This document shows, in pieces, positions 1-64,000 of a DNA stretch of 64,000 nucleotides. Position 1 is the stretch's first letter, and each line of letters opens with the position of its first letter. The notes below the pieces were generated by a model. The model was not told the origin of the DNA, did not search any database, and saw only the letters and a list, made by a program, of their open reading frames with translations. Both the position numbers and the translations under genes were made by a program. The DNA is from Bdellovibrio sp. NC01 (GTDB lineage: Bacteria > Bdellovibrionota > Bdellovibrionia > Bdellovibrionales > Bdellovibrionaceae): positions 3,906,001 through 3,970,000 of the forward strand of contig NZ_CP030034.1 of the NCBI RefSeq assembly GCF_006874625.1. Direction: 5' to 3'.

Positions 1-810
1 CTGCTTATACTTCGGCATGAATTGCGATACGAACTTCACAACTTTTTTGTGAATCTCGACATCGTCAACCCACACGCTTGTCACATCTTCAGACATCAAA
101 TCGCGAAGCGCACGAAGTTCAACATCAAGCTCGGTGTGAAGTGCGCCTGGAGTTTTTTTCTTTTCGTAGTTTTTGAAAATCTCTTTGCTTAAACGATCCA
201 AGTATTCGATGTCGGCTTTTAACATCTCTTCCGAAGCGCCGTCACCAGCAGTACGGACGATTACGCCGCCTGATGGATTGATTTTTTGTACAAGTTTGCG
301 CAAACGTTCGCGTTCTTCTTCGTCTTCAATACGACGAGAAATCCCCAAGTGTCTTACCGTCGGCAAGAATACGACGAAGCGACCCGGCAACGAGATGTGC
401 GTTGTTAAACGCGCGCCTTTTGTGCCCAGTGGATCTTTTGCCACTTGTACCAGGATCGATTGGCCTTCTTTAAGCAAATCTTGAATTGGAGTTTTGTTGT
501 GATGACTTGGTGGTTTGTCATCATCGCCTTCCATTTCCAGTGGTTCGTCGCGATCGACGTTTGATAAGAAATTATCGTCAACGTCTTCGCGGATGTCGCC
601 CACGTACAGGAACGCCGCTTTCTCTAGACCAATGTCTACGAACGCTGCTTGCATTCCCGGAAGAACACGGATCACCGTGCCACGATGAATGGACCCGACC
701 AAAGTGGGTGAAGTTTTACGTTCAATTTTCAAATCTGATAAAACACCAGTGTCCACATAAGCGACTCGCGTTTCTTGAGGTCTTACATTGATGAGAATTT
801 CAGCCGACAC
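1..810 (-). CDS. rng: Ribonuclease G/E family, 5' part only
   Basis: This is the N-terminal 270 codons of an RNase E/G endoribonuclease, which matures rRNA and degrades mRNA in the cytoplasm; the 3' part lies beyond the left edge. The translation opens MSAEILINVRPQETRVAYVD and continues through an S1-like RNA-binding region (VGSIHRGTVIRVLPGMQAAF, then DIGLEKAAFLYVGD). It then has LPGRFVVFLP and GISRRIEDEEER, which are typical of the family. The start is GTG at 810, supported by a GGAGG Shine-Dalgarno just upstream (811-820). An insertion rich in D, E and H (about residues 65-90) interrupts the S1 region, as in many family members. The gene is divergent from pilT with about 105 bp between them. 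The family call is firm; whether it is closer to RNase G or E cannot be told from this fragment. Confidence 0.9.
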   Translation of the reverse strand, partial: MSAEILINVRPQETRVAYVDTGVLSDLKIERKTSPTLVGSIHRGTVIRVLPGMQAAFVDIGLEKAAFLYVGDIREDVDDNFLSNVDRDEPLEMEGDDDKPPSHHNKTPIQDLLKEGQSILVQVAKDPLGTKGARLTTHISLPGRFVVFLPTVRHLGISRRIEDEEERERLRKLVQKINPSGGVIVRTAGDGASEEMLKADIEYLDRLSKEIFKNYEKKKTPGALHTELDVELRALRDLMSEDVTSVWVDDVEIHKKVVKFVSQFMPKYKQ

Positions 811-916
811 GATAACCTCCGATGGTCCAGAAACAAGACTTCTAGCAAATAATATTCAATATTGAAACACAACTTGCCGAAAAGATCACTGAATTAGCAT
901 CTTTATGGAGTGAATG

Positions 917-2014
917 ATGGCAACAATAGACGAACTGTTCAAACTCATGGTTGAGCAAGGAGCTTCCGACTTGCACGTGACAAGCGGTGCCGCACCGTAT
1001 TTGCGCCTCCATGGTAACATGGTTCCACTGAACTATCGCGAACTCACAAATCAAGACGTACAAGGTCTGATCTTCGAAATTCTTTCTGAAAAGCAAAAGA
1101 AAGCATTCGTGGAAAAATGGGAACTCGATTTCGCCTACACACTTGCAGGCATTGGTCGTTTCCGTTGCAACATCTTCATGCAACGCAAAGGCTTAGGCGC
1201 TGTGTTCCGTATTATCCCAGAGAAAATTAAAACAGCTCAAGAACTTGGTTTGCCTCCAGCAATCATGGACATGATCGATTGTGATCGTGGTTTGATTCTT
1301 GTGACAGGCCCAACAGGTTCCGGTAAATCAACAACGCTTGCGGCGATGATCCATCAAATCAACGCGACTCGCGAAGCACATATCATCACTGTTGAAGATC
1401 CGATCGAGTTCGTGCATCCAAATATTCGTTCTTTGGTGAATCAACGTGAAGTTGGTAGCCATACAAAAAGTTTCGGTAACGCCCTGAAAGCAGCTCTGCG
1501 TGAAGACCCAGATATCTTGCTTGTGGGTGAGTTGCGTGACTTAGAAACAATCTCTTTGGCATTAACAGCTGCAGAGACAGGTCATATCGTATTCGGTACT
1601 CTACATACGAATTCCGCTTCGAAAACAATCGATCGTATCATCGACGTTTTCCCTGCGGGTCAACAAGCACAAATCCGTACAATGCTTGCAGAAAGCTTGC
1701 GTGGAGTTGTGGCGCAAACGCTGTTCTCGCGCGCGGACGGTCAAGGCCGTGTTGCCGCTTACGAGATCATGAGAAACTCTAAAGCGATTGCCAATTTGAT
1801 TCGTGAAGGTAAAGTCCATCAAATCGCATCAGCAATGCAAACAGGTTCAAGCCAAGGTATGATTCTATTTGAAAAATACATTGAGGATCTTGTTAAAAAA
1901 GGAAAAGTCTCTGCATCTGATGCAAAGACTTTCTTGGGTCAAGCTGGTGGTGGCGATACTGTTGCAACAAGTGCAATGGGTGGCGCTGGTGGTATTCCGA
2001 AAAAAGTCGGTTAG
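917..2014 (+). CDS. pilT: Type IV pilus retraction ATPase PilT
   Basis: This hexameric cytoplasmic ATPase of the GspE/PilT family powers pilus retraction. The sequence has the PilT N-terminal domain (GASDLHVTSGAAPYLRLHG), a Walker A GPTGSGKST near residue 132, Asp boxes, a Walker B region (DILLVGELRD) and the His box (AAETGHIVFGTLHTNSA). It is 365 aa, the usual PilT length. ATG codons occur at both 914 and 917; the GGAG at 907-910 sits better for 917. No other pil motor gene is adjacent, so it is monocistronic here, as retraction ATPase genes often are. In Bdellovibrio, type IV pili are established as needed for prey invasion; a role of this copy in predation is inference, since such genomes may carry a second pilT. 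Confidence 0.95.
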   Translation: MATIDELFKLMVEQGASDLHVTSGAAPYLRLHGNMVPLNYRELTNQDVQGLIFEILSEKQKKAFVEKWELDFAYTLAGIGRFRCNIFMQRKGLGAVFRIIPEKIKTAQELGLPPAIMDMIDCDRGLILVTGPTGSGKSTTLAAMIHQINATREAHIITVEDPIEFVHPNIRSLVNQREVGSHTKSFGNALKAALREDPDILLVGELRDLETISLALTAAETGHIVFGTLHTNSASKTIDRIIDVFPAGQQAQIRTMLAESLRGVVAQTLFSRADGQGRVAAYEIMRNSKAIANLIREGKVHQIASAMQTGSSQGMILFEKYIEDLVKKGKVSASDAKTFLGQAGGGDTVATSAMGGAGGIPKKVG

Positions 2015-2015
2015 C

Positions 2016-2038
2016 CTACTCCGTCGAAGACGGTGTAG
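2016..2038. terminator. Hairpin between convergent pilT and exported-protein genes
   Basis: Arms 2016-2025 and 2029-2038 pair over 10 positions with one T-T mismatch around a 3-nt loop. It lies directly after pilT and before the 3' end of the convergent gene. No T-run follows on either strand, so it is a weak or Rho-assisted terminator at best. Confidence 0.35.
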
Positions 2039-2044
2039 ACCAGC

Positions 2045-2563
2045 TTAGCGGAGAGTGTCCCAGAATTTGCGGACGCTCTCTTGTTCACTGCTCGTTGATT
2101 TCTTTGTAAATCTAAAAACAATCGCTTTCGCTTTTGCATTAATAAATCCAACAATCACACGACGCTCTGGAACTTTGGCTTCCTTATCAGGATCCATCAA
2201 TTGCGCTTCGCACGTTCTGCCAGTGTGCGATTCATAAATATCAATTTTTGCCTTCAAGGAAATCTTATCCAACGATCCAAAGATTTTTCCCACAAGCGTT
2301 TCGCACAATGCTTTTTCCATCGGAACCGCTTTTTGATCTGGGAAGGAATACAGATCCACGATGCGCAGACTGCCCTTCTCCCCCGAGCGAGTGATGACTC
2401 CTAGGAATTCATCATTTTTTGCGAAGTCCAAAAACTTTTGGTCATTCTTTGAAGTGAATTCAATCGTTTCCGTCGAACGCACTGGCAACGGAGAAAATTT
2501 AACTTTCGCCGATGCCGTGAATGAAAATGTAAGAGCTAAAATTGCAGTGGTTAGAAATTTCAT
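2045..2563 (-). CDS. Small exported protein, unknown function
   Basis: A 172-aa protein with a clear Sec signal peptide (MKFLTTAILALTFSFTASA, cleavage after ASA). The mature part is soluble and lysine-rich with two Cys that could form a periplasmic disulfide (ALCETLVG and GRTCEAQ). I recognise no family. Its start codon overlaps the stop of the upstream gene by one base (TAATG), so it is probably translationally coupled to that gene and the two products may act together in the periplasm. No catalytic motif is visible. Confidence 0.75.
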   Translation of the reverse strand: MKFLTTAILALTFSFTASAKVKFSPLPVRSTETIEFTSKNDQKFLDFAKNDEFLGVITRSGEKGSLRIVDLYSFPDQKAVPMEKALCETLVGKIFGSLDKISLKAKIDIYESHTGRTCEAQLMDPDKEAKVPERRVIVGFINAKAKAIVFRFTKKSTSSEQESVRKFWDTLR

Positions 2564-3045
2564 TATTGAACTCCGGAACTAGAGACACCAGTTCGTTTCG
2601 TTTGTTCAGCTTTAATTTTTTCAACGATGCTTGCAAATTTCGCTTCGCTGGATTTATCGAAGGTCACGCCTTGAATGCTAACGCTCTTGTCGCCTTTCAC
2701 TTTAACGGAATACGACTTGCCACTTTCTAAAGTGACTTCAAAATTTTTTCCGTCAAAACAGGCTTTACTGACGTAAGCATCGTCCACGATGATCTCGCCC
2801 GGTTTCCACACGTAGCCTTCAAGTTTTAATTTATCGCCGGCCGTACGAATCTTTAAACCCGCAGTTACTAAAAAGCCGTCTGTGACAAGCATAGCCGGAA
2901 GCTTTTGCACAACTTGTGGAAGATTCGCACTTTGAGCTGAAAATTCGCTCGCATTACTGACGCAGACATCAGCCGCCATGGCGGAGCTAGAGACAAGAAC
3001 TGCTAAAAGAACCATTGTACTGGAAATCATTTTGCTTCTGTTCAT
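2563..3045 (-). CDS. Small exported protein, unknown function
   Basis: A 160-aa protein with a Sec signal peptide (hydrophobic stretch MVLLAVLVSSSAMAA, cleavage near AMA-A). The mature domain has two Cys (DVCVSN and SKACFDG), likely a disulfide, and a beta-rich pattern ending in a basic tail. It shares the bicistronic TAATG junction with the following exported gene. No family is recognised. The promoter must lie in the about 140-bp gap shared with the divergent deoC. Confidence 0.75.
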   Translation of the reverse strand: MNRSKMISSTMVLLAVLVSSSAMAADVCVSNASEFSAQSANLPQVVQKLPAMLVTDGFLVTAGLKIRTAGDKLKLEGYVWKPGEIIVDDAYVSKACFDGKNFEVTLESGKSYSVKVKGDKSVSIQGVTFDKSSEAKFASIVEKIKAEQTKRTGVSSSGVQ

Positions 3046-3128
3046 ATTGATATTCTAAACAAGTTCACGTCCGAAAGTAAACTCGACCTTATTCACTTTT
3101 TTCCCTTAGCGAAACTAACAATGCCCTA

Positions 3129-3157
3129 GTGACAGATGTCTCCTTCTGGGCTACTTT
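3129..3157 (+). promoter_or_regulatory. Candidate sigma70-type promoter of the deo operon
   Basis: GTGACA (3129-3134) and TACTTT (3152-3157) are separated by 17 nt, about 30 bp before the deoC start. The -10 match is only moderate and no operator palindrome is evident. Confidence 0.3.
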
Positions 3158-3187
3158 TATCCTTTACACCCAACAAAGGTATCTGAC

Positions 3188-3850
3188 GTGCAATTAAGTC
3201 GTTATATTGACCATACATTACTAAAAGCAGAGGCCCAAACGGCGCAGATCGAAAAGCTGTGCGCGGAAGCCCGTGAGAACAGTTTTTTCAGTGTTTGTGT
3301 AAACACGTCTTTTGTTAAGACTTGCGCAGAACTTTTAAAAGGCTCTGACGTGAAAGTTTGCTGTGTCGTTGGTTTTCCTTTGGGCGCCATGGACACTGCT
3401 TCTAAAGCATTTGAAACTTCTACTGCGATCGCTAATGGCGCGCAGGAAATCGACATGGTTATTCAGATTGGCGCTTTGAAAGATCGTCGTTTGGATTACG
3501 TTCGTGACGACATCAAAGCTGTTGTTGATGCAGCAAAAGGTCACACGGTGAAAGTTATCATCGAAACTTCTTTGCTTAATGAAGAAGATAAAATTCTAGC
3601 ATGCAAAGCAGCTCTTCAAGCAGGTGCGCACTTCGTAAAAACATCGACGGGTTTCGGTGGCGGTGGTGCAACCGTTGAAGACGTTAAATTAATGAAGTCT
3701 GTTGTTGGTTCGCAAATGGAAGTGAAAGCTTCCGGCGGCATCAAAGATATTAACACAGCAAAAGCAATGATCGAAGCAGGCGCAACTCGTTTAGGCACGA
3801 GCTCTGGTGTTGCTTTGGTTCAAGGTCAAACGGTTCAAGGCGGTTACTAA
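3188..3850 (+). CDS. deoC: Deoxyribose-phosphate aldolase
   Basis: It cleaves 2-deoxyribose-5-phosphate to glyceraldehyde-3-phosphate and acetaldehyde, the last step of deoxynucleoside catabolism. This class I aldolase TIM barrel is 220 aa, the short-form length. The Schiff-base lysine is K151 in HFVKTSTGFG, the proton-relay lysine is K180 in VKASGGI, and the aspartate of EIDMV is present. The start is GTG at 3188 with AAAGG about 8 nt upstream. Its stop overlaps the deoA start by one base (TAATG). With deoA and punA it forms a nucleoside salvage operon, a plausible way to use prey DNA-derived nucleosides (inference). Confidence 0.95.
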   Translation: MQLSRYIDHTLLKAEAQTAQIEKLCAEARENSFFSVCVNTSFVKTCAELLKGSDVKVCCVVGFPLGAMDTASKAFETSTAIANGAQEIDMVIQIGALKDRRLDYVRDDIKAVVDAAKGHTVKVIIETSLLNEEDKILACKAALQAGAHFVKTSTGFGGGGATVEDVKLMKSVVGSQMEVKASGGIKDINTAKAMIEAGATRLGTSSGVALVQGQTVQGGY

Positions 3851-5169
3851 TGGCATTTCTTCCAGCAGAGATTATTAAAACAAAACGCAATGGCGGCGAA
3901 TTAAGCTTCGACGAAATCAACGAATTCATTTTGGGTTACGCTCGCGGCTCAATCCCTGATTATCAAATGGCTGCGTTGTTGATGGCGACGTTTTTTAAAG
4001 GCATGACGAAAGAAGAAACTCTTTCTCTGACAAAATCGATGTTGTTTTCTGGCGAAGTTGTCGATTTCTCGTCTGTCAAAGGTTTCAAAGTAGATAAACA
4101 TTCAACTGGTGGCGTGGGCGATAAAACAAGTTTGATCTTGGGTCCTATCGTCGCCGCGGCTGGTGTGCCAGTGCCAATGATTTCTGGTCGTGGCTTGGGT
4201 CATACCGGTGGCACACTTGATAAATTGGAATCTATTCCTGGATTCAACACGCAGAAATCTTTGACTGAATTTGTAGAGCTAGTTCGCAAACACGCGATCT
4301 GCTTTATCGGTCAAACAAAAGAGATCTGCCCTGCTGATAAAAAAATCTATGCTCTTCGCGACGTGACGGCGACTGTTGAAAGTTTGCCGTTGATCTGCGC
4401 TTCGATCATGTCGAAAAAATTGGCTGAAGGTATCGACGGCCTTGTTCTAGATGTGAAGTATGGTTCTGGAGCATTCATGAAAACTCCAGCATTGGCTGAA
4501 GAACTTGCGATCAACTTGATGGCCATCGCAAAGGGTTACGGCAAAAAAGTAACTGCGCTATTGACGAATATGGATCAACCCTTGGGCCGCTTTGCGGGTA
4601 ACTCTTTGGAAGTTGATGAGTGTGTTGCCATCATGAAAAATGAAAAACATATCGGTGTTCACGGGTACGATATGTATGAAGATACACGCGAATTAAGTCT
4701 TCGCCTTTCTGCTCACATGTTGCTTCTTGCGGGTGTTGGTAAAAATGAAGAAGAGTCTTACAAAATCGCGACAGACATTTTGGTTTCTGGAAAAGCGATG
4801 GCAAAATTTGAAGAACTTTGTTCTATTCACGGCGGAAATTTATCCGCTGTGCCGACGCCGAAGCACAGCGTCGTTGTGACAGCTGATAAGCAAGGGTTTG
4901 TACACGGATTCAATACCGAAAGTATTGGCGTTGCGGGCATCTTGATTAAGGCTGGTAGAGCGCAGACGACGGATATAATCGCTCCTACAGCGGGAATTGA
5001 GTTCCATGCTAAGGTTGGCGATGAAGTAAAAGCTGGTGATACAGTGTTTACTTTATTCGGTGATGACAAAGATCTTCTGCAATCAGCAGTGCCTCTTCTG
5101 AAATCAGCGATTAATATTTCCTTGCCAAAAATTGCAAAGCCTAGTTTGATACTCAAAGTTTTGAGTTAA
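3850..5169 (+). CDS. deoA: Thymidine / pyrimidine-nucleoside phosphorylase
   Basis: It phosphorolyses thymidine or deoxyuridine to the free base and deoxyribose-1-phosphate. The 439-aa protein has the family signature KHSTGGVGDKTSLILGP near residue 80, the SGRGLGHTGGTLDKLESIPG segment that follows it, and a C-terminal domain resembling a lipoyl/biotin-like barrel (GIEFHAKVGDEVKAGDTVFT). It is the homodimeric glycosyltransferase-family enzyme. Translation is coupled to deoC through a TAATG overlap. Whether it is strictly thymidine-specific (DeoA) or broader (Pdp) cannot be told by eye. Confidence 0.93.
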   Translation: MAFLPAEIIKTKRNGGELSFDEINEFILGYARGSIPDYQMAALLMATFFKGMTKEETLSLTKSMLFSGEVVDFSSVKGFKVDKHSTGGVGDKTSLILGPIVAAAGVPVPMISGRGLGHTGGTLDKLESIPGFNTQKSLTEFVELVRKHAICFIGQTKEICPADKKIYALRDVTATVESLPLICASIMSKKLAEGIDGLVLDVKYGSGAFMKTPALAEELAINLMAIAKGYGKKVTALLTNMDQPLGRFAGNSLEVDECVAIMKNEKHIGVHGYDMYEDTRELSLRLSAHMLLLAGVGKNEEESYKIATDILVSGKAMAKFEELCSIHGGNLSAVPTPKHSVVVTADKQGFVHGFNTESIGVAGILIKAGRAQTTDIIAPTAGIEFHAKVGDEVKAGDTVFTLFGDDKDLLQSAVPLLKSAINISLPKIAKPSLILKVLS

Positions 5170-5196
5170 TACTCGAGGACAACAAAGGAATAGATT

Positions 5197-6012
5197 TTGG
5201 TACTAAATAAACTTCAAGAATCAGTAAGCTTCATTCGCACAAAAACTTCGGCTAAACCGAAGATCGGTGTCGTATTGGGTTCTGGCTTGGGTTCATTTGT
5301 AAAAGACGTGGAAGTTGAAACAACGATCCCGTACAAAGATATTCCGCATTTTTCTCCACCAACAGTTGAAGGCCACTCTGGAAATTTGATTTTCGGTAAA
5401 GTGGGCGGTCAAGCGATTGTGATTCTTCAAGGTCGCAATCATTATTACGAAGGTCACAGCATGGAAAGTGTTGTGCACCCGACTCGTACCTTGGCTTTGT
5501 TGGGCGTTGAAAACTTGATCCTTACAAACTCTGCTGGTGGCTTCGGTGAAAACATGAACGCCGGCGATTTCATGATTATTGAAGATCATATCAACTTGAT
5601 GGGCACGAATCCTTTGATGGGTCCGAACATTAAGGAACTGGGACCTCGCTTCCCTGATATGACAGAAGCTTACGATAAACGCCTTATCCAAATCATGGAG
5701 CAAGTTCTGCAAAAGCAAGGAACTCGTTACCATAAAGGCGTTTACTGTGGCGTGAGTGGTCCTACTTACGAAACTCCATCAGAAGTTCGTTACTTGAAAC
5801 TTATTGGTGGTAAAGCTGTTGGTATGAGTACTGTGCCAGAAACTATTGCTGCGAATCACTTGGGTCTTCGTGTTGCGGCTTTAAGCTGCATTACGAATTT
5901 GGCTGCGGGTATTTCTGCGCAAAAGCTTTCTCATGATGAAGTGACTGAAACTGCGAAACGCGTAGAGATGCAGTTCACTTCATTCCTTAAAGAGTTCATC
6001 ACGAACATCTAA
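5197..6012 (+). CDS. punA: Purine-nucleoside phosphorylase
   Basis: This is a trimeric-class PNP that converts purine (deoxy)nucleosides plus phosphate to base and (deoxy)ribose-1-phosphate. The 271-aa sequence shows the phosphate loop GVVLGSGLGSF, HFSPPTVEGHSGN, LQGRNHYYEGHSM, TNSAGGFGENMNAGD and the purine-site motif GVSGPTYETPSEVR, with KAVGMSTVPE. The start is TTG at 5197, chosen because AAAGGAA lies 7-8 nt upstream and no better codon fits the conserved N-terminus. It is the last gene of the deoC-deoA-punA operon and is followed by a strong hairpin. Confidence 0.93.
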   Translation: MVLNKLQESVSFIRTKTSAKPKIGVVLGSGLGSFVKDVEVETTIPYKDIPHFSPPTVEGHSGNLIFGKVGGQAIVILQGRNHYYEGHSMESVVHPTRTLALLGVENLILTNSAGGFGENMNAGDFMIIEDHINLMGTNPLMGPNIKELGPRFPDMTEAYDKRLIQIMEQVLQKQGTRYHKGVYCGVSGPTYETPSEVRYLKLIGGKAVGMSTVPETIAANHLGLRVAALSCITNLAAGISAQKLSHDEVTETAKRVEMQFTSFLKEFITNI

Positions 6013-6057
6013 TTCCTATAAAAATTTAAAAGTCCTATTCGTTTAGGCACAACTAGT

Positions 6058-6085
6058 CCGGAGCTAGACTTACTTCTAGCTCCGG
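6058..6085 (+). terminator. Terminator hairpin after deo-pun operon
   Basis: A perfect 11-bp stem: CCGGAGCTAGA (6058-6068), 6-nt loop, TCTAGCTCCGG (6075-6085). It is followed by TTATC rather than a full T-run, so termination may be partial. Confidence 0.6.
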
Positions 6086-6221
6086 TTATCCATGCTTCTT
6101 GAAAACTTGGCGTGAAATCCTTTCACACGACTCTGCTAAGCACTGGTTTTCACGTCATCCTTAGCGTGCCTCTAGAAATCTAGCCTCAAAATAAGACATA
6201 TTATTTCCGAAGAGCTAACCG

Positions 6222-6271
6222 GTGTGGGCTTGGAGACGCGTCTTCAAAATGGGACCAGTATGGGCCCGCAC
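6222..6271 (+). promoter_or_regulatory. Structured leader ahead of subtilase gene
   Basis: The outer stem 6222-6229 with 6264-6271 (GTGTGGGC/GCCCGCAC, 8 bp with one G-U) encloses a small hairpin 6232-6236/6241-6245 with a CGCG loop. The outer stem ends exactly where the Shine-Dalgarno AGGGAG (6272-6277) begins, so folding could affect initiation. No known riboswitch class is recognised. Confidence 0.35.
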
Positions 6272-6282
6272 AGGGAGTGAAC

Positions 6283-7518
6283 ATGGATGTTCAAAAGTTT
6301 CTCTCGGCGGCTGCCTGCATCTTTGTATTATCAGCTTGTGGCGCTAAATCTGCCGATTCAGTTTTTTCAGAGAACAGTGCTCTTGATTCCAGCGCATGCA
6401 TGGGACAAGCAGTAAAAAATAAATTCATCGTTCAATGGGAAGATGGAAAATTCACTGTCGAGTCTGCGAAAGACGCGGATGAATTCAAAGAAAAATTCAT
6501 CAAACCAAATCTTAGTAATATCAAACAAGTTGAATACGATCGTTTGATTCAATTGGATCGCTCGACATCTTCAACGGTCACAACAACAGCCGCTGCAGAC
6601 CCATGGGGTCAGACGATGATTCATGCTGATGCTTTGTGGTCGCAAGGTATTTACGGACAAAATATTAAAGTCGCAGTGGTCGATGCATATGTTGATGTGA
6701 CTCATCCACAGATTGCTCCACGTATTGCGATTAACACTGGCGAAGTTCCAAACAATGGAAAGGACGACGATGGCAATGGATATGTTGATGACTATTACGG
6801 CGCAAGTTTTGTTTCTAATCCTGGTACTGCGTCGACCGTAAGTCCCCACGGCACTCACGTGGCAGGTATTATCGCGGCCGATCCTTCTTCAGGAAGTGTT
6901 TACGGCACAGCTCCCCGTGCGCAAATTATTCCAGCGCAATTCATCGCTAATGATGGTGGTGGTTCATTGGGTGATGCCGTACTAGCTCTGCAATACGCGG
7001 CAGCTCGTGGTGCGAAGATCATTAATGCAAGTTGGGGTGGGGCTCCGTGTGTGGCTTCGTTAAGAAACGCTTTTCAACAACTTGAAGCCAAAGGTATTTT
7101 GATTGTGGTTGCTGCTGGCAACGATGGTCGTGATATCGATGTCGATCCTGAATTCCCTGCTTCGTTTAATCTTTCAAATCAAATCACGGTCGCGGCTTCT
7201 TCGCGCAGTGATTTCATGACTTCATGGTCAAACAGTGGTTTCAGCCTTGTACATGTGGCGGCTCCGGGTGAACAAATCTTAAGTACGATTCCTGGCAACA
7301 GAACGGCGTACATGGATGGTACAAGTATGGCGACTCCGTTCGTCAGTGGTGCCGCGGCCTTGTTGTGGAGTGCAAAACCAAACGCGACAGCGGTACAAAT
7401 TAAATCAGCGCTTTTACAGTCTGTTGACGTCACTTCTGGACACGAATTTAAAGTAAGTACTCGAGGTAGAATAAATGTTCAAAAAGCCTTGCAAGTACTC
7501 AATACGCTAGTTCCTTAA
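6283..7518 (+). CDS. Subtilisin-like (S8) serine protease lipoprotein
   Basis: A secreted, probably lipid-anchored subtilase of 411 aa. The signal peptide ends in a lipobox (VLSA-C19). An I9-like propeptide region (about 45-95) precedes the catalytic domain: Asp134 in VAVVDAYVD, His189 in HGTHVAGI, oxyanion Asn280 in AAGN and Ser348 in DGTSMATPFVSG. An acidic loop around residues 157-172 (NNGKDDDGNGYVDDYYG) resembles the calcium or structural loop of S8A proteases. The residues after the catalytic Asp are Ala-Tyr instead of the usual Ser/Thr-Gly, which is unusual. ATG 6283 was chosen over the in-frame GTG at 6277 because AGGGAG (6272-6277) is then correctly spaced. It is monocistronic with its own terminator. 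A role in prey protein degradation is inference. Confidence 0.92.
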   Translation: MDVQKFLSAAACIFVLSACGAKSADSVFSENSALDSSACMGQAVKNKFIVQWEDGKFTVESAKDADEFKEKFIKPNLSNIKQVEYDRLIQLDRSTSSTVTTTAAADPWGQTMIHADALWSQGIYGQNIKVAVVDAYVDVTHPQIAPRIAINTGEVPNNGKDDDGNGYVDDYYGASFVSNPGTASTVSPHGTHVAGIIAADPSSGSVYGTAPRAQIIPAQFIANDGGGSLGDAVLALQYAAARGAKIINASWGGAPCVASLRNAFQQLEAKGILIVVAAGNDGRDIDVDPEFPASFNLSNQITVAASSRSDFMTSWSNSGFSLVHVAAPGEQILSTIPGNRTAYMDGTSMATPFVSGAAALLWSAKPNATAVQIKSALLQSVDVTSGHEFKVSTRGRINVQKALQVLNTLVP

Positions 7519-7548
7519 AAATTACTGATATCAATAAGATAGATCTTT

Positions 7549-7588
7549 AGACGCAGAGCCAAATAGTATGCTCTGCGTCTGTCGTTTT
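7549..7588 (+). terminator. Terminator of the subtilase gene
   Basis: A perfect 11-bp stem, AGACGCAGAGC (7549-7559) with GCTCTGCGTCT (7570-7580) around a 10-nt loop, followed by GTCGTTTT. Confidence 0.7.
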
Positions 7589-7619
7589 AAGATGCTTCCC
7601 TTACCACTCACAGGTAAAA

Positions 7620-7670
7620 ATATTTCCTTTCAGTTCTAGAAATATGGGGCTGCTGACTTTTTGTCGGCAG
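7620..7670 (+). promoter_or_regulatory. Inverted repeat and leader hairpin before carboxylase operon
   Basis: Two elements lie in the 70 bp before the start. An inverted repeat ATATTTC (7620-7626) / GAAATAT (7639-7645) has operator-like spacing. An 8-bp hairpin, arms 7650-7657 and 7663-7670 with a T5 loop and one G-U pair, sits just before the Shine-Dalgarno AAAAGGA. The regulator is unknown. Confidence 0.35.
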
Positions 7671-7689
7671 GCTTAAGAAAAGGATTTTT

Positions 7690-9255
7690 ATGAGTGAAGT
7701 GTCGACAGGGATTCAAGCGAAGCTTGCTGACCTTGAAAAAAGAAATGAAGCTGCAATGGCTGGTGGCGGAGCTGCTCGTGTTGCAAAACACAAACAAGGT
7801 GGTCGCCTAAGTGCTCGTGAGCGTTTGGATGTACTTCTTGATCCAGGCAGCTTCGTAGAGATGGATCGTTTTGTCGTTCATCGCAACACAAACTTCGGAA
7901 TGGATAAAAACGTTGTACCAGGTGATGGCGTTATCACTGGTTACGGTCGTATCAATGGCAAACTAGTATACGTGGCTTCTCAAGATTTCACTGTTATCGG
8001 TGGTTCTATGTCTCGCACACAAGCGAACAAGATCTGCAAAGTGATGGACCTTGCGATGAAAAACGGAGCTCCATTCATTTCATTGAATGACTCTGGTGGT
8101 GCACGTATTCAAGAAGGTATCGAATCACTGGGTGGTTACGCAGATATCTTCACTCGCAACACAATGGCTTCTGGTTTGATTCCACAAATCACAGCAATCA
8201 TGGGTCCATGCGCTGGTGGTGCGGTTTACTCTCCATCAATCACTGACTTCGTCTTCATGGTTAAAAACTCAAGCTACATGTTTGTAACTGGTCCTGATGT
8301 TATCAAGACTGTGACTCATGAAGAAGTAACGAAAGAAGATCTTGGTGGCGCAACAACTCACTCTGCGAAATCAGGTGTGGCGCACTTCGCTGCTGAAGAT
8401 GACAAGCACTGCTTGTTGTTGATCCGTGAAATGATGAACTTCCTTCCTTCAAACAACTTGGATGACGTTCCTGTTCTTCCGAACACAGATCGTCCGGATC
8501 GTTTGACTGAAGCCATCACTACTATCATTCCAGACAACCCTAAGAAACCTTACGACATGAATGCTGTAATCACAGAGTGCGTGGATGAAGGTTATTTCTT
8601 GGAAGTTCATAAACACTACGCTCAAAACATCATCGTCGGTTTCGCACGCTTCAACGGTCGTCCTGTTGGTATCGTTGCGAATCAACCGCAAGTTTTGGCT
8701 GGTTGCTTGAACATCGAAGCATCACGTAAAGGTGCACGCTTCATTCGTTTCTGTGACTCTTTCAATATTCCAGTTGTTTCGTTCGTTGACGTTCCTGGCT
8801 TCTTGCCTGGTAAAGACCAAGAATGGAATGGCATCATCACTCACGGTGCGAAATTGTTGTACGCTTATGCTGAAGCAAGCGTTCCTAAAATCACTATCAT
8901 CACTCGTAAAGCTTACGGTGGTGCCTACATCGTGATGGGTTCTAAACTTCTTCGTTCAGACGTAAACTTGGCTTACCCTTCTGCTGAAATCGCAGTTATG
9001 GGTGCAGATGGCGCGGTTAGCATCATCAGCCGTGAAGAAATCGCGAAAGCAAAAGATCCAGCAGCTGAAAGAGCTCGCCTGACAGCAGAATACGAAGCGA
9101 AGTTCAGCAATCCTTACGTATCAGCAGAGCTTGGCTACACTGATGAAGTGATCGAGCCAGCGTTGACTCGTAAGCGCATCATCGATTCTTTGGAAATGTT
9201 GAAAAATAAACGTGAAATTCCGCCGGCGAAAAAACACGGCAACATTCCTTTGTAG
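7690..9255 (+). CDS. pccB: Acyl-CoA (propionyl-CoA-type) carboxylase, carboxyltransferase subunit
   Basis: This is the beta (carboxyltransferase) subunit of a biotin-dependent acyl-CoA carboxylase. It moves CO2 from carboxybiotin to propionyl-, acetyl- or a related CoA. At 521 aa it has the two crotonase-fold halves: an N-terminal half with [31 protein letters not shown] and [16 protein letters not shown], and a C-terminal half with [10 protein letters not shown] and [16 protein letters not shown]. This full-length fused layout is of the PccB/MmdA type rather than split AccA/AccD. It is the first gene of a pccB-accC-biotin carrier operon. Exact substrate is not determinable by eye, but this clustering usually marks propionyl-CoA carboxylase. 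Confidence 0.93.
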
Positions 9256-9269
9256 GACAGGGAGCGAAA

Positions 9270-10772
9270 ATGGCTGTGTTTAAAAAAATCCTGATCGCTA
9301 ACCGTGGGGAAATTGCAATTCGTATCACTCGCGCTTGCCGTGAGCTTGGTATCGCATCAGTTGCAGTATTCTCGGACGCGGATCGCGACAGCTTACACGT
9401 TTTCTTGGCGGATGAGGCTTATCATATTGGGCCTTCTCCATCTAAAGAGAGCTATTTGAATTATGCAAAAATCATCGAAGTTGCCAAACAAGCAGGCGTA
9501 GATGCGATCCATCCTGGATACGGCTTCTTGTCTGAAAATACAAACTTCGCTGAAGCCTGTGAAAAAGCAGGCATCACGTTCATCGGTCCAACAGTTGCGA
9601 ACATCAAATCAATGGGCGACAAAATCTCTGCCAAAACATTGATGAAAAAATCGGGTGTCCCAACGGTTCCTGGTTCTGATGGCGGTGTTGAAACTGTTGA
9701 AGAAGCAATTAAGATCGCAGAAAAAATCGGTCTGCCAGTTATCATCAAAGCCTCTGCAGGTGGTGGTGGTAAAGGTATGCGTGTGGTTCGCAAGATGGAC
9801 GAGTTTGAAAGTGCCTTCCGCGCTTGCCGCTCTGAAGGTCAGAACTATTTCGCAGATCCAACTGTATACATCGAAAAGTTCATCAACGATCCGAAACATA
9901 TCGAGATCCAAGTGTTCGGCGATAAACACGGCAACCATGTTCATTTGTTTGAGCGTGAATGTTCTGTGCAACGTCGTAACCAAAAGATCATCGAAGAGTC
10001 TCCGTCACCTTCTGTTCCACACGAAGTTCGTCTTCGCATGGGTGAAGCATCTGTTCGCGCAGCAAAACAGATCAACTACGTAGGTGCTGGTACAATCGAA
10101 TACATCTTCGACAACACAACTAAAGAATTCTACTTCATGGAGATGAACACTCGTCTGCAAGTAGAACATCCCATCACTGAAATCGTGACGGGTTTTGACT
10201 TGGTTCGTGAGCAGATCATGGTTGCCGCTGGTAAACCATTGAGCTTCAAACAAGAAGATATCAAACAAAAAGGTCACGCGATTGAAGCACGTATCTGTGC
10301 GGAAGATCCTGTTACTTACAAACCAAATCCAGGTGTCATCCGCGCATGCCGTCACCCACAAGGTCCGTTCATGCGTGTGGATTCATACGCCTACCCTGGT
10401 TACAACGTGCCAATTTACTACGATCCAATGATCGCTAAATTGATCACTTGGGGTGAAACACGTGAAGAAGCGATCAACAGAATGCAACGTGCATTGTCTG
10501 AGTTCGTATTGACGGGAATCAAAACAAACATCGTTCTTCATAAAACGATTTTGGATCACCCGACTTTCCGTGATGGTTCTTACACGACACAATTTATCGA
10601 GAAAAACTTCGAAGTTATCGAGCCAGAGATGTTCAAACAAGTTGAAGATCCAGTGTTCTTGATCGCGGCGGCTATTGAAGCCTACAACGATCGTAAATCG
10701 AAGGATATCCGTCAGCTTAACGTGAGCTCTACATGGAGACGCTTAGGCCGCAAAATGCAGTTGAGGACGTAA
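9270..10772 (+). CDS. accC: Biotin carboxylase subunit of acyl-CoA carboxylase
   Basis: An ATP-grasp enzyme that carboxylates biotin with bicarbonate. The 500-aa sequence has the N-terminal domain (KKILIANRGEIAIRI), HPGYGFLSEN, the ATP-grasp glycine-rich loop KASAGGGGKGMRVV, HIEIQVFGD, RECSVQRRNQKIIEE, and the active-site segment EMNTRLQVEHPITE. It lacks a C-terminal biotinyl domain; that function is supplied by the next gene. RBS GGGAG lies just upstream. It works with PccB and the carrier protein as one complex. Because it is in this operon and not with accB, it is more likely dedicated to the propionyl/acyl-CoA carboxylase than to fatty acid synthesis. Confidence 0.95.
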   Translation: MAVFKKILIANRGEIAIRITRACRELGIASVAVFSDADRDSLHVFLADEAYHIGPSPSKESYLNYAKIIEVAKQAGVDAIHPGYGFLSENTNFAEACEKAGITFIGPTVANIKSMGDKISAKTLMKKSGVPTVPGSDGGVETVEEAIKIAEKIGLPVIIKASAGGGGKGMRVVRKMDEFESAFRACRSEGQNYFADPTVYIEKFINDPKHIEIQVFGDKHGNHVHLFERECSVQRRNQKIIEESPSPSVPHEVRLRMGEASVRAAKQINYVGAGTIEYIFDNTTKEFYFMEMNTRLQVEHPITEIVTGFDLVREQIMVAAGKPLSFKQEDIKQKGHAIEARICAEDPVTYKPNPGVIRACRHPQGPFMRVDSYAYPGYNVPIYYDPMIAKLITWGETREEAINRMQRALSEFVLTGIKTNIVLHKTILDHPTFRDGSYTTQFIEKNFEVIEPEMFKQVEDPVFLIAAAIEAYNDRKSKDIRQLNVSSTWRRLGRKMQLRT

Positions 10773-10773
10773 C

Positions 10774-11301
10774 ATGTATTTCGAAGCAGAACTTAGAGAT
10801 AAAAAATATAAAGTCGATGTATCTGAAGGTCGCAACACTTGGAAAGTTTCTTTGCAAGCTGAAGGACAACCTTGGGTTCACTATGACATTTCTAAAAATG
10901 ACTTTAAAGAGGCCGAAGAATACATCAGCTTCTTGTTCCAAGGTAAATCGTACCTAATTGACGTTGTTGGCTCGGACACTGAATACACAGTGTTCACGCG
11001 TAACTCGTTCCGTTCGATCAAAATCTTCAATGACGAAATGCTTTTGCATGAATCATTGAAAAAAGGCGGCGGCTTCGGTGGCGACATGGAATTGAAATCA
11101 GGTATGCCAGGTAAGATCATCGAGATCTTCGCGAAAGAAGGCGATATCGTTAAAGCCAATAAGCCGCTTCTAATCATGGAAGCGATGAAAATGGAAAACG
11201 AGATGCGCGCAACTCGTGATGTGAAGATCAAAGAGATCAAAGTCAAACAAGGTGACTCTGTTGAATCAGGCGCTGTCTTGATTAAATTCGAAGAGCCATA
11301 G
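10774..11301 (+). CDS. Biotin carboxyl carrier protein of acyl-CoA carboxylase
   Basis: A 175-aa biotinyl carrier. The C-terminal about 75 residues form the lipoyl/biotinyl barrel (LKSGMPGKIIEIFAKEGDIV) with the biotinylation motif EAMKMEN; the Lys between the two Met is the attachment site. The N-terminal about 95 residues have the beta-rich pattern of the BT (biotin carboxylase-carboxyltransferase linking) domain seen in PccA-type subunits. AccC plus this protein therefore look like a split PccA alpha chain. It starts one base after the accC stop, so the two are translationally coupled. Confidence 0.92.
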   Translation: MYFEAELRDKKYKVDVSEGRNTWKVSLQAEGQPWVHYDISKNDFKEAEEYISFLFQGKSYLIDVVGSDTEYTVFTRNSFRSIKIFNDEMLLHESLKKGGGFGGDMELKSGMPGKIIEIFAKEGDIVKANKPLLIMEAMKMENEMRATRDVKIKEIKVKQGDSVESGAVLIKFEEP

Positions 11302-11323
11302 TTCGATCGTACATTTAAAAAAC

Positions 11324-11355
11324 AAAAAGGGAAGCTGATGAAGCTTCCCTTTTTT
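11324..11355. terminator. Bidirectional terminator
   Basis: Stem AAAAAGGGAAGCT (11324-11336), 5-nt loop and AGCTTCCCTTTTT (11342-11354), with runs of A and T on both sides. It can serve the carboxylase operon on plus and the lipoprotein pair on minus. Confidence 0.85.
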
Positions 11356-11381
11356 ATTTCTGCTTATCGCCAGCAAAAAGA

Positions 11382-11762
11382 TTATCTCTTTTTACCTTTG
11401 ATCATGCCTGAACCTGTGTTCGTCGCAGTCGCGTGACCTGGAACGATTCTTTGGCCAGTGCCTTCTACAGTCATGCAACCGTTACCAGTTGTATAGAAAG
11501 AAGCTGCAGTAATCATGTCCACTTTATTAGTTTCCTGCGCGTTTTTAACCGCTTCATCGATCAAACCAACAACACCCTTGTCACCAAAAGTGCTAGAGCA
11601 GAATTGACCCGTCACAGGACCCACTTCTTGAAGTTTTTGATCCGGAGCTAGGCTTGTGCGAGTCATTGATACTGCACCAGCATCAAGAACTTTTGTTTTC
11701 ATCGCACATGCTGAAAGGGAACCCAAAAAAGCAACAGCTAGAACTAGTTTTACGTTTTTCAT
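11382..11762 (-). CDS. TRL-like lipoprotein
   Basis: A 126-aa lipoprotein: signal MKNVKLVLAVAFLGSLSAC with lipobox LSAC. The mature part has a G-x-C segment (VTGQFCSSTFGDKG), IDEAVKNAQ and an end segment (GCMTVEGTG). This follows the layout of the TRL-like/Bor-type small lipoproteins: Cys near the start, a helix ending in an A-x-x-x-A pattern, and a C-terminal beta strand. It shares that plan with the gene just upstream, so the two are probable paralogues, and its ATG overlaps that gene's stop by one base (TAATG). Function is unknown; the envelope location is well supported. Confidence 0.78.
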   Translation of the reverse strand: MKNVKLVLAVAFLGSLSACAMKTKVLDAGAVSMTRTSLAPDQKLQEVGPVTGQFCSSTFGDKGVVGLIDEAVKNAQETNKVDMITAASFYTTGNGCMTVEGTGQRIVPGHATATNTGSGMIKGKKR

Positions 11763-12127
11763 TATTTATAACCCATTCCTGTTACTACGATGCAGTTCTT
11801 AGCAACAACGCCAGCGTTGAAACCTTCGTTCTTAGTAGTTACGTTGTTCACGTAACGAAGACCATCTACACGCTTAGTTTGTTGGAAACCAGCAGCTTCC
11901 AAACCACCGGCGCCGAAACGAGCATTTGTGAATGCGCGATCGATCGTTGGCAAACCACCCAATTGGTAACCTAGTACGTTCCAAGTGCAGTCTTCACCGC
12001 GTACTTGGCCAACTGATTGACCTTTTTGAACGTTGTCATCGAAAGAAATCATTTTTACATTGCTCGCGTAGTTGTAAGTAGCGCAACCACAGCAGAACAA
12101 TGCTCCTAGAAGAAACATTTTGTTCAC
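11762..12127 (-). CDS. TRL-like small lipoprotein, paralogue of its neighbour
   Basis: A 121-aa protein with a short signal and likely lipidated Cys (LFCCGC-ATYN). The mature sequence has VRGEDCTWNVLGYQLGG followed by TIDRAFTNA and ends in CIVVTGMGYK, matching the TRL-like pattern (Gly-x-x-Cys, LG-x-x-x-GG, A-x-x-x-A). The start is GTG at 12127, preferred because GGGGAG is about 7 nt upstream; an ATG three codons later is the alternative. It is first of a coupled two-gene unit. Function is unknown. Confidence 0.75.
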   Translation of the reverse strand: MNKMFLLGALFCCGCATYNYASNVKMISFDDNVQKGQSVGQVRGEDCTWNVLGYQLGGLPTIDRAFTNARFGAGGLEAAGFQQTKRVDGLRYVNNVTTKNEGFNAGVVAKNCIVVTGMGYK

Positions 12128-12245
12128 AGATAACTCCCCTGTATTTTGTTTTGGACTCTTAAATTACAGAAGAATGAGTGTTGAAAGTCAAATTCGATGG
12201 AAACGCATGGATCAGATTGCGGTCCTGCGCCACAGGTGAGGACAA

Positions 12246-12274
12246 ATAAAAAAAGGGAGCTTACTTGCTCCCTT
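12246..12274 (-). terminator. Terminator of the 132-aa exported protein gene
   Basis: Read on minus: AAGGGAGC (12274-12267), 6-nt loop, GCTCCCTT (12260-12253), continuing into a T-run to 12246. It lies about 30 nt after the 12303 stop. Confidence 0.8.
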
Positions 12275-12302
12275 AATATTTCAGTAGTGTGCTTTTATTG
12301 AA

Positions 12303-12701
12303 CTAGCGAACTGTGCAAGACATTTCGTAGCTTGCCCAAGTCAAATCGCTATATTCAGTTGAAGTGCCAACAACACCGCGGAAAGTTCCGCCTGCTGCAA
12401 GATCAGCTTTCTTAACATTCAAAGAGTAACCACGGCTGTCGATACCATCAGTCGTTCTGAAGATCGCCCAGTCAGCCTTTGAAGCTTCTTTATCAAGATT
12501 TAAAACGGCTTTGTCGCCTACTTTCGGCATGTATTCATCACCATCAGAGTTCGCAGCAAGAACTGTTGCCTTCAAGCTTTGACCCTGAACTTGGAAGTCG
12601 ATCGCAAGTTTAGTGAAGCCTTCGTTTTTGCAAACGATATGACCTTGAGCAAATGAAGCAGAAGCAAAAATAGAAACTAAAGAGAAGATAAGTAATTTCA
12701 T
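12303..12701 (-). CDS. Small exported protein, unknown function
   Basis: A 132-aa protein with signal peptide MKLLIFSLVSIFASASFAQG (cleavage after SFA). The mature domain has one Cys near each end (HIVCKNEG and MSCTVR), likely a disulfide, and alternating hydrophobic strands, suggesting a small beta sandwich. No family is recognised. It is monocistronic with its own terminator; the gap upstream (12702-12858) holds the tatC terminator and presumably its promoter. Confidence 0.72.
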   Translation of the reverse strand: MKLLIFSLVSIFASASFAQGHIVCKNEGFTKLAIDFQVQGQSLKATVLAANSDGDEYMPKVGDKAVLNLDKEASKADWAIFRTTDGIDSRGYSLNVKKADLAAGGTFRGVVGTSTEYSDLTWASYEMSCTVR

Positions 12702-12808
12702 AAGTAAGAACCTTTTTTCGAGTTATTCAAGTGCGACGCAGAATACTCGATGAACTTACAAAGTACCTAGTTTCAAAATTATCAGAATTTAAGTGCGGGA
12801 AGAAATTT

Positions 12809-12837
12809 CAGGAACGACGACAGACTGGTCGTTCCTG
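12809..12837 (-). terminator. Terminator of the tat operon
   Basis: A 10-bp stem CAGGAACGAC (12809-12818) / GTCGTTCCTG (12828-12837) with a 9-nt loop, about 20 nt after the tatC stop. On minus it is followed by AAATTTCTTC, a weak T-tract. Confidence 0.6.
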
Positions 12838-12858
12838 GGATGGAAAACTGTCTAAACT

Positions 12859-13623
12859 CTATTCACGTTCATTCACACGGGCTTCGGCGGCACGACCTCT
12901 TTCGAAGATACCGACGACGAAAACACCGATTTCGTAAAGCGCGATCATTGGCACTAACATCATCAACATACTCATCAAATCCGGTGGAGTGATGATCGCA
13001 GAAGCAACGGCCAAACCCATGATAGCGTAACGACGTTTTTCCTTAAGAAACTTTTGGCTTACGATACCCATCATACCCAAAATCGAGATGATCAAAGGCA
13101 ATTCGAAAGAGACACCGAACATCAAACACATCTGCGTGAAGAAACCAAGATACTGATCAATAGAGATCATTGGTTTATCGATGTTCCCACCGAAGTTCAT
13201 CAAGAAGTGGAAGGCCATCGGCAACACAACCCAATACGAAAACGCTGCACCCAACAAGAACAACAAAGTTCCAGAGATGATAAAGCCAAACGTATATTTC
13301 TTTTCGCGCTGATAAAGACCCGGCGCTACGAACTTCCATACTTGGTACAACCACAATGGGCACGAGATGATGATCCCGCACACGAATGCGATTTTAATAT
13401 GCGCCAAGAACTTATCCAGCGGGCCTGTATAGATCAAACCGCCACCAGGAAGGTACGGCTGAATCGGTGCTCTGATAAAATTGAAGATGTGTTCACTGAA
13501 GCCGTAGCAGATACCTGTCGCTACGATCAAAATGTAAGCGCTGTAAACCAAGCGAATGCGAAGCTCCGCAAGATGCTCGAAGATCGACTGTCCCTTTGAA
13601 TCTAGTTCTTCAGTGCTGCTCAT
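12859..13623 (-). CDS. tatC: Twin-arginine translocase subunit TatC
   Basis: This six-helix inner membrane protein is the twin-arginine signal receptor of the Tat pathway for folded proteins. The 254-aa sequence begins with the conserved HLAELRIRLVYS segment, has a FGVSFELPLII stretch with the functional Phe-Glu, and ends in the expected membrane helices. Its start overlaps the tatB stop (ATGA, 13620-13623). The gene is the last in the operon before a hairpin terminator. Confidence 0.95.
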   Translation of the reverse strand: MSSTEELDSKGQSIFEHLAELRIRLVYSAYILIVATGICYGFSEHIFNFIRAPIQPYLPGGGLIYTGPLDKFLAHIKIAFVCGIIISCPLWLYQVWKFVAPGLYQREKKYTFGFIISGTLLFLLGAAFSYWVVLPMAFHFLMNFGGNIDKPMISIDQYLGFFTQMCLMFGVSFELPLIISILGMMGIVSQKFLKEKRRYAIMGLAVASAIITPPDLMSMLMMLVPMIALYEIGVFVVGIFERGRAAEARVNERE

Positions 13624-13955
13624 GAATTTTTATTTTCGCTAGAGGAAGGTTTTTGCTCTGTCAGTTCCATTTGCGCAGGATCCACGTCGCTTGTGTTTTT
13701 CTCTGCCACAGGTTCTGTATTTGAGTGCGGATTGTTTGGATTTTGCGTAGGAGCTTTTTTCGGAGCCTCATATAGATCAATGCGATCGATGCGCGCTTGT
13801 TGTTTCAACTCTTCTGTGAAACCCGAAGTGCTGCGTTTAAGTTCATTTAGAAAACGACCTAGCGTGCGAGCCACTTGTGGAAGCTCTTTCGGGCCGATCA
13901 CGATCAACGCCAAACCAGCCAGGAAAATAATCTCGAAAATACTTAAGCCAAACAT
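13620..13955 (-). CDS. tatB: Sec-independent translocase TatB-like (TatA/B family)
   Basis: A 111-aa single-pass membrane protein: an N-terminal helix (FGLSIFEIIFLAGLALIVIG), the hinge GPKELPQVARTLGRF, an amphipathic helix and a long polar tail. The Glu at position 8 and the GPKELP hinge fit TatB better than TatA, which usually has a polar residue and FG hinge. TatA is not in this window. The gene overlaps tatC and follows an unknown 211-aa gene by 18 nt, so all three may be co-transcribed. Confidence 0.85.
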   Translation of the reverse strand: MFGLSIFEIIFLAGLALIVIGPKELPQVARTLGRFLNELKRSTSGFTEELKQQARIDRIDLYEAPKKAPTQNPNNPHSNTEPVAEKNTSDVDPAQMELTEQKPSSSENKNS

Positions 13956-13973
13956 GGCCGCAGAATAGTGGAA

Positions 13974-14609
13974 TCAGCCCTGTTTGCCAAGCTTTACCTG
14001 GTCATGGGGCAAAGGCACAACGCCCATCTCCTCAAGCTTTTCACGAGCCAATTCCGAGCCAGTTCGCATATAGCGATCATAGAGGCGCAGAATGCTTTGG
14101 TCGCTCTTCACAAATGAGTGATGAGAGATGTAAGTGAGTACATCTACAAAGTCCAAGAATCGGTGCGAAAATGTACTATAAACCTTTGCCATCGTATCTT
14201 CGCGCGTGACGTGTGCTAGCGACGCATAGGCCGCTCCACCGATATCCGCATAATAATCCACATCGACGACTTTGCGATGAAGTGAATCGCCGAAGAAGCC
14301 ACTGATATATAAAGCTTTATCACCAAGCTTACGCAGCATTTCGATTTTCGCAGAGGCTTCTGCATTCTGTGCAGTTAAGAACATCTCTGCCAAGGTTTGC
14401 GGATTTTTCTGACCTGCTTCATTCGCATATGCAGAATCAAAAAGATTTCGCGCATCAAGATAATGATTAAGCAGATTTACAAGATAGCTTTCTACCAAAG
14501 GAAAAGTTTGTATCTTCCTTTGTGAAAGGCCTTTCTGAACGAGCTCTTGGAAGAATCCATTCGGACTCAGTAAGAGCTCTACTGTTGTCGACGATGGCTT
14601 TTCCCTCAT
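13974..14609 (-). CDS. Conserved-type hypothetical protein upstream of tatBC
   Basis: A 211-aa soluble protein with no signal peptide or membrane segment. It is predicted mostly helical, with a DVDYYADIGGAAYASLAH segment in the middle and several His, Asp and Tyr residues that could bind a ligand or metal, but I recognise no family. It ends 18 nt before tatB, so it is probably the first gene of a tat operon. A helper role for Tat substrates is possible but only inferred from position. Confidence 0.7.
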   Translation of the reverse strand: MREKPSSTTVELLLSPNGFFQELVQKGLSQRKIQTFPLVESYLVNLLNHYLDARNLFDSAYANEAGQKNPQTLAEMFLTAQNAEASAKIEMLRKLGDKALYISGFFGDSLHRKVVDVDYYADIGGAAYASLAHVTREDTMAKVYSTFSHRFLDFVDVLTYISHHSFVKSDQSILRLYDRYMRTGSELAREKLEEMGVVPLPHDQVKLGKQG

Positions 14610-14641
14610 TCGCTGACAGCTCCTCGAGTGTATCCCAGAGT

Positions 14642-14659
14642 GAGAAATACCTATTTCTC
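14642..14659. promoter_or_regulatory. Operator-like palindrome between divergent genes
   Basis: GAGAAATA (14642-14649), CC, TATTTCTC (14652-14659): a perfect 8-bp dyad with a 2-bp centre. It is 33 bp upstream of the minus gene and within the leader of the lytic transglycosylase gene. Confidence 0.4.
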
Positions 14660-14840
14660 CTCTTATTAGGATAACAACTTATCGGCTCAAAATGGTTAGT
14701 TGTTTAAAGAAATCTGGGCCATAGGTGAGCCCTCTTTCAGCCGAATTTGTGATCTATCGACTATTTTTTATACAGGTTTTGGCTGTGCAGGCGTTTTAAC
14801 AGCACCCCCGCGTGGCACCCCCATTGCTCTTTATCATGGT

Positions 14841-16238
14841 ATGCAAGTACTTAATAAGGTTGGCAAATTAGTCTCAAAACGAAGCACTCACGGGATTGTC
14901 CTGACAATCATGACGGCGACTATGGCTGTTGCGGTTTTCAATTCTGCGAGCTTCCCAATCGAAGTTAAGAAGATCACCAAGATTGTTCTTAGCGCGATGA
15001 AATTGGAGAAAGATCCAAACATCGTTTACAACCGCGAAGAAATCCTTAGCGATTACAGCAATAAAGTATCTGAAGATTTTAAAATCCCAGCAGACATGCG
15101 TGATCGCGTGGGCTTCTGGTTTGATATCTATACTCGTTATGACAATAACAACCGCGTGATCCATAACTCGATGTATCCGTGGATTGTGTATAAAGTTGTA
15201 GATGTCTCGCCTATCATCAATGCCGAACTTCCGAAACATCGTTGGTTGCGTAACGTAAAGGCTGATGAGTTCGTTAAAGATGAAGTCGCGAAAATCCGCG
15301 ACGCTATGAAGTCTCTTTCTAAACGTAAAAACTTAGATAACTTAGACGAATACGAAACGTTGGTTGCAAAGGCCCTGAACGCCTTGCCTGGCAAGCCTCA
15401 GGAGAATGCAGCGGAAGCTTTAAAAAATCTTCGTGTGCAAACTGGCCAGAAGAATTTCTTTGAAGAAGGTTTAGAAGTAAGTCCACTTTATCTTTCAGGT
15501 ATGGAAGAGATCTTTAAAGATCTTGGCGTACCGGTTGAGTTAACACGTATTCCATTCGTGGAGTCGAGCTTTAACAAACACGCAGTCAGCAAGGTCGGTG
15601 CATCGGGTATCTGGCAATTCATGGGCAATACAGGCCGTAGCTTCATGACTGTGAATCATCATATTGATGAACGCCACTCGCCATTTAAAGCGACAGAGGC
15701 TGCAGCGAAACTATTAAAAGAAAACCACATGATCCTTTATAAATCATGGCCACTGGCTGTAACGGCGTGGAATCATGGTCCTCCGGGCATTCGTAAAGCG
15801 ATCAAAGAGGTGGGTTCTAAAAACCTAGGCGATATCGTCGCTGACTATAGAACTAAAAATTTCGACTTCGCGTCTTCGAACTTCTATTCAGAGTTCTTGG
15901 CAGCTCTTTATGCTGAACGCTACCAACAGGACATCTTTAAAGACTTGAACAAAGAAAAATCTTTGGAAGTTCATTCAGTGAAACTTGCACGCACCATTTC
16001 TGCGAAAGAATTGTTGCGCGTCAGTGGCTTGAGCAATGATGACTTCATCATGTTCAACCCTGACTTGAAAAACGCCGTTGAAAAGAACGCTTCGATTCCT
16101 TCAGGCTTTAAATTGATGGTCAACGATTCAGCGAAAGCAGTCCTTAAGAACTTGCTAGCTAAAGAGTCTCGCCCATCAAAATCAAAACTTAGCCGCAACG
16201 ATGTCTCTTTGAACATGAATGCAGAGATCGGCCGCTAA
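14841..16238 (+). CDS. Membrane-bound lytic transglycosylase, MltD-like (GH23)
   Basis: This murein-cleaving enzyme acts on periplasmic peptidoglycan, breaking the MurNAc-GlcNAc bond to form 1,6-anhydro ends. The 465-aa protein has an N-terminal basic segment followed by a hydrophobic export helix (GIVLTIMTATMAVAVF), a long helical spacer, then the SLT domain. That domain carries the catalytic Glu in RIPFVESSFN, then SKVGASGIWQFMGNTGR and VTAWNHGPPGI. A C-terminal LysM-like region (about 395-440, ISAKELLRVSGLSNDDF) follows. The frame is open back to a TTG at 14700, but that extension has no family character, so ATG 14841 was chosen; no good Shine-Dalgarno exists at either. Cell wall remodelling during prey entry or septation is a plausible role, inferred. 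Confidence 0.85.
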   Translation: MQVLNKVGKLVSKRSTHGIVLTIMTATMAVAVFNSASFPIEVKKITKIVLSAMKLEKDPNIVYNREEILSDYSNKVSEDFKIPADMRDRVGFWFDIYTRYDNNNRVIHNSMYPWIVYKVVDVSPIINAELPKHRWLRNVKADEFVKDEVAKIRDAMKSLSKRKNLDNLDEYETLVAKALNALPGKPQENAAEALKNLRVQTGQKNFFEEGLEVSPLYLSGMEEIFKDLGVPVELTRIPFVESSFNKHAVSKVGASGIWQFMGNTGRSFMTVNHHIDERHSPFKATEAAAKLLKENHMILYKSWPLAVTAWNHGPPGIRKAIKEVGSKNLGDIVADYRTKNFDFASSNFYSEFLAALYAERYQQDIFKDLNKEKSLEVHSVKLARTISAKELLRVSGLSNDDFIMFNPDLKNAVEKNASIPSGFKLMVNDSAKAVLKNLLAKESRPSKSKLSRNDVSLNMNAEIGR

Positions 16239-16289
16239 GGCGCACTTTGTCCTGATCTTGTAAAATCTGCCTGAGCGCAATTCAAACCG

Positions 16290-16310
16290 CGGGAGCTTTG
16301 CTCCCGTTTT
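16290..16310 (+). terminator. Terminator of the lytic transglycosylase gene
   Basis: CGGGAGC (16290-16296), TTT loop, GCTCCCG (16300-16306), then TTTT. Confidence 0.8.
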
Positions 16311-16389
16311 GGTGTCAAAAGTCTCCCGAATCTTCGCGTTTTAATCCTTTTTCCTATGGTCCGACTTTTGTATTTGGTCCTTGCGGGGA

Positions 16390-16406
16390 TCGCGATGCTG
16401 TCGCGA
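16390..16406 (+). promoter_or_regulatory. Leader hairpin before exported protein
   Basis: TCGCGA (16390-16395), TGCTG, TCGCGA (16401-16406) forms a 6-bp hairpin 10 nt before the G6 Shine-Dalgarno (16417-16422) of the next gene. Confidence 0.3.
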
Positions 16407-16426
16407 AAAATACAACGGGGGGATTT

Positions 16427-17059
16427 ATGAAAAGTTTGCTTTTGTTTTGTCTAGTTATCTTATCGGTTCATGCAACATCGGCTCATGCGGCGAATGAATC
16501 TCGCCCAGGGCAATTCGATCAACAACAAGACGATGAGGCTCGTCGCAAAGAACTTGAACGTCGCGAACGTGCACTTCGTGCAGAATCTACTCGTGAAATC
16601 ACTGCGGTGGGAGTTGATGATTACGATTGTCTTCGCCAAGTAAACATCGCTGCTGATCGTGAACTTGAGACTGCCATTCGCGACTGTAATTCCCAAACTG
16701 AAGGCATTGTTTCCTGTCACATAGCTTCGCGCTATGTTAGCAAGTCACCAAATTATATCTCTCCGGTTTCTGGCTCTGGTCACTATGATGAACGTAAAAC
16801 GACTGAAGCAACATGCCGTGATTCTTCTGCTTCTGAAGCGGAACGCGACGCTGTGAACGATTGCAGTTCAAAATACCACACACTTTGCGAAGTAACTTCG
16901 CGTGGTCAGGTTACTAGCCACGATACATATACTCGTCGCCGCTTCTACATTGCGGGTCCTAAAGAAGAATACCACGAATGTCGTGCGGTCGCTTCAGCAG
17001 CTCCGCTATCAATGTACACAAGAACTTGCGCTGTCACTGTGGTTGCAAGAGCTCGCTAA
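16427..17059 (+). CDS. Exported cysteine-containing protein, unknown function
   Basis: A 210-aa protein with signal peptide MKSLLLFCLVILSVHATSAHA-A. A charged, Arg/Glu-rich helix (about 35-65) is followed by a domain with eight Cys (YDCLRQ, RDCNSQ, SCHIAS, ATCRDS, NDCSSK, TLCEVT, HECRAV, RTCAVT), an even number that suggests four disulfides. No family is recognised. The frame is open back to 16298, but the signal peptide and the GGGGGG Shine-Dalgarno at 16417-16422 fix ATG 16427. It is monocistronic with a strong terminator. Confidence 0.78.
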   Translation: MKSLLLFCLVILSVHATSAHAANESRPGQFDQQQDDEARRKELERRERALRAESTREITAVGVDDYDCLRQVNIAADRELETAIRDCNSQTEGIVSCHIASRYVSKSPNYISPVSGSGHYDERKTTEATCRDSSASEAERDAVNDCSSKYHTLCEVTSRGQVTSHDTYTRRRFYIAGPKEEYHECRAVASAAPLSMYTRTCAVTVVARAR

Positions 17060-17071
17060 TCGCTGAAAAAG

Positions 17072-17098
17072 AAAAAGGCCGGTCGTCCCGGCCTTTTT
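17072..17098. terminator. Bidirectional terminator
   Basis: AAAAAGGCCGG (17072-17082), TCGTC loop, CCGGCCTTTTT (17088-17098). It separates the convergent exported-protein and M16 protease genes. Confidence 0.9.
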
Positions 17099-19705
17099 TT
17101 ATTTGATGTCGTTGGGCCCCACAAGGCTAACGATACTTGGTTGCGAGAAAATCTTTTCAGCCACACGCTGAACATCTTCAGGTGTCACCGCAAAATACTT
17201 ATCTGCAACATCAAGGCTGTCTTTATAATCCAAGCCATAGATATCATCGAATAGAATCGCATTGCAGATCGTACCTTTACGTTGCAATTCAATGTCATGA
17301 CGACCGATTAAGTATCTTTGTGCGCGAGTTAATTCATCTTCGCCCACTTTCGTCGTCACAAGCTTATTAAACTCTTCTTTCAACATTGAAATTGCTTTAT
17401 TTGATTTCTCTGGCGAACAACCGATATATCCACCGAAATATCCACATTCAATACCTTCCATGTGCATCGGTGATACGGAATACGCGAGCGAATTCTTATC
17501 ACGAAGCTCTAGGAACAAGCGACCACCTTGACCACTTAAGATCGACTGAATGATCTCAAGCGCATAACGGTCTGGACTATCCAACGTCAAACCTTGATAG
17601 CCAACGATAATGTGGCTTTGTTCTTTTTTAAGCTCTTGGAATAAGTGTTTCGATTCTTTCAACACCGGCGCTGGGAATGAATTCTTAATTCTGGCACCTT
17701 TTGGCAAAGCGGCTGTCAGCTCTTCAAGCTCTTTCACCCATTTATCAGTTTTAACATCGCCAACCACACAGAATGTCAGGTTGTTAGCGTGGGCAATTTT
17801 CTGATAATACGCGTGCAATTTTTCCGGCGTCACACCTGCAATCGAATCCATCGTGCCCAGTAAGTCGCGTGAATACGGATGACCTTTGAAGATTTCCTTC
17901 ATGAATGCCATCACACATAACTGCGCTGGATTATCTTGACGCGCTTTGATTTGGTTTTTTTGTACAACCTTTTCGCGCTCTAAGATCGTTGATGGGAATT
18001 GCGGATACAACAATGCATCTTTGTAGATTTCAAACATCTTGTCTTCAAATGGCGATAGGTAATCCATTGAAAGACCGACAGAGTTTCTACCGCCAAATGC
18101 GCTAATACCCGCGGCAAGTTCATCAACACGCAGATTGATTTCGTCTTCAGTGAAGTTTTTTGAGCCAGACAACCAGTTGCGCGAGAAGATTTCAGTCAAA
18201 CCTTCTTGATTGTTATCTTCTACACGCACACCACCTAAGAAGGCCGCTTTCATCGCGACATACGGAGTGTCTTTTTGTTCACGGATTAAAAGTGTCGCGC
18301 CCGACTTCAACTGAATCTTTTCAGTTTTTGGCGTGTGCTCAACCGCGCCCACATTGATGTTGAATTTCTTCGCCGTGAATTTAACAGGCTTCGCTATTTT
18401 TTTAGCTTTTGAAGTCGTCAAAGCTTTCTTCAGATCTTTAGCAAAAGTCTTTAAGATCTTTTCGGCTTCTTTCTTTTCCATGTTCGTCAAAAGCGACAGA
18501 CCAAAAGCGTCTGACTTGAAGTATTTTTTCGCGACTTTCTGAATGTCTTCGGGTTTTAGCGAATAAACGTCCTTCATGTATTTGCGATAGTGATCGTGAT
18601 CACCGTAATAGAACTCATCACCACCCGCTTTGCGAGCGATGTTATCCACTGTTTCCATCGAATAAACTTCGTGGCTGGCGAAATTCGTAATCGCCTTCTG
18701 CATCTCTCCCGGTGTTGGCGGCTCTTCAATGATGCGCACGATTTCTGGAATCATTTTCGTTAGTGCTGCCTGCAAATTTTCTTTTTCTAGATTGAAAGAG
18801 ATCGAAAACAGGCCGTCATCTTGCATTGAATAGCTGAATGAGCCGACAGAGTTTGTCAGAGGCTCGTTGATACGCAACGCTTTCATTAAACGTGATGAAT
18901 CACCTTGACCGAAAATTGCTGACATCACTTCAAGGGCCGCGATGTCTTTGTGTTTTACGTTTGGAATACGCCAAGTCAGATAACCAGTCGTCGATTCAAA
19001 TTTTGCTTCTTCAACTTTAACACGAATACCGGCTTGTACAGGTTCTTTCGTGCGTTTCACTTTGCGAAGTTTAAAGGCAGCAAAACCGCCGAACATTGTT
19101 TCGACTTTTTTCTTCATGTCTTTGACATCGAAGTCACCGGCAATAACCAAGAACATATTCGAAGGCACGTAACGGCTTTGATAGTATTCACGAATTTTCT
19201 TAACCGAAACACCACGCACCACTTTATCAAAACCAATCACGGGGCGGCCGTATTCATGTTTACGGAAGGTATTTGTGAACAACAACTGACTAGCGCGACG
19301 ACCGGGGCTGTCTTGACCACGTTTGATCTCTTCAATAACCACTTCGCGTTCGTTATCGATTTCTTGCTTATCGAATGTTGGGAAACCCATCATTTCGCTG
19401 ATGACATCCATCGCGACGTCAGAGAATTGTTTTGAAATAGTTACGTAGAACACCGTTTGGTCGAAAGAAGTATAGGCATTCAACTCCCCGCCAGAGCCTT
19501 CAACTGTTGATGCGATCTCGCCGACGCCGTATTTACGCGTGCCCTTGAAGACCAAGTGCTCGATAAAGTGAGAAATACCCTCTTCTCCGCGCTTTTCATC
19601 GGCAGATCCCGTTTTCACCCACATTTGTACAGAGACCACAGGAGATTTGTGGCTTGGTAACAAAAGGACCTTTAGACCGTTTTTTAGTTGAAATTTTTTA
19701 GACAT
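17099..19705 (-). CDS. M16 family zinc metallopeptidase (pitrilysin-like)
   Basis: An 868-aa zinc protease with two homologous halves. The N-terminal half carries the inverted zinc motif HFIEH (H46, E49, H50) and the downstream Glu ligand in NEREVVIEE. The C-terminal half (from about 450) has EGLTEIFSRNW where the motif would be and is therefore the inactive, substrate-chamber half, as in pitrilysins. No signal peptide is visible, so a cytoplasmic peptidase is likely. RBS GGAG is 10 nt upstream of the start. The start codon is only 16 bp from the divergent hemW start. Confidence 0.92.
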   Translation of the reverse strand: MSKKFQLKNGLKVLLLPSHKSPVVSVQMWVKTGSADEKRGEEGISHFIEHLVFKGTRKYGVGEIASTVEGSGGELNAYTSFDQTVFYVTISKQFSDVAMDVISEMMGFPTFDKQEIDNEREVVIEEIKRGQDSPGRRASQLLFTNTFRKHEYGRPVIGFDKVVRGVSVKKIREYYQSRYVPSNMFLVIAGDFDVKDMKKKVETMFGGFAAFKLRKVKRTKEPVQAGIRVKVEEAKFESTTGYLTWRIPNVKHKDIAALEVMSAIFGQGDSSRLMKALRINEPLTNSVGSFSYSMQDDGLFSISFNLEKENLQAALTKMIPEIVRIIEEPPTPGEMQKAITNFASHEVYSMETVDNIARKAGGDEFYYGDHDHYRKYMKDVYSLKPEDIQKVAKKYFKSDAFGLSLLTNMEKKEAEKILKTFAKDLKKALTTSKAKKIAKPVKFTAKKFNINVGAVEHTPKTEKIQLKSGATLLIREQKDTPYVAMKAAFLGGVRVEDNNQEGLTEIFSRNWLSGSKNFTEDEINLRVDELAAGISAFGGRNSVGLSMDYLSPFEDKMFEIYKDALLYPQFPSTILEREKVVQKNQIKARQDNPAQLCVMAFMKEIFKGHPYSRDLLGTMDSIAGVTPEKLHAYYQKIAHANNLTFCVVGDVKTDKWVKELEELTAALPKGARIKNSFPAPVLKESKHLFQELKKEQSHIIVGYQGLTLDSPDRYALEIIQSILSGQGGRLFLELRDKNSLAYSVSPMHMEGIECGYFGGYIGCSPEKSNKAISMLKEEFNKLVTTKVGEDELTRAQRYLIGRHDIELQRKGTICNAILFDDIYGLDYKDSLDVADKYFAVTPEDVQRVAEKIFSQPSIVSLVGPNDIK

Positions 19706-19721
19706 ACTCTACATAACTCCC

Positions 19722-20900
19722 ATGGCTTTTGGCGTTTATGTTCATATCCCTTACTGTATTCAGCGATGCACTTATTGTGACTTCGCTACTTACGAGCAAA
19801 CGAAAATTTTGCCGCCGGATCAGTACGTGGATCTTTTGTTTGAAGAGATTCGCCAAAAGCATCGCTACTACAAACCTCAAACTCTGGACACCCTCTATTT
19901 TGGTGGTGGAACTCCCAGTCTGATCCCTGCTCATCTTATTGTAGCGGTTATCAAAGAGCTGGGTAGATTTGGCTTTACAACTAGACCTGACACCGAGATC
20001 ACGATCGAGATCAATCCGGCAACTGTCAGTGAAGAAAAATTAAAAATCTATTTGGACGCTGGAGTAAACCGCTTCAGCGTCGGTGCGCAAACATTCGATG
20101 ATCGCTTGTTGAAAATGGTTCATCGTGAACATTCCGCGAAACAAACATTGGAAACGCTGGACCTTTTGCGTAAGCATAATTTGAATTTCAGCTTCGATAT
20201 TTTGTTCGCACTGCCGTCACAAACTTTAGAAGGCTTGAAGAACGACGTGCGCATTGCTGTCGAACAAGGTGCAAAACATATCAGCCCTTATTGTCTGACA
20301 GTTCCTGATGGCCATCCACTTTCGAAGGGTCGCGCGATTGATGATGAACAAGTCGATATGTTTGATTTCATTGCGGAACAATTAACCGGCCATGGTTTTA
20401 AACAGTACGAAATTTCAAACTTTGCAATTCCAGGTTATGAATCACGTCACAACATGTTGTACTGGATTGATGAGCCCTACTGGGGCCTTGGTTTAAGTTC
20501 GCATTCTTATTCGAAAGAATCAGCTTTCGGTACGCGCTATTGGAACATCAACTCTATTGGCGAATACAAAAAACAAATCTTAGAACATCAAGGCAAAGAA
20601 TACTCTTCGCCTGCTTTACATTTGCCATCTGAACAATTTGAACAGCTTGAAATGCATCAAGCACTTACAGACTTTTGTCATACTTCGATGCGTCTTATGC
20701 AGGGCCTTAACGAACGCGCATTGCAAGAAAAGTTTCCTGCCGCTGTCTTCCATCAGGTCTCTGGCATCATGAATAAGCTGACAGAGCGCGGCTGGGTGCA
20801 AAGCGATGGCAGCGCATGGTCATTGACTCGTGACGGTGTTGTTATCAGCAACAAAGTCTTCCAAGAATTGACGTTCCTCAAAGAAGATATTGAGGTCTAG
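19722..20900 (+). CDS. hemW: Radical SAM heme chaperone HemW
   Basis: The 392-aa protein has the radical SAM cluster motif C-IQR-C-TY-C with an adjacent Asp (CDFATYE), the family glycine motif GGGTPSLI, and the NPATV and GAQTFDDRLLKMVHR segments of the HemW (formerly HemN-like, CPO-2) family. This family binds heme and delivers it to target proteins; it is not the coproporphyrinogen dehydrogenase itself, which has extra residues. It starts 16 bp from the divergent M16 gene start with no Shine-Dalgarno, so it may be translated from a leaderless or very short leader mRNA. Confidence 0.9.
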   Translation: MAFGVYVHIPYCIQRCTYCDFATYEQTKILPPDQYVDLLFEEIRQKHRYYKPQTLDTLYFGGGTPSLIPAHLIVAVIKELGRFGFTTRPDTEITIEINPATVSEEKLKIYLDAGVNRFSVGAQTFDDRLLKMVHREHSAKQTLETLDLLRKHNLNFSFDILFALPSQTLEGLKNDVRIAVEQGAKHISPYCLTVPDGHPLSKGRAIDDEQVDMFDFIAEQLTGHGFKQYEISNFAIPGYESRHNMLYWIDEPYWGLGLSSHSYSKESAFGTRYWNINSIGEYKKQILEHQGKEYSSPALHLPSEQFEQLEMHQALTDFCHTSMRLMQGLNERALQEKFPAAVFHQVSGIMNKLTERGWVQSDGSAWSLTRDGVVISNKVFQELTFLKEDIEV

Positions 20901-20980
20901 TTAGACCCTCCTTTCTGCACTGACTGACATTGACATTCTCCAATGAATACACAATGTTAATTATTGCGAAAGGATCCATC

Positions 20981-21499
20981 ATGTCAGAAGAAAATAACTC
21001 TCAAAATTCAAATCCAGGAAACGCGGACGCCGCTGCAGGCTCTTCTGAAATTCAGAAACTTCAAGAACAAGCAGATAAGTTTAAAAATGACTATCTGTAC
21101 TTGCGCGCAGAGTTTGAAAATTACAAACGTAATGCGATCAAAGAGCGTTCTGATTTAATTAAATACGGCGGCGAAAGATTCGTCCGTGAACTTCTAGAGA
21201 TCGTAGATAATTTCGATCGCGCGTTGGCCGTCACTGTCACTCCAGAAAATCTTGGCACATACAAACAAGGTGTCGAGATGACTGCGACTGAATTAAAAAA
21301 TCTTCTTACTCGTCATAACATCACAGAGATTCCTTCTGAAGGTGTTGCGTTCGATCCAAATATTCATGAAGCACTTAGCAGTGAAGCAACAGATAAAGTT
21401 GCAGCTGGACACGTGGCTCGCGTTTTCAAGAAGCCATACAAAATGCACGACAAAGTGATCCGCACTGGACAAGTTGTTGTTGCAAAGAAACCAGAATAA
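20981..21499 (+). CDS. grpE: Nucleotide exchange factor GrpE
   Basis: A 172-aa DnaK nucleotide exchange factor: an acidic low-complexity N-terminus, a long coiled coil (EIQKLQEQADKFKNDYLYLR), then LRAEFENYKRNAIKER and a C-terminal beta domain (HEALSSEATDKV). ATG 20981 is chosen because AAAGGA (20969-20974) lies just upstream; the 17-codon extension to 20930 is not family-like. It heads the grpE-dnaJ-lipoprotein operon; dnaK is not in the window. A TTGACA at 20930-20935 lies about 45 bp upstream, but its -10 match is poor. Confidence 0.95.
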   Translation: MSEENNSQNSNPGNADAAAGSSEIQKLQEQADKFKNDYLYLRAEFENYKRNAIKERSDLIKYGGERFVRELLEIVDNFDRALAVTVTPENLGTYKQGVEMTATELKNLLTRHNITEIPSEGVAFDPNIHEALSSEATDKVAAGHVARVFKKPYKMHDKVIRTGQVVVAKKPE

Positions 21500-21518
21500 T
21501 TAATTAACGAGGCATTGA

Positions 21519-22544
21519 TTGTCTAAAAAAGACTTCTACTCCATTTTGAATGTTTCTCGATCTGCATCGGCTGATGAGATCAAGAAAGCCTATCGCAAAT
21601 TAGCGATGCAGTATCACCCTGATAAAAATCCGGGCGATAAAAAGGCTGAAGAAAAATTCAAAGAGCTGAGCGAAGCCTACGAAGTTCTGAGCGATCAAAA
21701 GAAACGCGATATGTATGATCAATTCGGTCATGCGGGCGCGCAAGGCTTTGGTGGCGCGGGTTCTGGCCCCTTCGGTGGTGCCGGTGGCTTCGGAGGATTT
21801 GGTGGAGCTGGCGGCCCAGGTGGTGGCGGCTTTGGCGGTGGATCTGCTAACGGTGGCGATCCCTTCCAAGATATTTTCGGTGATGTCTTTAGTGACATCT
21901 TCGGTGGTGCCGGTCGTGGTCATGCTGGTGCGGGCCCTCGCACTCGTCGTCAAACAAAGGGCACGGATCTTCGTTACACTTTGAATGTCAGCTTTGAGGA
22001 ATCTGCTTTAGGTACTGAAAAAGTCATCAGCTTCATGCGCCAACGCGGCGGTAAAGAAGAGTCAGCAAAACTTTCTGTCAACGTTCCTGCGGGCGTGAAA
22101 GAAGGTCAGCGTTTAAAACTTGCTGGCGAAGGTGATTCAGGATCGTCAGGTCCTGCGGGTGATTTATACGTGATTATCAGCGTGCAAGAACATGCACTAT
22201 TTAAACGCAATGAAAATGATGTGACTTTGGACCTTCCCGTTTCTTATGTGGATGCGATCCTTGGTACTAACATCGAAGTGCCAACTTTAACTGGAAAAGC
22301 GATGATTCGCATTCCGCCTGGCACACACTCTGGCCAGATTTTCCGTCTGAAAGGCAAAGGCTTCCCGAAAATCGGCGGCTTTGGTTCAGGCGATATGTTG
22401 GTTAGAATTTTAGTCGATACTCCACACACACTTTCATCGAAACAAAAAGAATTGATGGAAGAATTAGCGAAATCAGCAGAACCGACTCCAATGGTGAAAG
22501 CATTTCAAGAGAAGGTGACACAGCTTATGAGGAACAGAAAATGA
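21519..22544 (+). CDS. dnaJ: DnaJ-family co-chaperone without zinc-finger domain
   Basis: A 341-aa J-protein that stimulates DnaK ATPase activity. The J domain (residues 1-70) has the HPD motif in YHPDKNPGD, followed by a long Gly/Phe-rich region (about 75-135) and two C-terminal peptide-binding beta domains. The four CxxCxGxG repeats of classic type I DnaJ are absent; no Cys occurs anywhere in the protein. It is therefore a type II (CbpA/DnaJ-B-like) protein. The start is TTG at 21519 with GAGG 6 nt upstream. Its stop overlaps the next gene start (ATGA). Whether a canonical DnaJ exists elsewhere cannot be known here. Confidence 0.9.
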
Positions 22545-24220
22545 TTCGCAAACACCACTACTCCCTAGTAACGGCAGCTTGCTTGCTAGTATCTTGCACG
22601 ACAGTCGCGACTAAACGTCCCGAGCTTCGTCAAACGACAGCAACTGCAGCTACAACATCTTCTGCCAAGAAAGGGAAACATGTTGGTGGTATGACTCCAA
22701 GTAAGCCGCCTGAAGTAGCGCCTGTGACAAGTGCGCCGGTCGCTGTTCAAGCGGATCAAATGGCTGTGCTTAAAAATTTGGTGATGGAATCAATCACAGC
22801 TCCAACAAAACAAGAGCAAGAGGCTTATCGCCAACGTGCTGTTGATATCGTTGATAACAAGTTGAATGAAAAACAACTTGAAGAAGTCGCTGATAATTCT
22901 GATTACGGTTATGTGCGCGGCAATGCCATGTACCGTCTTGGTGAAAAAGCTTTGCAAGATCGCGATCAGGCGAAGGCGAAAAAATATTTCTCTGGTGTGA
23001 TGGATTACTTACCGGGCAGCGACTTGGCCGCTCGCGCGCAAGATATCTTGTCGCAACTGCAAGCTAGTAAAAACGTTGAATCTAAAACAGTGGGAGTGGT
23101 TCTTCCGCTTAGCGGTAAAAACGCGCCAGTGGGCCAACGTGCGCTTCGTGGACTTGAAATGGGCTTGGGCCTTCATCTTCCTGGATCGAGCTTTAAATTG
23201 GCGGTCATGGACTCTGAAGGCAATCCCGATTCTGCTCGCCGTGGGGTTGAGCGTTTGGTGAAAGAAGATAATGTCATCGCAGTCGTTGGCAGCTTGTTAA
23301 GTAAAACTGCACCAGCCGTCGCAGCGAAATCGGATGAGCTTGGCGTGCCTTCCATCGCACTTTCGCAACGCTCTGGTTTGACAGAGATCGGTCCGACTGT
23401 TTTCAGAAACTCTTTAACATCGGAAATGCAAGTTCGTTACTTGGTGCGTACCGCGATGGAAGATTTCGGCATGAAGAAATTCGCCGTGCTTTACCCGAAC
23501 GATCAATACGGTATCGAATTCACAAATATCTTCTGGGATGAAGTTTTGGCGCGCGGTGGTCAAGTCACTGCTGTACAAACTTACTCGACTAAAGAGACAG
23601 ATTTCAGATTGGTCATTCAACGCCTTGTTGGAAACTACTATGGCGAAGCTCGCCAAGATGAATTCAATATGCGTGTTAAAGAAATGCAAAAGTCAGATAA
23701 AAAAAGATCTGCACGCAAAGACAATGTTGAAACGGTTCTTCCACCGATCACAGATTTTGATGCGATCTTTATTCCTGACAGCGCCAAAGCCTTGGGTCAG
23801 ATCGCTGCGATGTTGGCATTCAATGATGTGCGTGGCGTAAAATTGTTGGGCACAAACTTGTGGAATACGGCTGGCATTGCAAAACGTGCTGGTAACTTTG
23901 CTAATAACTTAATCTTCGTAGACTCGCTTGCACCAACGGTTTCAGAGCAATCGCGTTTCGTGAACGAATATAAATCTTTGTATAACGAGACTCCTTCGCT
24001 TATCGAAATTCAGGCTTACGATGCCGGTTTAATTTTGCGTCAATTGATCGCATCGGGTGCTGATTCGCGCCAGGATCTTGTTAAAAAGCTCACAGAACTG
24101 AATAAGTTCCCTGGTGCCTTGGGGCCTCTAAGTATGAGTCCCGACAGGGAAATCGAGCGCCCAGTAACCGCTCTGACAGTGGAAAAGGGCGAGATCGCTC
24201 CTTTGAAAATCCGCAAATAA
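22541..24220 (+). CDS. Periplasmic ligand-binding lipoprotein (PBP-activator/LivK-like)
   Basis: A 559-aa lipoprotein: signal [19 protein letters not shown] with lipobox LVSC. An N-terminal helical region (about 65-175) with repeat-like organisation includes [20 protein letters not shown], like a TPR. It is followed by a type 1 periplasmic-binding fold of the branched-chain amino acid / LpoA type ([40 protein letters not shown]). This TPR plus binding-fold layout resembles LpoA-type activators of penicillin-binding proteins. No ABC transporter genes are adjacent, which favours an activator or envelope role over transport. It is translationally coupled to dnaJ by ATGA. Confidence 0.82.
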
Positions 24221-24265
24221 CAGCCATAAAAATATTTAATGGCAAAATATTAACCCTCTTTTTGG

Positions 24266-24322
24266 CCCCCCTCGTCTAAGGAACACCAGCGACGAGGTGC
24301 TGGACTAATCTACAGAAGGGGG
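24266..24322 (+). promoter_or_regulatory. Leader that can sequester the Shine-Dalgarno of the first DksA-like gene
   Basis: A C-run (24266-24270) is complementary to the G5 Shine-Dalgarno (24318-24322). Inside, CCTCGTC (24270-24276) pairs with GACGAGG (24291-24297). An alternative hairpin CCAGC (24286-24290) / GCTGG (24299-24303) would break the inner stem's loop. The two mutually exclusive folds suggest regulated initiation. Confidence 0.4.
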
Positions 24323-24328
24323 TTCGTT

Positions 24329-24703
24329 ATGAAATCGATGGGTATCACTGAAACAATCTTGATGGAGTGCCGTAAAAAGCTTCTTTTCCAAAAACAAGAA
24401 ATCATGAATCGATTCAGAACGGCCCAACGCGAATACGTCGCGACAGAAAAATCTGGCGACGAAGCCGATCAATCAGTTGCACATATCGCGGAACATTCTT
24501 TTTTAGTTTCACAAGAGCGCATGAGAAACCAACTACTCGAAGTCGAGATGGCCCTAGGCAGAATTGAGACTGGAACATTTGGTATCTGTGAAGAGACGGA
24601 AGAACCAATCGAAACAGAAAGACTTCTTGCGATTCCTTGGACTCGTCTAAGCATTGAAGGCGCAGAGCTTCGTGAAGCTGTAAGTCGCAGATTTGCACGC
24701 TAG
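24329..24703 (+). CDS. DksA/TraR-family protein with degenerate zinc finger
   Basis: A 124-aa cytoplasmic protein related to DksA, which binds RNA polymerase in the secondary channel. It has the N-terminal coiled coil with the acidic tip in GDEADQS, and a C-terminal segment GTFGICEETEEPIETE that aligns with the DksA zinc finger but keeps only one of four Cys. It therefore probably does not bind zinc. RBS AAGGGGG precedes ATG 24329. A second, intact paralogue follows 145 bp downstream. Partners and targets are not determined. Confidence 0.82.
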   Translation: MKSMGITETILMECRKKLLFQKQEIMNRFRTAQREYVATEKSGDEADQSVAHIAEHSFLVSQERMRNQLLEVEMALGRIETGTFGICEETEEPIETERLLAIPWTRLSIEGAELREAVSRRFAR

Positions 24704-24769
24704 AAACGCTAGCGCGACGCGTGCTTACTAATCCGTCACGCACTGCTTTTTTGGTGACACAAAAGCCAT

Positions 24770-24843
24770 CCCCCGTAATAAGTGACTGAAATTTTCGGCA
24801 TGGCTCGCTTCTGGCGAGCGCCAGCGAACATCATATCGGGGGG
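24770..24843 (+). promoter_or_regulatory. Leader that can sequester the Shine-Dalgarno of the second DksA-like gene
   Basis: CCCCCG (24770-24775) is complementary to CGGGGG (24837-24842), which overlaps the Shine-Dalgarno of ATG 24848. An internal hairpin GCTCGC (24803-24808), TTCTG, GCGAGC (24814-24819) sits between them. It repeats the plan of the first paralogue's leader. Confidence 0.4.
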
Positions 24844-24847
24844 TGAG

Positions 24848-25219
24848 ATGAACGCAACCGAACTTACAACAGTAGAACTAGATAACTTGAAAGAGTCTTT
24901 GCTTTTCCAAAAGGCATCGATCTTAAACAAGTCACACGAATTCAAAGCAGAACAATCATCTGTTACTGCTCATGGCGACGAAGCAGAAATCGCTTCTCAA
25001 GATGCCAGCAATAATATTTCTATTCACTTGCATGAAAGAGATCGCGTTGCGCTTTACTCTATTGAACGTGCATTGGGTAAAATTGCTGAAGGTACCTACG
25101 GCCAGTGCGAATCATGCGGCGAAATTATCGGCGCACGCAGACTTCAGGCTAGACCTTTCACAGCCCTTTGTATTGAGTGCATGGAAGAACAAGAAAGCCA
25201 CTCGAATATTTATCAATAA
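24848..25219 (+). CDS. DksA/TraR-family zinc-finger transcription factor
   Basis: A 123-aa protein with a coiled-coil N-terminus (acidic tip HGDEAEIASQD) and the four-Cys zinc finger CESCGEIIGARRLQARP then CIEC. It is a candidate RNA polymerase secondary-channel regulator, possibly acting with (p)ppGpp in stringent control. ATG 24848 was chosen over upstream in-frame starts because GGGGGG (24838-24843) is the Shine-Dalgarno. It shares LLFQK with the preceding paralogue in the first helix, so the pair arose by duplication. Bona fide DksA may be elsewhere. Confidence 0.88.
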   Translation: MNATELTTVELDNLKESLLFQKASILNKSHEFKAEQSSVTAHGDEAEIASQDASNNISIHLHERDRVALYSIERALGKIAEGTYGQCESCGEIIGARRLQARPFTALCIECMEEQESHSNIYQ

Positions 25220-25234
25220 TCTTTGTTAGCACTC

Positions 25235-25277
25235 ATTGGATGAGGTCCGCTGACATGGATGTCAGTCCAATTTTTTA
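25235..25277 (+). terminator. Hairpin between DksA-like gene and lon
   Basis: The inner palindrome CTGACATGGATGTCAG (25250-25265) is flanked by ATTGGA (25235-25240) and TCCAAT (25266-25271). A T-run follows, so it may terminate the DksA-like transcript. The 9-nt bulge on one side makes this a weak call; a role in lon regulation is also possible. Confidence 0.4.
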
Positions 25278-25360
25278 GTTTTTATTCAAGCTATCGCTGT
25301 CTCACACCGAGAAGTCTCATACCAGAAAACATAATTCCCGCATCAGCGCGGAGGAGCGGT

Positions 25361-27766
25361 ATGAGTTTTGACGATAAAGTACTAGAAATCCCACAGACAC
25401 TTCCAATGTTACCTGTGAGAGACATCGTTGTTTTCCCTTATATGATCATTCCATTATTTGTAGGACGTGATTCATCTATCCGCTCGGTTGAAGAGGCACT
25501 AGCAAAAAATCGCCTTATCTTCTTAGCTTCTCAGAAAGACATTTCTGAAGAAAACCCAACTCCAGATTCAATCTACACAGTTGGTACTATCGCAATGATC
25601 ATGCGAATGAGAAAATTGTCTGATGGTCGTGTAAAAATCCTTATTCAAGGTGTGGCTAAAGGCCGCGTAAAAAATTATTCTAAGACATCTCCTTCATTTG
25701 AAGTTGCTGTAGAGAAGATCGAAGAGATCCCAACTCAAAAAACAGTAGTAGAAAATGAAGCTCTTATCAGAACAGCAAAAGAGCACATCGAGCGTATCAT
25801 CGCTTTAGGTCGCCCTCTTTCTCCAGACATCTTGTTGGTGTTGGATGATGTTTCTGATCCAGGTCGTATCGCTGATTTGATCGCTTCAAATCTAGGTATC
25901 AAAGTTCAAGACGCTCAAAAAGTTCTTGAAACTCACGACGCTACAGAAAGACTTAAAATCGTTAACGAGATCTTGGCTGCTGAACTTGAAGTGATGCAAG
26001 CACAAGGCAAAACTCGTGGCGGTGCTAAAGATGATATGTCTAAAAATCAACGCGAGTACTTCTTGCGTGAACAAATGAAGGCAATCAAAAACGAACTTGG
26101 TGAACAAGATTCGAAATCAGAAGAGATGGACGAATTGCGTGACAAACTAGTTAACGCAGGTATGCCTCCTCATGTTGAAGCGGAAGCTTTGAAACAATTG
26201 GGTCGTTTGGAGCGTATGCATCCAGATGCTTCTGAAGCTACAATGGTTAGAACTTACCTCGACTGGATGGCTGACCTTCCATGGAGTAAAAAATCTGAAG
26301 ACCATATCGATCTTAAACGTGCGAAAGAAATTTTGGACGAAGATCACTATGAGTTGGAAAAAGCAAAAGACCGTATCATGGAGTTCTTGGCTGTACGTAA
26401 ACTTAAGCCAAATCTTAAAGGTCCAATCTTGTGCTTCGGTGGTCCTCCAGGCGTTGGTAAAACTTCTTTGGGTAAATCTATCGCTCGTGCGATGGGCCGT
26501 GAATACTTCCGTATCGCTTTGGGCGGCGTGAAAGATGAAGCGGAAATCCGTGGTCACCGCCGTACATATGTAGGTGCGATGCCAGGTAAAATTATCCAAG
26601 CTCTTCGCCAAGCGAAAACAAACAATCCAGTTATCGTACTCGATGAAGTAGATAAATTGGGTTCTGATTTCCGCGGTGACCCTTCAGCAGCAATGCTTGA
26701 GGTTTTGGATCCAGAACAAAATTCAACGTTCCGTGATAACTATTTGAACGTGGATTTCGATCTTTCAAACGTGTTGTTCATCGCAACTGCGAACGTGTTG
26801 GAGAATATCCCACCAGCATTGCGTGACCGTATGGAAATCTTGAACATCCCTGGTTACACAGAGAACGATAAACTTTTGATCACTAAAAAACATTTGATCA
26901 GAAGACAAATCGAAGCAAACGGTATCACTGAAGAGAACATCTCTTTCACTGATGAAGGTATCAAGTACTTGATCGCAGGTTACACTCGCGAAGCAGGTCT
27001 TCGTAACCTAGAGCGTGAAGTAGGTTCAGTTTGCCGTAAAGTTGCTAAGATGGTGGTCATGGGTGAAAAGAATTTCGTAGAAGTAAATCCTACGACAGTT
27101 CCAGAGCTTCTTGGTCCTCCACGCTTCCAACGCGACGACAAAATCGCTGACTCTCAAGTTGGTGTTGTGCAAGGTCTTGCATGGACACAAGCTGGTGGCG
27201 AAGTGTTGACTGTTGAAGCTTTGAAAATGAAAGGTAAAGGACATCTTGCACTCACTGGCCAACTTGGCGATGTGATGAAAGAGTCTGCTCACGCAGCAAT
27301 GTCATACGCGAAAGCCCACATGGAAGAACTAAATATTCCAGAGGATTTCTTCGAGAAGTACGACATCCATATCCACTTGCCAGCAGGCGCTATCCCTAAA
27401 GATGGTCCTTCTGCAGGTATCACTCTTACAACTGCGCTTGTAAGTTTGATGACTGGTACTCCTGTTCGTCACGATATCGCGATGACAGGTGAAGTGACTC
27501 TTCAAGGTCGCGTCCTTCCAGTCGGCGGTATCCGTGAGAAATGTTTGGCAGCTTTGAACCTTGGAATTACGAACATCATTATTCCAATGGCTTGTAAAAA
27601 GGACTTAGCGGATATTCCGAAAGTTTTCAGAGACAACATCAACTTCATTTTCGCGGAAAACTTGGATGAAGTGTTCGCAGTAGCGTTCGATAAAGATGCT
27701 GCTGGCCAGGCTAAAAAGACTGGTACTAAGAAAACAGAAAAGAAAACAAAATCCCTAGCTGCGTAG
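25361..27766 (+). CDS. lon: ATP-dependent protease Lon
   Basis: An 801-aa AAA+ serine protease that degrades misfolded and regulatory proteins in the cytoplasm. Domains in order: the N-terminal Lon substrate-binding domain (LPMLPVRDIVVFPYMIIPLFVGR), helical linker, AAA+ module with Walker A GPPGVGKTS and Walker B VIVLDEVDK, and the C-terminal protease domain. That domain has catalytic Ser in PKDGPSAGIT and catalytic Lys in GGIREKCLAALN. ATG 25361 is supported by GGAGGAG a few nt upstream; a longer open frame to 25259 is unlikely. The length is standard. Confidence 0.97.
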   Translation: MSFDDKVLEIPQTLPMLPVRDIVVFPYMIIPLFVGRDSSIRSVEEALAKNRLIFLASQKDISEENPTPDSIYTVGTIAMIMRMRKLSDGRVKILIQGVAKGRVKNYSKTSPSFEVAVEKIEEIPTQKTVVENEALIRTAKEHIERIIALGRPLSPDILLVLDDVSDPGRIADLIASNLGIKVQDAQKVLETHDATERLKIVNEILAAELEVMQAQGKTRGGAKDDMSKNQREYFLREQMKAIKNELGEQDSKSEEMDELRDKLVNAGMPPHVEAEALKQLGRLERMHPDASEATMVRTYLDWMADLPWSKKSEDHIDLKRAKEILDEDHYELEKAKDRIMEFLAVRKLKPNLKGPILCFGGPPGVGKTSLGKSIARAMGREYFRIALGGVKDEAEIRGHRRTYVGAMPGKIIQALRQAKTNNPVIVLDEVDKLGSDFRGDPSAAMLEVLDPEQNSTFRDNYLNVDFDLSNVLFIATANVLENIPPALRDRMEILNIPGYTENDKLLITKKHLIRRQIEANGITEENISFTDEGIKYLIAGYTREAGLRNLEREVGSVCRKVAKMVVMGEKNFVEVNPTTVPELLGPPRFQRDDKIADSQVGVVQGLAWTQAGGEVLTVEALKMKGKGHLALTGQLGDVMKESAHAAMSYAKAHMEELNIPEDFFEKYDIHIHLPAGAIPKDGPSAGITLTTALVSLMTGTPVRHDIAMTGEVTLQGRVLPVGGIREKCLAALNLGITNIIIPMACKKDLADIPKVFRDNINFIFAENLDEVFAVAFDKDAAGQAKKTGTKKTEKKTKSLAA

Positions 27767-27808
27767 TTCGCTACGTCGCTAAGGTACATCGCCCCTCCCA
27801 AACGATGC

Positions 27809-27838
27809 AAAAAAGGACTGAGCAATCAGTCCTTTTTT
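27809..27838. terminator. Terminator of lon
   Basis: A perfect 13-bp stem AAAAAAGGACTGA (27809-27821) / TCAGTCCTTTTTT (27826-27838) with a 4-nt loop. It is a strong intrinsic terminator, usable in either direction. Confidence 0.9.
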
Positions 27839-27918
27839 ATTTTCATCTACAAAAATATTTTGAACTAGTCTTGCTACAATCTGTGTTTCACGTAAAATCT
27901 TTTGAAAAGGATTCTGCG

Positions 27919-28446
27919 ATGAAAAGATTTTCTGCTTTGTTGATTTCAGCTTTGATTGCTCTTTCTGCCAACTCTGCTTTCGCGCGAAAAAAGAAAGCGA
28001 CAACAATCTTCAAATATTCTGGCGTCGTTGAACGCTGTCATGATGGTGACACTTGCCGAGTCATCACAAGCTCAAACAAAGTTTTAAAAGTTCGTTTCGC
28101 CGGTATCGACTGTCCTGAGTTATCACAAAGAAATGGTAAGGACGCACGTGACTACACAGAAGGTTTAATCAAAGGCCGCAATGTGAATCTTGAGTGCAAC
28201 GGTAACTCCTATGACCGTCTTACTTGCACAGTTTTCCTAGACGAAAAGAACATTAACCAAATGATCGTGGATAATGGCTGGGCTTGGGATTCGACAAAAT
28301 ATTCTCACGGCCGTTACATTGCTGCAGTTTCTGCTGCGAAAGCAAAGCGTTTAGGAATTTGGGCCGATAAAGATTTAGTAAGCCCGTATTGTTATCGCCA
28401 TCCAAGTTATCGCAAGTGCCAAACTGATAAAGTGTATATGCCCTAA
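27919..28446 (+). CDS. Secreted thermonuclease-like (SNase) nuclease
   Basis: A 175-aa exported nuclease: signal peptide MKRFSALLISALIALSANSAFA, then the SNase OB-fold. Motifs are the metal-binding HDGDTCRV, VRFAGIDCPE, the Arg-containing YDRLTCTVF and the NGWAWDS strand. Four Cys likely form disulfides. A thermonuclease of this type would cut DNA and RNA outside the cytoplasm, consistent with digestion of prey nucleic acid (inference). ATG 27919 is supported by AAAAGGA (27905-27911). It is preceded by the lon terminator and so is an independent unit. Confidence 0.9.
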   Translation: MKRFSALLISALIALSANSAFARKKKATTIFKYSGVVERCHDGDTCRVITSSNKVLKVRFAGIDCPELSQRNGKDARDYTEGLIKGRNVNLECNGNSYDRLTCTVFLDEKNINQMIVDNGWAWDSTKYSHGRYIAAVSAAKAKRLGIWADKDLVSPYCYRHPSYRKCQTDKVYMP

Positions 28447-28472
28447 CTAACTACTCAGTCCAGATTCGAAAC

Positions 28473-28490
28473 AGTGTTCCCATAAACACT
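28473..28490 (+). other. Hairpin between nuclease and pilin operon
   Basis: AGTGTT (28473-28478), 6-nt loop, AACACT (28485-28490). It is followed by C-rich sequence rather than T, so it is at best a weak terminator of the nuclease gene. Confidence 0.3.
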
Positions 28491-28523
28491 ACTCTCTCCC
28501 AAAAATTTGTTTATCATTTTCTT

Positions 28524-31067
28524 ATGGGTAGATTTCATCTGGGACGTCGGGGGCAAGGTACACTACTGATTGTATCGGTATTGTGTGTAGTGGGAGTCAT
28601 TGTATTGATGACCTCACTCGACGTATTCACGAAAGACTACAATTATAAATCCATCGATTTCGATCAGGTTTTGTTAGATGAAGCGACAAGCTCTTCATTC
28701 GCCGTGATGGAATCAGCATTATCTCGTCGCTTGTGGGAACCACCTCCCGATAGCAATTGTTTAAAAGCTGAAACATTTAGTGTTGATGGTAGTCTTCCTA
28801 ACGGCATCACTTGGAAAGTTGATACGACTTTCAATTTCACCACTAAAAATTTTGAAATGACGGCGACGGGAAAATATCGTCGTTTAACTTCGACGTTTAA
28901 AAAGCGTGTGAAGGTTTTGGATGTGTCGGATTATCTGTTGTTTTCCGGTAGTGATGACGAGGTTGTTTTGGGTCGAAATTATGATCCGACAACTCCGGCT
29001 GCTTTGATTGCCAAAGACCGCAGGATTTATACACAAGGTCCATTGCAAGCATATGGAATGGTTCCACGTGCAAATCCCAACACCGACTGGAGTGGTTCAA
29101 CCTCAGTCTTCCCTGGCGAATGGGGAACGATCATTCAAGGCGATCGCATGCAGTTCGGTGGTGGTCTTTACTATCGTTCTTATGCGGTTCCGCAACCCAA
29201 TCCATCAAATGCAACACTCTTAGGTTTGTTATCACCTTATTCCAACGCTTGGGGCACTCCACAGAAGACCCTGTCTTCCTTTGGTGGAGGTTCAATGGTG
29301 ATCACGAAGGACTCATCCGTCGCGGAAACTTTGCGTGATCAAGTTATTAATGGTTCTGGCACTCCAAACACCAAAGCGTCATTAAAAAATCAGGTCTATC
29401 CAGTTGCTTTATTTGGGGGAAATCCTCCCCTTGAATCATGGAATGCGTCTGACAGTGGAAACTATTTTAACGACGTCGATAGATATTCCATATTCTATTA
29501 TAACTATGCTGGTGCTAATAATTTCGGAATTCGCATTAATGCCACTTGCATGTCGAAACCCGATGCATTCGATGCAAAAAAATATTGTTCTCATTCAGAA
29601 CATTTTCCCAAAGGTTTCAAGCAATGGCGTAAAGACGCAGGACTTGATGGATATCTTTACACTTCGGATTCAGAAGTTGTTCCTTCACCTTCGATGAACT
29701 GGGACAATCTTGAGGCTCTCGAAGACGATGCTAAACTCTGTGGGCAAGTTATCAGTACCCCTGTTTCCGCATACGAAGACTGCGCAATTTGGGATAACAA
29801 CTTCTTGCAAAGTTATGCCGGAAATTCTTCAACTGCGTGTGCGAAGATTTCGCGTTTGGATATGGAAAGTTTATCTTTAAACAACTTCAATCCATCGCAA
29901 CTAACTGATGCGTCGCTAAGTGATCGTCTTTTACGTCGAGTTGTTTACACGAAAGTTCCAACAGAAATTAAACAATCCAACAACGCCGGCTTAATGGTCA
30001 GTGCGCTTTCAAACAATGCTGCCCGCCAGAAGTTTGCATTGTGGATTGTTGGGGAAGACACGATTTCTTTGCGTGGTGCACAGGCCGATACGACATCACC
30101 ACTTGATACTGATCCGGGCCGCCTGCGCGAAGTGGTTTTTAATAAAGATTCTACTGGCGCGAACAAACCAGGCATTTCAATGGTGTTGTTATCACCAGAA
30201 CAGGTTCATCTGTTAAGTCCGTTCTATGTTCCGATGGATCAGACTTATATGAATCAGCGCTGGCCTTCATCTGGTGGTAAGATTAAACCGATTATTCATA
30301 ATCTTACTGATCCTCGCTATGAAGAAGATGGCTTTAAATATGGCTATCGTCGTTTCTATTTAAATAATATCAGTCTAATTACGACCGCAAAAACGAATGT
30401 CAGTGCGCCGTTTGTGATGCAAGGTTTATGGTCAGGGCCCGATTCGGGTGCCGAACAATTTATTGCCAACGGTTGTATGGTTTCGACATCTGGCCAACCC
30501 GTGACTGCAGTTGCTCCAAGTAGCGTGACTGACTACGCGCAAGCTGGATATAGAGGCGGAACATCGCCGCTTCCCGCAGCTGGCTCTAAATACTACAACG
30601 GCAGTGAACTTCCTCTTCGTTTTTATCCGAATGTATTCTGGAAACAAATGAGTGTGCTAGGCCCCGAACGACAAGAATCGGATTTGCTCCTTACAGGAAT
30701 TCGTATCTATGTAAACTTCGATGCGACAGTCATTCCAGGGAAACGTGATTTAACGACGCCACTGCATGCCGCCGCAGAATCAAGATATCAAAACCCTGCG
30801 TTCTTCGATATTTCACATAAGCATTTCACTTACGACCGCGGCGTTTACTATAAACCTAAACCCGCTTTCACGCCGTGTATTCAAGCGAACGCTGAATACA
30901 TTGTGCCAGCAAGTGCTTCAGAAACGACGGCACCTTACGCGGTAAATCCATCTGTGAATAATGGTCGTTACGTATTCGTACAAACATCACCTGATTCAAG
31001 TTATCGCAACATCGGTTCCATCGTCGGCGTTGATCAACCTGTGATCGAGACAAGGAATACGAAGTGA
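28524..31067 (+). CDS. Large PilX-like minor pilin, pilus-associated surface protein
   Basis: An 847-aa protein starting with a short basic leader ending in RRGQG and a hydrophobic helix (TLLIVSVLCVVGVIVLM), as in PilX/GspK-like pilins whose +5 residue is not Glu. The remainder is a very large exported domain with several Cys, no recognised family, and a beta-rich, low-homology composition. Two proteins with classic prepilin signals overlap its 3' end (GTGA junction at 31064), so it is part of a minor-pilin operon. Typical PilX proteins are about 150-250 aa, so this length is exceptional. A pilus-tip or adhesive role is inference. ATG 28524 has no clear Shine-Dalgarno. Confidence 0.72.
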   Translation: MGRFHLGRRGQGTLLIVSVLCVVGVIVLMTSLDVFTKDYNYKSIDFDQVLLDEATSSSFAVMESALSRRLWEPPPDSNCLKAETFSVDGSLPNGITWKVDTTFNFTTKNFEMTATGKYRRLTSTFKKRVKVLDVSDYLLFSGSDDEVVLGRNYDPTTPAALIAKDRRIYTQGPLQAYGMVPRANPNTDWSGSTSVFPGEWGTIIQGDRMQFGGGLYYRSYAVPQPNPSNATLLGLLSPYSNAWGTPQKTLSSFGGGSMVITKDSSVAETLRDQVINGSGTPNTKASLKNQVYPVALFGGNPPLESWNASDSGNYFNDVDRYSIFYYNYAGANNFGIRINATCMSKPDAFDAKKYCSHSEHFPKGFKQWRKDAGLDGYLYTSDSEVVPSPSMNWDNLEALEDDAKLCGQVISTPVSAYEDCAIWDNNFLQSYAGNSSTACAKISRLDMESLSLNNFNPSQLTDASLSDRLLRRVVYTKVPTEIKQSNNAGLMVSALSNNAARQKFALWIVGEDTISLRGAQADTTSPLDTDPGRLREVVFNKDSTGANKPGISMVLLSPEQVHLLSPFYVPMDQTYMNQRWPSSGGKIKPIIHNLTDPRYEEDGFKYGYRRFYLNNISLITTAKTNVSAPFVMQGLWSGPDSGAEQFIANGCMVSTSGQPVTAVAPSSVTDYAQAGYRGGTSPLPAAGSKYYNGSELPLRFYPNVFWKQMSVLGPERQESDLLLTGIRIYVNFDATVIPGKRDLTTPLHAAAESRYQNPAFFDISHKHFTYDRGVYYKPKPAFTPCIQANAEYIVPASASETTAPYAVNPSVNNGRYVFVQTSPDSSYRNIGSIVGVDQPVIETRNTK

Positions 31068-31558
31068 TTTTGAATAAACGCGGTATGACTCTTATTGAAG
31101 TGCTTTTGGCGATTGGAATTTCAGTCGTTGGCGTTTCAATTTTTCTTTTCTTTGTTCTTTCTTCGCGCAAACACGTTTCCCACGTCGATCGCTCTATCAT
31201 TTTGAAAGAAGTTTTGACGGACAATGTGATTGAACTCAAAGGCTTGCAGATCGCAGATCTTGCGCCGATCGGTAAGTGTTTCATGCGCACTTATAAAGCG
31301 GATAAAACTTTTGTGTCTGAAACGACTGTGGATCTTAACAGTGGCGCGTGCCCGCAACCCGATTTAACTCAAAATATGATTTATATCGGTTGGGGTATGC
31401 AACCCGCTTCGGATATCGATGCCAGTTTCAGCTCCAGCTCTTTGAAGCTTCCAAAATATTCGGACACCCTTCGCAAAGTGACGATGCAAGTATGGGGTTG
31501 GAGTGATGGCGAAGGTAAAACGATTGTTAACAGCCAGATTGTGATCTTTAAGCGATGA
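31064..31558 (+). CDS. Prepilin-type minor pilin, PilV-like
   Basis: A 164-aa protein with class III prepilin signal NKRG-MTLIEVLLAIGIS: peptidase cleavage after Gly7 and the +5 Glu at residue 12, followed by a hydrophobic helix. The short globular domain ends in a QVWGWSDGEGKT strand. The start GTG at 31064 overlaps the previous stop, and its stop overlaps the next gene (ATGA, 31555-31558). By order and length it fits PilV-type minor pilins that prime pilus assembly. Confidence 0.85.
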   Translation: MILNKRGMTLIEVLLAIGISVVGVSIFLFFVLSSRKHVSHVDRSIILKEVLTDNVIELKGLQIADLAPIGKCFMRTYKADKTFVSETTVDLNSGACPQPDLTQNMIYIGWGMQPASDIDASFSSSSLKLPKYSDTLRKVTMQVWGWSDGEGKTIVNSQIVIFKR

Positions 31559-32637
31559 AGAAACGTAAAAACGGTTACACCATGATTGAGCTTTTGTTGG
31601 CGGCGGGTCTTGCGACTCTCGTTATCGGTGGAACTATTCAGGTCATCTATTTCTTCTTTTCCGAAAAAAAGAACTTAGACGATTGGAGTTCGACCCAAAT
31701 CGACATGTCTTTTTCGATTAAGAATATTGAAAATGATTTACGTAACGTCGTTCGCTTTGATCCGACCGAAGATTTGTTGGCTAATAATGATGGACTTTAT
31801 TTCGGTTTAAGCTCTATCACGCCAGATAATGCCCCAGCAGAGTGTTTGGCTGATGCGACCCATTCTGTTTTCCGTTACACAGCACTTGATCGCAACACTC
31901 GCTCGGAACGTCTGTTGCGTTCTTGGTCAGAAACAAACGATTCTGGAAAATCTGCATCCGCAAATGAACTTCGTGTGACTGCCGACGGGACCGATCAATC
32001 TTTGTTTCAAGCGAATAAAGCACCTACCGAAATTACGATCGTCGATGCGGATCGCAGATACATTCGTCGTTATGAAGTTGGCTCTGTGAAAATGAATTTA
32101 AATTCCGCTACGGATCCTTATGACGATCAAGCCAAAACCGACGCTAACGGCAACCAGCTTACTTACAATTACGCCAGTGTGTTTTTGAAAATGCCAAAGA
32201 ATGCAAAGGCTTCACCTACCCAACTGACCAGTTCGGTTTTTATTACGGGTAGTGAGGCGTATGCTTCGTCGACCGTCTTCATATGTCTGCGAAAGACTGA
32301 TCTGAGCCTTATTAAGATTGAACCTCTGACAAATAAAACAACGGTGCTTTTGCAGAACCGTCCGGCAGAATTCAATGTCTCTTCTTTCGTGGCGAAGTAT
32401 TTAGGTACAAAAAAAGGTGTGCGTGTCGATCCCGCGAACTTCCTGCCTGATACTTTTAGCGATCCGAATGGATTTTGCGTGAACTCTATTTATTTAGAAT
32501 TGAAGGCGACTTTGCCGCTCAAGAATCAAGCCGGTGCTGCGACCAGCAGTAACATGACAAAGAATACCGTCTCGAGGGCGCGAACTATTTTTGCTACGAA
32601 CTTAAATGCAAAAAGAGCCCTTGCCTGCATTCAGTAA
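31555..32637 (+). CDS. Prepilin-type minor pilin, PilW-like
   Basis: A 360-aa protein with prepilin signal KKRKNG-YTMIELLLAAGLATL (cleavage after Gly7, +5 Glu) and a hydrophobic helix, then a long beta-rich exported domain with four Cys. The order giant PilX-like, PilV-like, PilW-like resembles minor pilin operons in which these subunits form the pilus tip. It is the last gene; the convergent helix-turn-helix gene ends 43 bp later. Confidence 0.82.
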   Translation: MKKRKNGYTMIELLLAAGLATLVIGGTIQVIYFFFSEKKNLDDWSSTQIDMSFSIKNIENDLRNVVRFDPTEDLLANNDGLYFGLSSITPDNAPAECLADATHSVFRYTALDRNTRSERLLRSWSETNDSGKSASANELRVTADGTDQSLFQANKAPTEITIVDADRRYIRRYEVGSVKMNLNSATDPYDDQAKTDANGNQLTYNYASVFLKMPKNAKASPTQLTSSVFITGSEAYASSTVFICLRKTDLSLIKIEPLTNKTTVLLQNRPAEFNVSSFVAKYLGTKKGVRVDPANFLPDTFSDPNGFCVNSIYLELKATLPLKNQAGAATSSNMTKNTVSRARTIFATNLNAKRALACIQ

Positions 32638-32680
32638 AGAATCGGAAAGAGCTCTTCAAGTACGGGAAGGGTCTTTTAAA

Positions 32681-33169
32681 TTATTGTTTGAAACCTTTTA
32701 AGCGATCGTTTTCAGATTCAAGAACTCTAACCAGAGTTTTTAGATCCGCAACTTCGTCTTTGAGTTGAAGGATTTGCTCCTCTTTTTCCTGAAGGATTAA
32801 AGTGTAAGCCTTCTTCAACTCGTTCAAAAGTTTGTTCGCGGCAGTGAGAATCGGCTCATCCTTGTTCACCTTAACGGTCTTATCAACCAGGTCCTGAGCC
32901 TTCATTTCGTCTTTTGAAGTGGCCATGTCACTACCTTCTTTCATCATTCCTTGATGAGCACCCACCAAAGCGAGGTCGCTTTCTTGGGAGGGGCGATATA
33001 CTCTTTGATGGGTACTCACCGGTTCGTCCATGATGAAGTACTTGCCGTCTTCAAATCGGAACTTGATGTCGTTGGCTTTGATTCTTCGGCGGAGCGTGCT
33101 CACACTAATCTTATGTTTAGTGGAGTAGTCCGTTAGCGGTAACCAAGAACCGTAAGTCTCAACGTTCAT
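32681..33169 (-). CDS. Helix-turn-helix/coiled-coil DNA-binding protein
   Basis: A 162-aa protein with an N-terminal excisionase/MerR-like helix-turn-helix (about residues 13-45, KISVSTLRRRIKAND then FEDGKYFI) and a C-terminal leucine-rich coiled coil (about 105-158, LKDEVADLKTLVRVLESEND). A basic-acidic linker lies between. No known family member is recognised. An AGGGGA Shine-Dalgarno favours ATG 33169; a GTG at 33187 is the alternative. It could be a dimeric regulator of the adjoining pilin or patatin genes, but this is inferred from position only. Confidence 0.75.
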   Translation of the reverse strand: MNVETYGSWLPLTDYSTKHKISVSTLRRRIKANDIKFRFEDGKYFIMDEPVSTHQRVYRPSQESDLALVGAHQGMMKEGSDMATSKDEMKAQDLVDKTVKVNKDEPILTAANKLLNELKKAYTLILQEKEEQILQLKDEVADLKTLVRVLESENDRLKGFKQ

Positions 33170-33225
33170 CAAATCCCCTATACCCACCTCAATTACGAGC
33201 TGAAGTGCGATAGGCTTAGCTTTTT

Positions 33226-33241
33226 GGTGAGGTGGTCACCT
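33226..33241. promoter_or_regulatory. Overlapping inverted repeats in regulator-patatin gap
   Basis: AGGTGGTCACCT (33230-33241) is a perfect 5-bp dyad with a 2-bp centre, overlapping GGTGAGGTGGTCACC (33226-33240). It is about 60 bp upstream of the divergent regulator start, a typical operator position. The rest of the 292-bp gap (33170-33461) shows no ORF or other structure. Confidence 0.35.
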
Positions 33242-33461
33242 ACTCAGCCTGCGTAATCAACCCTATCACAGGACTTCAGTCTGTCAAATTTAGTGTGAAT
33301 AGTTATTCAAATTCAAGGAAAAACAGGACCTTGATCTGGTTATTCATCGCCTAGTCACTAGACCAACGTCTGAATAGGCAAGGTTTCTGTGTTGTTTTGC
33401 GTGGTCAAACGAAGAACTCTTTGCTCGAACCCTAAAAAAACCAAATACTTAAGTTATTGAT

Positions 33462-34661
33462 ATGCGTATTAAAGACAAAAAGAAAGTGGCCTTGGTACTC
33501 AGTGGTGGAGGCATTAAAGCTGCCGCATTCCACATCGGTGTTTGCCTAGCCCTTCAAGAAAAAGGATTCAAATTTGCGGGCGGCACCAAAGAGATGGTGC
33601 GTCAGAATTCTCGCGAGGATGATCCGAAAACGATTCGCTGTTACGTGGGGTCCAGTGCTGGAGCCTTCGTCGCCGCTATTTTGGGTGCTGGTTATCCAAT
33701 CGAGTCTTTGATTAATGCCTTTCAAATCGGTTCGGGCACAACGCCCACTTTCGATAAATCGGATCTTCGTTATTTAAAACCGATTTCTTATCGCGATATC
33801 TTCAACCTCAACTCTTCGGGTCTTTTGAAATTCCTGCCGCGCACTTTGCTTGATAAAACTTTGGTGAGTGGTGGCTTTGAATCGTTATTGAAAAACGGTT
33901 TGAAACTCAACGGCTTGTTTTCTACCCGTGGGATCGAAGGCTATCTACGCAAAGAGGTTCTGCTTGATAACGACTTTGCCCGATTAGGCGTGGAGTTGTT
34001 CATCGTGGGCACACAACTGAACCACTCAAGGAAAGCTATCTTCGGGAATTTCCCCGAGTCTTTTAAAACTGCGACTACGAAATACATCAATTATTCGACG
34101 ATTTCTGATGCCGTTGCCGCTTCAACGTCATTGCCCCCGGTGTTTGCTCCTTACGGAATCAAACGCCCTGATGGCAAAGAGATCTTCTATTATGATGGCG
34201 AGATCCGCGACACCCTTTCAACCCACGTAGCGGTTGATAGCGGTGCTGATCTAGTTATTTCATCTTATTCAATTCAGCCTTATCACTTTACGGAAGAGAT
34301 GGGTTCATTGCATAAGTACGGCATCCCTTTGATCTTGAACCAAGCTTTGTATCAAGTCGTTCAACAAAAGATCGCGAAGCATATTCAAAATCAAAACGAC
34401 ATCAAAGGTATCTACAACGCTGTCGACGGTTACTTAAAACAAACTGGCGCTCCGGATGAACAACGCGAAAAGTTGCTTCAAATCATCCGCGAAAAAGTAA
34501 ACCACCGCCCAGAAGTGGATTACATCTACATCGCCCCACGCCCACAAAACTACGAAATGTTCTTCGTCGACCATTTCAGTTTGAACCCAGAAATCCTAGC
34601 TCGCATCGTGCGCATCGGCTTCAAATCCGGAATCAACGTCCTCCGCCAACACGACCTCTAA
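33462..34661 (+). CDS. Patatin-like phospholipase
   Basis: A 399-aa lipid acyl hydrolase of the patatin family. The oxyanion loop is SGGGIKAAAFHIG near the N-terminus, the nucleophile Ser is in GSSAG (GxSxG), and the catalytic Asp is in the DGEIRD segment of the downstream domain. No signal peptide is visible, so it may act in the cytoplasm or at the inner membrane, or leave by another route. Such enzymes act on phospholipids and might help membrane recycling or prey lysis (inference). ATG 33462 lacks a clear Shine-Dalgarno. Confidence 0.88.
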   Translation: MRIKDKKKVALVLSGGGIKAAAFHIGVCLALQEKGFKFAGGTKEMVRQNSREDDPKTIRCYVGSSAGAFVAAILGAGYPIESLINAFQIGSGTTPTFDKSDLRYLKPISYRDIFNLNSSGLLKFLPRTLLDKTLVSGGFESLLKNGLKLNGLFSTRGIEGYLRKEVLLDNDFARLGVELFIVGTQLNHSRKAIFGNFPESFKTATTKYINYSTISDAVAASTSLPPVFAPYGIKRPDGKEIFYYDGEIRDTLSTHVAVDSGADLVISSYSIQPYHFTEEMGSLHKYGIPLILNQALYQVVQQKIAKHIQNQNDIKGIYNAVDGYLKQTGAPDEQREKLLQIIREKVNHRPEVDYIYIAPRPQNYEMFFVDHFSLNPEILARIVRIGFKSGINVLRQHDL

Positions 34662-34663
34662 AA

Positions 34664-34735
34664 GGTGTCTGTCACTTTTTTGGGTCTACACTGCAGCAAT
34701 TAACGCAGCATGGACCCAAAAAAACGCCAGACACC
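34664..34735. repeat. Dispersed palindromic repeat (copy A)
   Basis: Left arm 34664-34686 (GGTGTCTGTCACTTTTTTGG...) and right arm 34713-34735 are imperfect reverse complements around a 26-nt loop. The minus-strand reading of 34698-34734 closely resembles the repeat near 45824-45862, including GGG[T/C]CCATG[C/G]TGCGTTA. This is REP-like intergenic DNA. Confidence 0.6.
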
Positions 34736-34744
34736 CCTGAACGA

Positions 34745-34773
34745 AAAAACCCCGGGGGTTGCCCAGGGTTTTT
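34745..34773. terminator. Terminator between patatin gene and nuo operon
   Basis: AAAAACCC (34745-34752) plus GGG (34754-34756) pair with CCC (34762-34764) plus GGGTTTTT (34766-34773), leaving one mismatch. It is usable on both strands; 27 bp after the nuoN stop on minus. Confidence 0.7.
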
Positions 34774-34799
34774 CTTTAAGTTCGAATTTTCGAAATTAA

Positions 34800-36260
34800 T
34801 TATAGGAGGCTTTTTTCTACTGCTGTGAATAGTGGGCCAGATACGAAGCCCATCAACACGATTGCTACTGCCATCACGACAACTGCAACTGTTGTTGCGT
34901 TCAATGAACGAGGAGCGATTTCTGCTTCGCCTTCTTTCATGTACATAACGACGATTGGGCGTAGGTAGTAGTAAAGACCGATCACAGAGCTGATCATACC
35001 CCAGATAGCCAACCACAAAAGACCTTCACCGATAGCTGCATTGAACATGTAGAACTTACCGAAGAAACCTAAAGTTGGTGGGATACCCGCAAGCGACAAC
35101 AAGAACACAGTCATGCACAAAGCAAGCATTGGTCTATTTTTCGCGAAACCCGCAAGATCGTCGATGTTAACGATATGGCTTTCAGATTTTTCCATCATAC
35201 CAGCAATCGCAAACGCACCTAAAGTCATCAATGCGTAGCTTAGAAGATAGAAGATCACACCAGAAGCACCGAACGCACCGTTTTCACTGACACCCGCAGT
35301 GATCACACCGATCAACAAGTAACCAGAGTGAGCAACTGAAGAGTAAGCGATCATACGTTTCAAGTTGTTTTGCAAAATCGCAGCTGTGTTACCAACGATC
35401 ATTGTAATAACAGCCAACCATTGAAGGATGTCGAACAAGTGATCTGAACCAACCAAAGATTTCGTTGCAATGATACGCAAGAACGCTGCGAACGAAACAG
35501 CCTTAACCGCAGTCGCCATGAAGGCAGAGTGCGGAGTTGGCGAACCTTGGTAAACATCAGGAGTCCAAGCATGGAATGGAGCGATTGAAACCTTGAAGCA
35601 GAAGCCCAAGATCACGAACGCGATACCGAACAAGAACAAACGAGAAGTTTGCACAAGCTCTGCCGCATTTTCCATGAAGCTCAAGATGTTTGTGCCACCA
35701 GTTGAACCAAAGATGAAAGCAACACCGTACAAGAACACTGCTGAAGCGAATGAACCTAGTACGAAGTATTTCAAAGCAGCTTCTTTAGAAAGCTTTTCTT
35801 CGTGTGACATCGCGATCATTAGATACAATGCCAAAGACATCATCTCTAGACCGATGAACACCATCAACAAGTCTACTGCTGCAACAAGGATCAACATCCC
35901 TACTGCCGAAGACATCGCCAAGAAAATCAATTCAGAGAATTGTTTGCCTGTTGTCGCTGGATTTTCGTACATCATGATCATTGAAGCGCCCGCTGCAAGC
36001 AAAGCGATCACGCTGATCCATTGAGTAACGCCGTCAAAGATCAAACCGTTGTTGAAAGCTGTTTTACCAGCGCCACCAAACACAGCAAGAAGTGCGATCG
36101 CGATCACGATACCAAGCAAACCTTGAGTCAAAGTGACGATCGGGTTTTGCTCGCGGTTACCACGAAGAACTTTTACTGTTAGTGGGATCAAGCTTGCCAA
36201 GAACAATGCGATCATTGGCGAAACAAGAAGGATATCACTTAGTCCAATTGTCATATTCAT
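34800..36260 (-). CDS. nuoN: NADH-quinone oxidoreductase subunit N
   Basis: An antiporter-like proton-pumping subunit of complex I in the inner membrane. The 486-aa protein has about 14 hydrophobic segments and the conserved VFIGLEMMSLALYLMIA (Glu in helix 5) and FKVSIAPFHAWTPDVYQGSPTP motifs (Lys in helix 7). Its ATG overlaps the nuoM stop (TAATG). It is last in the nuoA-H-J-K-L-M-N operon. Confidence 0.95.
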   Translation of the reverse strand: MNMTIGLSDILLVSPMIALFLASLIPLTVKVLRGNREQNPIVTLTQGLLGIVIAIALLAVFGGAGKTAFNNGLIFDGVTQWISVIALLAAGASMIMMYENPATTGKQFSELIFLAMSSAVGMLILVAAVDLLMVFIGLEMMSLALYLMIAMSHEEKLSKEAALKYFVLGSFASAVFLYGVAFIFGSTGGTNILSFMENAAELVQTSRLFLFGIAFVILGFCFKVSIAPFHAWTPDVYQGSPTPHSAFMATAVKAVSFAAFLRIIATKSLVGSDHLFDILQWLAVITMIVGNTAAILQNNLKRMIAYSSVAHSGYLLIGVITAGVSENGAFGASGVIFYLLSYALMTLGAFAIAGMMEKSESHIVNIDDLAGFAKNRPMLALCMTVFLLSLAGIPPTLGFFGKFYMFNAAIGEGLLWLAIWGMISSVIGLYYYLRPIVVMYMKEGEAEIAPRSLNATTVAVVVMAVAIVLMGFVSGPLFTAVEKSLL

Positions 36261-37822
36261 TAGTTACCCCCTTGTGCTGCTTGAGTCGTTGTCGTTTCAG
36301 CAGAACCAGGTGTTGCAATAGTCAGGTTATAGTTGTTCTTGTTATTCACAAGGAAGTCGATACTTGCTTTTGAATAGTTCAAGAAATTGTTCGGGAAAAG
36401 ACCCATCCAGAACACCATGATAACCATCGGAACAAGAACTACGATCTCGCGCGCATTCAAGTCATGAAGAGGATGGTGCTCGTCTTTAACAAGCTCCCCT
36501 TGTGGACCGAAGAATACACGTTTGAACATCCAAAGCATGTAAACCGCACCAAGAACAACGCCAGTGACAGCGAAGTAAGCGAATGCAGGTTGCGCTTTGA
36601 AAGTACCAAGCAAGATCATGAACTCACCTACGAAACCGTTCGTCATTGGAACCGCGATCGAAGAAAGAGTTACGATAAAGAAGAAGATCGTGAAGATCGG
36701 AAGTACGCCAGCCAAGCCACCGTATTTAGAAATTTCACGAGAATGAGTTCTTTCGTAGATCATACCGATCAAGATGAACAGAGCACCTGTAGAGATACCG
36801 TGATTCAACATTTGGTACAAACCACCCGTCATGCCGTAAGCATTGAACGCGAACAAACCAACCAAGATGTAACCCATGTGCGACACTGAAGAGTACGCCA
36901 CAAGTTTTTTCACATCCGGTTGAACCATCGCTACCAACGCTCCGTAGATGATACCTACAGTACCGATCAACATGAACAACCATGCCCAGTACTCAGAAGC
37001 TTCAGGGAACAATGGGATCACCCAGCGCATGAAACCGTAAGTACCCATCTTCAACATAACACCGGCAAGAATAACTGAACCAGGAGTTGGTGCTTCAACG
37101 TGGGCGTCAGGCAACCAAGTATGAACCGGGAATGCCGGAACTTTGATCGCGAATGCTAAAGAGAACGCGAAGAACAACAATGTTTGAAGGCTGAAGAAAG
37201 TTCCGCCAACAAATGGGATCTTCAATTTATAGAAATCAAGCAAGTTTGCTGACATGTGACCAGTAGCTTCTTGAGTTAGGTACATCATATAGATGATCGC
37301 AACAAGCATCATCACAGAGCCCGCGAACGTGAAGATGAACAACTTAACAGTTGCATAAATTCTGCGTGCGCCACCCCAGATACCTACCATGAAGTACATC
37401 GGAACAAGTGCAAGTTCCCAGAACACATAGAAGAATACAGCGTCCATCGCCAAGAAAGTTCCAAGCATCGCAGTTTGCAAGATGAACATGCAAACGTGGA
37501 AGCCTTTTACTTTTTCAGAGATCGATGTCCAGCTAGCTAGGATAATGATCGGAGTAAGGAACGTCGTTAACATCACCAACCACAAAGAGATACCGTCGAT
37601 CCCCATGAAGTATTGAATGCCGAAGCGTTCGATCCACATAAACTTCTCTACCATTTGCAAGCTTGCAGAACTTGAATCGAACTGCTGCAAAACAACTAGC
37701 GAAAGAAGGAATTCAATCACTGACAAACCAAGAGCCAGGTGGCGAAGCGTTTTAGCATTCGGCCACACAGCTACGATCAGTGCGAACAAAAGAGGTAGAA
37801 AAACAATTGAACTCAGGATCAT
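36260..37822 (-). CDS. nuoM: NADH-quinone oxidoreductase subunit M
   Basis: A 520-aa antiporter-like complex I subunit with about 14 membrane segments. Conserved residues include the Glu in FYVFWELALVPMYFMVG, the Lys in AFAIKVPAFPVHTWLPDAHVEAPT and SYSSVSHMGYILVG-like segments (VAYSSVSHMGYI). It pumps protons during NADH oxidation. The C-terminus is Gln/Thr-rich. It lies 4 bp after nuoL. Confidence 0.96.
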   Translation of the reverse strand: MILSSIVFLPLLFALIVAVWPNAKTLRHLALGLSVIEFLLSLVVLQQFDSSSASLQMVEKFMWIERFGIQYFMGIDGISLWLVMLTTFLTPIIILASWTSISEKVKGFHVCMFILQTAMLGTFLAMDAVFFYVFWELALVPMYFMVGIWGGARRIYATVKLFIFTFAGSVMMLVAIIYMMYLTQEATGHMSANLLDFYKLKIPFVGGTFFSLQTLLFFAFSLAFAIKVPAFPVHTWLPDAHVEAPTPGSVILAGVMLKMGTYGFMRWVIPLFPEASEYWAWLFMLIGTVGIIYGALVAMVQPDVKKLVAYSSVSHMGYILVGLFAFNAYGMTGGLYQMLNHGISTGALFILIGMIYERTHSREISKYGGLAGVLPIFTIFFFIVTLSSIAVPMTNGFVGEFMILLGTFKAQPAFAYFAVTGVVLGAVYMLWMFKRVFFGPQGELVKDEHHPLHDLNAREIVVLVPMVIMVFWMGLFPNNFLNYSKASIDFLVNNKNNYNLTIATPGSAETTTTQAAQGGN

Positions 37823-37826
37823 ACCG

Positions 37827-39758
37827 TTACCTCATGATCACAAAGGAAAGTACGACAACTACACCGATACCGATGTACATCGCATATTGCTGTAAATTTC
37901 CAGTTTGAAGAGAGCGAGCCAAAGAACCCATTCCCTTCACCAAATCACCCGCCCAGTAAGTGCACTTGTCGATGAAGTTAACATCAACGTAGTACCAAAG
38001 ATTCTTACTGCCGTTTACTAAAGGATTAATGATTCCGCCGAAGTAAGCTTCGTCCACGAAATATTTGTTATAAACCAAGTTGTAAACAGGCTTGATGCTT
38101 TCTGCGAATTTCTTCGGAGCTTCTGGTTTCTTCACATAGAAAGTGTAAGCAACAAAAGCAGAGATCAAAGCCAAACCAACTGAAGTACCCATCAAAGCCC
38201 ATTCAGTTGAAGCTTCCATGTGGTGCATGTTCGGAACTTCTTTAATCAACGGGTGCAACCAGTGTTCCCAAACGTTCGGGATTTCACCAAGGTGTTCACC
38301 GATCACGTGAGGAATACCAATCCAACCGCCAATCACCGACAAGATCGCAAGCACGATCAACGGGATCGTCATCAATGCTGGAGATTCATGAGGATGAACA
38401 TCTGAAGGAACGCGTGATTTACCCCAGAAAGTAAGAGCCATCAAACGAGTCATATAGAACGCTGTCAAAGTCGCGCCCAATGCACCCGCTGCCCACAACC
38501 ATGGAGAACCCAATGGTGAGTGGAAAGCCATCGCCAAGATTTCGTCCTTAGAGAAGAAGCCTGCGAATGGCGGCATACCGATGATCGCCAACCAACCCAA
38601 AAAGAAAGTGATGTGCGTGATCGGCATATATTTTTTCAAAGCACCCATCTTACGAATATCTTGTTCTTCGTGCATCGCATGGATCACAGAACCAGAACCC
38701 AAGAACATCAAGGCTTTGAAGAATGCGTGAGTCATCAAGTGGAACATCGCTGCGCCAAATGCACCCACACCGCAAGCAAGGAACATGTAACCAAGTTGTG
38801 ATACCGTCGAGTAAGCCAAAACTTTTTTGATATCCCATTGAGTCATACCGATAGTCGCTGCAAGAACCGCAGTTGCTGCACCGATGATCGCGATAACCAT
38901 CATTGTATTAGGAGCCATGATGAACAACGGATTCAAACGAACGATCATGTACACACCCGCAGTAACCATCGTCGCCGCATGGATCAACGCTGATACTGGA
39001 GTTGGACCGGCCATCGCATCTGGAAGCCAAACGTACAATGGAATCTGTGCAGATTTACCAGTGGCACCGATGAACAAGAACATTGTTCCCAAAGTCACAG
39101 CACCCAACCAAGAAGCTTCTGCAGTCGTTGGCGCCAAAGCGTTCAACTCGTGGAAGTTCAAAGTGCCGAATGTCATGAATAGGATGAACATACCAAGCAA
39201 GAAAGCGGCGTCACCAACACGATTCGTGATGAATGCTTTCATGCCTGCTGCGGCTTTTTCTGAATCCGTGAACCAGAAACCGATTAGCAAGTAAGAGCAA
39301 AGACCAACGCCTTCCCAACCTACGAACATCACAAGCAAGCTATCACCAAGAACTAGCAACAACATGTTGAAGATGAACAGATTCAAGTACGCGAAGTATT
39401 TCGCAACACCTTTATCATGGTGCATGTATCCGATCGAGAACAAGTGGATCAAAGTACCAACGCCCGTGATGATAAGAATCATGATCGCGCTGATTTGATC
39501 GACTACGAAACCGGCGTTGATTTTAAATTTATCAACCGCCATCCACTCAAAGAAGCTCACCGCTATACGACGAGCGTCTTCAGGCATTCCGATAAGATCT
39601 ACAACCAAAAGGATTGAAGAGATGAAAGAGATCGCAACAGCCAAAGTCGCGATTGTACCAGCAACATTGCCGGAGTGTTTTTTGTATCTAGCGCCGTTGA
39701 TTAGGAAACCAACAAGCGGGCTCAGAATAACAATGGCCATCAAGATTGAATGATTCAT
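37827..39758 (-). CDS. nuoL: NADH-quinone oxidoreductase subunit L
   Basis: A 643-aa antiporter-like complex I subunit with the long lateral C-terminal helix. It has the conserved MFVGWEGVGLCSYLLIGFW, SAQIPLYVWLPDAMAGPTPVSALIHAATMVTAGVY and YSTVSQLGYMFL segments. Length fits the family. It follows nuoK by 6 bp and precedes nuoM by 4 bp. Confidence 0.97.
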   Translation of the reverse strand: MNHSILMAIVILSPLVGFLINGARYKKHSGNVAGTIATLAVAISFISSILLVVDLIGMPEDARRIAVSFFEWMAVDKFKINAGFVVDQISAIMILIITGVGTLIHLFSIGYMHHDKGVAKYFAYLNLFIFNMLLLVLGDSLLVMFVGWEGVGLCSYLLIGFWFTDSEKAAAGMKAFITNRVGDAAFLLGMFILFMTFGTLNFHELNALAPTTAEASWLGAVTLGTMFLFIGATGKSAQIPLYVWLPDAMAGPTPVSALIHAATMVTAGVYMIVRLNPLFIMAPNTMMVIAIIGAATAVLAATIGMTQWDIKKVLAYSTVSQLGYMFLACGVGAFGAAMFHLMTHAFFKALMFLGSGSVIHAMHEEQDIRKMGALKKYMPITHITFFLGWLAIIGMPPFAGFFSKDEILAMAFHSPLGSPWLWAAGALGATLTAFYMTRLMALTFWGKSRVPSDVHPHESPALMTIPLIVLAILSVIGGWIGIPHVIGEHLGEIPNVWEHWLHPLIKEVPNMHHMEASTEWALMGTSVGLALISAFVAYTFYVKKPEAPKKFAESIKPVYNLVYNKYFVDEAYFGGIINPLVNGSKNLWYYVDVNFIDKCTYWAGDLVKGMGSLARSLQTGNLQQYAMYIGIGVVVVLSFVIMR

Positions 39759-39764
39759 TGATCC

Positions 39765-40088
39765 TTACCCTTTCAAATGTTCGAAGAAGCGAATATTCAC
39801 TTCGTTGAAACGTTTAAAGATAGAAACTGCAAGGGCAAGACCCACAGCCGCTTCTGCTGCAGCGATTGTCATTACAAAGAACACCATGATGTGACCTTCA
39901 AGATGGCCAAGATATTTACTGAAAGCCACGAATGTAAGGTTCACAGAGTTCAACATAAGCTCAATCGACATCAATAGAACGATCACGTTACGACGAACAA
40001 GTACGCCCGCCATGCCGATCACGAAAAGAATCGCTGCCAAAACCAAGTAGTGTGTAAGGCCGATTTCGTTGATGAAATTAGTGTTCAT
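39765..40088 (-). CDS. nuoK: NADH-quinone oxidoreductase subunit K
   Basis: A 107-aa three-helix membrane subunit of complex I, related to MnhC/MrpC. It has the conserved Glu in [14 protein letters not shown] and the second Glu in [13 protein letters not shown], both on the proton path. Its start lies inside the 3' end of nuoJ (11-bp overlap). Confidence 0.95.
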
Positions 40089-40614
40089 GAGTTCCGCCTT
40101 TACTGCGAGAAAGAGCTACCGCGCCCACTGCGATTACTAGAAGTAAAACGCCAAGAGCTTCAAAACCGAAAAGATATTTTGTGAAGAGGATTTGACCTAG
40201 AGCTTTTGTCGTCTCCATGCCTGTTCCAACCATCACTGGATTGTCAGTTGTTTTTTCAGTCAACAAACCAACAGACATTGCGATCGCACCAACGATCAAA
40301 CCTGCTAGTAAACCAACAGAACCGATTTTCAAAACGCCGCTTAATTTGCCGCGAGTGAAAGCCTGAACGTCATGTTTCAAGTCGAACAACATGATAACCA
40401 TCGTGAATAGAACCATCACGGCGCCGGCGTAAACGATCAACTGAACACCCGCAATAAAGTAAGCGTTCAACGTTACGAACAAAGCCGAGATACCAACCAT
40501 CGTCATCGCCAAGCACAAAGCCGAATAAATCGGATTGCTCAACAAGATCACACTCAGGCCTGAAACCAGAGTTACGACTGCTAAAAACCAAAATAGAAAA
40601 GAATCTGCTGTCAC
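40078..40614 (-). CDS. nuoJ: NADH-quinone oxidoreductase subunit J
   Basis: A 178-aa five-helix membrane subunit. The family signature is the conserved [23 protein letters not shown] region. The start is GTG at 40614 with GGAG upstream. It follows nuoH by 10 bp. nuoI, which normally lies between H and J, is absent. Confidence 0.95.
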
Positions 40615-40624
40615 GTTCGTCTCC

Positions 40625-41782
40625 TTACAATGACGCGATGTAAATCACGAAAGCTGTTACGATCGTGTTACCCAAAGCCCATGGCAACATCGTCTTCCAA
40701 CCCAAATCCATCAACTGATCGTAACGGAAGCGAGGAAGAGTCCAACGTACCCAAATGAAAATCCACAAGAACGCAAAGAACTTCACGTTGAACACCAAGA
40801 AGTGGATCAAAGCAGTCAATGCACTTGCCCAGTTCGGAGTCGACGTTACCGTCATTGCCCATTGGTGAACTTGTTCAGGAGAGATGTAAGGGATGCTGTA
40901 ACCACCGAAGAAGAAGATGATCATCAAGCCCGCAGACACCATCATGTGACCGTACTCACCGATGAAGAACATGTTGAATTTGAAGCCGCCGTACTCAGTA
41001 TGGAAACCGGCAACTAGCTCTGCTTCACCCTCTGCCAAGTCGAATGGCAAACGGTTTGATTCCGCGAATGTTGAAGTGAAGAACAACAATGCTCCAAGAG
41101 GCTGGAAGAAGATACCCCAGTTTGGAAGCCAGTTCGCCGCCACTGAATAACCCATGAAGTTAAAGTGCAAGCCACCTTGTTGCATGCCGATCATTTCAGA
41201 CAAATTGAAAGTTCCGTACATCATGATCACGCCAACGATTGAAAGGCCCAAAGCCAATTCGTAAGAAATCGTTTGCGCCGAAGCACGAAGGGCACCCATC
41301 AAAGAGTACTTATTTCCTGAACCCCAACCCGCCATCAACAATGTGTAAGCAGCAAGTGAAGAAACACCCAAGATGAACACGATACCGATACCGATGTCGT
41401 AACCTTGAACTAGGAAAGTGTAAGGACCCCAAGTTTGACCGAACAATTCAAACGTTCCAACTGTGAACGGAGTCGACATTGGAATCGCTGCGAATGCCAC
41501 GGCACCAGGAATCAAAGCGAAGATCGGAGCTGCGTAGTACAACAATGGTTTTGCTGTATCTGGAACGAAAGCTTCCTTCGTCAAGAATTTCACCGCATCG
41601 GCCAACAACTGCATTAAACCCAAAGGTCCAACACGATTCGGTCCCAAACGATTTTGGATGAAAGCAGAACCACGACGCTCAACCCATACAAGGATTGGCA
41701 CGAGTTGTACGATCATCAAAAAGATAATAACGAGCTTCAGCCCGTTAACAATAATTTCGAATGCGTCTCTACCCATGTTCAT
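40625..41782 (-). CDS. nuoH: NADH-quinone oxidoreductase subunit H
   Basis: A 385-aa membrane subunit at the quinone entry site. It has RRGSAFIQNRLGPNRVGPLG, FAESNRLPFDLAEGEAELVAGFHTEYGG and a C-terminal WVRWTLPRFRYDQLM, all conserved. It starts 3 bp after nuoA with no nuoB, C, D, E, F, G between them. Confidence 0.96.
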   Translation of the reverse strand: MNMGRDAFEIIVNGLKLVIIFLMIVQLVPILVWVERRGSAFIQNRLGPNRVGPLGLMQLLADAVKFLTKEAFVPDTAKPLLYYAAPIFALIPGAVAFAAIPMSTPFTVGTFELFGQTWGPYTFLVQGYDIGIGIVFILGVSSLAAYTLLMAGWGSGNKYSLMGALRASAQTISYELALGLSIVGVIMMYGTFNLSEMIGMQQGGLHFNFMGYSVAANWLPNWGIFFQPLGALLFFTSTFAESNRLPFDLAEGEAELVAGFHTEYGGFKFNMFFIGEYGHMMVSAGLMIIFFFGGYSIPYISPEQVHQWAMTVTSTPNWASALTALIHFLVFNVKFFAFLWIFIWVRWTLPRFRYDQLMDLGWKTMLPWALGNTIVTAFVIYIASL

Positions 41783-41785
41783 TGA

Positions 41786-42154
41786 TTAATCCCATTCCAA
41801 TGCTTTTGATTTTACTTCCCAGAACAAGCCGAAGATGAATACGGCCAAGAAGAAGATCATTGATCCAAATACCACAGCACCTTGACCGGAAGCGATGAAC
41901 TCACGGAATGAAGTTGCCCATGGATACATGAAAATGATCTCGATATCGAAGAGGATGAAAAGGATCGCAGTTAGATAGAACTTAACTGAAACTTTCGTAT
42001 CCTTTTTGTCGAGCGCTGGAATACCGCACTCATACGGTTCATACTTGATCGGATGATAGTGTACTTTTCCACCGGTTTTGATCGATAACCAGACAAGAAA
42101 GCTTCCAAAAAGCGCAATAAAAATGACGATGAAAATGACTCCACCGAGTGGCAC
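41786..42154 (-). CDS. nuoA: NADH-quinone oxidoreductase subunit A
   Basis: A small three-helix complex I subunit, 122 aa from the preferred start. It has the conserved YECGIPALD segment and LFDIEIIFMYPWA with its Asp/Glu. The GTG at 42154 is chosen because GGAGGG lies just before it; a TTG start at 42166 gives 4 more residues. It is first of the membrane-arm operon and divergent from mfd. Confidence 0.93.
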   Translation of the reverse strand: MPLGGVIFIVIFIALFGSFLVWLSIKTGGKVHYHPIKYEPYECGIPALDKKDTKVSVKFYLTAILFILFDIEIIFMYPWATSFREFIASGQGAVVFGSMIFFLAVFIFGLFWEVKSKALEWD

Positions 42155-42274
42155 GTAACCCTCCAAAGTTGTCGTTATTATTTGGATTTCAATTAGTTAT
42201 ATATGTGTCGTCTGTGAAAACCAAGAAATTAGAATAGAAACAAGGCGATAAGCATGGCAAGATAAGCCCACAAA

Positions 42275-45200
42275 ATGAAAGCAGAAATGACTCATACAAG
42301 GCTCGAGTCGATTCTCGAAAGAGCCTTCGAAACATCACGCGGAAAAATTCAAGTCACGGGAGCCTCGTCACCGCTCGCGCTCGCTTTCTTTTTGTCTCAG
42401 ACTTACTCTAAAAAAATCAACAGCTTGCCGCACTTAGTTGTAGTCGGCAGTCACGAAGAAGCACTTGAACTTCAGCAGCTCATTGAGTTCTTTGACCCAC
42501 TTCGTCAGAGCACAATTCTGTCTGCTTTCGACGTTTCGGCTTACTCCGGACTTTATCCAAACTCGCAAAGTGTTTCGGATCGTTTAAATTTTTTGGCGAA
42601 AGCGCAGAACGCGAAAGCCGGAGAAATCTTCATATCTTCTTCTGACGCGTTGATGCAAAAAACTTTGCCGCCGAAAATTTTGAAAGAATTTACTCGCGTT
42701 TTGAAGTCGGGCGATGAGCTTCCGGAAGATATCGCGGGTTATTTGAACTCGCTGGGTTACGTCTCGGCACCGATGGTTGAAGACAAAGGCCAATATGCTT
42801 TGCGTGGTGGTATCGTTGATATCTTTCCACCAACCGAAAAAATGCCAGTGCGTTTGGATTTGTTCGGCGATCAGGTCGAAACGATTCGCCACTTCAGTGT
42901 TGAAGATCAAAGAAGTGCCGACGAAATTCAGTCCTTCACTTTATGTCCTGCGCGCGAAGTTTTATTCCGCGATGAAGTTCACGAAAAACTTTTGCAGCGA
43001 GTGCGCGCAAATATTGATTCGCGTCCTGTTGAAAAAGCCGAAGCTGAAGAAACACTACGCTCTTTAGTTTTAAAAAATGCTTTTCCTGGAATTGAATTTC
43101 TTATTCCGTATTTTTATGGCGAGTTGGTTTCACCACTTGCGCACTTCCCGTCTGCTTTAAATGTGTTTTTCTTAGATCCGATTGAAATCGCACGTTGTGC
43201 TGATGAATTCATGGCTGATCTTAAAGCAGACTTCGCAACCAGCGAAGCCCATGTCATTCGTCCGCTCATGGACGAGTTATATGTGGGCTTTGATAAAATT
43301 GACTATCCTCAAGGTTCGCGCCAATTGTATTTCTCGTCTTTAGAATATCTCGAGGGCGAAGAATCTGCCGACGCGAATGTAGAATACAAAACGGCTTTAA
43401 CCACAGACTTCACGAATTTAAGTAGATCTAATGCAGTTGGCTCTGAAGAGTGGTTGCGTGCCGCTACTAATAAGCTTCATCGTTGGCGCGACGAAGGTTA
43501 TCGCATCTTTGTTGGGACTAAAAATCAGTCGCACATTGATCGTCTTGCCTTGATTTTCGAAAAACTTGAACTGAAAGCTGTGCGCACTCGCGATGACGAA
43601 TACAAATGGGATTCGTGGTTGCAAGAGCAAGATGGCGACAAACACCTCGTCCATATTATTCCACGCTATCTTGCTGACAGTCTTCGCCTTGACGAAGAAA
43701 TGGTTATTTTCCTTCGTGATGAAGATTTCTATGGCAAGAAGACTCGCTCGCGTGAATCTTCGGGTGCACAGGATTTCCAAAAACAAGCGAAGCGTCTTGC
43801 ATTCGGTGATTTAAAACCTGGCGATCTGGTTGTGCACGTGAAACACGGTATCGGTGTTTACGAAGGCCTTAAGATCATGAACATCGGCGGAGTTGACTCT
43901 GAATACATTCAGGTCGGCTACAAAGATAAAGATAAATTATATCTGCCCGTCTATCGTGTCGGTCAGTTGCAGAAATTCTCGGGCGCAGGTGCAACTTCAG
44001 TTTTAGATAAACTGGGTGGCACGGCTTGGGAAAAAACGAAAGCCAAAGTTAAATCACACGTTCGTGATATCGCTGCCGACTTGTTGGCCCTTTACGCAAA
44101 ACGCGCAGAAATGCATCGCCCGCCATTCCATTTCAAAGAAGAAGAAATCGCTTTATTTGAAAATGGTTTTCCTTATGAGGAAACCGACGATCAGTTACGC
44201 GCCATCGGTGATATCTCTCGCGATTTAACTTCGACCAAACCGATGGATCGTTTGGTGTGTGGTGACGTGGGCTTTGGTAAAACCGAAGTGGCAATGCGTG
44301 CGGCGTTCTTTGCGATTCAAGCACGTAAACAAGTGGCCGTGCTTGCGCCGACGACCGTATTAACATTCCAGCACTTTGAAACATTTAAAAAACGTTTTGA
44401 AGGATGGCCCGTTGATATTCGAGTTTTGAATCGTTTCGTTACGCCGGCAGAAACTAAAAAGACTATTCAAGATTTGAAAGATGGAAAAGTCGATCTTGTG
44501 GTGGGCACTCATAAGCTTTTGGGTTCATCAATTGCCTATAAAGACTTAGGTCTTTTGATTATCGACGAAGAACAAAAATTCGGCGTCACTCATAAAGAGA
44601 AAATTAAAAAGATCCGCACCAGTGTCGACACGCTGACATTGTCAGCGACACCGATTCCACGCACATTAAATATGGCATTGGTTGGGATTCGCGATTTAAG
44701 TTTAATCAATACCGCACCCGTCGATCGTTTGCCGACTCGTACGTTCGTGACGAAATTTGATCAAGAAACAATTCGCAAGGCCATCAGTGCAGAAATTTCG
44801 CGCGGCGGTCAGGTTTATTTCATTCATAACCGTATCGAATCTATTTACGGCTTAGCAGATGAAATCAGACAAATCGTTCCTGAAGCACGTATTCGTGTAG
44901 CCCATGGACAAATGGAAGAACACGAACTTGAAAAAGCGATGCTTGCCTTCTTTCATCATGAAATTGACGTTCTAATTTGTACGGCGATCGTTGAATCGGG
45001 CATGGACGTGCCACGCGCAAATACGATGTTCATCGATTCAGCGCACATGTTTGGTTTATCACAGCTCTATCAATTGCGCGGCCGTGTGGGTCGCAGTAAG
45101 ACGCGTGCGTATTGTTACTTGATGATGCCGCGTGATCGTAAGTTGGATAAAGAACAACAAGAACGTTTGAAGATCATTCAAGAAAACACAGCACTGGGCA

Positions 45201-45796
45201 GCGGTATTAAAATCGCGCAGTACGATTTAGAATTGCGTGGCTCTGGAAATATTTTAGGTGAAGAGCAATCCGGTCACGTCAACACTGTCGGTTATGAACT
45301 GTACATGGATCTTTTGAATGAAGCTTTGGCCGAAGCAAAAGGTGAATCTGTTGAAGACATGGAGCTTGATCCAGAAATCAATTTGAAAATCCCTGCTTTG
45401 ATTCCGGATGCTTACATCAAAGATATTCGTATTCGTTTAGGTTACTACAAAGCCTTGGCAGAGATCAGCTCGCAAGACGATCTAGATCGGATTGAAGAAG
45501 AACTGCGCGATCAGTTCGGTCCAATCCCAGATCAAACAGTGAACTTGATGGGTCTGATGCTGATCCGTCGTCAATGTAAAGAGCTTGGCGTGCGTGACGT
45601 CAGCGCCGGAGTCAAATCCGTGTCATTGATCTTCACAGAAAAAACAAAACTAAAACCAGAAGTGGTGATCCAACTCGCAGTCAGAGAATCCAAAAAATAC
45701 TCTCTAACTCCAGACAACCGCCTGAACATCAAACTCAGCACAATAAGCTGGTCAGCAGTCTACGAAGAACTAGAACAACTCCTAAGACTCATCTAG
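42275..45796 (+). CDS. mfd: Transcription-repair coupling factor Mfd
   Basis: A 1173-aa protein that displaces RNA polymerase stalled at DNA lesions and recruits UvrA. Domains in order: an N-terminal UvrB-homology module (to about 350) that lacks a Walker A, the RNA polymerase interaction domain (LKPGDLVVHVKHGIGVYEGL), RecG-like translocase with Walker A VCGDVGFGKTEVA and DEEQ box in IIDEEQKFGV, motif VI QLRGRVGRSKTRAYCYL, and a C-terminal D7 domain. Length is standard. The start ATG 42275 lacks a strong Shine-Dalgarno. It is divergent from the nuo operon. Confidence 0.96.
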   Translation: MKAEMTHTRLESILERAFETSRGKIQVTGASSPLALAFFLSQTYSKKINSLPHLVVVGSHEEALELQQLIEFFDPLRQSTILSAFDVSAYSGLYPNSQSVSDRLNFLAKAQNAKAGEIFISSSDALMQKTLPPKILKEFTRVLKSGDELPEDIAGYLNSLGYVSAPMVEDKGQYALRGGIVDIFPPTEKMPVRLDLFGDQVETIRHFSVEDQRSADEIQSFTLCPAREVLFRDEVHEKLLQRVRANIDSRPVEKAEAEETLRSLVLKNAFPGIEFLIPYFYGELVSPLAHFPSALNVFFLDPIEIARCADEFMADLKADFATSEAHVIRPLMDELYVGFDKIDYPQGSRQLYFSSLEYLEGEESADANVEYKTALTTDFTNLSRSNAVGSEEWLRAATNKLHRWRDEGYRIFVGTKNQSHIDRLALIFEKLELKAVRTRDDEYKWDSWLQEQDGDKHLVHIIPRYLADSLRLDEEMVIFLRDEDFYGKKTRSRESSGAQDFQKQAKRLAFGDLKPGDLVVHVKHGIGVYEGLKIMNIGGVDSEYIQVGYKDKDKLYLPVYRVGQLQKFSGAGATSVLDKLGGTAWEKTKAKVKSHVRDIAADLLALYAKRAEMHRPPFHFKEEEIALFENGFPYEETDDQLRAIGDISRDLTSTKPMDRLVCGDVGFGKTEVAMRAAFFAIQARKQVAVLAPTTVLTFQHFETFKKRFEGWPVDIRVLNRFVTPAETKKTIQDLKDGKVDLVVGTHKLLGSSIAYKDLGLLIIDEEQKFGVTHKEKIKKIRTSVDTLTLSATPIPRTLNMALVGIRDLSLINTAPVDRLPTRTFVTKFDQETIRKAISAEISRGGQVYFIHNRIESIYGLADEIRQIVPEARIRVAHGQMEEHELEKAMLAFFHHEIDVLICTAIVESGMDVPRANTMFIDSAHMFGLSQLYQLRGRVGRSKTRAYCYLMMPRDRKLDKEQQERLKIIQENTALGSGIKIAQYDLELRGSGNILGEEQSGHVNTVGYELYMDLLNEALAEAKGESVEDMELDPEINLKIPALIPDAYIKDIRIRLGYYKALAEISSQDDLDRIEEELRDQFGPIPDQTVNLMGLMLIRRQCKELGVRDVSAGVKSVSLIFTEKTKLKPEVVIQLAVRESKKYSLTPDNRLNIKLSTISWSAVYEELEQLLRLI

Positions 45797-45818
45797 GGGT
45801 GCCTGCCATTCTTTCCGC

Positions 45819-45862
45819 AAAAGTGCCTGGCACTTTTTTGGGCCCATGGTGCGTTATTCCGT
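45819..45862 (+). repeat. Dispersed repeat (copy B), also terminator-like after mfd
   Basis: AAAAGTGCC (45819-45827), T, GGCACTTTT (45829-45837) then TT forms a hairpin that can terminate mfd. The segment 45824-45862 matches the minus strand of 34698-34734: GTG[C/T]CTGGC, a T-run, GGG[C/T]CCATG and TGCGTTA. A degenerate partial copy (GGTGCCTGCCATTC) precedes it at 45798-45812. Confidence 0.6.
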
Positions 45863-45881
45863 TTCACGGATTTGCGGTGGA

Positions 45882-46604
45882 TTAGAATTCGAATTTGATG
45901 CCGGCGCCGAATAAGAAATCGGTTTCGGTATTTACGTCGGCTTCGTCACCGGTCTTTGCGTATTGAGTGGCGTAGACGTCGATGTATGTGTTTTGTAAAC
46001 CGTAATTGAACGTCGCTTGTTTTGCGGTTTCGTAGTCGATCCAATCAAGCTGCAATAACAAACCAACCGTGTAGTTATAGCCGATGCCTGTTGTCTCGCT
46101 TTTTGAATCTGTGCCGTTGGAATCTTTTGTGGCCATTTGCCAAGCGTTGATACCGATGTAGGGCGCCACATAAGGCTCTGGCAAAATCGCATCAGCAATA
46201 AATTTTAAGCCCGCACCGTATTTCGTAACATCTAACGAGTGATCCGCATTTCCTTTAATCGAGCCACTTCCGAAATCAGCACCCAACGCGAATGAACCTA
46301 AAGAGAAATTATATTTATAGTCCAAGCTCAGATGAATAAATGGAATGGCATCAGAGCCATATGAATCTGAATAAGTCGCTCCATCAATCGCTGAAAAAAA
46401 GTTTTTTAAAACCAAACCCTCGTAGTCTACGCCAAACATGAATCCATGAGTCCCGCGGCGTTCACGATAAGGAGCCAGAACATCTTGTGCAATTCTGACC
46501 TCGACAAGAGACTGGTCTTCATTTGTTGCGGCGATAGAGAAAGATCCACATACGAATGTGATAAGCAATGTGAAGAGAATGTTCAGACTTTGGTGCAATT
46601 TCAT
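45882..46604 (-). CDS. Outer membrane beta-barrel protein
   Basis: A 240-aa protein with a Sec signal peptide (LLITFVCGSFSIAA, cleavage near SIAA-T) and alternating hydrophobic strands with many Tyr, Phe and Gly. It ends in GAGIKFEF, a C-terminal Phe signature for BAM-dependent outer membrane insertion. No specific family is recognised, and pore size or ligand cannot be told. Confidence 0.75.
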   Translation of the reverse strand: MKLHQSLNILFTLLITFVCGSFSIAATNEDQSLVEVRIAQDVLAPYRERRGTHGFMFGVDYEGLVLKNFFSAIDGATYSDSYGSDAIPFIHLSLDYKYNFSLGSFALGADFGSGSIKGNADHSLDVTKYGAGLKFIADAILPEPYVAPYIGINAWQMATKDSNGTDSKSETTGIGYNYTVGLLLQLDWIDYETAKQATFNYGLQNTYIDVYATQYAKTGDEADVNTETDFLFGAGIKFEF

Positions 46605-46620
46605 TTTAGTTGCTCAAATC

Positions 46621-46651
46621 TTGCCTGTTTTGCTTTACGCCCGATGATAAT
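46621..46651 (+). promoter_or_regulatory. Candidate promoter of the GH3 gene
   Basis: TTGCCT (46621-46626) and GATAAT (46646-46651) are separated by 19 nt. This would start transcription near 46658, only about 5 nt before ATG 46663, which has no Shine-Dalgarno. A leaderless or very short leader mRNA is possible. Confidence 0.3.
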
Positions 46652-46662
46652 CTAAATTTTAT

Positions 46663-48360
46663 ATGAACAAGTATATCAGGGAAATTTCTCGGATTTTTAG
46701 CATTAGTACACTGATTTGTATTTTTCCCGCCCTTGTTCTAGCCCAAGCTAAATCGCTCGATCAAATCATCGACGGTAAAATCCAAAAAATGACCTTGGAA
46801 GAAAAAGTCGGCCAGCTCTTCATCGTCGGTTTTCCACAAACGAAGATGGAGCCCGAACTTTCCGATTTCATCACGAAATACAAACCTGGTTCATTCCTTT
46901 TATTCAAACGCAACGTTCAAAACCTAGCGCAAATTAAAGCGTTGAATGCTGAACTCTATCAAGCGGTTTACAAAAGCACGAAGCTTCCACCACTGATTGC
47001 AATCGATCAAGAAGGCGGAGCCGTTTCGCGTTTACCAATTCAGCCGGCGCAACCCAATGCTCTTGCTATTGGACAAACTCAGTCGCCACTTCTTGCGGAA
47101 GAGATGGGTTATCAAACTGGCTTATTCTTACGCGAAGTGGGTTTCAACATGAATCTTGCGCCGGTGCTAGATGTTGCTGATCCATTTTCATTAAGCTTTA
47201 TTGGAGTAAGATCTTTCGGTTCAGATCCGACGCTAGTTAAAGACATCGGTGTCGCTTACTCAAAAGGCCTCATGCGTTCACGTGTGATCCCGACAGCAAA
47301 ACACTTTCCCGGCACGGGTAATCTGCGCGCCGATCCGCACTCTACAATCGTGCGCAATACCGCTAGCATTTCTGAATTAAAGAAAAAAGATCTTGTCCCC
47401 TTCGAAGGATATTCTTCATTGGGTTCGAACATCGCAGTGATGCTTTCCCATTCTATTTATCCCGCATTAGATAAATCCAAAGAACCTGCAAGCTTTTCCC
47501 CGAAGATATCCACAGAGCTGTTGCGCGAAGATTTGAAATACAAAGGCCTTGTGGTCACTGATGATTTGCAGATGAAAGGTTCAAAGCAATTGCTTCGCCC
47601 CGAAATCGCGGCATTAAAAGCGATTAAAGCTGGTGCCGATATCGTGATGTTAACTTGGTCTTTCGCTGATCAAGAAAAAGCAATTCGCCTTGTTCGTCAG
47701 TCTGTACATACCGGAGAAGTTTCCGAAGCAGAGCTGAATGCAAAACTTCACCGCATTCTGACAGTGAAAGCTTTTGCGAATGTTTATAAAAAAGATCCTT
47801 CGCAGCCTCTAGTGGTAAATGCCGGAAGTTTAAGTTCAAAAAAATATGCAGAGCTTGATGAAGAAATCCTAAGTTCGAATATTAAGACAAGTCTTATTCC
47901 CAAGGTGTTACCAACAAAGTCCGCAGCCAAAGCGAAACCTCGCCTACCCGCTTCGGTTCAACGTGCGTGTGTGATGTCGCCATCACAAGATTTTCTGCAA
48001 AGTTTTAAGTCGGCAACAGCTTTAAAAGTCTTAAGCTATCGCATAGCCAACGATTCCGATTCAACAGAGATCATGCAATGGTCAGAAGGCCGCTGCCCAG
48101 TTATGGTCATGGCCATCACGGGTGCTAAAACGGCGAAGCTTCTACGCTCTTTGCCTAAGGATATAAAAGGCAAAATGATCGTGGTAAATCTATCATCACC
48201 AGGACTCATTCCGCGCGAAAGACCATATCGCAAAGTTATTCAATTGTATTTTAATCACAAGGACTCTGGAAAAAAGGTCGCTGAACACTTGAACGAGATT
48301 CTTAATAATCATTCCGCTCAAGTGGTTCGTTCGAACAACAACAATATCGCTACGTTTTAA
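46663..48360 (+). CDS. Glycoside hydrolase family 3, beta-N-acetylhexosaminidase-like
   Basis: A 565-aa exported hydrolase: signal peptide (SISTLICIFPALVLAQA), GH3 TIM barrel with EEKVGQLFIVGF, FLLFKRNVQ, AIDQEGGAVSRL, and the substrate-site KHFPGTGNLRADPHST. The nucleophile is the Asp in VVTDDLQMKG. The second half (about 390-565) is a C-terminal domain seen in longer GH3 enzymes. The KHFPG-x-G...D-x-H-S pattern is of NagZ-type hexosaminidases. Likely substrates are GlcNAc-containing glycans such as peptidoglycan or chitin-derived sugars. Confidence 0.9.
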   Translation: MNKYIREISRIFSISTLICIFPALVLAQAKSLDQIIDGKIQKMTLEEKVGQLFIVGFPQTKMEPELSDFITKYKPGSFLLFKRNVQNLAQIKALNAELYQAVYKSTKLPPLIAIDQEGGAVSRLPIQPAQPNALAIGQTQSPLLAEEMGYQTGLFLREVGFNMNLAPVLDVADPFSLSFIGVRSFGSDPTLVKDIGVAYSKGLMRSRVIPTAKHFPGTGNLRADPHSTIVRNTASISELKKKDLVPFEGYSSLGSNIAVMLSHSIYPALDKSKEPASFSPKISTELLREDLKYKGLVVTDDLQMKGSKQLLRPEIAALKAIKAGADIVMLTWSFADQEKAIRLVRQSVHTGEVSEAELNAKLHRILTVKAFANVYKKDPSQPLVVNAGSLSSKKYAELDEEILSSNIKTSLIPKVLPTKSAAKAKPRLPASVQRACVMSPSQDFLQSFKSATALKVLSYRIANDSDSTEIMQWSEGRCPVMVMAITGAKTAKLLRSLPKDIKGKMIVVNLSSPGLIPRERPYRKVIQLYFNHKDSGKKVAEHLNEILNNHSAQVVRSNNNNIATF

Positions 48361-48428
48361 TCGATACAAAAATATCTATTTGATTTTACAAATTAAATAC
48401 CGCCATCAAGATCAGTGCTGGCCACTTA

Positions 48429-50042
48429 TTAAAGAGGTTGAATCGTAACGACACCATCGTGAGACTGAATTTTCATCAACTCCGAAAGTAAGACGCTCAT
48501 GCGATCATAGGTGTCGATATCCAATCCTTTCCACAACTGAACTTTCTTCACTCGTTCCGCAGTTGCTTCGTGGGTCACAAAACCTTTGCGAATTTTAAGT
48601 TGGTAGTGCGTCTGTGGATCTTCTTCATCAATTTTGAAATCGATATTGGAATTTAGAATTTTAGTTAGTTCTTTCGCTCTCAAATAAGCTCGTCCCGCGC
48701 GAACAAAGTGACGTTCAAACTTATCAGCAATATCTTCTGCCGTAAGAATGATGTCCTCTTCCTCTTCTTCACTCGAAGAGTTCGCGTCTTCAAATTCCGC
48801 CAACAGTACCAATTTATCCGAAGAAGTCTCTTCGGATTCAATCTCTTCTTCCAATTCTTCTTCAACAAACTTTTCTTGGCGATCCCACCAGATGCCTAAA
48901 GCCAGGATTGAACGAACCGACGTAAATGTGTATGGCTCCAAGCCATGACGTTCGCAGAATAAGGCAAAGCCTTCTTTCACTAAGTCTGCATCAATCGGTT
49001 CAAAGAAGATGTTGTCGTGGAATTCTGCTGATGCCAAACAATCCGCAAGATTACGAACCGAATCGAACACCATCGCGCTTGAAAATGGTCCCACGCAGAA
49101 TTCTTCGTCTTGTTCAAAACTCAGATTGCTGAAATCGCGATTGAAAAACACAATTCCACGCGCGCCAACTTTTAAACTGATGTTGTAGCGCGGATCAAGA
49201 CGTTTGATTTCGTCCGTCTCTAACAATGCCGCCTCAAGAGGGCTACCGCACACTGTAACTTGCAAATCATAAACTTGCGTGAGCATTTCAAGTTTGCGCG
49301 GATCACGATTTTTCTGTCCACGGAAATAACTATTCACGCGAGACTTCAGAGAAGTCGCTTTGCCGACGTACAGAATTTCATTCCATTTACTAACCATACG
49401 ATACACGCCTGGTTGATCAGGTAATTCTAAACGCTTTTCTTTGGGTAAAGGATATTCGTACTTTGTGCGCTTCGCTTTCGGAGTATCCTGCATCCACACC
49501 GATAGATCATCAAAAGTATGAATGCCCTTTTCAGCCAGGGCACCGACAAGCCCTTTCCAAATCACACGCGTCGCCTCCACTTGATGTGCGGAACGTTTTA
49601 AATCACCAGACGGTAATCCAAAATATCCAGCCAAGCCTTTAATTCCACGGGTCGGAAGATTCGGTAGCAAGCGTTTCGCAATTTCGTGAGTACACAAAAT
49701 CGGAAAAGGCATTTCTCGTTGAAGCTTTTCATAAGCATCAGCCAAAAATGGTTTTTCAAATTGCGCAAAGTGAATCACACAGTGATGGTCTTTATATTTT
49801 TCTTCGATGTTCCCAAATAAATGTTCGGCGGAAAGAGCCGTATCAAGATCTTCAGTGAAGATCCCAGTGATCATCTGAATGCGGTAAGGAACTTTTTCGC
49901 CTTCAGGCAAAGCCACGATTGAACTTTCAATCTCGCTGTCCAAAGTCGACCACGCCATCTCTAAGATATGCGCGCCACTTTCAGGCTTAGCGCCCGTTGT
50001 CTGAAGATCAAGAAAGAATAAAGGAAGTTCATTAAGCTTCAT
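48429..50042 (-). CDS. DEDDh exonuclease-fold plus UvrC-like GIY-YIG nuclease
   Basis: A 537-aa two-domain protein. Residues 5-165 have the DnaQ/PolC-type exonuclease fold (LFFLDLQTTGAK, VIHFAQFEKPFL, SAHQVEATRV), but several catalytic acids are changed: Glu14 is Gln, motif II Asp is Glu96 and the motif III Asp is Thr158; Asp12 and His153 remain. Residues 208-290 are an apparently intact GIY-YIG domain of the UvrC/Cho type: PGVY214, LY225VGK228A, R235, E270, E275, PRYN287. The rest is of unknown fold with an acidic stretch (about 400-435). Its start overlaps the upstream helicase 3' end by 11 bp. Related exonuclease/UvrC fusions exist in other bacteria; function of this one is not determined. 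Confidence 0.88.
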   Translation of the reverse strand: MKLNELPLFFLDLQTTGAKPESGAHILEMAWSTLDSEIESSIVALPEGEKVPYRIQMITGIFTEDLDTALSAEHLFGNIEEKYKDHHCVIHFAQFEKPFLADAYEKLQREMPFPILCTHEIAKRLLPNLPTRGIKGLAGYFGLPSGDLKRSAHQVEATRVIWKGLVGALAEKGIHTFDDLSVWMQDTPKAKRTKYEYPLPKEKRLELPDQPGVYRMVSKWNEILYVGKATSLKSRVNSYFRGQKNRDPRKLEMLTQVYDLQVTVCGSPLEAALLETDEIKRLDPRYNISLKVGARGIVFFNRDFSNLSFEQDEEFCVGPFSSAMVFDSVRNLADCLASAEFHDNIFFEPIDADLVKEGFALFCERHGLEPYTFTSVRSILALGIWWDRQEKFVEEELEEEIESEETSSDKLVLLAEFEDANSSSEEEEEDIILTAEDIADKFERHFVRAGRAYLRAKELTKILNSNIDFKIDEEDPQTHYQLKIRKGFVTHEATAERVKKVQLWKGLDIDTYDRMSVLLSELMKIQSHDGVVTIQPL

Positions 50043-52464
50043 TGATTACTTCCTCCTTAGCGGGCTTCATGGCCTCGATGCTTTTCCAGAAATCAGTAAC
50101 ATCAGAAATAATTTTTTGCGAGACTAATTCTTGCGGAGACGTTTCAAACCAACCCTGCGGCATCGTCTCTGAATAAGTGCTTTCCAGGAAGCGAGAATCC
50201 ATCAAAACAATCAGACCCTTATCATTTTCAGAGCGAATCACACGCCCTGCTGACTGAATCGTTTTTGCCATTGCTGGATAAACATACGTGTAATTGAAGG
50301 CCACATTTTTTTCGTTCTTCTTTTCAAAGTATTCGCGAATTTTCTCACGTTCGAAATCGAAAGTCGGCAAAGCCGGCCCAATAACAAATGCGCCAATCAA
50401 CATATCCCCAGGGAAATCCACACCCTCAGAGAAAACTCCGCCCTGCACCGCTAACAACAACGTTGGTAGATCGTTGTTCTTCATGAACGATAAAAAGTCT
50501 TCCACTCGCTGCGCTTTCATATCCCGTTGTTGCACTAAGCGCTGATAGAAACTTTCACGTAGATGCTTTTCTACATCCTTCATAAATTCAAAACTAGGAA
50601 AGAGGGCAATATAGTTACCCGGCTTCACCGCCATGATCTTTTCCATAGCCTGCGCAATCTTCGGCGCACTAGAAGCACGTTCACGATATTTTGTAGAGAT
50701 CTGCGGAATTAAAATGATTTTGCGATGCTCACGCGGAAACGGCGATACAAACTCTAAACACTGCGTTTCTTCCTCTGGCAAACCCAGCAACTTCGAAGAA
50801 AACTCGAAAGGCTTCAGTGTCGCAGAAAAAGCCACGACATTCTTAAAAGACTTATAGACTTCATGCAAGTGTGCTGAAGCATCACAACAAGTCACCTTCA
50901 GTGTTTCGTTCTCTTCACCGAACATGCGACCGCGCTGATAGGTTTGAAAGAACTCTTCCCCACGCAGCTCAAGCGCTAAGGCAAAGTCTGACCAAGTGTT
51001 TACCAAACGCAAAATGCCATCTTGATTTTGTATCTCAACATCCGCTTCAAGATATTCAGATAAAAAATCACGCAGACGCTTTTCTAAATCAAAGATCGGA
51101 TCAAAATCAATTTCCACAATACGCGATTCACCACGATATTCTTCAATCAAGGTTTGTGCTTCTTTGCAAAACTCAAGCGCACGCTTGTAAAACTGTGGTG
51201 CCACCTTTTTCAACGAATCTTCTAAATTACGCAATTCACGCGTCGATAAGGACGGTGAAAAATAATCCTGCGCACGTGAAGGCAAGTTATGGGCTTCATC
51301 AATCACAAGATTGGCTTTTTCCGAAGGTTCCAATAAAGGCTCACTCAACCGACCCACTAGGCTTCGCGTAGAAAACACATAGTTATAGTCGGCAATCACA
51401 ACATCGGCACGCTCGATAGCTTCAACAGAAAGTTCGAAGGGACAAACTTGATATTCCTCACCCAGCTCCCGTAATTTTTTCTGACTTAAAGAGCGAAGTT
51501 TAGAAACCTTATTAACAAGGTCATTTTCCGCAACCTTCTTATAATAATCCTTCGCAAATTCGCAGTACTGCGGATTACACAAAGGTTCATTCTTAAAACA
51601 CATCTTACTTTTTGCGGTAATTGTTAAAGGACGAACATTCGCACCCAATTCCTGCAAGCGTTCAACCGCTTCTTCCGCCACTTGATGTTGGGAATTCTTA
51701 GGCGTGACATAAATCACCTTCTGTCCACGCGCCAAAGACTCTTTCAACGAAGGATAAAGCACGCCAATTGTTTTTCCTAATCCCGTCGGCGCTTGAATTA
51801 ACATCCGCTTTTCAGAAGTAAAACCTTCTTCAATAGCAGCGATGAGTTCTGTCTGCCCAGGGCGCGGCGATGAAAATGGAAATTGTAGGTCGCCAGAGAT
51901 CTCAACGCGTTTTTTGAAGAGCTTTTCGCGCATCTTTGTTTCTTCAACAAGTTCCGCTAAACGTAACGCCATCCATGCTTCGTACTCTTCGATATCAAGA
52001 TCAAAATACATCTCTGACATCTTGAAGTTGCGCGACGACACCAAAAGCATTTTCAAATCCGGAATTTCCCCGGTTTGTTTATAATAAATGTAACCGTAAG
52101 TGCGCAGCTGCCACACGTAAGGATGATTTTCATCTGTCGCAAGCTTGCGTTCTAATGATTCAATATCGAATGCTGATTTGATTTCTTCGATCTGACAAGA
52201 ATGGCCTTCGACCACACCATCGGCGCGACCTGAAACCACAAAGATGTATTGCTCACGTGTGAATTCCATCTTCAACGGCTTTTCCGCTGTGTAACCCGGA
52301 ACTTCACGAATGCGTTTACGTTGAATGTTTTGATGAATCTCGACACCCAATTGCGGTAACTGACCATAACCAGAATTTGCTTCGATCGAACCCACGCGCG
52401 GACATGGCAGCGCAAACTGACGAATATCAAGGTGAACTTTTCTGGTTGCGGTTTTCTTTGCCAT
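50032..52464 (-). CDS. RecB-like nuclease domain fused to XPD/DinG-like Fe-S helicase
   Basis: An 810-aa fusion. Residues about 20-175 carry a PD-(D/E)XK nuclease of the RecB/Cas4 class: H44, D82 in SGRADGVVEG, E94 and K96 in EEIK, and the QxxxY motif (Q119-Y123). From about 195 begins an XPD/DinG-family superfamily 2 helicase: Walker A APTGLGKT (225-232), four Fe-S cluster Cys (C289, C296, C301, C341), DEAH box (389-392) and motif VI IQSAGRVIRS. The start is one base from the radical SAM gene stop. The combination suggests a 5'-3' DNA helicase with associated nuclease acting in repair, replication or defence; the exact role is not known. Confidence 0.9.
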   Translation of the reverse strand: MAKKTATRKVHLDIRQFALPCPRVGSIEANSGYGQLPQLGVEIHQNIQRKRIREVPGYTAEKPLKMEFTREQYIFVVSGRADGVVEGHSCQIEEIKSAFDIESLERKLATDENHPYVWQLRTYGYIYYKQTGEIPDLKMLLVSSRNFKMSEMYFDLDIEEYEAWMALRLAELVEETKMREKLFKKRVEISGDLQFPFSSPRPGQTELIAAIEEGFTSEKRMLIQAPTGLGKTIGVLYPSLKESLARGQKVIYVTPKNSQHQVAEEAVERLQELGANVRPLTITAKSKMCFKNEPLCNPQYCEFAKDYYKKVAENDLVNKVSKLRSLSQKKLRELGEEYQVCPFELSVEAIERADVVIADYNYVFSTRSLVGRLSEPLLEPSEKANLVIDEAHNLPSRAQDYFSPSLSTRELRNLEDSLKKVAPQFYKRALEFCKEAQTLIEEYRGESRIVEIDFDPIFDLEKRLRDFLSEYLEADVEIQNQDGILRLVNTWSDFALALELRGEEFFQTYQRGRMFGEENETLKVTCCDASAHLHEVYKSFKNVVAFSATLKPFEFSSKLLGLPEEETQCLEFVSPFPREHRKIILIPQISTKYRERASSAPKIAQAMEKIMAVKPGNYIALFPSFEFMKDVEKHLRESFYQRLVQQRDMKAQRVEDFLSFMKNNDLPTLLLAVQGGVFSEGVDFPGDMLIGAFVIGPALPTFDFEREKIREYFEKKNEKNVAFNYTYVYPAMAKTIQSAGRVIRSENDKGLIVLMDSRFLESTYSETMPQGWFETSPQELVSQKIISDVTDFWKSIEAMKPAKEEVINEA

Positions 52465-53544
52465 CTATTCGTCGATCTTAAAACTCAATTGGTCACCCGG
52501 TCGCTGAAAATGCTCAGCGCTAAGAGTGAATTTCTTTTCATTTAATCCATATTTACGAGTGTAGACATCAAAGACCTGTGCCAACTGATCCGCACGCGGC
52601 CCTTGTCCACGCATGCGCGAACCAAAATTAGCGTCGTTCATCTTGCCGCCACGAATATCTTTAACCGCGTTCACGACTTTATCTTTACGCAGCGGACGAT
52701 GCACTTCCAACCATTCTTCAAATAATGGCGCCACCGCCAACGGCAATCGCAACGGAGTGTAACCAGCTGAATACGCACCGGCGTCACGAGCCGCCTTCAA
52801 AATCGCAGGCATTTCATGATCCGTTAAACCCAAAATCACCGGCGCAACATTCACACCCACTGGCACACCCGCATTGGCTAGCATCTCAATCGCTTTTAAA
52901 CGAGCTGCGGGACGCGAAGTGCGCGGCTCTAATACCTGAATGAGGTCGTCATCCAAACTTGTTATAGAGATGAATACGCGAATGCCATTGTAAGCCGCCA
53001 TCTCTTTCAAAACATCAAGATCACGCGTAACAAGAAAGTTTTTAGTAATAATCGCACCAGGATTTTTAAATTTCGCAAGCACCTGCAAACAGCCACGTGT
53101 CAGTTCCATCTTGCGCTCAAGTGGCTGATAGCAATCCGTGATGCCACTCATGACAATAGTTTCCGGCTGCCATGACTTTTTCATCAATGCTTCTTCAAGC
53201 AACTTCGGCGCTTCTTCTTTCACGAAAATTTTTGATTCAAAATCAAGACCTGCGGAAAATCCAAGATACTCATGCGTGGGACGCGCATAACAATAAATGC
53301 AACCATGCTCGCACCCACGATATGGATTCACCGAGTACGTAAAACCAATATCCGGCGAATCGTTCTTCGTTAAAACAGAACGAGACGTGTCCTTCAAAAT
53401 TTGCGTTTGAAGGCGCGGCTTTTCTTCTTCTAAATAATTATCGAAATCCTGTGGCTCGGCTTCGTACTTGAGAGAATCGAATCGATTGGGAATATTACTG
53501 CTAGCGCCTCGGCCTCGGATGTCTTTGCGAAATTCGCGACTCAT
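52465..53544 (-). CDS. PA0069-family radical SAM protein (SplB-related)
   Basis: A 359-aa radical SAM enzyme: cluster motif C78-EHG-C82-IY-C85 in NPYRGCEHGCIYCYAR, then SGITDCYQPLE, TKNFLVTRDL and SITSLDDDL segments. The sequence resembles the PA0069 subfamily related to spore photoproduct lyase, whose substrate is unknown. No spore genes are present, so a spore photoproduct role is unlikely. It is the first gene of the operon with the helicase and GIY-YIG genes; its ATG lacks a Shine-Dalgarno, so the mRNA may be leaderless. Confidence 0.9.
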   Translation of the reverse strand: MSREFRKDIRGRGASSNIPNRFDSLKYEAEPQDFDNYLEEEKPRLQTQILKDTSRSVLTKNDSPDIGFTYSVNPYRGCEHGCIYCYARPTHEYLGFSAGLDFESKIFVKEEAPKLLEEALMKKSWQPETIVMSGITDCYQPLERKMELTRGCLQVLAKFKNPGAIITKNFLVTRDLDVLKEMAAYNGIRVFISITSLDDDLIQVLEPRTSRPAARLKAIEMLANAGVPVGVNVAPVILGLTDHEMPAILKAARDAGAYSAGYTPLRLPLAVAPLFEEWLEVHRPLRKDKVVNAVKDIRGGKMNDANFGSRMRGQGPRADQLAQVFDVYTRKYGLNEKKFTLSAEHFQRPGDQLSFKIDE

Positions 53545-53571
53545 TAAAAGCAGTATCGCATATTTGCCTAA

Positions 53572-53584
53572 TTCCCGTCGGGAA
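53572..53584. promoter_or_regulatory. Palindrome upstream of radical SAM operon
   Basis: TTCCCGTCGGGAA is a perfect 13-bp palindrome 28-40 bp before the radical SAM start codon, near the expected -35 position. A second dyad AGCGCTGCGCT lies at 53596-53606. The latter part of the gap (53628-53701) holds the atpC terminator and a second hairpin. Confidence 0.4.
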
Positions 53585-53627
53585 AAATCAAAACGAGCGC
53601 TGCGCTGGACCTAAACAAAACATCGGG

Positions 53628-53652
53628 AAAACCGCTGCCAGAGCGGGTTTTA
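53628..53652 (-). terminator. Second hairpin downstream of the atp operon
   Basis: AAAACCGC (53628-53635) with GCGGGTTTT (53644-53652), 8 bp with one bulge. It could back up the main terminator. Confidence 0.45.
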
Positions 53653-53670
53653 AGCGACTTCAGAAAATAA

Positions 53671-53701
53671 AAAAGCCCAAGTCGTTAAACTTGAGCTTTT
53701 C
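53671..53701 (-). terminator. Terminator of the atp operon
   Basis: On minus: AAAAGCTCAAGT (53701-53690), 6-nt loop, ACTTGGGCTTTTT (53683-53671), one mismatch, with a T-run. It lies about 28 nt after the atpC stop. Confidence 0.8.
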
Positions 53702-53728
53702 TTAGAAATCATTTGATTGGTTCCAAAA

Positions 53729-54145
53729 TTATTTTTTTGGAAGGCTCTCAGCAACTTCGATTTTCGCTCTTGCACGAGTCCATTCTTTTTGGAACTCAGT
53801 CCAGTCAGCATCTGTGATCACTTCGTTAAGAACGTGTTTCTCAGATTTGTCTAGGTACTCTTTCGTCGCAACAAGATCGATTTCTTCCGGCAGATCAGCA
53901 ATATTAGCTAGAACATTCACGCCTTCAGGACTTACTTGGCAATATCCCCAGCTGATAACAGCTTGGTTTTGCTTTTCTTGACCTTTAAGTCTCCATTTCA
54001 TCACACCAATACCTAGTGTAGTGATAAGAGGCGCGTGACCAGGAAGAATATTAAGTTCCCCTTTAAAACCAGGAACAGTCACTTCTTCAACCTCTTGGTC
54101 GATAAGAAGACGACGCTCTGGAGTCACGATAGTCAGTTTAAACAT
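53729..54145 (-). CDS. atpC: ATP synthase epsilon subunit
   Basis: A 138-aa F1 central-stalk subunit that couples rotation and inhibits ATP hydrolysis. The N-terminal beta barrel has FKLTIVTPERRLL, VPGFKGELNILPGHAPLITTLG. A two-helix C-terminal part ends in RARAKIEVAE. It lies 58 bp after atpD, a gap that holds two hairpins. Confidence 0.93.
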   Translation of the reverse strand: MFKLTIVTPERRLLIDQEVEEVTVPGFKGELNILPGHAPLITTLGIGVMKWRLKGQEKQNQAVISWGYCQVSPEGVNVLANIADLPEEIDLVATKEYLDKSEKHVLNEVITDADWTEFQKEWTRARAKIEVAESLPKK

Positions 54146-54160
54146 AAATCACCTTTTCCA

Positions 54161-54180
54161 AAGCGGCCGTTAAGCCGCTT
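54161..54180 (-). promoter_or_regulatory. Second intercistronic hairpin between atpD and atpC
   Basis: AAGCGGC (54161-54167), CGTTAA loop, GCCGCTT (54174-54180). It is directly upstream of the atpC Shine-Dalgarno, in the leader of atpC; it could affect initiation or RNA stability. Confidence 0.4.
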
Positions 54181-54188
54181 CATGAAAA

Positions 54189-55613
<1,425 letters not shown>

Positions 55614-55621
55614 TCAGCTCC

Positions 55622-56506
55622 CTATTTAAGCGCTTCCGCGCCCGATACGATTTCAGTCAATTCTGTAGTAATTTTTTCTTGTCTCAATTTGTTGTATGTA
55701 AGAGTGAGCTTGTTGATCATCTCTTTTGCGTTGTTTGTCGCGTTTTCCATCGCGCTCATACGAGCACCATGTTCACCGGCAACAGACTCCGACATACATC
55801 TGTAAACTTGAAGATCGAAATGCTTCTCTAGCAATTCTTTGATGATTTGCTCAGGAGCTGGTTCGAAAATCATATCTACTGCAAATCCACCCGCAGTTTC
55901 AGCTTCAGTGTTGAAAGTTGTTTTACCCATATCGATAGGCAAAATAGTTTCGCACACTACAACTTGAGAAATTGCAGATTTGAATTCATTGTGAACGATA
56001 CGAACTTCGTCGTAAGCGCCCTCAAGATAATCAGTCATCACGCGATTCGCCACTTTAGAAGCCAACTCGTAAGAGATGTCTTTATCAAGCTTCGTGATGT
56101 AATCAACCGGCTTGATGCCTCTTCTTTGGAAGTAATCGTGACCACGACGACCGATGAACAAGAAATCAATTTTTTCAACAGAGTTCTTGTTCTCGTTATA
56201 GTAGTTCTCAGTAAATTTGTTGATATTGCTGTTGAAAGCGCCGCAAAGACCGCGATCAGAAGTAATAACCACAAGCAAAACGTTCTTTACTTGTTCTTTC
56301 TTCTCCATCAACGGATGCGAAACTTTGTTAGTCACAGCGATATCCGCAATCACCTTACGCAAAGTCAGAGCATAAGGACGCATATTAACGATGTTATTCT
56401 GCGCCTTTCTCAACTTCGCAGCAGACACGAGCTTCATAGCTTTCGTGATCTGCTGGGTGTTTTTAGTGGACTCAATTCGAGCCCGGATATCCTTCAAGCT
56501 TGCCAT
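55622..56506 (-). CDS. atpG: ATP synthase gamma subunit
   Basis: A 294-aa rotor-shaft subunit, starting MASLKDIRARIESTKNTQQITKAMKLVSAAKLRKAQ and ending in the second coiled-coil strand (ENATNNAKEMINKLTLTYNK, RQEKITTELTEIVSGA). Length fits the bacterial family. A 239-aa frame on the opposite strand here is antisense shadow. Confidence 0.97.
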   Translation of the reverse strand: MASLKDIRARIESTKNTQQITKAMKLVSAAKLRKAQNNIVNMRPYALTLRKVIADIAVTNKVSHPLMEKKEQVKNVLLVVITSDRGLCGAFNSNINKFTENYYNENKNSVEKIDFLFIGRRGHDYFQRRGIKPVDYITKLDKDISYELASKVANRVMTDYLEGAYDEVRIVHNEFKSAISQVVVCETILPIDMGKTTFNTEAETAGGFAVDMIFEPAPEQIIKELLEKHFDLQVYRCMSESVAGEHGARMSAMENATNNAKEMINKLTLTYNKLRQEKITTELTEIVSGAEALK

Positions 56507-56518
56507 TTAAGCACCAAA

Positions 56519-58042
56519 CTATTTGTTAGAAGGTTGGAAGATAGCTTTGAACTCTTCAAGAGCTGACAACAACGCTTTTTTAGTATCGTCGCTGATCGCT
56601 TTCTTCTCAGAAATCGTTTTGATGATGTCAGAGTGCTTGTTTTTCAAGAACTCAATCATCTCAACTTCGTAGCGTTTTGCATCTGTCTCTGGGTAGATAT
56701 CGATGAACGCGTTTGAAGCTGCGAAGATCATAACGATTTGTTCTTCAACTTTTACTGGTTGGTATTGTGGTTGTTTCAAAACTTCCACAAGACGACGACC
56801 ACGAGCCAACTGTTGTTGAGTCGCTTTATCCAAGTCAGAAGCGAACGCCGCGAATGCTTCCATCGCACGGAACTGAGCAAGTTCAAGTTTCATAGAACCC
56901 GCAACTTGTTTCATCGCTTTGATTTGAGCCGCACCACCAACGCGCGATACTGATTTACCTACAGAGATCGCTGGACGGATACCTTTATAGAACAAGTCTG
57001 ATTCAAGGAAGATCTGGCCGTCAGTGATAGAGATAACGTTTGTTGGGATGTAAGCAGAGATGTCACCCGCTTGTGTCTCGATGATTGGCAATGCAGTCAA
57101 TGAACCGCCGCCTTTATCTGCAGACAATTTAGAAGCACGCTCAAGAAGACGGCTATGGCAATAGAACACGTCGCCTGGGTACGCTTCACGTCCTGGAGGA
57201 CGACGAAGAAGAAGAGACAATTGACGGTAAGCTTGAGCTTGTTTCGTCAAGTCATCGTAAACGATCAAAGCATGTCTGCCAGTATCACGGAAGTATTCAG
57301 CCATTGCTGTACCAGAGTAAGCAGCAAGGTATTGAAGTGGTGCTGGGTCAGATGCATTGGCAGCGATAACAGTTGTGTACTCAAGAGCACCAGCTGCACG
57401 CAATTTTTCAACTACTAGAGCAACAGTCGATTGTTTTTGACCGATAGCTACGTAGAAGCACTGAACGTTTTGACCTTTTTGGTTGATGATAGTGTCAACC
57501 GCGATAGTCGTTTTACCAGTTTGACGGTCACCGATGATCAACTCACGTTGACCACGACCGATTGGTACCAAGGCGTCGATAGCTTTGATACCAGTTTGAA
57601 GAGGCTCTTCAACTGGATGACGGTAAACGATACCAGGAGCTTTAGTTTCAACGATACGAGAGTGAGGAGTATTGATTGGGCCGCGACCATCAATTGGGTT
57701 ACCAAGAGCGTCTACAACACGACCAAGAAGTGCTTCACCTACTGGTACAGAAACGATTTTTTTAGTTCTTTTAACAGTGTCGCCTTCTTTGATTTGGCGA
57801 TCTTCACCGAATAGAACGGTACCAACGTGACCTTCTTCAAGGTTCAAAACCATTCCGTATACTTCACCTGGGAACTCAACAAGTTCACCAGCCATTGCGT
57901 TTTCAAGACCATAGATACGGGCTACGCCGTCACCTACTGAAAGAACGCTACCTGTTTCACTTACTTCAATCTTTTTATTGTATTGATTGATTTGCTCTTT
58001 GAGAACGCGACTGATTTCGTCAGCACGGATTGTCGTTTCCAT
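56519..58042 (-). CDS. atpA: ATP synthase alpha subunit
   Basis: The non-catalytic F1 nucleotide-binding subunit, 507 aa. It has the P-loop [22 protein letters not shown], the arginine-finger region in [12 protein letters not shown], and PAISVG. It follows atpH by 2 bp. Confidence 0.98.
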
Positions 58043-58044
58043 TT

Positions 58045-58593
58045 TTAGTTGGCTCTCCTGTTTAATTCTTCATTTAATTTTTTAAGATGAGTTTCGATGC
58101 TGTCATCGAATGTCCAGCCGCCAATTTGTGCGACAGCGCCGCCCAAAAGCTTCGGATCTTGTTGATAAGTAAGAACGATTTTTTTGTTCAATACTTTTGC
58201 CGCTTTCGCTTCGATCTCTTTTTGAGCTTCAGCAGAAAGAGGTTGAGCTGAACGAACAACTCCACGAGTAACACCTTCTTCGATATCCAAGTAACCTTGG
58301 AATGCTAGAGCGATCTCTGGAAGAAGTTGAATTCTGTTTTTTTCTGCAAGTAGAACAAGTGCGTTCATAACTTCTTCAGAAAGACCTTTACCTGCGAATG
58401 CAGCTTTAACCGCAGCAACTTTTTGGGTCGCTGTGACCATAGGGTTTTCGAAGTAAGCAGCAATAGTTGCGTCTGTTTTAAACGCGTCTGCAACAGCTTG
58501 CAATTCTGCAAATGCTTTTGCGTGAACACCCTTCTGTTTTACAACAGCAAGAAGGGCTTTCGCATATCTTCTTGATACTTCATTTACTTTCAT
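58045..58593 (-). CDS. atpH: ATP synthase delta subunit
   Basis: A 182-aa peripheral stalk subunit that joins F1 to the b subunits. It begins [12 protein letters not shown] and ends in the conserved [29 protein letters not shown]. Its ATG overlaps the atpF stop (ATGA, 58590-58593). Confidence 0.93.
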
Positions 58594-59156
58594 CGGTTTA
58601 CTACCTCGATGTGATTGATGAACTCTTTTTGGAGCTTCTGTTGATCAGAAGAACCGATGTCTTTAGTTAGAACAGTGCGAGCTGCTTCAACTGAATCATT
58701 CAACAACTGAGTGCGAAGCTCGTTTTGTGCGCGAGCTACTTCAAGTTTCACAGTCAACTCAGCTTCGTCTTTGATACGTTTAGAGACTTGAGCTGCTTCG
58801 TCTGCGATTTGTTTTTTCAAATCGTCAGCGTGATCTTGCGCTTTTTTCAATTGCTCTTGGCGAGTGTTATCCAAGTTTGCAATTTTGCTTTTGATATCAA
58901 CGAATTCTTTTTCAGCTTGTTCACGAGCAAATGCAGATTTTTGAGCTGCTTCCAAGTAAGCTGTTTTTCTTCCCGCGAAGAAAGAGATGATTCCGTCTTT
59001 AGTGAAATAGATGATACCGGCAACCAAAATCACAACGTTGATCAATTGATAGATCACTGTTTTTGGAATTTCGATATCGTGATGACCGCCACCGTGTTCA
59101 GCCGCAAGAGCTAAAGCTGGAGCGATAAAGATAAGAAGGTTTACGATAACTTTCAT
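58590..59156 (-). CDS. atpF: ATP synthase b subunit with N-terminal signal-like segment
   Basis: A 188-aa peripheral stalk subunit. It has an N-terminal hydrophobic segment ending LALAAEHGGGHHD, then the membrane helix VIYQLINVVILVAGIIYF, and a long charged coiled coil. The extra N-terminal segment is seen in some deltaproteobacterial b subunits and may be a cleaved signal. It is one of two b-type genes in tandem; the previous is b'. Confidence 0.9.
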   Translation of the reverse strand: MKVIVNLLIFIAPALALAAEHGGGHHDIEIPKTVIYQLINVVILVAGIIYFTKDGIISFFAGRKTAYLEAAQKSAFAREQAEKEFVDIKSKIANLDNTRQEQLKKAQDHADDLKKQIADEAAQVSKRIKDEAELTVKLEVARAQNELRTQLLNDSVEAARTVLTKDIGSSDQQKLQKEFINHIEVVNR

Positions 59157-59167
59157 TTTTTACTCTC

Positions 59168-59602
59168 TTATTTACCCAACAATTTAGATGTAATTGCCAA
59201 AGCTACAGCTTGAGTTTGAGATTTCAATTCGCTTGCCGCTGCTTGAACTGCTGTAGTGATTTTTGTTCTGTTGTCAGAAACAAGTTTCGTCGCTTCATCA
59301 CGCGATTTAGTAACAACAGATTCATACTGTTTGTTCGCTTCAGCTTTAGAAGCATCGATGATTGCTTTTGTTTCAAGATTCAATTCACGTAGTTTAGATT
59401 CGTACTGTGATTGAAGTTCTACGGACTTTGCTTGGTATTCCAAAGCTAAGTCTTCGCCACCCTTAGTTTTTCTTTCTCTTTCTTCAAGAGCGTGGGCATA
59501 AGGTGCAAAGACAAACTTCGTAAGAAATAGCAATGCAATCGCAAAGAAGACGAATTGAATGCCTGCGGTTGTGTTAATCCCTAATTGTCCAAAAATGTCC
59601 AT
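59168..59602 (-). CDS. atpF': ATP synthase b' subunit
   Basis: A 144-aa b-type subunit: short N-terminus, membrane helix (GIQFVFFAIALLFLTKFVF), APYAHALEERERKTKGG and a long helical tail. Paired b and b' subunits form a heterodimeric stalk. It is the first gene of the operon; atpB (a) and atpE (c) are not present upstream. Confidence 0.9.
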   Translation of the reverse strand: MDIFGQLGINTTAGIQFVFFAIALLFLTKFVFAPYAHALEERERKTKGGEDLALEYQAKSVELQSQYESKLRELNLETKAIIDASKAEANKQYESVVTKSRDEATKLVSDNRTKITTAVQAAASELKSQTQAVALAITSKLLGK

Positions 59603-59672
59603 TTGATTGAAATCCCTACTGATTTTTTGAGCTTCGGAAGTAACATTTCCGCGCTGAAAAGGTCAAGGTCAT

Positions 59673-59702
59673 TCTATACAGGCATTTAACAGGTTAACTT
59701 AA
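59673..59702 (-). promoter_or_regulatory. Candidate promoter of the atp operon
   Basis: On minus, TTAAGT (59702-59697) and TATAGA (59678-59673) are separated by 18 nt. The transcription start would be about 60 nt before atpF'. The -35 box overlaps the palindrome TTAACAGGTTAA (59686-59697). Confidence 0.35.
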
Positions 59703-59715
59703 GTGAGAATGTTGC

Positions 59716-60081
59716 CTAAGACTTAGGCATGTAGGACGCACCCTCAAATACGACGCCTTCATCGATTCTTAAACTCGGCGACGTTACGGTGCCTTTAAAG
59801 ACAGCCGGCGGGTGCATGATAACTCTGCGACGGGCAAAGAGATTTCCCTCAACCCGGCCGCTAATAATAATAGTATCAGCCTCAATTTGGGCAGCCACAG
59901 CGGCGCCCTCATTGATAATGATGGTATCTTTAGTAAAGATTTCCCCTTTAAAGTCACCGCCAATTTGTACAGTGCCTTCGAAGCTGAGCTTTCCTTCGAA
60001 ATGTGTACCCTGATCAAGGATTGCCGTCACATGACCTGAAAGTACGTCTTCTTGAAAAGCTTCGGGAGTTACTATTGCCAT
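59716..60081 (-). CDS. Bactofilin (polymer-forming cytoskeletal protein)
   Basis: A 121-aa beta-helix cytoskeletal protein. It has the DUF583/bactofilin repeats (ILDQGTHFEGKLSFEGTVQIGGDFKGEI, then GAAVAAQIEADTIIISGRVEGNL) with short disordered ends. These proteins polymerise without nucleotide and act as scaffolds. Its start lies inside the parB 3' end (10-bp overlap), so it is coupled to parAB. In Myxococcus, bactofilins scaffold the ParABS machinery; a similar role here is inferred from the operon. Confidence 0.92.
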   Translation of the reverse strand: MAIVTPEAFQEDVLSGHVTAILDQGTHFEGKLSFEGTVQIGGDFKGEIFTKDTIIINEGAAVAAQIEADTIIISGRVEGNLFARRRVIMHPPAVFKGTVTSPSLRIDEGVVFEGASYMPKS

Positions 60082-61112
60082 CCTTCTTTCAGCCTATCTA
60101 CTAAGTTAGTTAATTCATCATCAGAATAGAAGTGAATGCTGATTTTACCTTTTGAGCCGGAATAATCAATGTTCACTTTCGTACCCATGATTTTTTGTAG
60201 CTCTTCGCCAAGGCCGCTGATGAGTCTTTGCGTCACGTTTGAATCAAATGATGTCGGAACATCATCTTCTTCCGCCGTACCTTTAACGATTGCTGAAACC
60301 ATCTTTTCTAGTTTACGAACTGCGATTTTTTCTTTCGCAACTTTTTTTGCTAGTTCAGTTTGTTTCTTTTGATCAGGCAAAGAAAGAAGTACTTTCGCAT
60401 GACCTACAGAAAGTTCATTTGCAGAAATCATGTTTTTCACTTCTTCAGGAAGTGCCAACAAACGAACCGCGTTCGCTACAGTCGCACGATCACGACCTAC
60501 TTTTTCAGCTACTTGTTGTTGCGACAATTTGAACTCAGAAATAAGGCGTGAATAACCTTCTGCCTCTTCAATTGGATTCAAATCTTCACGTTGAATATTC
60601 TCAACGATTGCTAACTCAAGCGCTTGCTTGTCGTCGTAAGATTTCAAAATCACTGGGACTTCATGTAACCCAGCAAGTTGCGATGCTCTCCAACGACGTT
60701 CACCCGCTACGATCTCCAATTTTCCTGATGGAGTTCTGCGCGCAACGATCGGCTGAAGAATACCGTTCTCTTTAATAGATTGAGCAAGCTCTTGTAGAGG
60801 CTCTTTTTCGAAAGTTGTACGAGGCTGATATTTACCTGGCGACAATTTATCGATCGCAACTTTCCAAATCTTGCTTTCAGGGTCTACGGGAGGGGCGACG
60901 GGTTGAGCAACAGTTGGAATTGGATTCGCAGTAGCGCCCGCAGGTGCAGAGGCACTTGCAGAAGCTGTGTTTGTCGTACTTGCAGCAGCCGGAGCTGCAG
61001 AAGGACCTTTAGACATAGGAATTTCAGTGCGAGTGTTTTCACCCAGTAAAGCACCAAAGCCTTTGCCTAGGCCTTTCTTTTTGTTTGAGGATTCGACAGC
61101 AGTATCAGACAT
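60072..61112 (-). CDS. parB: Chromosome partitioning protein ParB
   Basis: A 346-aa parS-binding CTPase. A variable, Ala-rich N-terminus (about 1-80) is followed by the CTP-binding ParB/Srx region (LSPGKYQPRTTF, GERRWRASQLAGL), the helix-turn-helix (LSQQQVAEKVGRDRATVANAVRLL) and a C-terminal dimer domain. It binds the two parS sites at 62042 and 62624. It overlaps parA by 8 bp and bactofilin by 10 bp. Confidence 0.96.
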   Translation of the reverse strand: MSDTAVESSNKKKGLGKGFGALLGENTRTEIPMSKGPSAAPAAASTTNTASASASAPAGATANPIPTVAQPVAPPVDPESKIWKVAIDKLSPGKYQPRTTFEKEPLQELAQSIKENGILQPIVARRTPSGKLEIVAGERRWRASQLAGLHEVPVILKSYDDKQALELAIVENIQREDLNPIEEAEGYSRLISEFKLSQQQVAEKVGRDRATVANAVRLLALPEEVKNMISANELSVGHAKVLLSLPDQKKQTELAKKVAKEKIAVRKLEKMVSAIVKGTAEEDDVPTSFDSNVTQRLISGLGEELQKIMGTKVNIDYSGSKGKISIHFYSDDELTNLVDRLKEGWQ

Positions 61113-61938
61113 TTACTTCCCCTTCGTAAGCATTTTGTTTAGGCGCAGGAGCCGCTTCAACCGAAGGTTTTGCTTCTGAACGAGCAATCACTTCTTTCGC
61201 AAGCTCAAGGTAACGAACGGCACCGACAGATTTGCTGTCGTATTCTAGGATGGATTGACCATGGCTCGGTGCTTCGCTCAAACGAACATTTCTTGGAATG
61301 ATGGCGTTGAAAACTTTCTCGCCAAAATGATTTTTAATTTCAGTCACAACTTGATGGCTCAAGTTATTACGCATGTCGAACATCGTTAGAACGATACCTT
61401 CGATATGCAATTGCGGATTCAAATTCTTTTTGATTAATCCCGCAGTATTCAAAAGCTGACTCAAACCTTCCAATGCATAGTATTCACATTGAAGAGGCAC
61501 AAGGAAACTATCTGCTGCATTAAGAGCATTCAGAGTAAGCAAACCAAGCGACGGTGGACAGTCAATGAATACGAAATCAAATTGATCAGCCACTGTTGCA
61601 ATCGCTTGTTTCAAGCGATATTCACGCTGCGGCATATCAACAAGCTCAATCTCTGCACCAACTAGGTCAGGATTAGCCGTAGAAATTTTTAGATTTGGAT
61701 TTGCAGTATTTTGAATAGCCTCAGTCAGAGTTTTTTCACCGATGAGTACGTGATATGAGTTAGCATCTTGGCTTTCGTATCTTTTGATACCCAAACCTGA
61801 TGATGCATTTCCTTGCGGATCCATATCGATCAACAAAACTCTCTTACCCAGAGTAGCCAGCGCAGATGAGAGATTAACCGACGTCGTTGTCTTGCCTACT
61901 CCACCCTTTTGATTCGCTATGCAGATCGTTTTTGCCAT
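61105..61938 (-). CDS. parA: Chromosome partitioning ATPase ParA
   Basis: A 277-aa Walker-type ATPase (Soj/ParA). It has the deviant Walker A KGGVGKTTTSVN near the start, Walker A' LIDMDPQGNASSG, and FIDCPPSLGLLTLNAL. It starts at ATG 61938 with a strong AAGGAGGA just upstream; a second AAGGAGGA lies 25 bp further upstream. The first parS lies about 104-119 bp before the start, so ParB binding may feed back on this promoter. Confidence 0.97.
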   Translation of the reverse strand: MAKTICIANQKGGVGKTTTSVNLSSALATLGKRVLLIDMDPQGNASSGLGIKRYESQDANSYHVLIGEKTLTEAIQNTANPNLKISTANPDLVGAEIELVDMPQREYRLKQAIATVADQFDFVFIDCPPSLGLLTLNALNAADSFLVPLQCEYYALEGLSQLLNTAGLIKKNLNPQLHIEGIVLTMFDMRNNLSHQVVTEIKNHFGEKVFNAIIPRNVRLSEAPSHGQSILEYDSKSVGAVRYLELAKEVIARSEAKPSVEAAPAPKQNAYEGEVNV

Positions 61939-62041
61939 GATTCCTCCTTGATACAGAAAAAATCCTCCTTTTCAAAAGAAGTGGCAAGAATAAAGACTAG
62001 TTTTTCGCACCTCACCTTAGGTTTTTCTGCATTTTTTCCGA

Positions 62042-62057
62042 TGTTCCACGTGGAACA
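62042..62057. promoter_or_regulatory. parS: parS centromere site 1
   Basis: TGTTCCACGTGGAACA is a perfect 16-bp palindrome matching the parS consensus (TGTTNCACGTGNAACA). It lies between parA and the coiled-coil lipoprotein gene and is 10 bp before the latter's ATG. Confidence 0.93.
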
Positions 62058-62066
62058 ACCACATTT

Positions 62067-62615
62067 ATGAGAATAATCGCCGCAATACTCATTCTTTTTA
62101 CTCTCGCTGCCTGCAATAAGCCGGATCCAAACCCGGAATTGAAGGACCCGATTTATTCTGACCTTCAAACGAAGCTTGGTGCCGCAACTGCCGCCGTCGA
62201 AGCAGAGAAAAAGAAGCTCGAGGGATTCGAAAAGGATCTAGAGACCGTCGTTCCGCAAACTGGGCAAATTAAATACGCGCAGAAGAGAGTCTTTGAATCA
62301 CAGGCGCTCATTGTGAAACTCGAACAGGAAAAGGCCTACCTAGAACTGAAAATCGAGCAAAGAAAGAAAGAAGCCGCTATTTCTTATCATAAAGCGTTCG
62401 CTAAGAAGGAAGAATGGCCGAATCCGAAAGAATATGCCTCATACCAGGCGGAAGAAAAACTCCGCACAGCCAAAAGAACCTGGGACGTTAAATCTCGCAT
62501 GAAAGAAGCGGGAGTATCGTTCGGACCGAGTGCTGCCGGCGGAGAAGGTAAAGAAGGTGGCGGCGAAGGCGGAAAAGCCGAGGGCGGAGAGAAAAAAGAA
62601 GGCCACGGAGAATAA
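62067..62615 (+). CDS. Coiled-coil lipoprotein between two parS sites
   Basis: A 182-aa lipoprotein: signal MRIIAAILILFTLAAC with lipobox LAAC. The mature part is a long charged coiled coil (about residues 30-110) and a Gly/Glu/Lys-rich tail (about 152-182, GGEGKEGGGEGGKAEGGEKK). No family is recognised. It runs opposite to parA and rsmG and is bracketed by the two parS sites. A link between the envelope and the origin is possible, but only by position. Confidence 0.78.
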   Translation: MRIIAAILILFTLAACNKPDPNPELKDPIYSDLQTKLGAATAAVEAEKKKLEGFEKDLETVVPQTGQIKYAQKRVFESQALIVKLEQEKAYLELKIEQRKKEAAISYHKAFAKKEEWPNPKEYASYQAEEKLRTAKRTWDVKSRMKEAGVSFGPSAAGGEGKEGGGEGGKAEGGEKKEGHGE

Positions 62616-62642
62616 AAAAAGGATGTTCCACGTGGAACATCC
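62614..62642 (-). terminator. parS-overlapping intrinsic terminator of rsmG
   Basis: On minus, a 22-bp perfect palindrome (62642-62621), which contains parS site 2, can form a 9-bp stem with an ACGT loop and is followed directly by T7 (62620-62614). It begins 36 nt after the rsmG stop. Confidence 0.6.
62624..62639. promoter_or_regulatory. parS: parS centromere site 2
   Basis: TGTTCCACGTGGAACA, identical to site 1, 567 bp further on. It is extended to a 22-bp perfect palindrome (62621-62642). Confidence 0.93.
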
Positions 62643-62678
62643 CCTATTTCGTCTGATTTTATCTAAATTCGTGTGGAA

Positions 62679-63347
62679 CTAAGCGATTTTCTCTGTTTTA
62701 ACGACGCCAAATTTAACTGCGCCAACAGGAAGCTTATATTCACCCACTAGCGACGGCGACCAGATCGAGCAAAGCTGACTTGGAATTTCTCCCACTTCAA
62801 TACCCCATTCCTCACCCTTAAGATGGAATAATTGGCCACCTTTAGGCATGATCTTACGAGCTGCCAAGATCGTACGAGAGATATTAGCGAAACCTCGTGT
62901 GATAGCAAACTTAACGGTATTATCGCCCAATGCCTCGACGTTTTTATTCTCTACTGTGACGTTCTTAAGGCCAAGCGTGCTGATCATGTGTTGAAGGAAT
63001 TCACACTTCTTCTGATCGATCTCTACCAGGACAACTTGAGTTGTTGGTTTATAGATCGCAAACACCAGACCCGGAAAACCATTGCCGCTTCCAAGGTCAT
63101 AGATCTTATCGATCTGTGGATGAGATTGCGTGATAATTTTAGCAGCCAATAAAGAGTCAGCAAAATGAAGAGCATCCGCCACCAAGATGGTCTTAGCGGA
63201 GATCAAATTCACTGTTCTGTTAAATTTAATAAGCTCTTCGTGATAAGTCTTAAGTCGAGTCTTGGTTTCTGGACTTAGATCGGGAAACCATTCATCAATG
63301 CGCCAGAATATCGTCGGCGCCTGCTGTTCGTTGTTGTTGTCCATCAA
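62679..63347 (-). CDS. rsmG: 16S rRNA m7G527 methyltransferase RsmG (GidB)
   Basis: A 222-aa SAM-dependent methyltransferase that modifies G527 of 16S rRNA. It has LIKFNRTVNLISA, the SAM-binding YDLGSGNGFPGLVFA, VVLVEIDQKKCEFL and the later FAITRGFANI. The start at ATG 63347 lies 53 bp inside the mnmG 3' end; a later start would cut into the family's N-terminal helix. The mnmG-rsmG-parA-parB order is conserved near many origins. Confidence 0.93.
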   Translation of the reverse strand: MMDNNNEQQAPTIFWRIDEWFPDLSPETKTRLKTYHEELIKFNRTVNLISAKTILVADALHFADSLLAAKIITQSHPQIDKIYDLGSGNGFPGLVFAIYKPTTQVVLVEIDQKKCEFLQHMISTLGLKNVTVENKNVEALGDNTVKFAITRGFANISRTILAARKIMPKGGQLFHLKGEEWGIEVGEIPSQLCSIWSPSLVGEYKLPVGAVKFGVVKTEKIA

Positions 63348-64000
63348 CAGAGATCTCCTTAAGCTTTTTGTGACCTTTTAGATGGATCATTATAGCCTGA
63401 ATCGCTGATGGATTGACACCACTTATACGTTGAGCTTGACCTAAGGTACGGGGCTTAACGCGTTGCAACTTATCCTTCTCTTCATTCGAAAGACCGCGGA
63501 TTTCTGCATACGAAAGACCCTCTGGAAGCACCAAATCTTCGAGCCTTTTTGACTGATTGATAAGGTCCATCTGGCGTTTTACGTATCCAGAATATTTCAC
63601 CTCAATTTCAACCGGTTCAGACACATTTGGATCACTGTCCACCGTGAAATTCAGCATTTCAAGGTGCGAACAAGAAACTTCAGGACGACGCAGCAACTCT
63701 TCGAAAGACAAAGACTTTGTCATTTCTGGAGTCGGGATTTTCGCCAAGATTTCTTGGGTCTCTTTGGTTGGGTAAACCTTTGTTGTCTTCAATTTTTCGT
63801 GGAATTCATGACGACGAGCACGCAAGCTCGCTAGAAGATCCAAAGACTCGTTAGAAACAATACCAATGCGGGCAGCGACCTCACTTAAACGGTCGATAGT
63901 ATTGTCTTCTCTTAAAACTAATCTGTGTTCTGCGCGCGAAGTGAACATGCGATATGGTTCGCGTGTTCCTTTCGTCACAAGATCATCAACTAAGACACCC
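63295..64000 (-). CDS. mnmG: tRNA uridine-5-carboxymethylaminomethyl modification enzyme MnmG, C-terminal part
   Basis: Partial gene, open at the right edge: about the last 235 codons of MnmG (GidA), an FAD-dependent enzyme that with MnmE modifies the wobble uridine of tRNA. The frame continues to base 64000 with GVLVDDLVTKGTREPYRMF, TSRAEHRLVLREDNTIDRL, and ends in the helical domain (YSGYVKRQMDLI, LSYAEIRGLSNEEKDKL, RISGVNPSAIQAIMIHLK). A polar 21-residue tail overlaps the start of rsmG. Confidence 0.96.
   Translation of the reverse strand, partial: GVLVDDLVTKGTREPYRMFTSRAEHRLVLREDNTIDRLSEVAARIGIVSNESLDLLASLRARRHEFHEKLKTTKVYPTKETQEILAKIPTPEMTKSLSFEELLRRPEVSCSHLEMLNFTVDSDPNVSEPVEIEVKYSGYVKRQMDLINQSKRLEDLVLPEGLSYAEIRGLSNEEKDKLQRVKPRTLGQAQRISGVNPSAIQAIMIHLKGHKKLKEISVDGQQQRTAGADDILAH

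Follow-up and report, generated by a model that had tools for sequence, protein, structure and literature searches.

Bacterial excision repair is thought to run mainly via UvrABC. Among DinG-like helicases, EndoDinG is a named subgroup defined from the DinG protein of Bdellovibrio bacteriovorus HD100; its nuclease domain resembles the RecE, EXO5 and DNA2 folds, and endonuclease activity of the B. bacteriovorus protein is quoted there as unpublished data (PMC11981726). ExoDinG, represented by Staphylococcus aureus DinG (PDB 8zef), resembles the gene pair described below in bringing together a DnaQ-like exonuclease fold and a DinG-type helicase, here as a fusion; its DEDDh exonuclease is active (PMC12345164), and it has neither a GIY-YIG nor a PD-(D/E)XK domain. 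CasDinG of type IV-A CRISPR shares the DinG-type helicase core, with cas partners and a vestigial Fe-S domain (PMC10450177). The combination of an exonuclease with a UvrC-type GIY-YIG nuclease is known as Cho+Exo or Cho-like+Exo, for which a role in excision repair has been proposed (PMC1564403), and is annotated in PRK07883 as 'DEDD exonuclease domain-containing'. Finally, a ligase-associated cluster (TIGR04120–TIGR04123) comprises a ligase, an Lhr helicase, a beta-CASP/MBL exonuclease and PdeM.

Here we describe a locus of Bdellovibrio sp. NC01 in which an EndoDinG lies beside a GIY-YIG protein whose N-terminal part has an exonuclease fold. GIY-YIG, UvrC and partner exchange are not mentioned in the description of EndoDinG (PMC11981726). 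Each class of component is already known, and what appears to be new at the level of sequence is the alteration of the DEDDh motifs in every partner linked to the helicase. No account of the pairing, of partner exchange, of repair islands on plasmids or of the changed exonuclease motifs was found in the literature searched (largely outside subscription journals).

Organisation of the locus

The source genome is a single contig of 3.98 Mb, from which a stretch of 64,000 nucleotides (the window) was analysed. Three minus-strand genes are placed there with ATP synthase genes and a glycoside-hydrolase-like gene as their immediate flanks: a PA0069-family radical SAM gene (52465–53544; 359 aa, CxxxCxxC present), an EndoDinG helicase-nuclease gene (50032–52464; 810 aa) and a GIY-YIG partner gene (48429–50042; 537 aa). 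The open reading frames and both junctions match those given in the initial annotation. The TAG stop of the radical SAM gene touches the helicase ATG (GAATAG/ATGGCA), while the 3' end of the helicase gene overlaps the GIY-YIG start by 11 bp (50032–50042, minus strand), with an AAGGAGG Shine-Dalgarno sequence for the GIY-YIG start lying inside the 3' end of the helicase gene. Translational coupling of helicase and GIY-YIG protein through this overlap is likely. In the gap between atpC and the three-gene group, a strong terminator-like hairpin with a 15-pair stem and a T-run (53669–53702, read from 53702 to 53669 on the minus strand) probably bounds the transcription unit on its upstream side. 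No LexA-type box (TTACN3GTAA type) was found upstream of the operon, and the sole exact site of this type (30935–30945) falls within a coding region; SOS control of the unit was rejected for want of such a box ahead of the operon.

The helicase-nuclease

The reading of the middle gene as a RecB/Cas4-type nuclease joined to an XPD/DinG-like Fe-S helicase proved correct. An N-terminal PD-(D/E)XK domain precedes the helicase, DEAD_2 and Helicase_C_2 score above their Pfam cut-offs, and PDB 9kqh aligns to the protein over its full length, including the N-terminal nuclease region. Comparison of 20 diverse homologues showed no variation in H44, E61, D82, E94 and K96 of the nuclease, in the Fe-S cysteines C289/C296/C301/C341 or in the helicase motifs GKT (230–232), DE.H (389–392) and Q737/R741/R744. 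The protein thus has the features by which EndoDinG is recognised, namely a PD-(D/E)XK domain with H, E, D, E and K and an SF2 core with a CCCC Fe-S motif, and shares its domain order with HD100 DinG and the homologue in PDB 9kqh (PMC11981726). Its four invariant cysteines and repair-type partner set it apart from CasDinG.

The window helicase shares 61–81% identity with proteins encoded in Bdellovibrio MAGs and in genomes of the same genus, and no second Helicase_C_2 protein was found in the source genome. Its distribution is patchy, with a strong match in 34 of 144 genomes of the phylum. Lokiarchaeota MAGs (L103, L105, L112) also encode EndoDinG-type helicases, at about 30% identity and with neither of the partners described below adjacent. 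EndoDinG-like proteins of about 30% identity and near full length occur as well in records labelled as Enterococcus and Listeria phages and in faecal phage contigs (OR846587.1, OR848115.1 and others), some of which may be host sequence.

The GIY-YIG partner

The third gene had been read as an exonuclease fold plus a UvrC-like GIY-YIG domain, in agreement with our matches: a DnaQ/PolC-type exonuclease fold is followed by a UvrC/Cho-type GIY-YIG domain and then by a C-terminal domain, and both RNase_T and GIY-YIG were detected by Pfam in 16/16 partner members. The partner model matched DnaQ/PolC exonucleases with VIA Z up to 22, and the UvrC N-terminal domain too, the match of the full-length model being dominated by the exonuclease domain. 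Profile comparison places the GIY-YIG domain nearest to UvrC (1yd6, 105 bits). Its residues Y225, K228, R235, Y239, E275 and N287, which we take to be the catalytic Tyr, Lys, Arg, Glu and Asn residues of UvrC, are invariant in the partner subfamily (A2).

The partner shares with Cho+Exo and PRK07883 proteins the order of an exonuclease fold and a UvrC-type GIY-YIG domain, and differs from them in its altered DEDDh motifs, the lack of a UVR domain, a C-terminal domain of its own and its place beside EndoDinG. It stayed below every PRK07883 cut-off, the best model giving 165.6 bits against 495, and TIGR00194 (UvrC) scored 83.5 bits against a cut-off of 285. Among the 16 members, no Pfam match was found for UVR/UvrB-binding, RNase H-like (EndoV) or HhH domains, nor was there a conserved Cys-rich linker. 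The C-terminal domain, predicted alone with a pLDDT of 77.5, gave no PDB match below E 0.6 in Foldseek; this null does not show a new fold, because the C-terminal domain of Cho may have no solved structure.

In every helicase-linked partner, Gln replaces the catalytic Glu of exonuclease motif I (D-x-Q), motif II reads FE, not FD, and the catalytic His-x4-Asp of motif III is missing. Profile alignments to PolC and to S. aureus DinG place these changes in the same columns, and L145, an unlinked member of the partner subfamily, has the same altered motifs. By contrast, the phylum also has Exo-GIY paralogues that are not beside the helicase, and in seven of seven the motifs are intact (D-[IV]-E-T-T-G / HN..FD / HRA..D). 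These paralogues (L141–L144 and L146–L148, from family f14 genomes; 430–481 aa) are of true Cho+Exo type. We infer that the exonuclease domain of the partner works without canonical two-metal catalysis, different chemistry being possible. Since the DEDDh motifs are altered in the linked copies and intact in the unlinked paralogues, this domain probably serves for docking or for binding DNA, and nuclease activity would reside in GIY-YIG. That the exonuclease motifs are consistently lost makes for a specific biochemical prediction, contrary to the current 'DEDD exonuclease' annotation.

Conservation of the gene pair

Conservation was assessed in 144 genomes of the phylum and in a genome scan with 80 loci from many phyla. 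Each of the 13 genus genomes that carry the helicase has the GIY-YIG gene directly downstream of the helicase gene. In total, 23 non-duplicate adjacent pairs, all on the same strand, come from Bdellovibrionota (Bdellovibrio, Bacteriovorax), Melainabacteria/Obscuribacterales, Cyanobacteriota-labelled MAGs, Legionellaceae and a WOR-3 MAG; the WOR-3 helicase belongs to a clade that is only ~31% identical. The helicase gene comes first in 21 of these pairs and the partner gene in two; gaps range from -134 to +33 bp with mechanically called ORF starts, most pairs overlapping or lying a few bases apart. No fusion of the two genes was seen among the loci examined, and in one genome (G102) they are on separate contigs.

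Within the 144 genomes, the partner subfamily was found solely where the helicase is present (17/17 genomes, p = 4.5e-13; 5/5 genera, p = 2.4e-4), p-values in which shared ancestry is not fully corrected, 13 of the 17 genomes being of one genus. Divergence of helicase and partner is correlated (rho 0.82), which may reflect just co-transfer and shared ancestry. On the helicase tree, the GIY partner must have been gained or lost at least six times (10 partner changes in total versus 33 in shuffles), so the association would appear either to have arisen repeatedly or to be ancient and often lost. The helicase-bearing Geobacteraceae and Firmicutes genomes that were checked carry neither the GIY partner nor the alternate partner described below, so the helicase can work without them.

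The radical SAM gene behaves differently. Its assignment to the PA0069 type was borne out (NF033668, rSAM_PA0069, 478.5 bits; cut-off 360), whereas the proposed kinship to spore photoproduct lyase came down to a weak superfamily score (TIGR04070, 20.4 bits versus a cut-off of 400; TIGR03886, 18.1 versus 437; Pfam SPL, 19.9 versus 27), and its identification as such a lyase was rejected. A literature search for the function of PA0069 found nothing. In the 13 helicase-bearing genomes of the genus, the gene is adjacent to the helicase in seven, distant in two (G048, G069) and absent from four (G130, G118, G065, G073); it is tightly spaced to the helicase in relatives L033, L034 and L036, and was beside it in none of the 80 cross-phylum loci. 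Co-occurrence of the two genes reaches p = 2e-5 at genome level, driven by one genus, versus p = 0.07 by genus and 0.08 outside the home genus. Membership of the radical SAM protein in the core module was rejected on these neighbourhood and co-occurrence data, and it is best treated as a clade-restricted neighbour, a passenger of this operon. The initial annotation had suggested that the three genes may form a lesion-processing unit with the radical SAM enzyme acting on a damaged base; a three-gene unit with that enzyme as its core is left unsupported by partial adjacency in the genus, absence from the cross-phylum loci and a genus-level association that is not significant. A neighbourhood conserved beyond this strain was found for helicase and GIY-YIG protein, in several phyla, but not for the radical SAM gene. 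The conserved unit is two genes, EndoDinG and GIY-YIG, not three.

An alternate partner and plasmid repair islands

A gene for a TIGR04122 beta-CASP/MBL exonuclease lies directly upstream of the helicase gene in a further 12 genomes of Bdellovibrionota and in one Elusimicrobia MAG, so that this exonuclease fills the same neighbour slot. One of the 12 Bdellovibrionota copies is frameshifted (G124:C40:35161-35616, in a draft genome), by decay or assembly error. Either the GIY partner or the TIGR04122 exonuclease is encoded in 32 of 34 helicase-positive genomes versus 3 of 110 helicase-negative ones. Three Obscuribacterales genomes with the helicase and no GIY partner have the TIGR04122 exonuclease elsewhere in the genome. 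Two Obscuribacterales open frames that contain TIGR04122, of 956 aa (G146:C2:44300) and 907 aa (G150:C15:112100), are possibly exonuclease-ligase fusions; such fusions have reportedly been seen in Opitutus.

TIGR04122 belongs to the ligase-associated cluster together with TIGR04120, the 'cisplatin damage response ligase'. The source genome, whose window module has GIY-YIG in this slot, keeps the full cluster separately, with PdeM, Lhr-type helicase, ligase and exonuclease in overlapping order (G000:C1:1352589-1358259; L140:2590-8260), and also encodes an orthodox UvrC; the pair is therefore additional to both. Because the cluster of the interchangeable partner is annotated as a cisplatin damage response, the substrate may be crosslinks or damage that blocks replication, and it is for this reason that crosslinks are favoured. 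Crosslink specificity is drawn from how the alternate partner is named and which genes accompany it, and general fork or branch processing would fit as well.

The pair is also present on three Legionella plasmids (NZ_CP025493.2, NZ_CP045304.1 and NZ_CP071529.1; L149–L151), where its genes overlap by 8 bp and lie within a repair island; two of these plasmids are typed as conjugative. The island genes, combined across the three plasmids and not all present on each, encode Ku, LigD, UdgX, UmuD/UmuDC, Y-family polymerases, DinB and an SOS response-associated peptidase. In L. saoudiensis, Ku and a Y-family polymerase flank the pair. CTGT-N8-ACAG boxes occur in the Legionella islands at chance level, with no enrichment. 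Of all the observations, this Legionella context bears most strongly on function, and it favours repair over defence.

Discussion

Taken together, these comparisons indicate that the EndoDinG and GIY-YIG pair is most likely a DNA-repair unit. In more specific terms, we lean, by a small margin, towards a two-protein repair machine that would make UvrAB-independent incisions at blocked or crosslinked DNA. The make-up of the pair, its gene coupling, its conserved residues and its surroundings are established from the sequences, whereas the interaction, the substrate or lesion and the order of cuts are inferred. On this model, the helicase would load on blocked, crosslinked or branched DNA, move 5'-3' and open it, and the pseudo-exonuclease and C-terminal domains would hold the GIY-YIG nuclease against the helicase or the junction it has opened. 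The GIY-YIG domain would then nick one strand while the PD-(D/E)XK domain of the helicase cuts or trims another, the outcome being dual incision or lesion unhooking without UvrA or UvrB; gap filling and ligation would follow by other enzymes.

SLX1 is a GIY-YIG branch nuclease, and by analogy with DNA2 or RTEL1 acting with SLX1 the pair might instead process forks or recombination intermediates, cutting branches and trimming flaps without being specific for any lesion. The RecE/EXO5/DNA2-like fold of the EndoDinG nuclease is in keeping with this, as is the Y-family polymerase and Ku/LigD context, which also fits fork collapse, whereas the cisplatin damage response annotation of the alternate partner's cluster argues for lesions; we regard fork processing as a real though lesser contender. 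It is unlikely that the GIY-YIG protein is an alternative Cho-like 3'-incision nuclease for UvrAB repair, the helicase being separate and merely co-expressed. Such a role would accord with the closeness of its GIY-YIG domain to UvrC and Cho, with the orthodox UvrC in the same genome and with the excision repair proposed for Cho+Exo fusions (PMC1564403). Yet a UVR/UvrB-binding domain occurs in 0/16 members and a conserved Cys-rich linker is absent, the partner is confined within the phylum to helicase-bearing genomes, and the exonuclease that the Cho+Exo model requires has lost its motifs in the partner subfamily.

The initial annotation had left open whether the module serves DNA repair or defence. 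The repair half stands, with a pair conserved across phyla and repair genes around it in Legionella, and little speaks for the other half. In a defence system, the helicase-nuclease pair would degrade invading phage or plasmid DNA, like CasDinG or other nuclease-helicase systems, and the helicase does score 403 bits against PADLOC typeIV_DinG (PDLC01439), a broad, associated-gene model, besides being patchily distributed and plasmid-borne in Legionella. Csf4 (TIGR03117), however, scored 36.5 bits against a cut-off of 400, the window locus adjoins the ATP synthase operon, the Legionella plasmid neighbours are repair genes and not defence genes, and the alternate partner is a DNA-damage-response exonuclease; we consider defence improbable. 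Less probable again is a three-gene lesion-repair unit whose radical SAM enzyme would reverse the damage to a base or modify the damaged base, for although the stop/start abutment, the tight spacing in relatives and the genome-level co-occurrence would suit it, the gene's scattered presence within the genus, its absence from cross-phylum loci, the genus-level p-values and the spore photoproduct lyase scores far below cut-off all tell against it.

Under the favoured reading as a UvrAB-independent incision machine, a broader proposal can be made, more tentatively and at somewhat less than even chance: that EndoDinG is the platform of an undescribed UvrAB-independent system, exchanging its second nuclease between lineages (GIY-YIG with a pseudo-exonuclease adaptor, or beta-CASP/MBL) and travelling on conjugative plasmids in a portable repair island. 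If true, a helicase and GIY-YIG unit with a recurrent slot for a second nuclease would constitute a separate bacterial route beside UvrABC, one whose logic recalls the use of XPD with a nuclease in eukaryotic excision and crosslink repair, and EndoDinG would gain concrete partners and testable predictions for its role.
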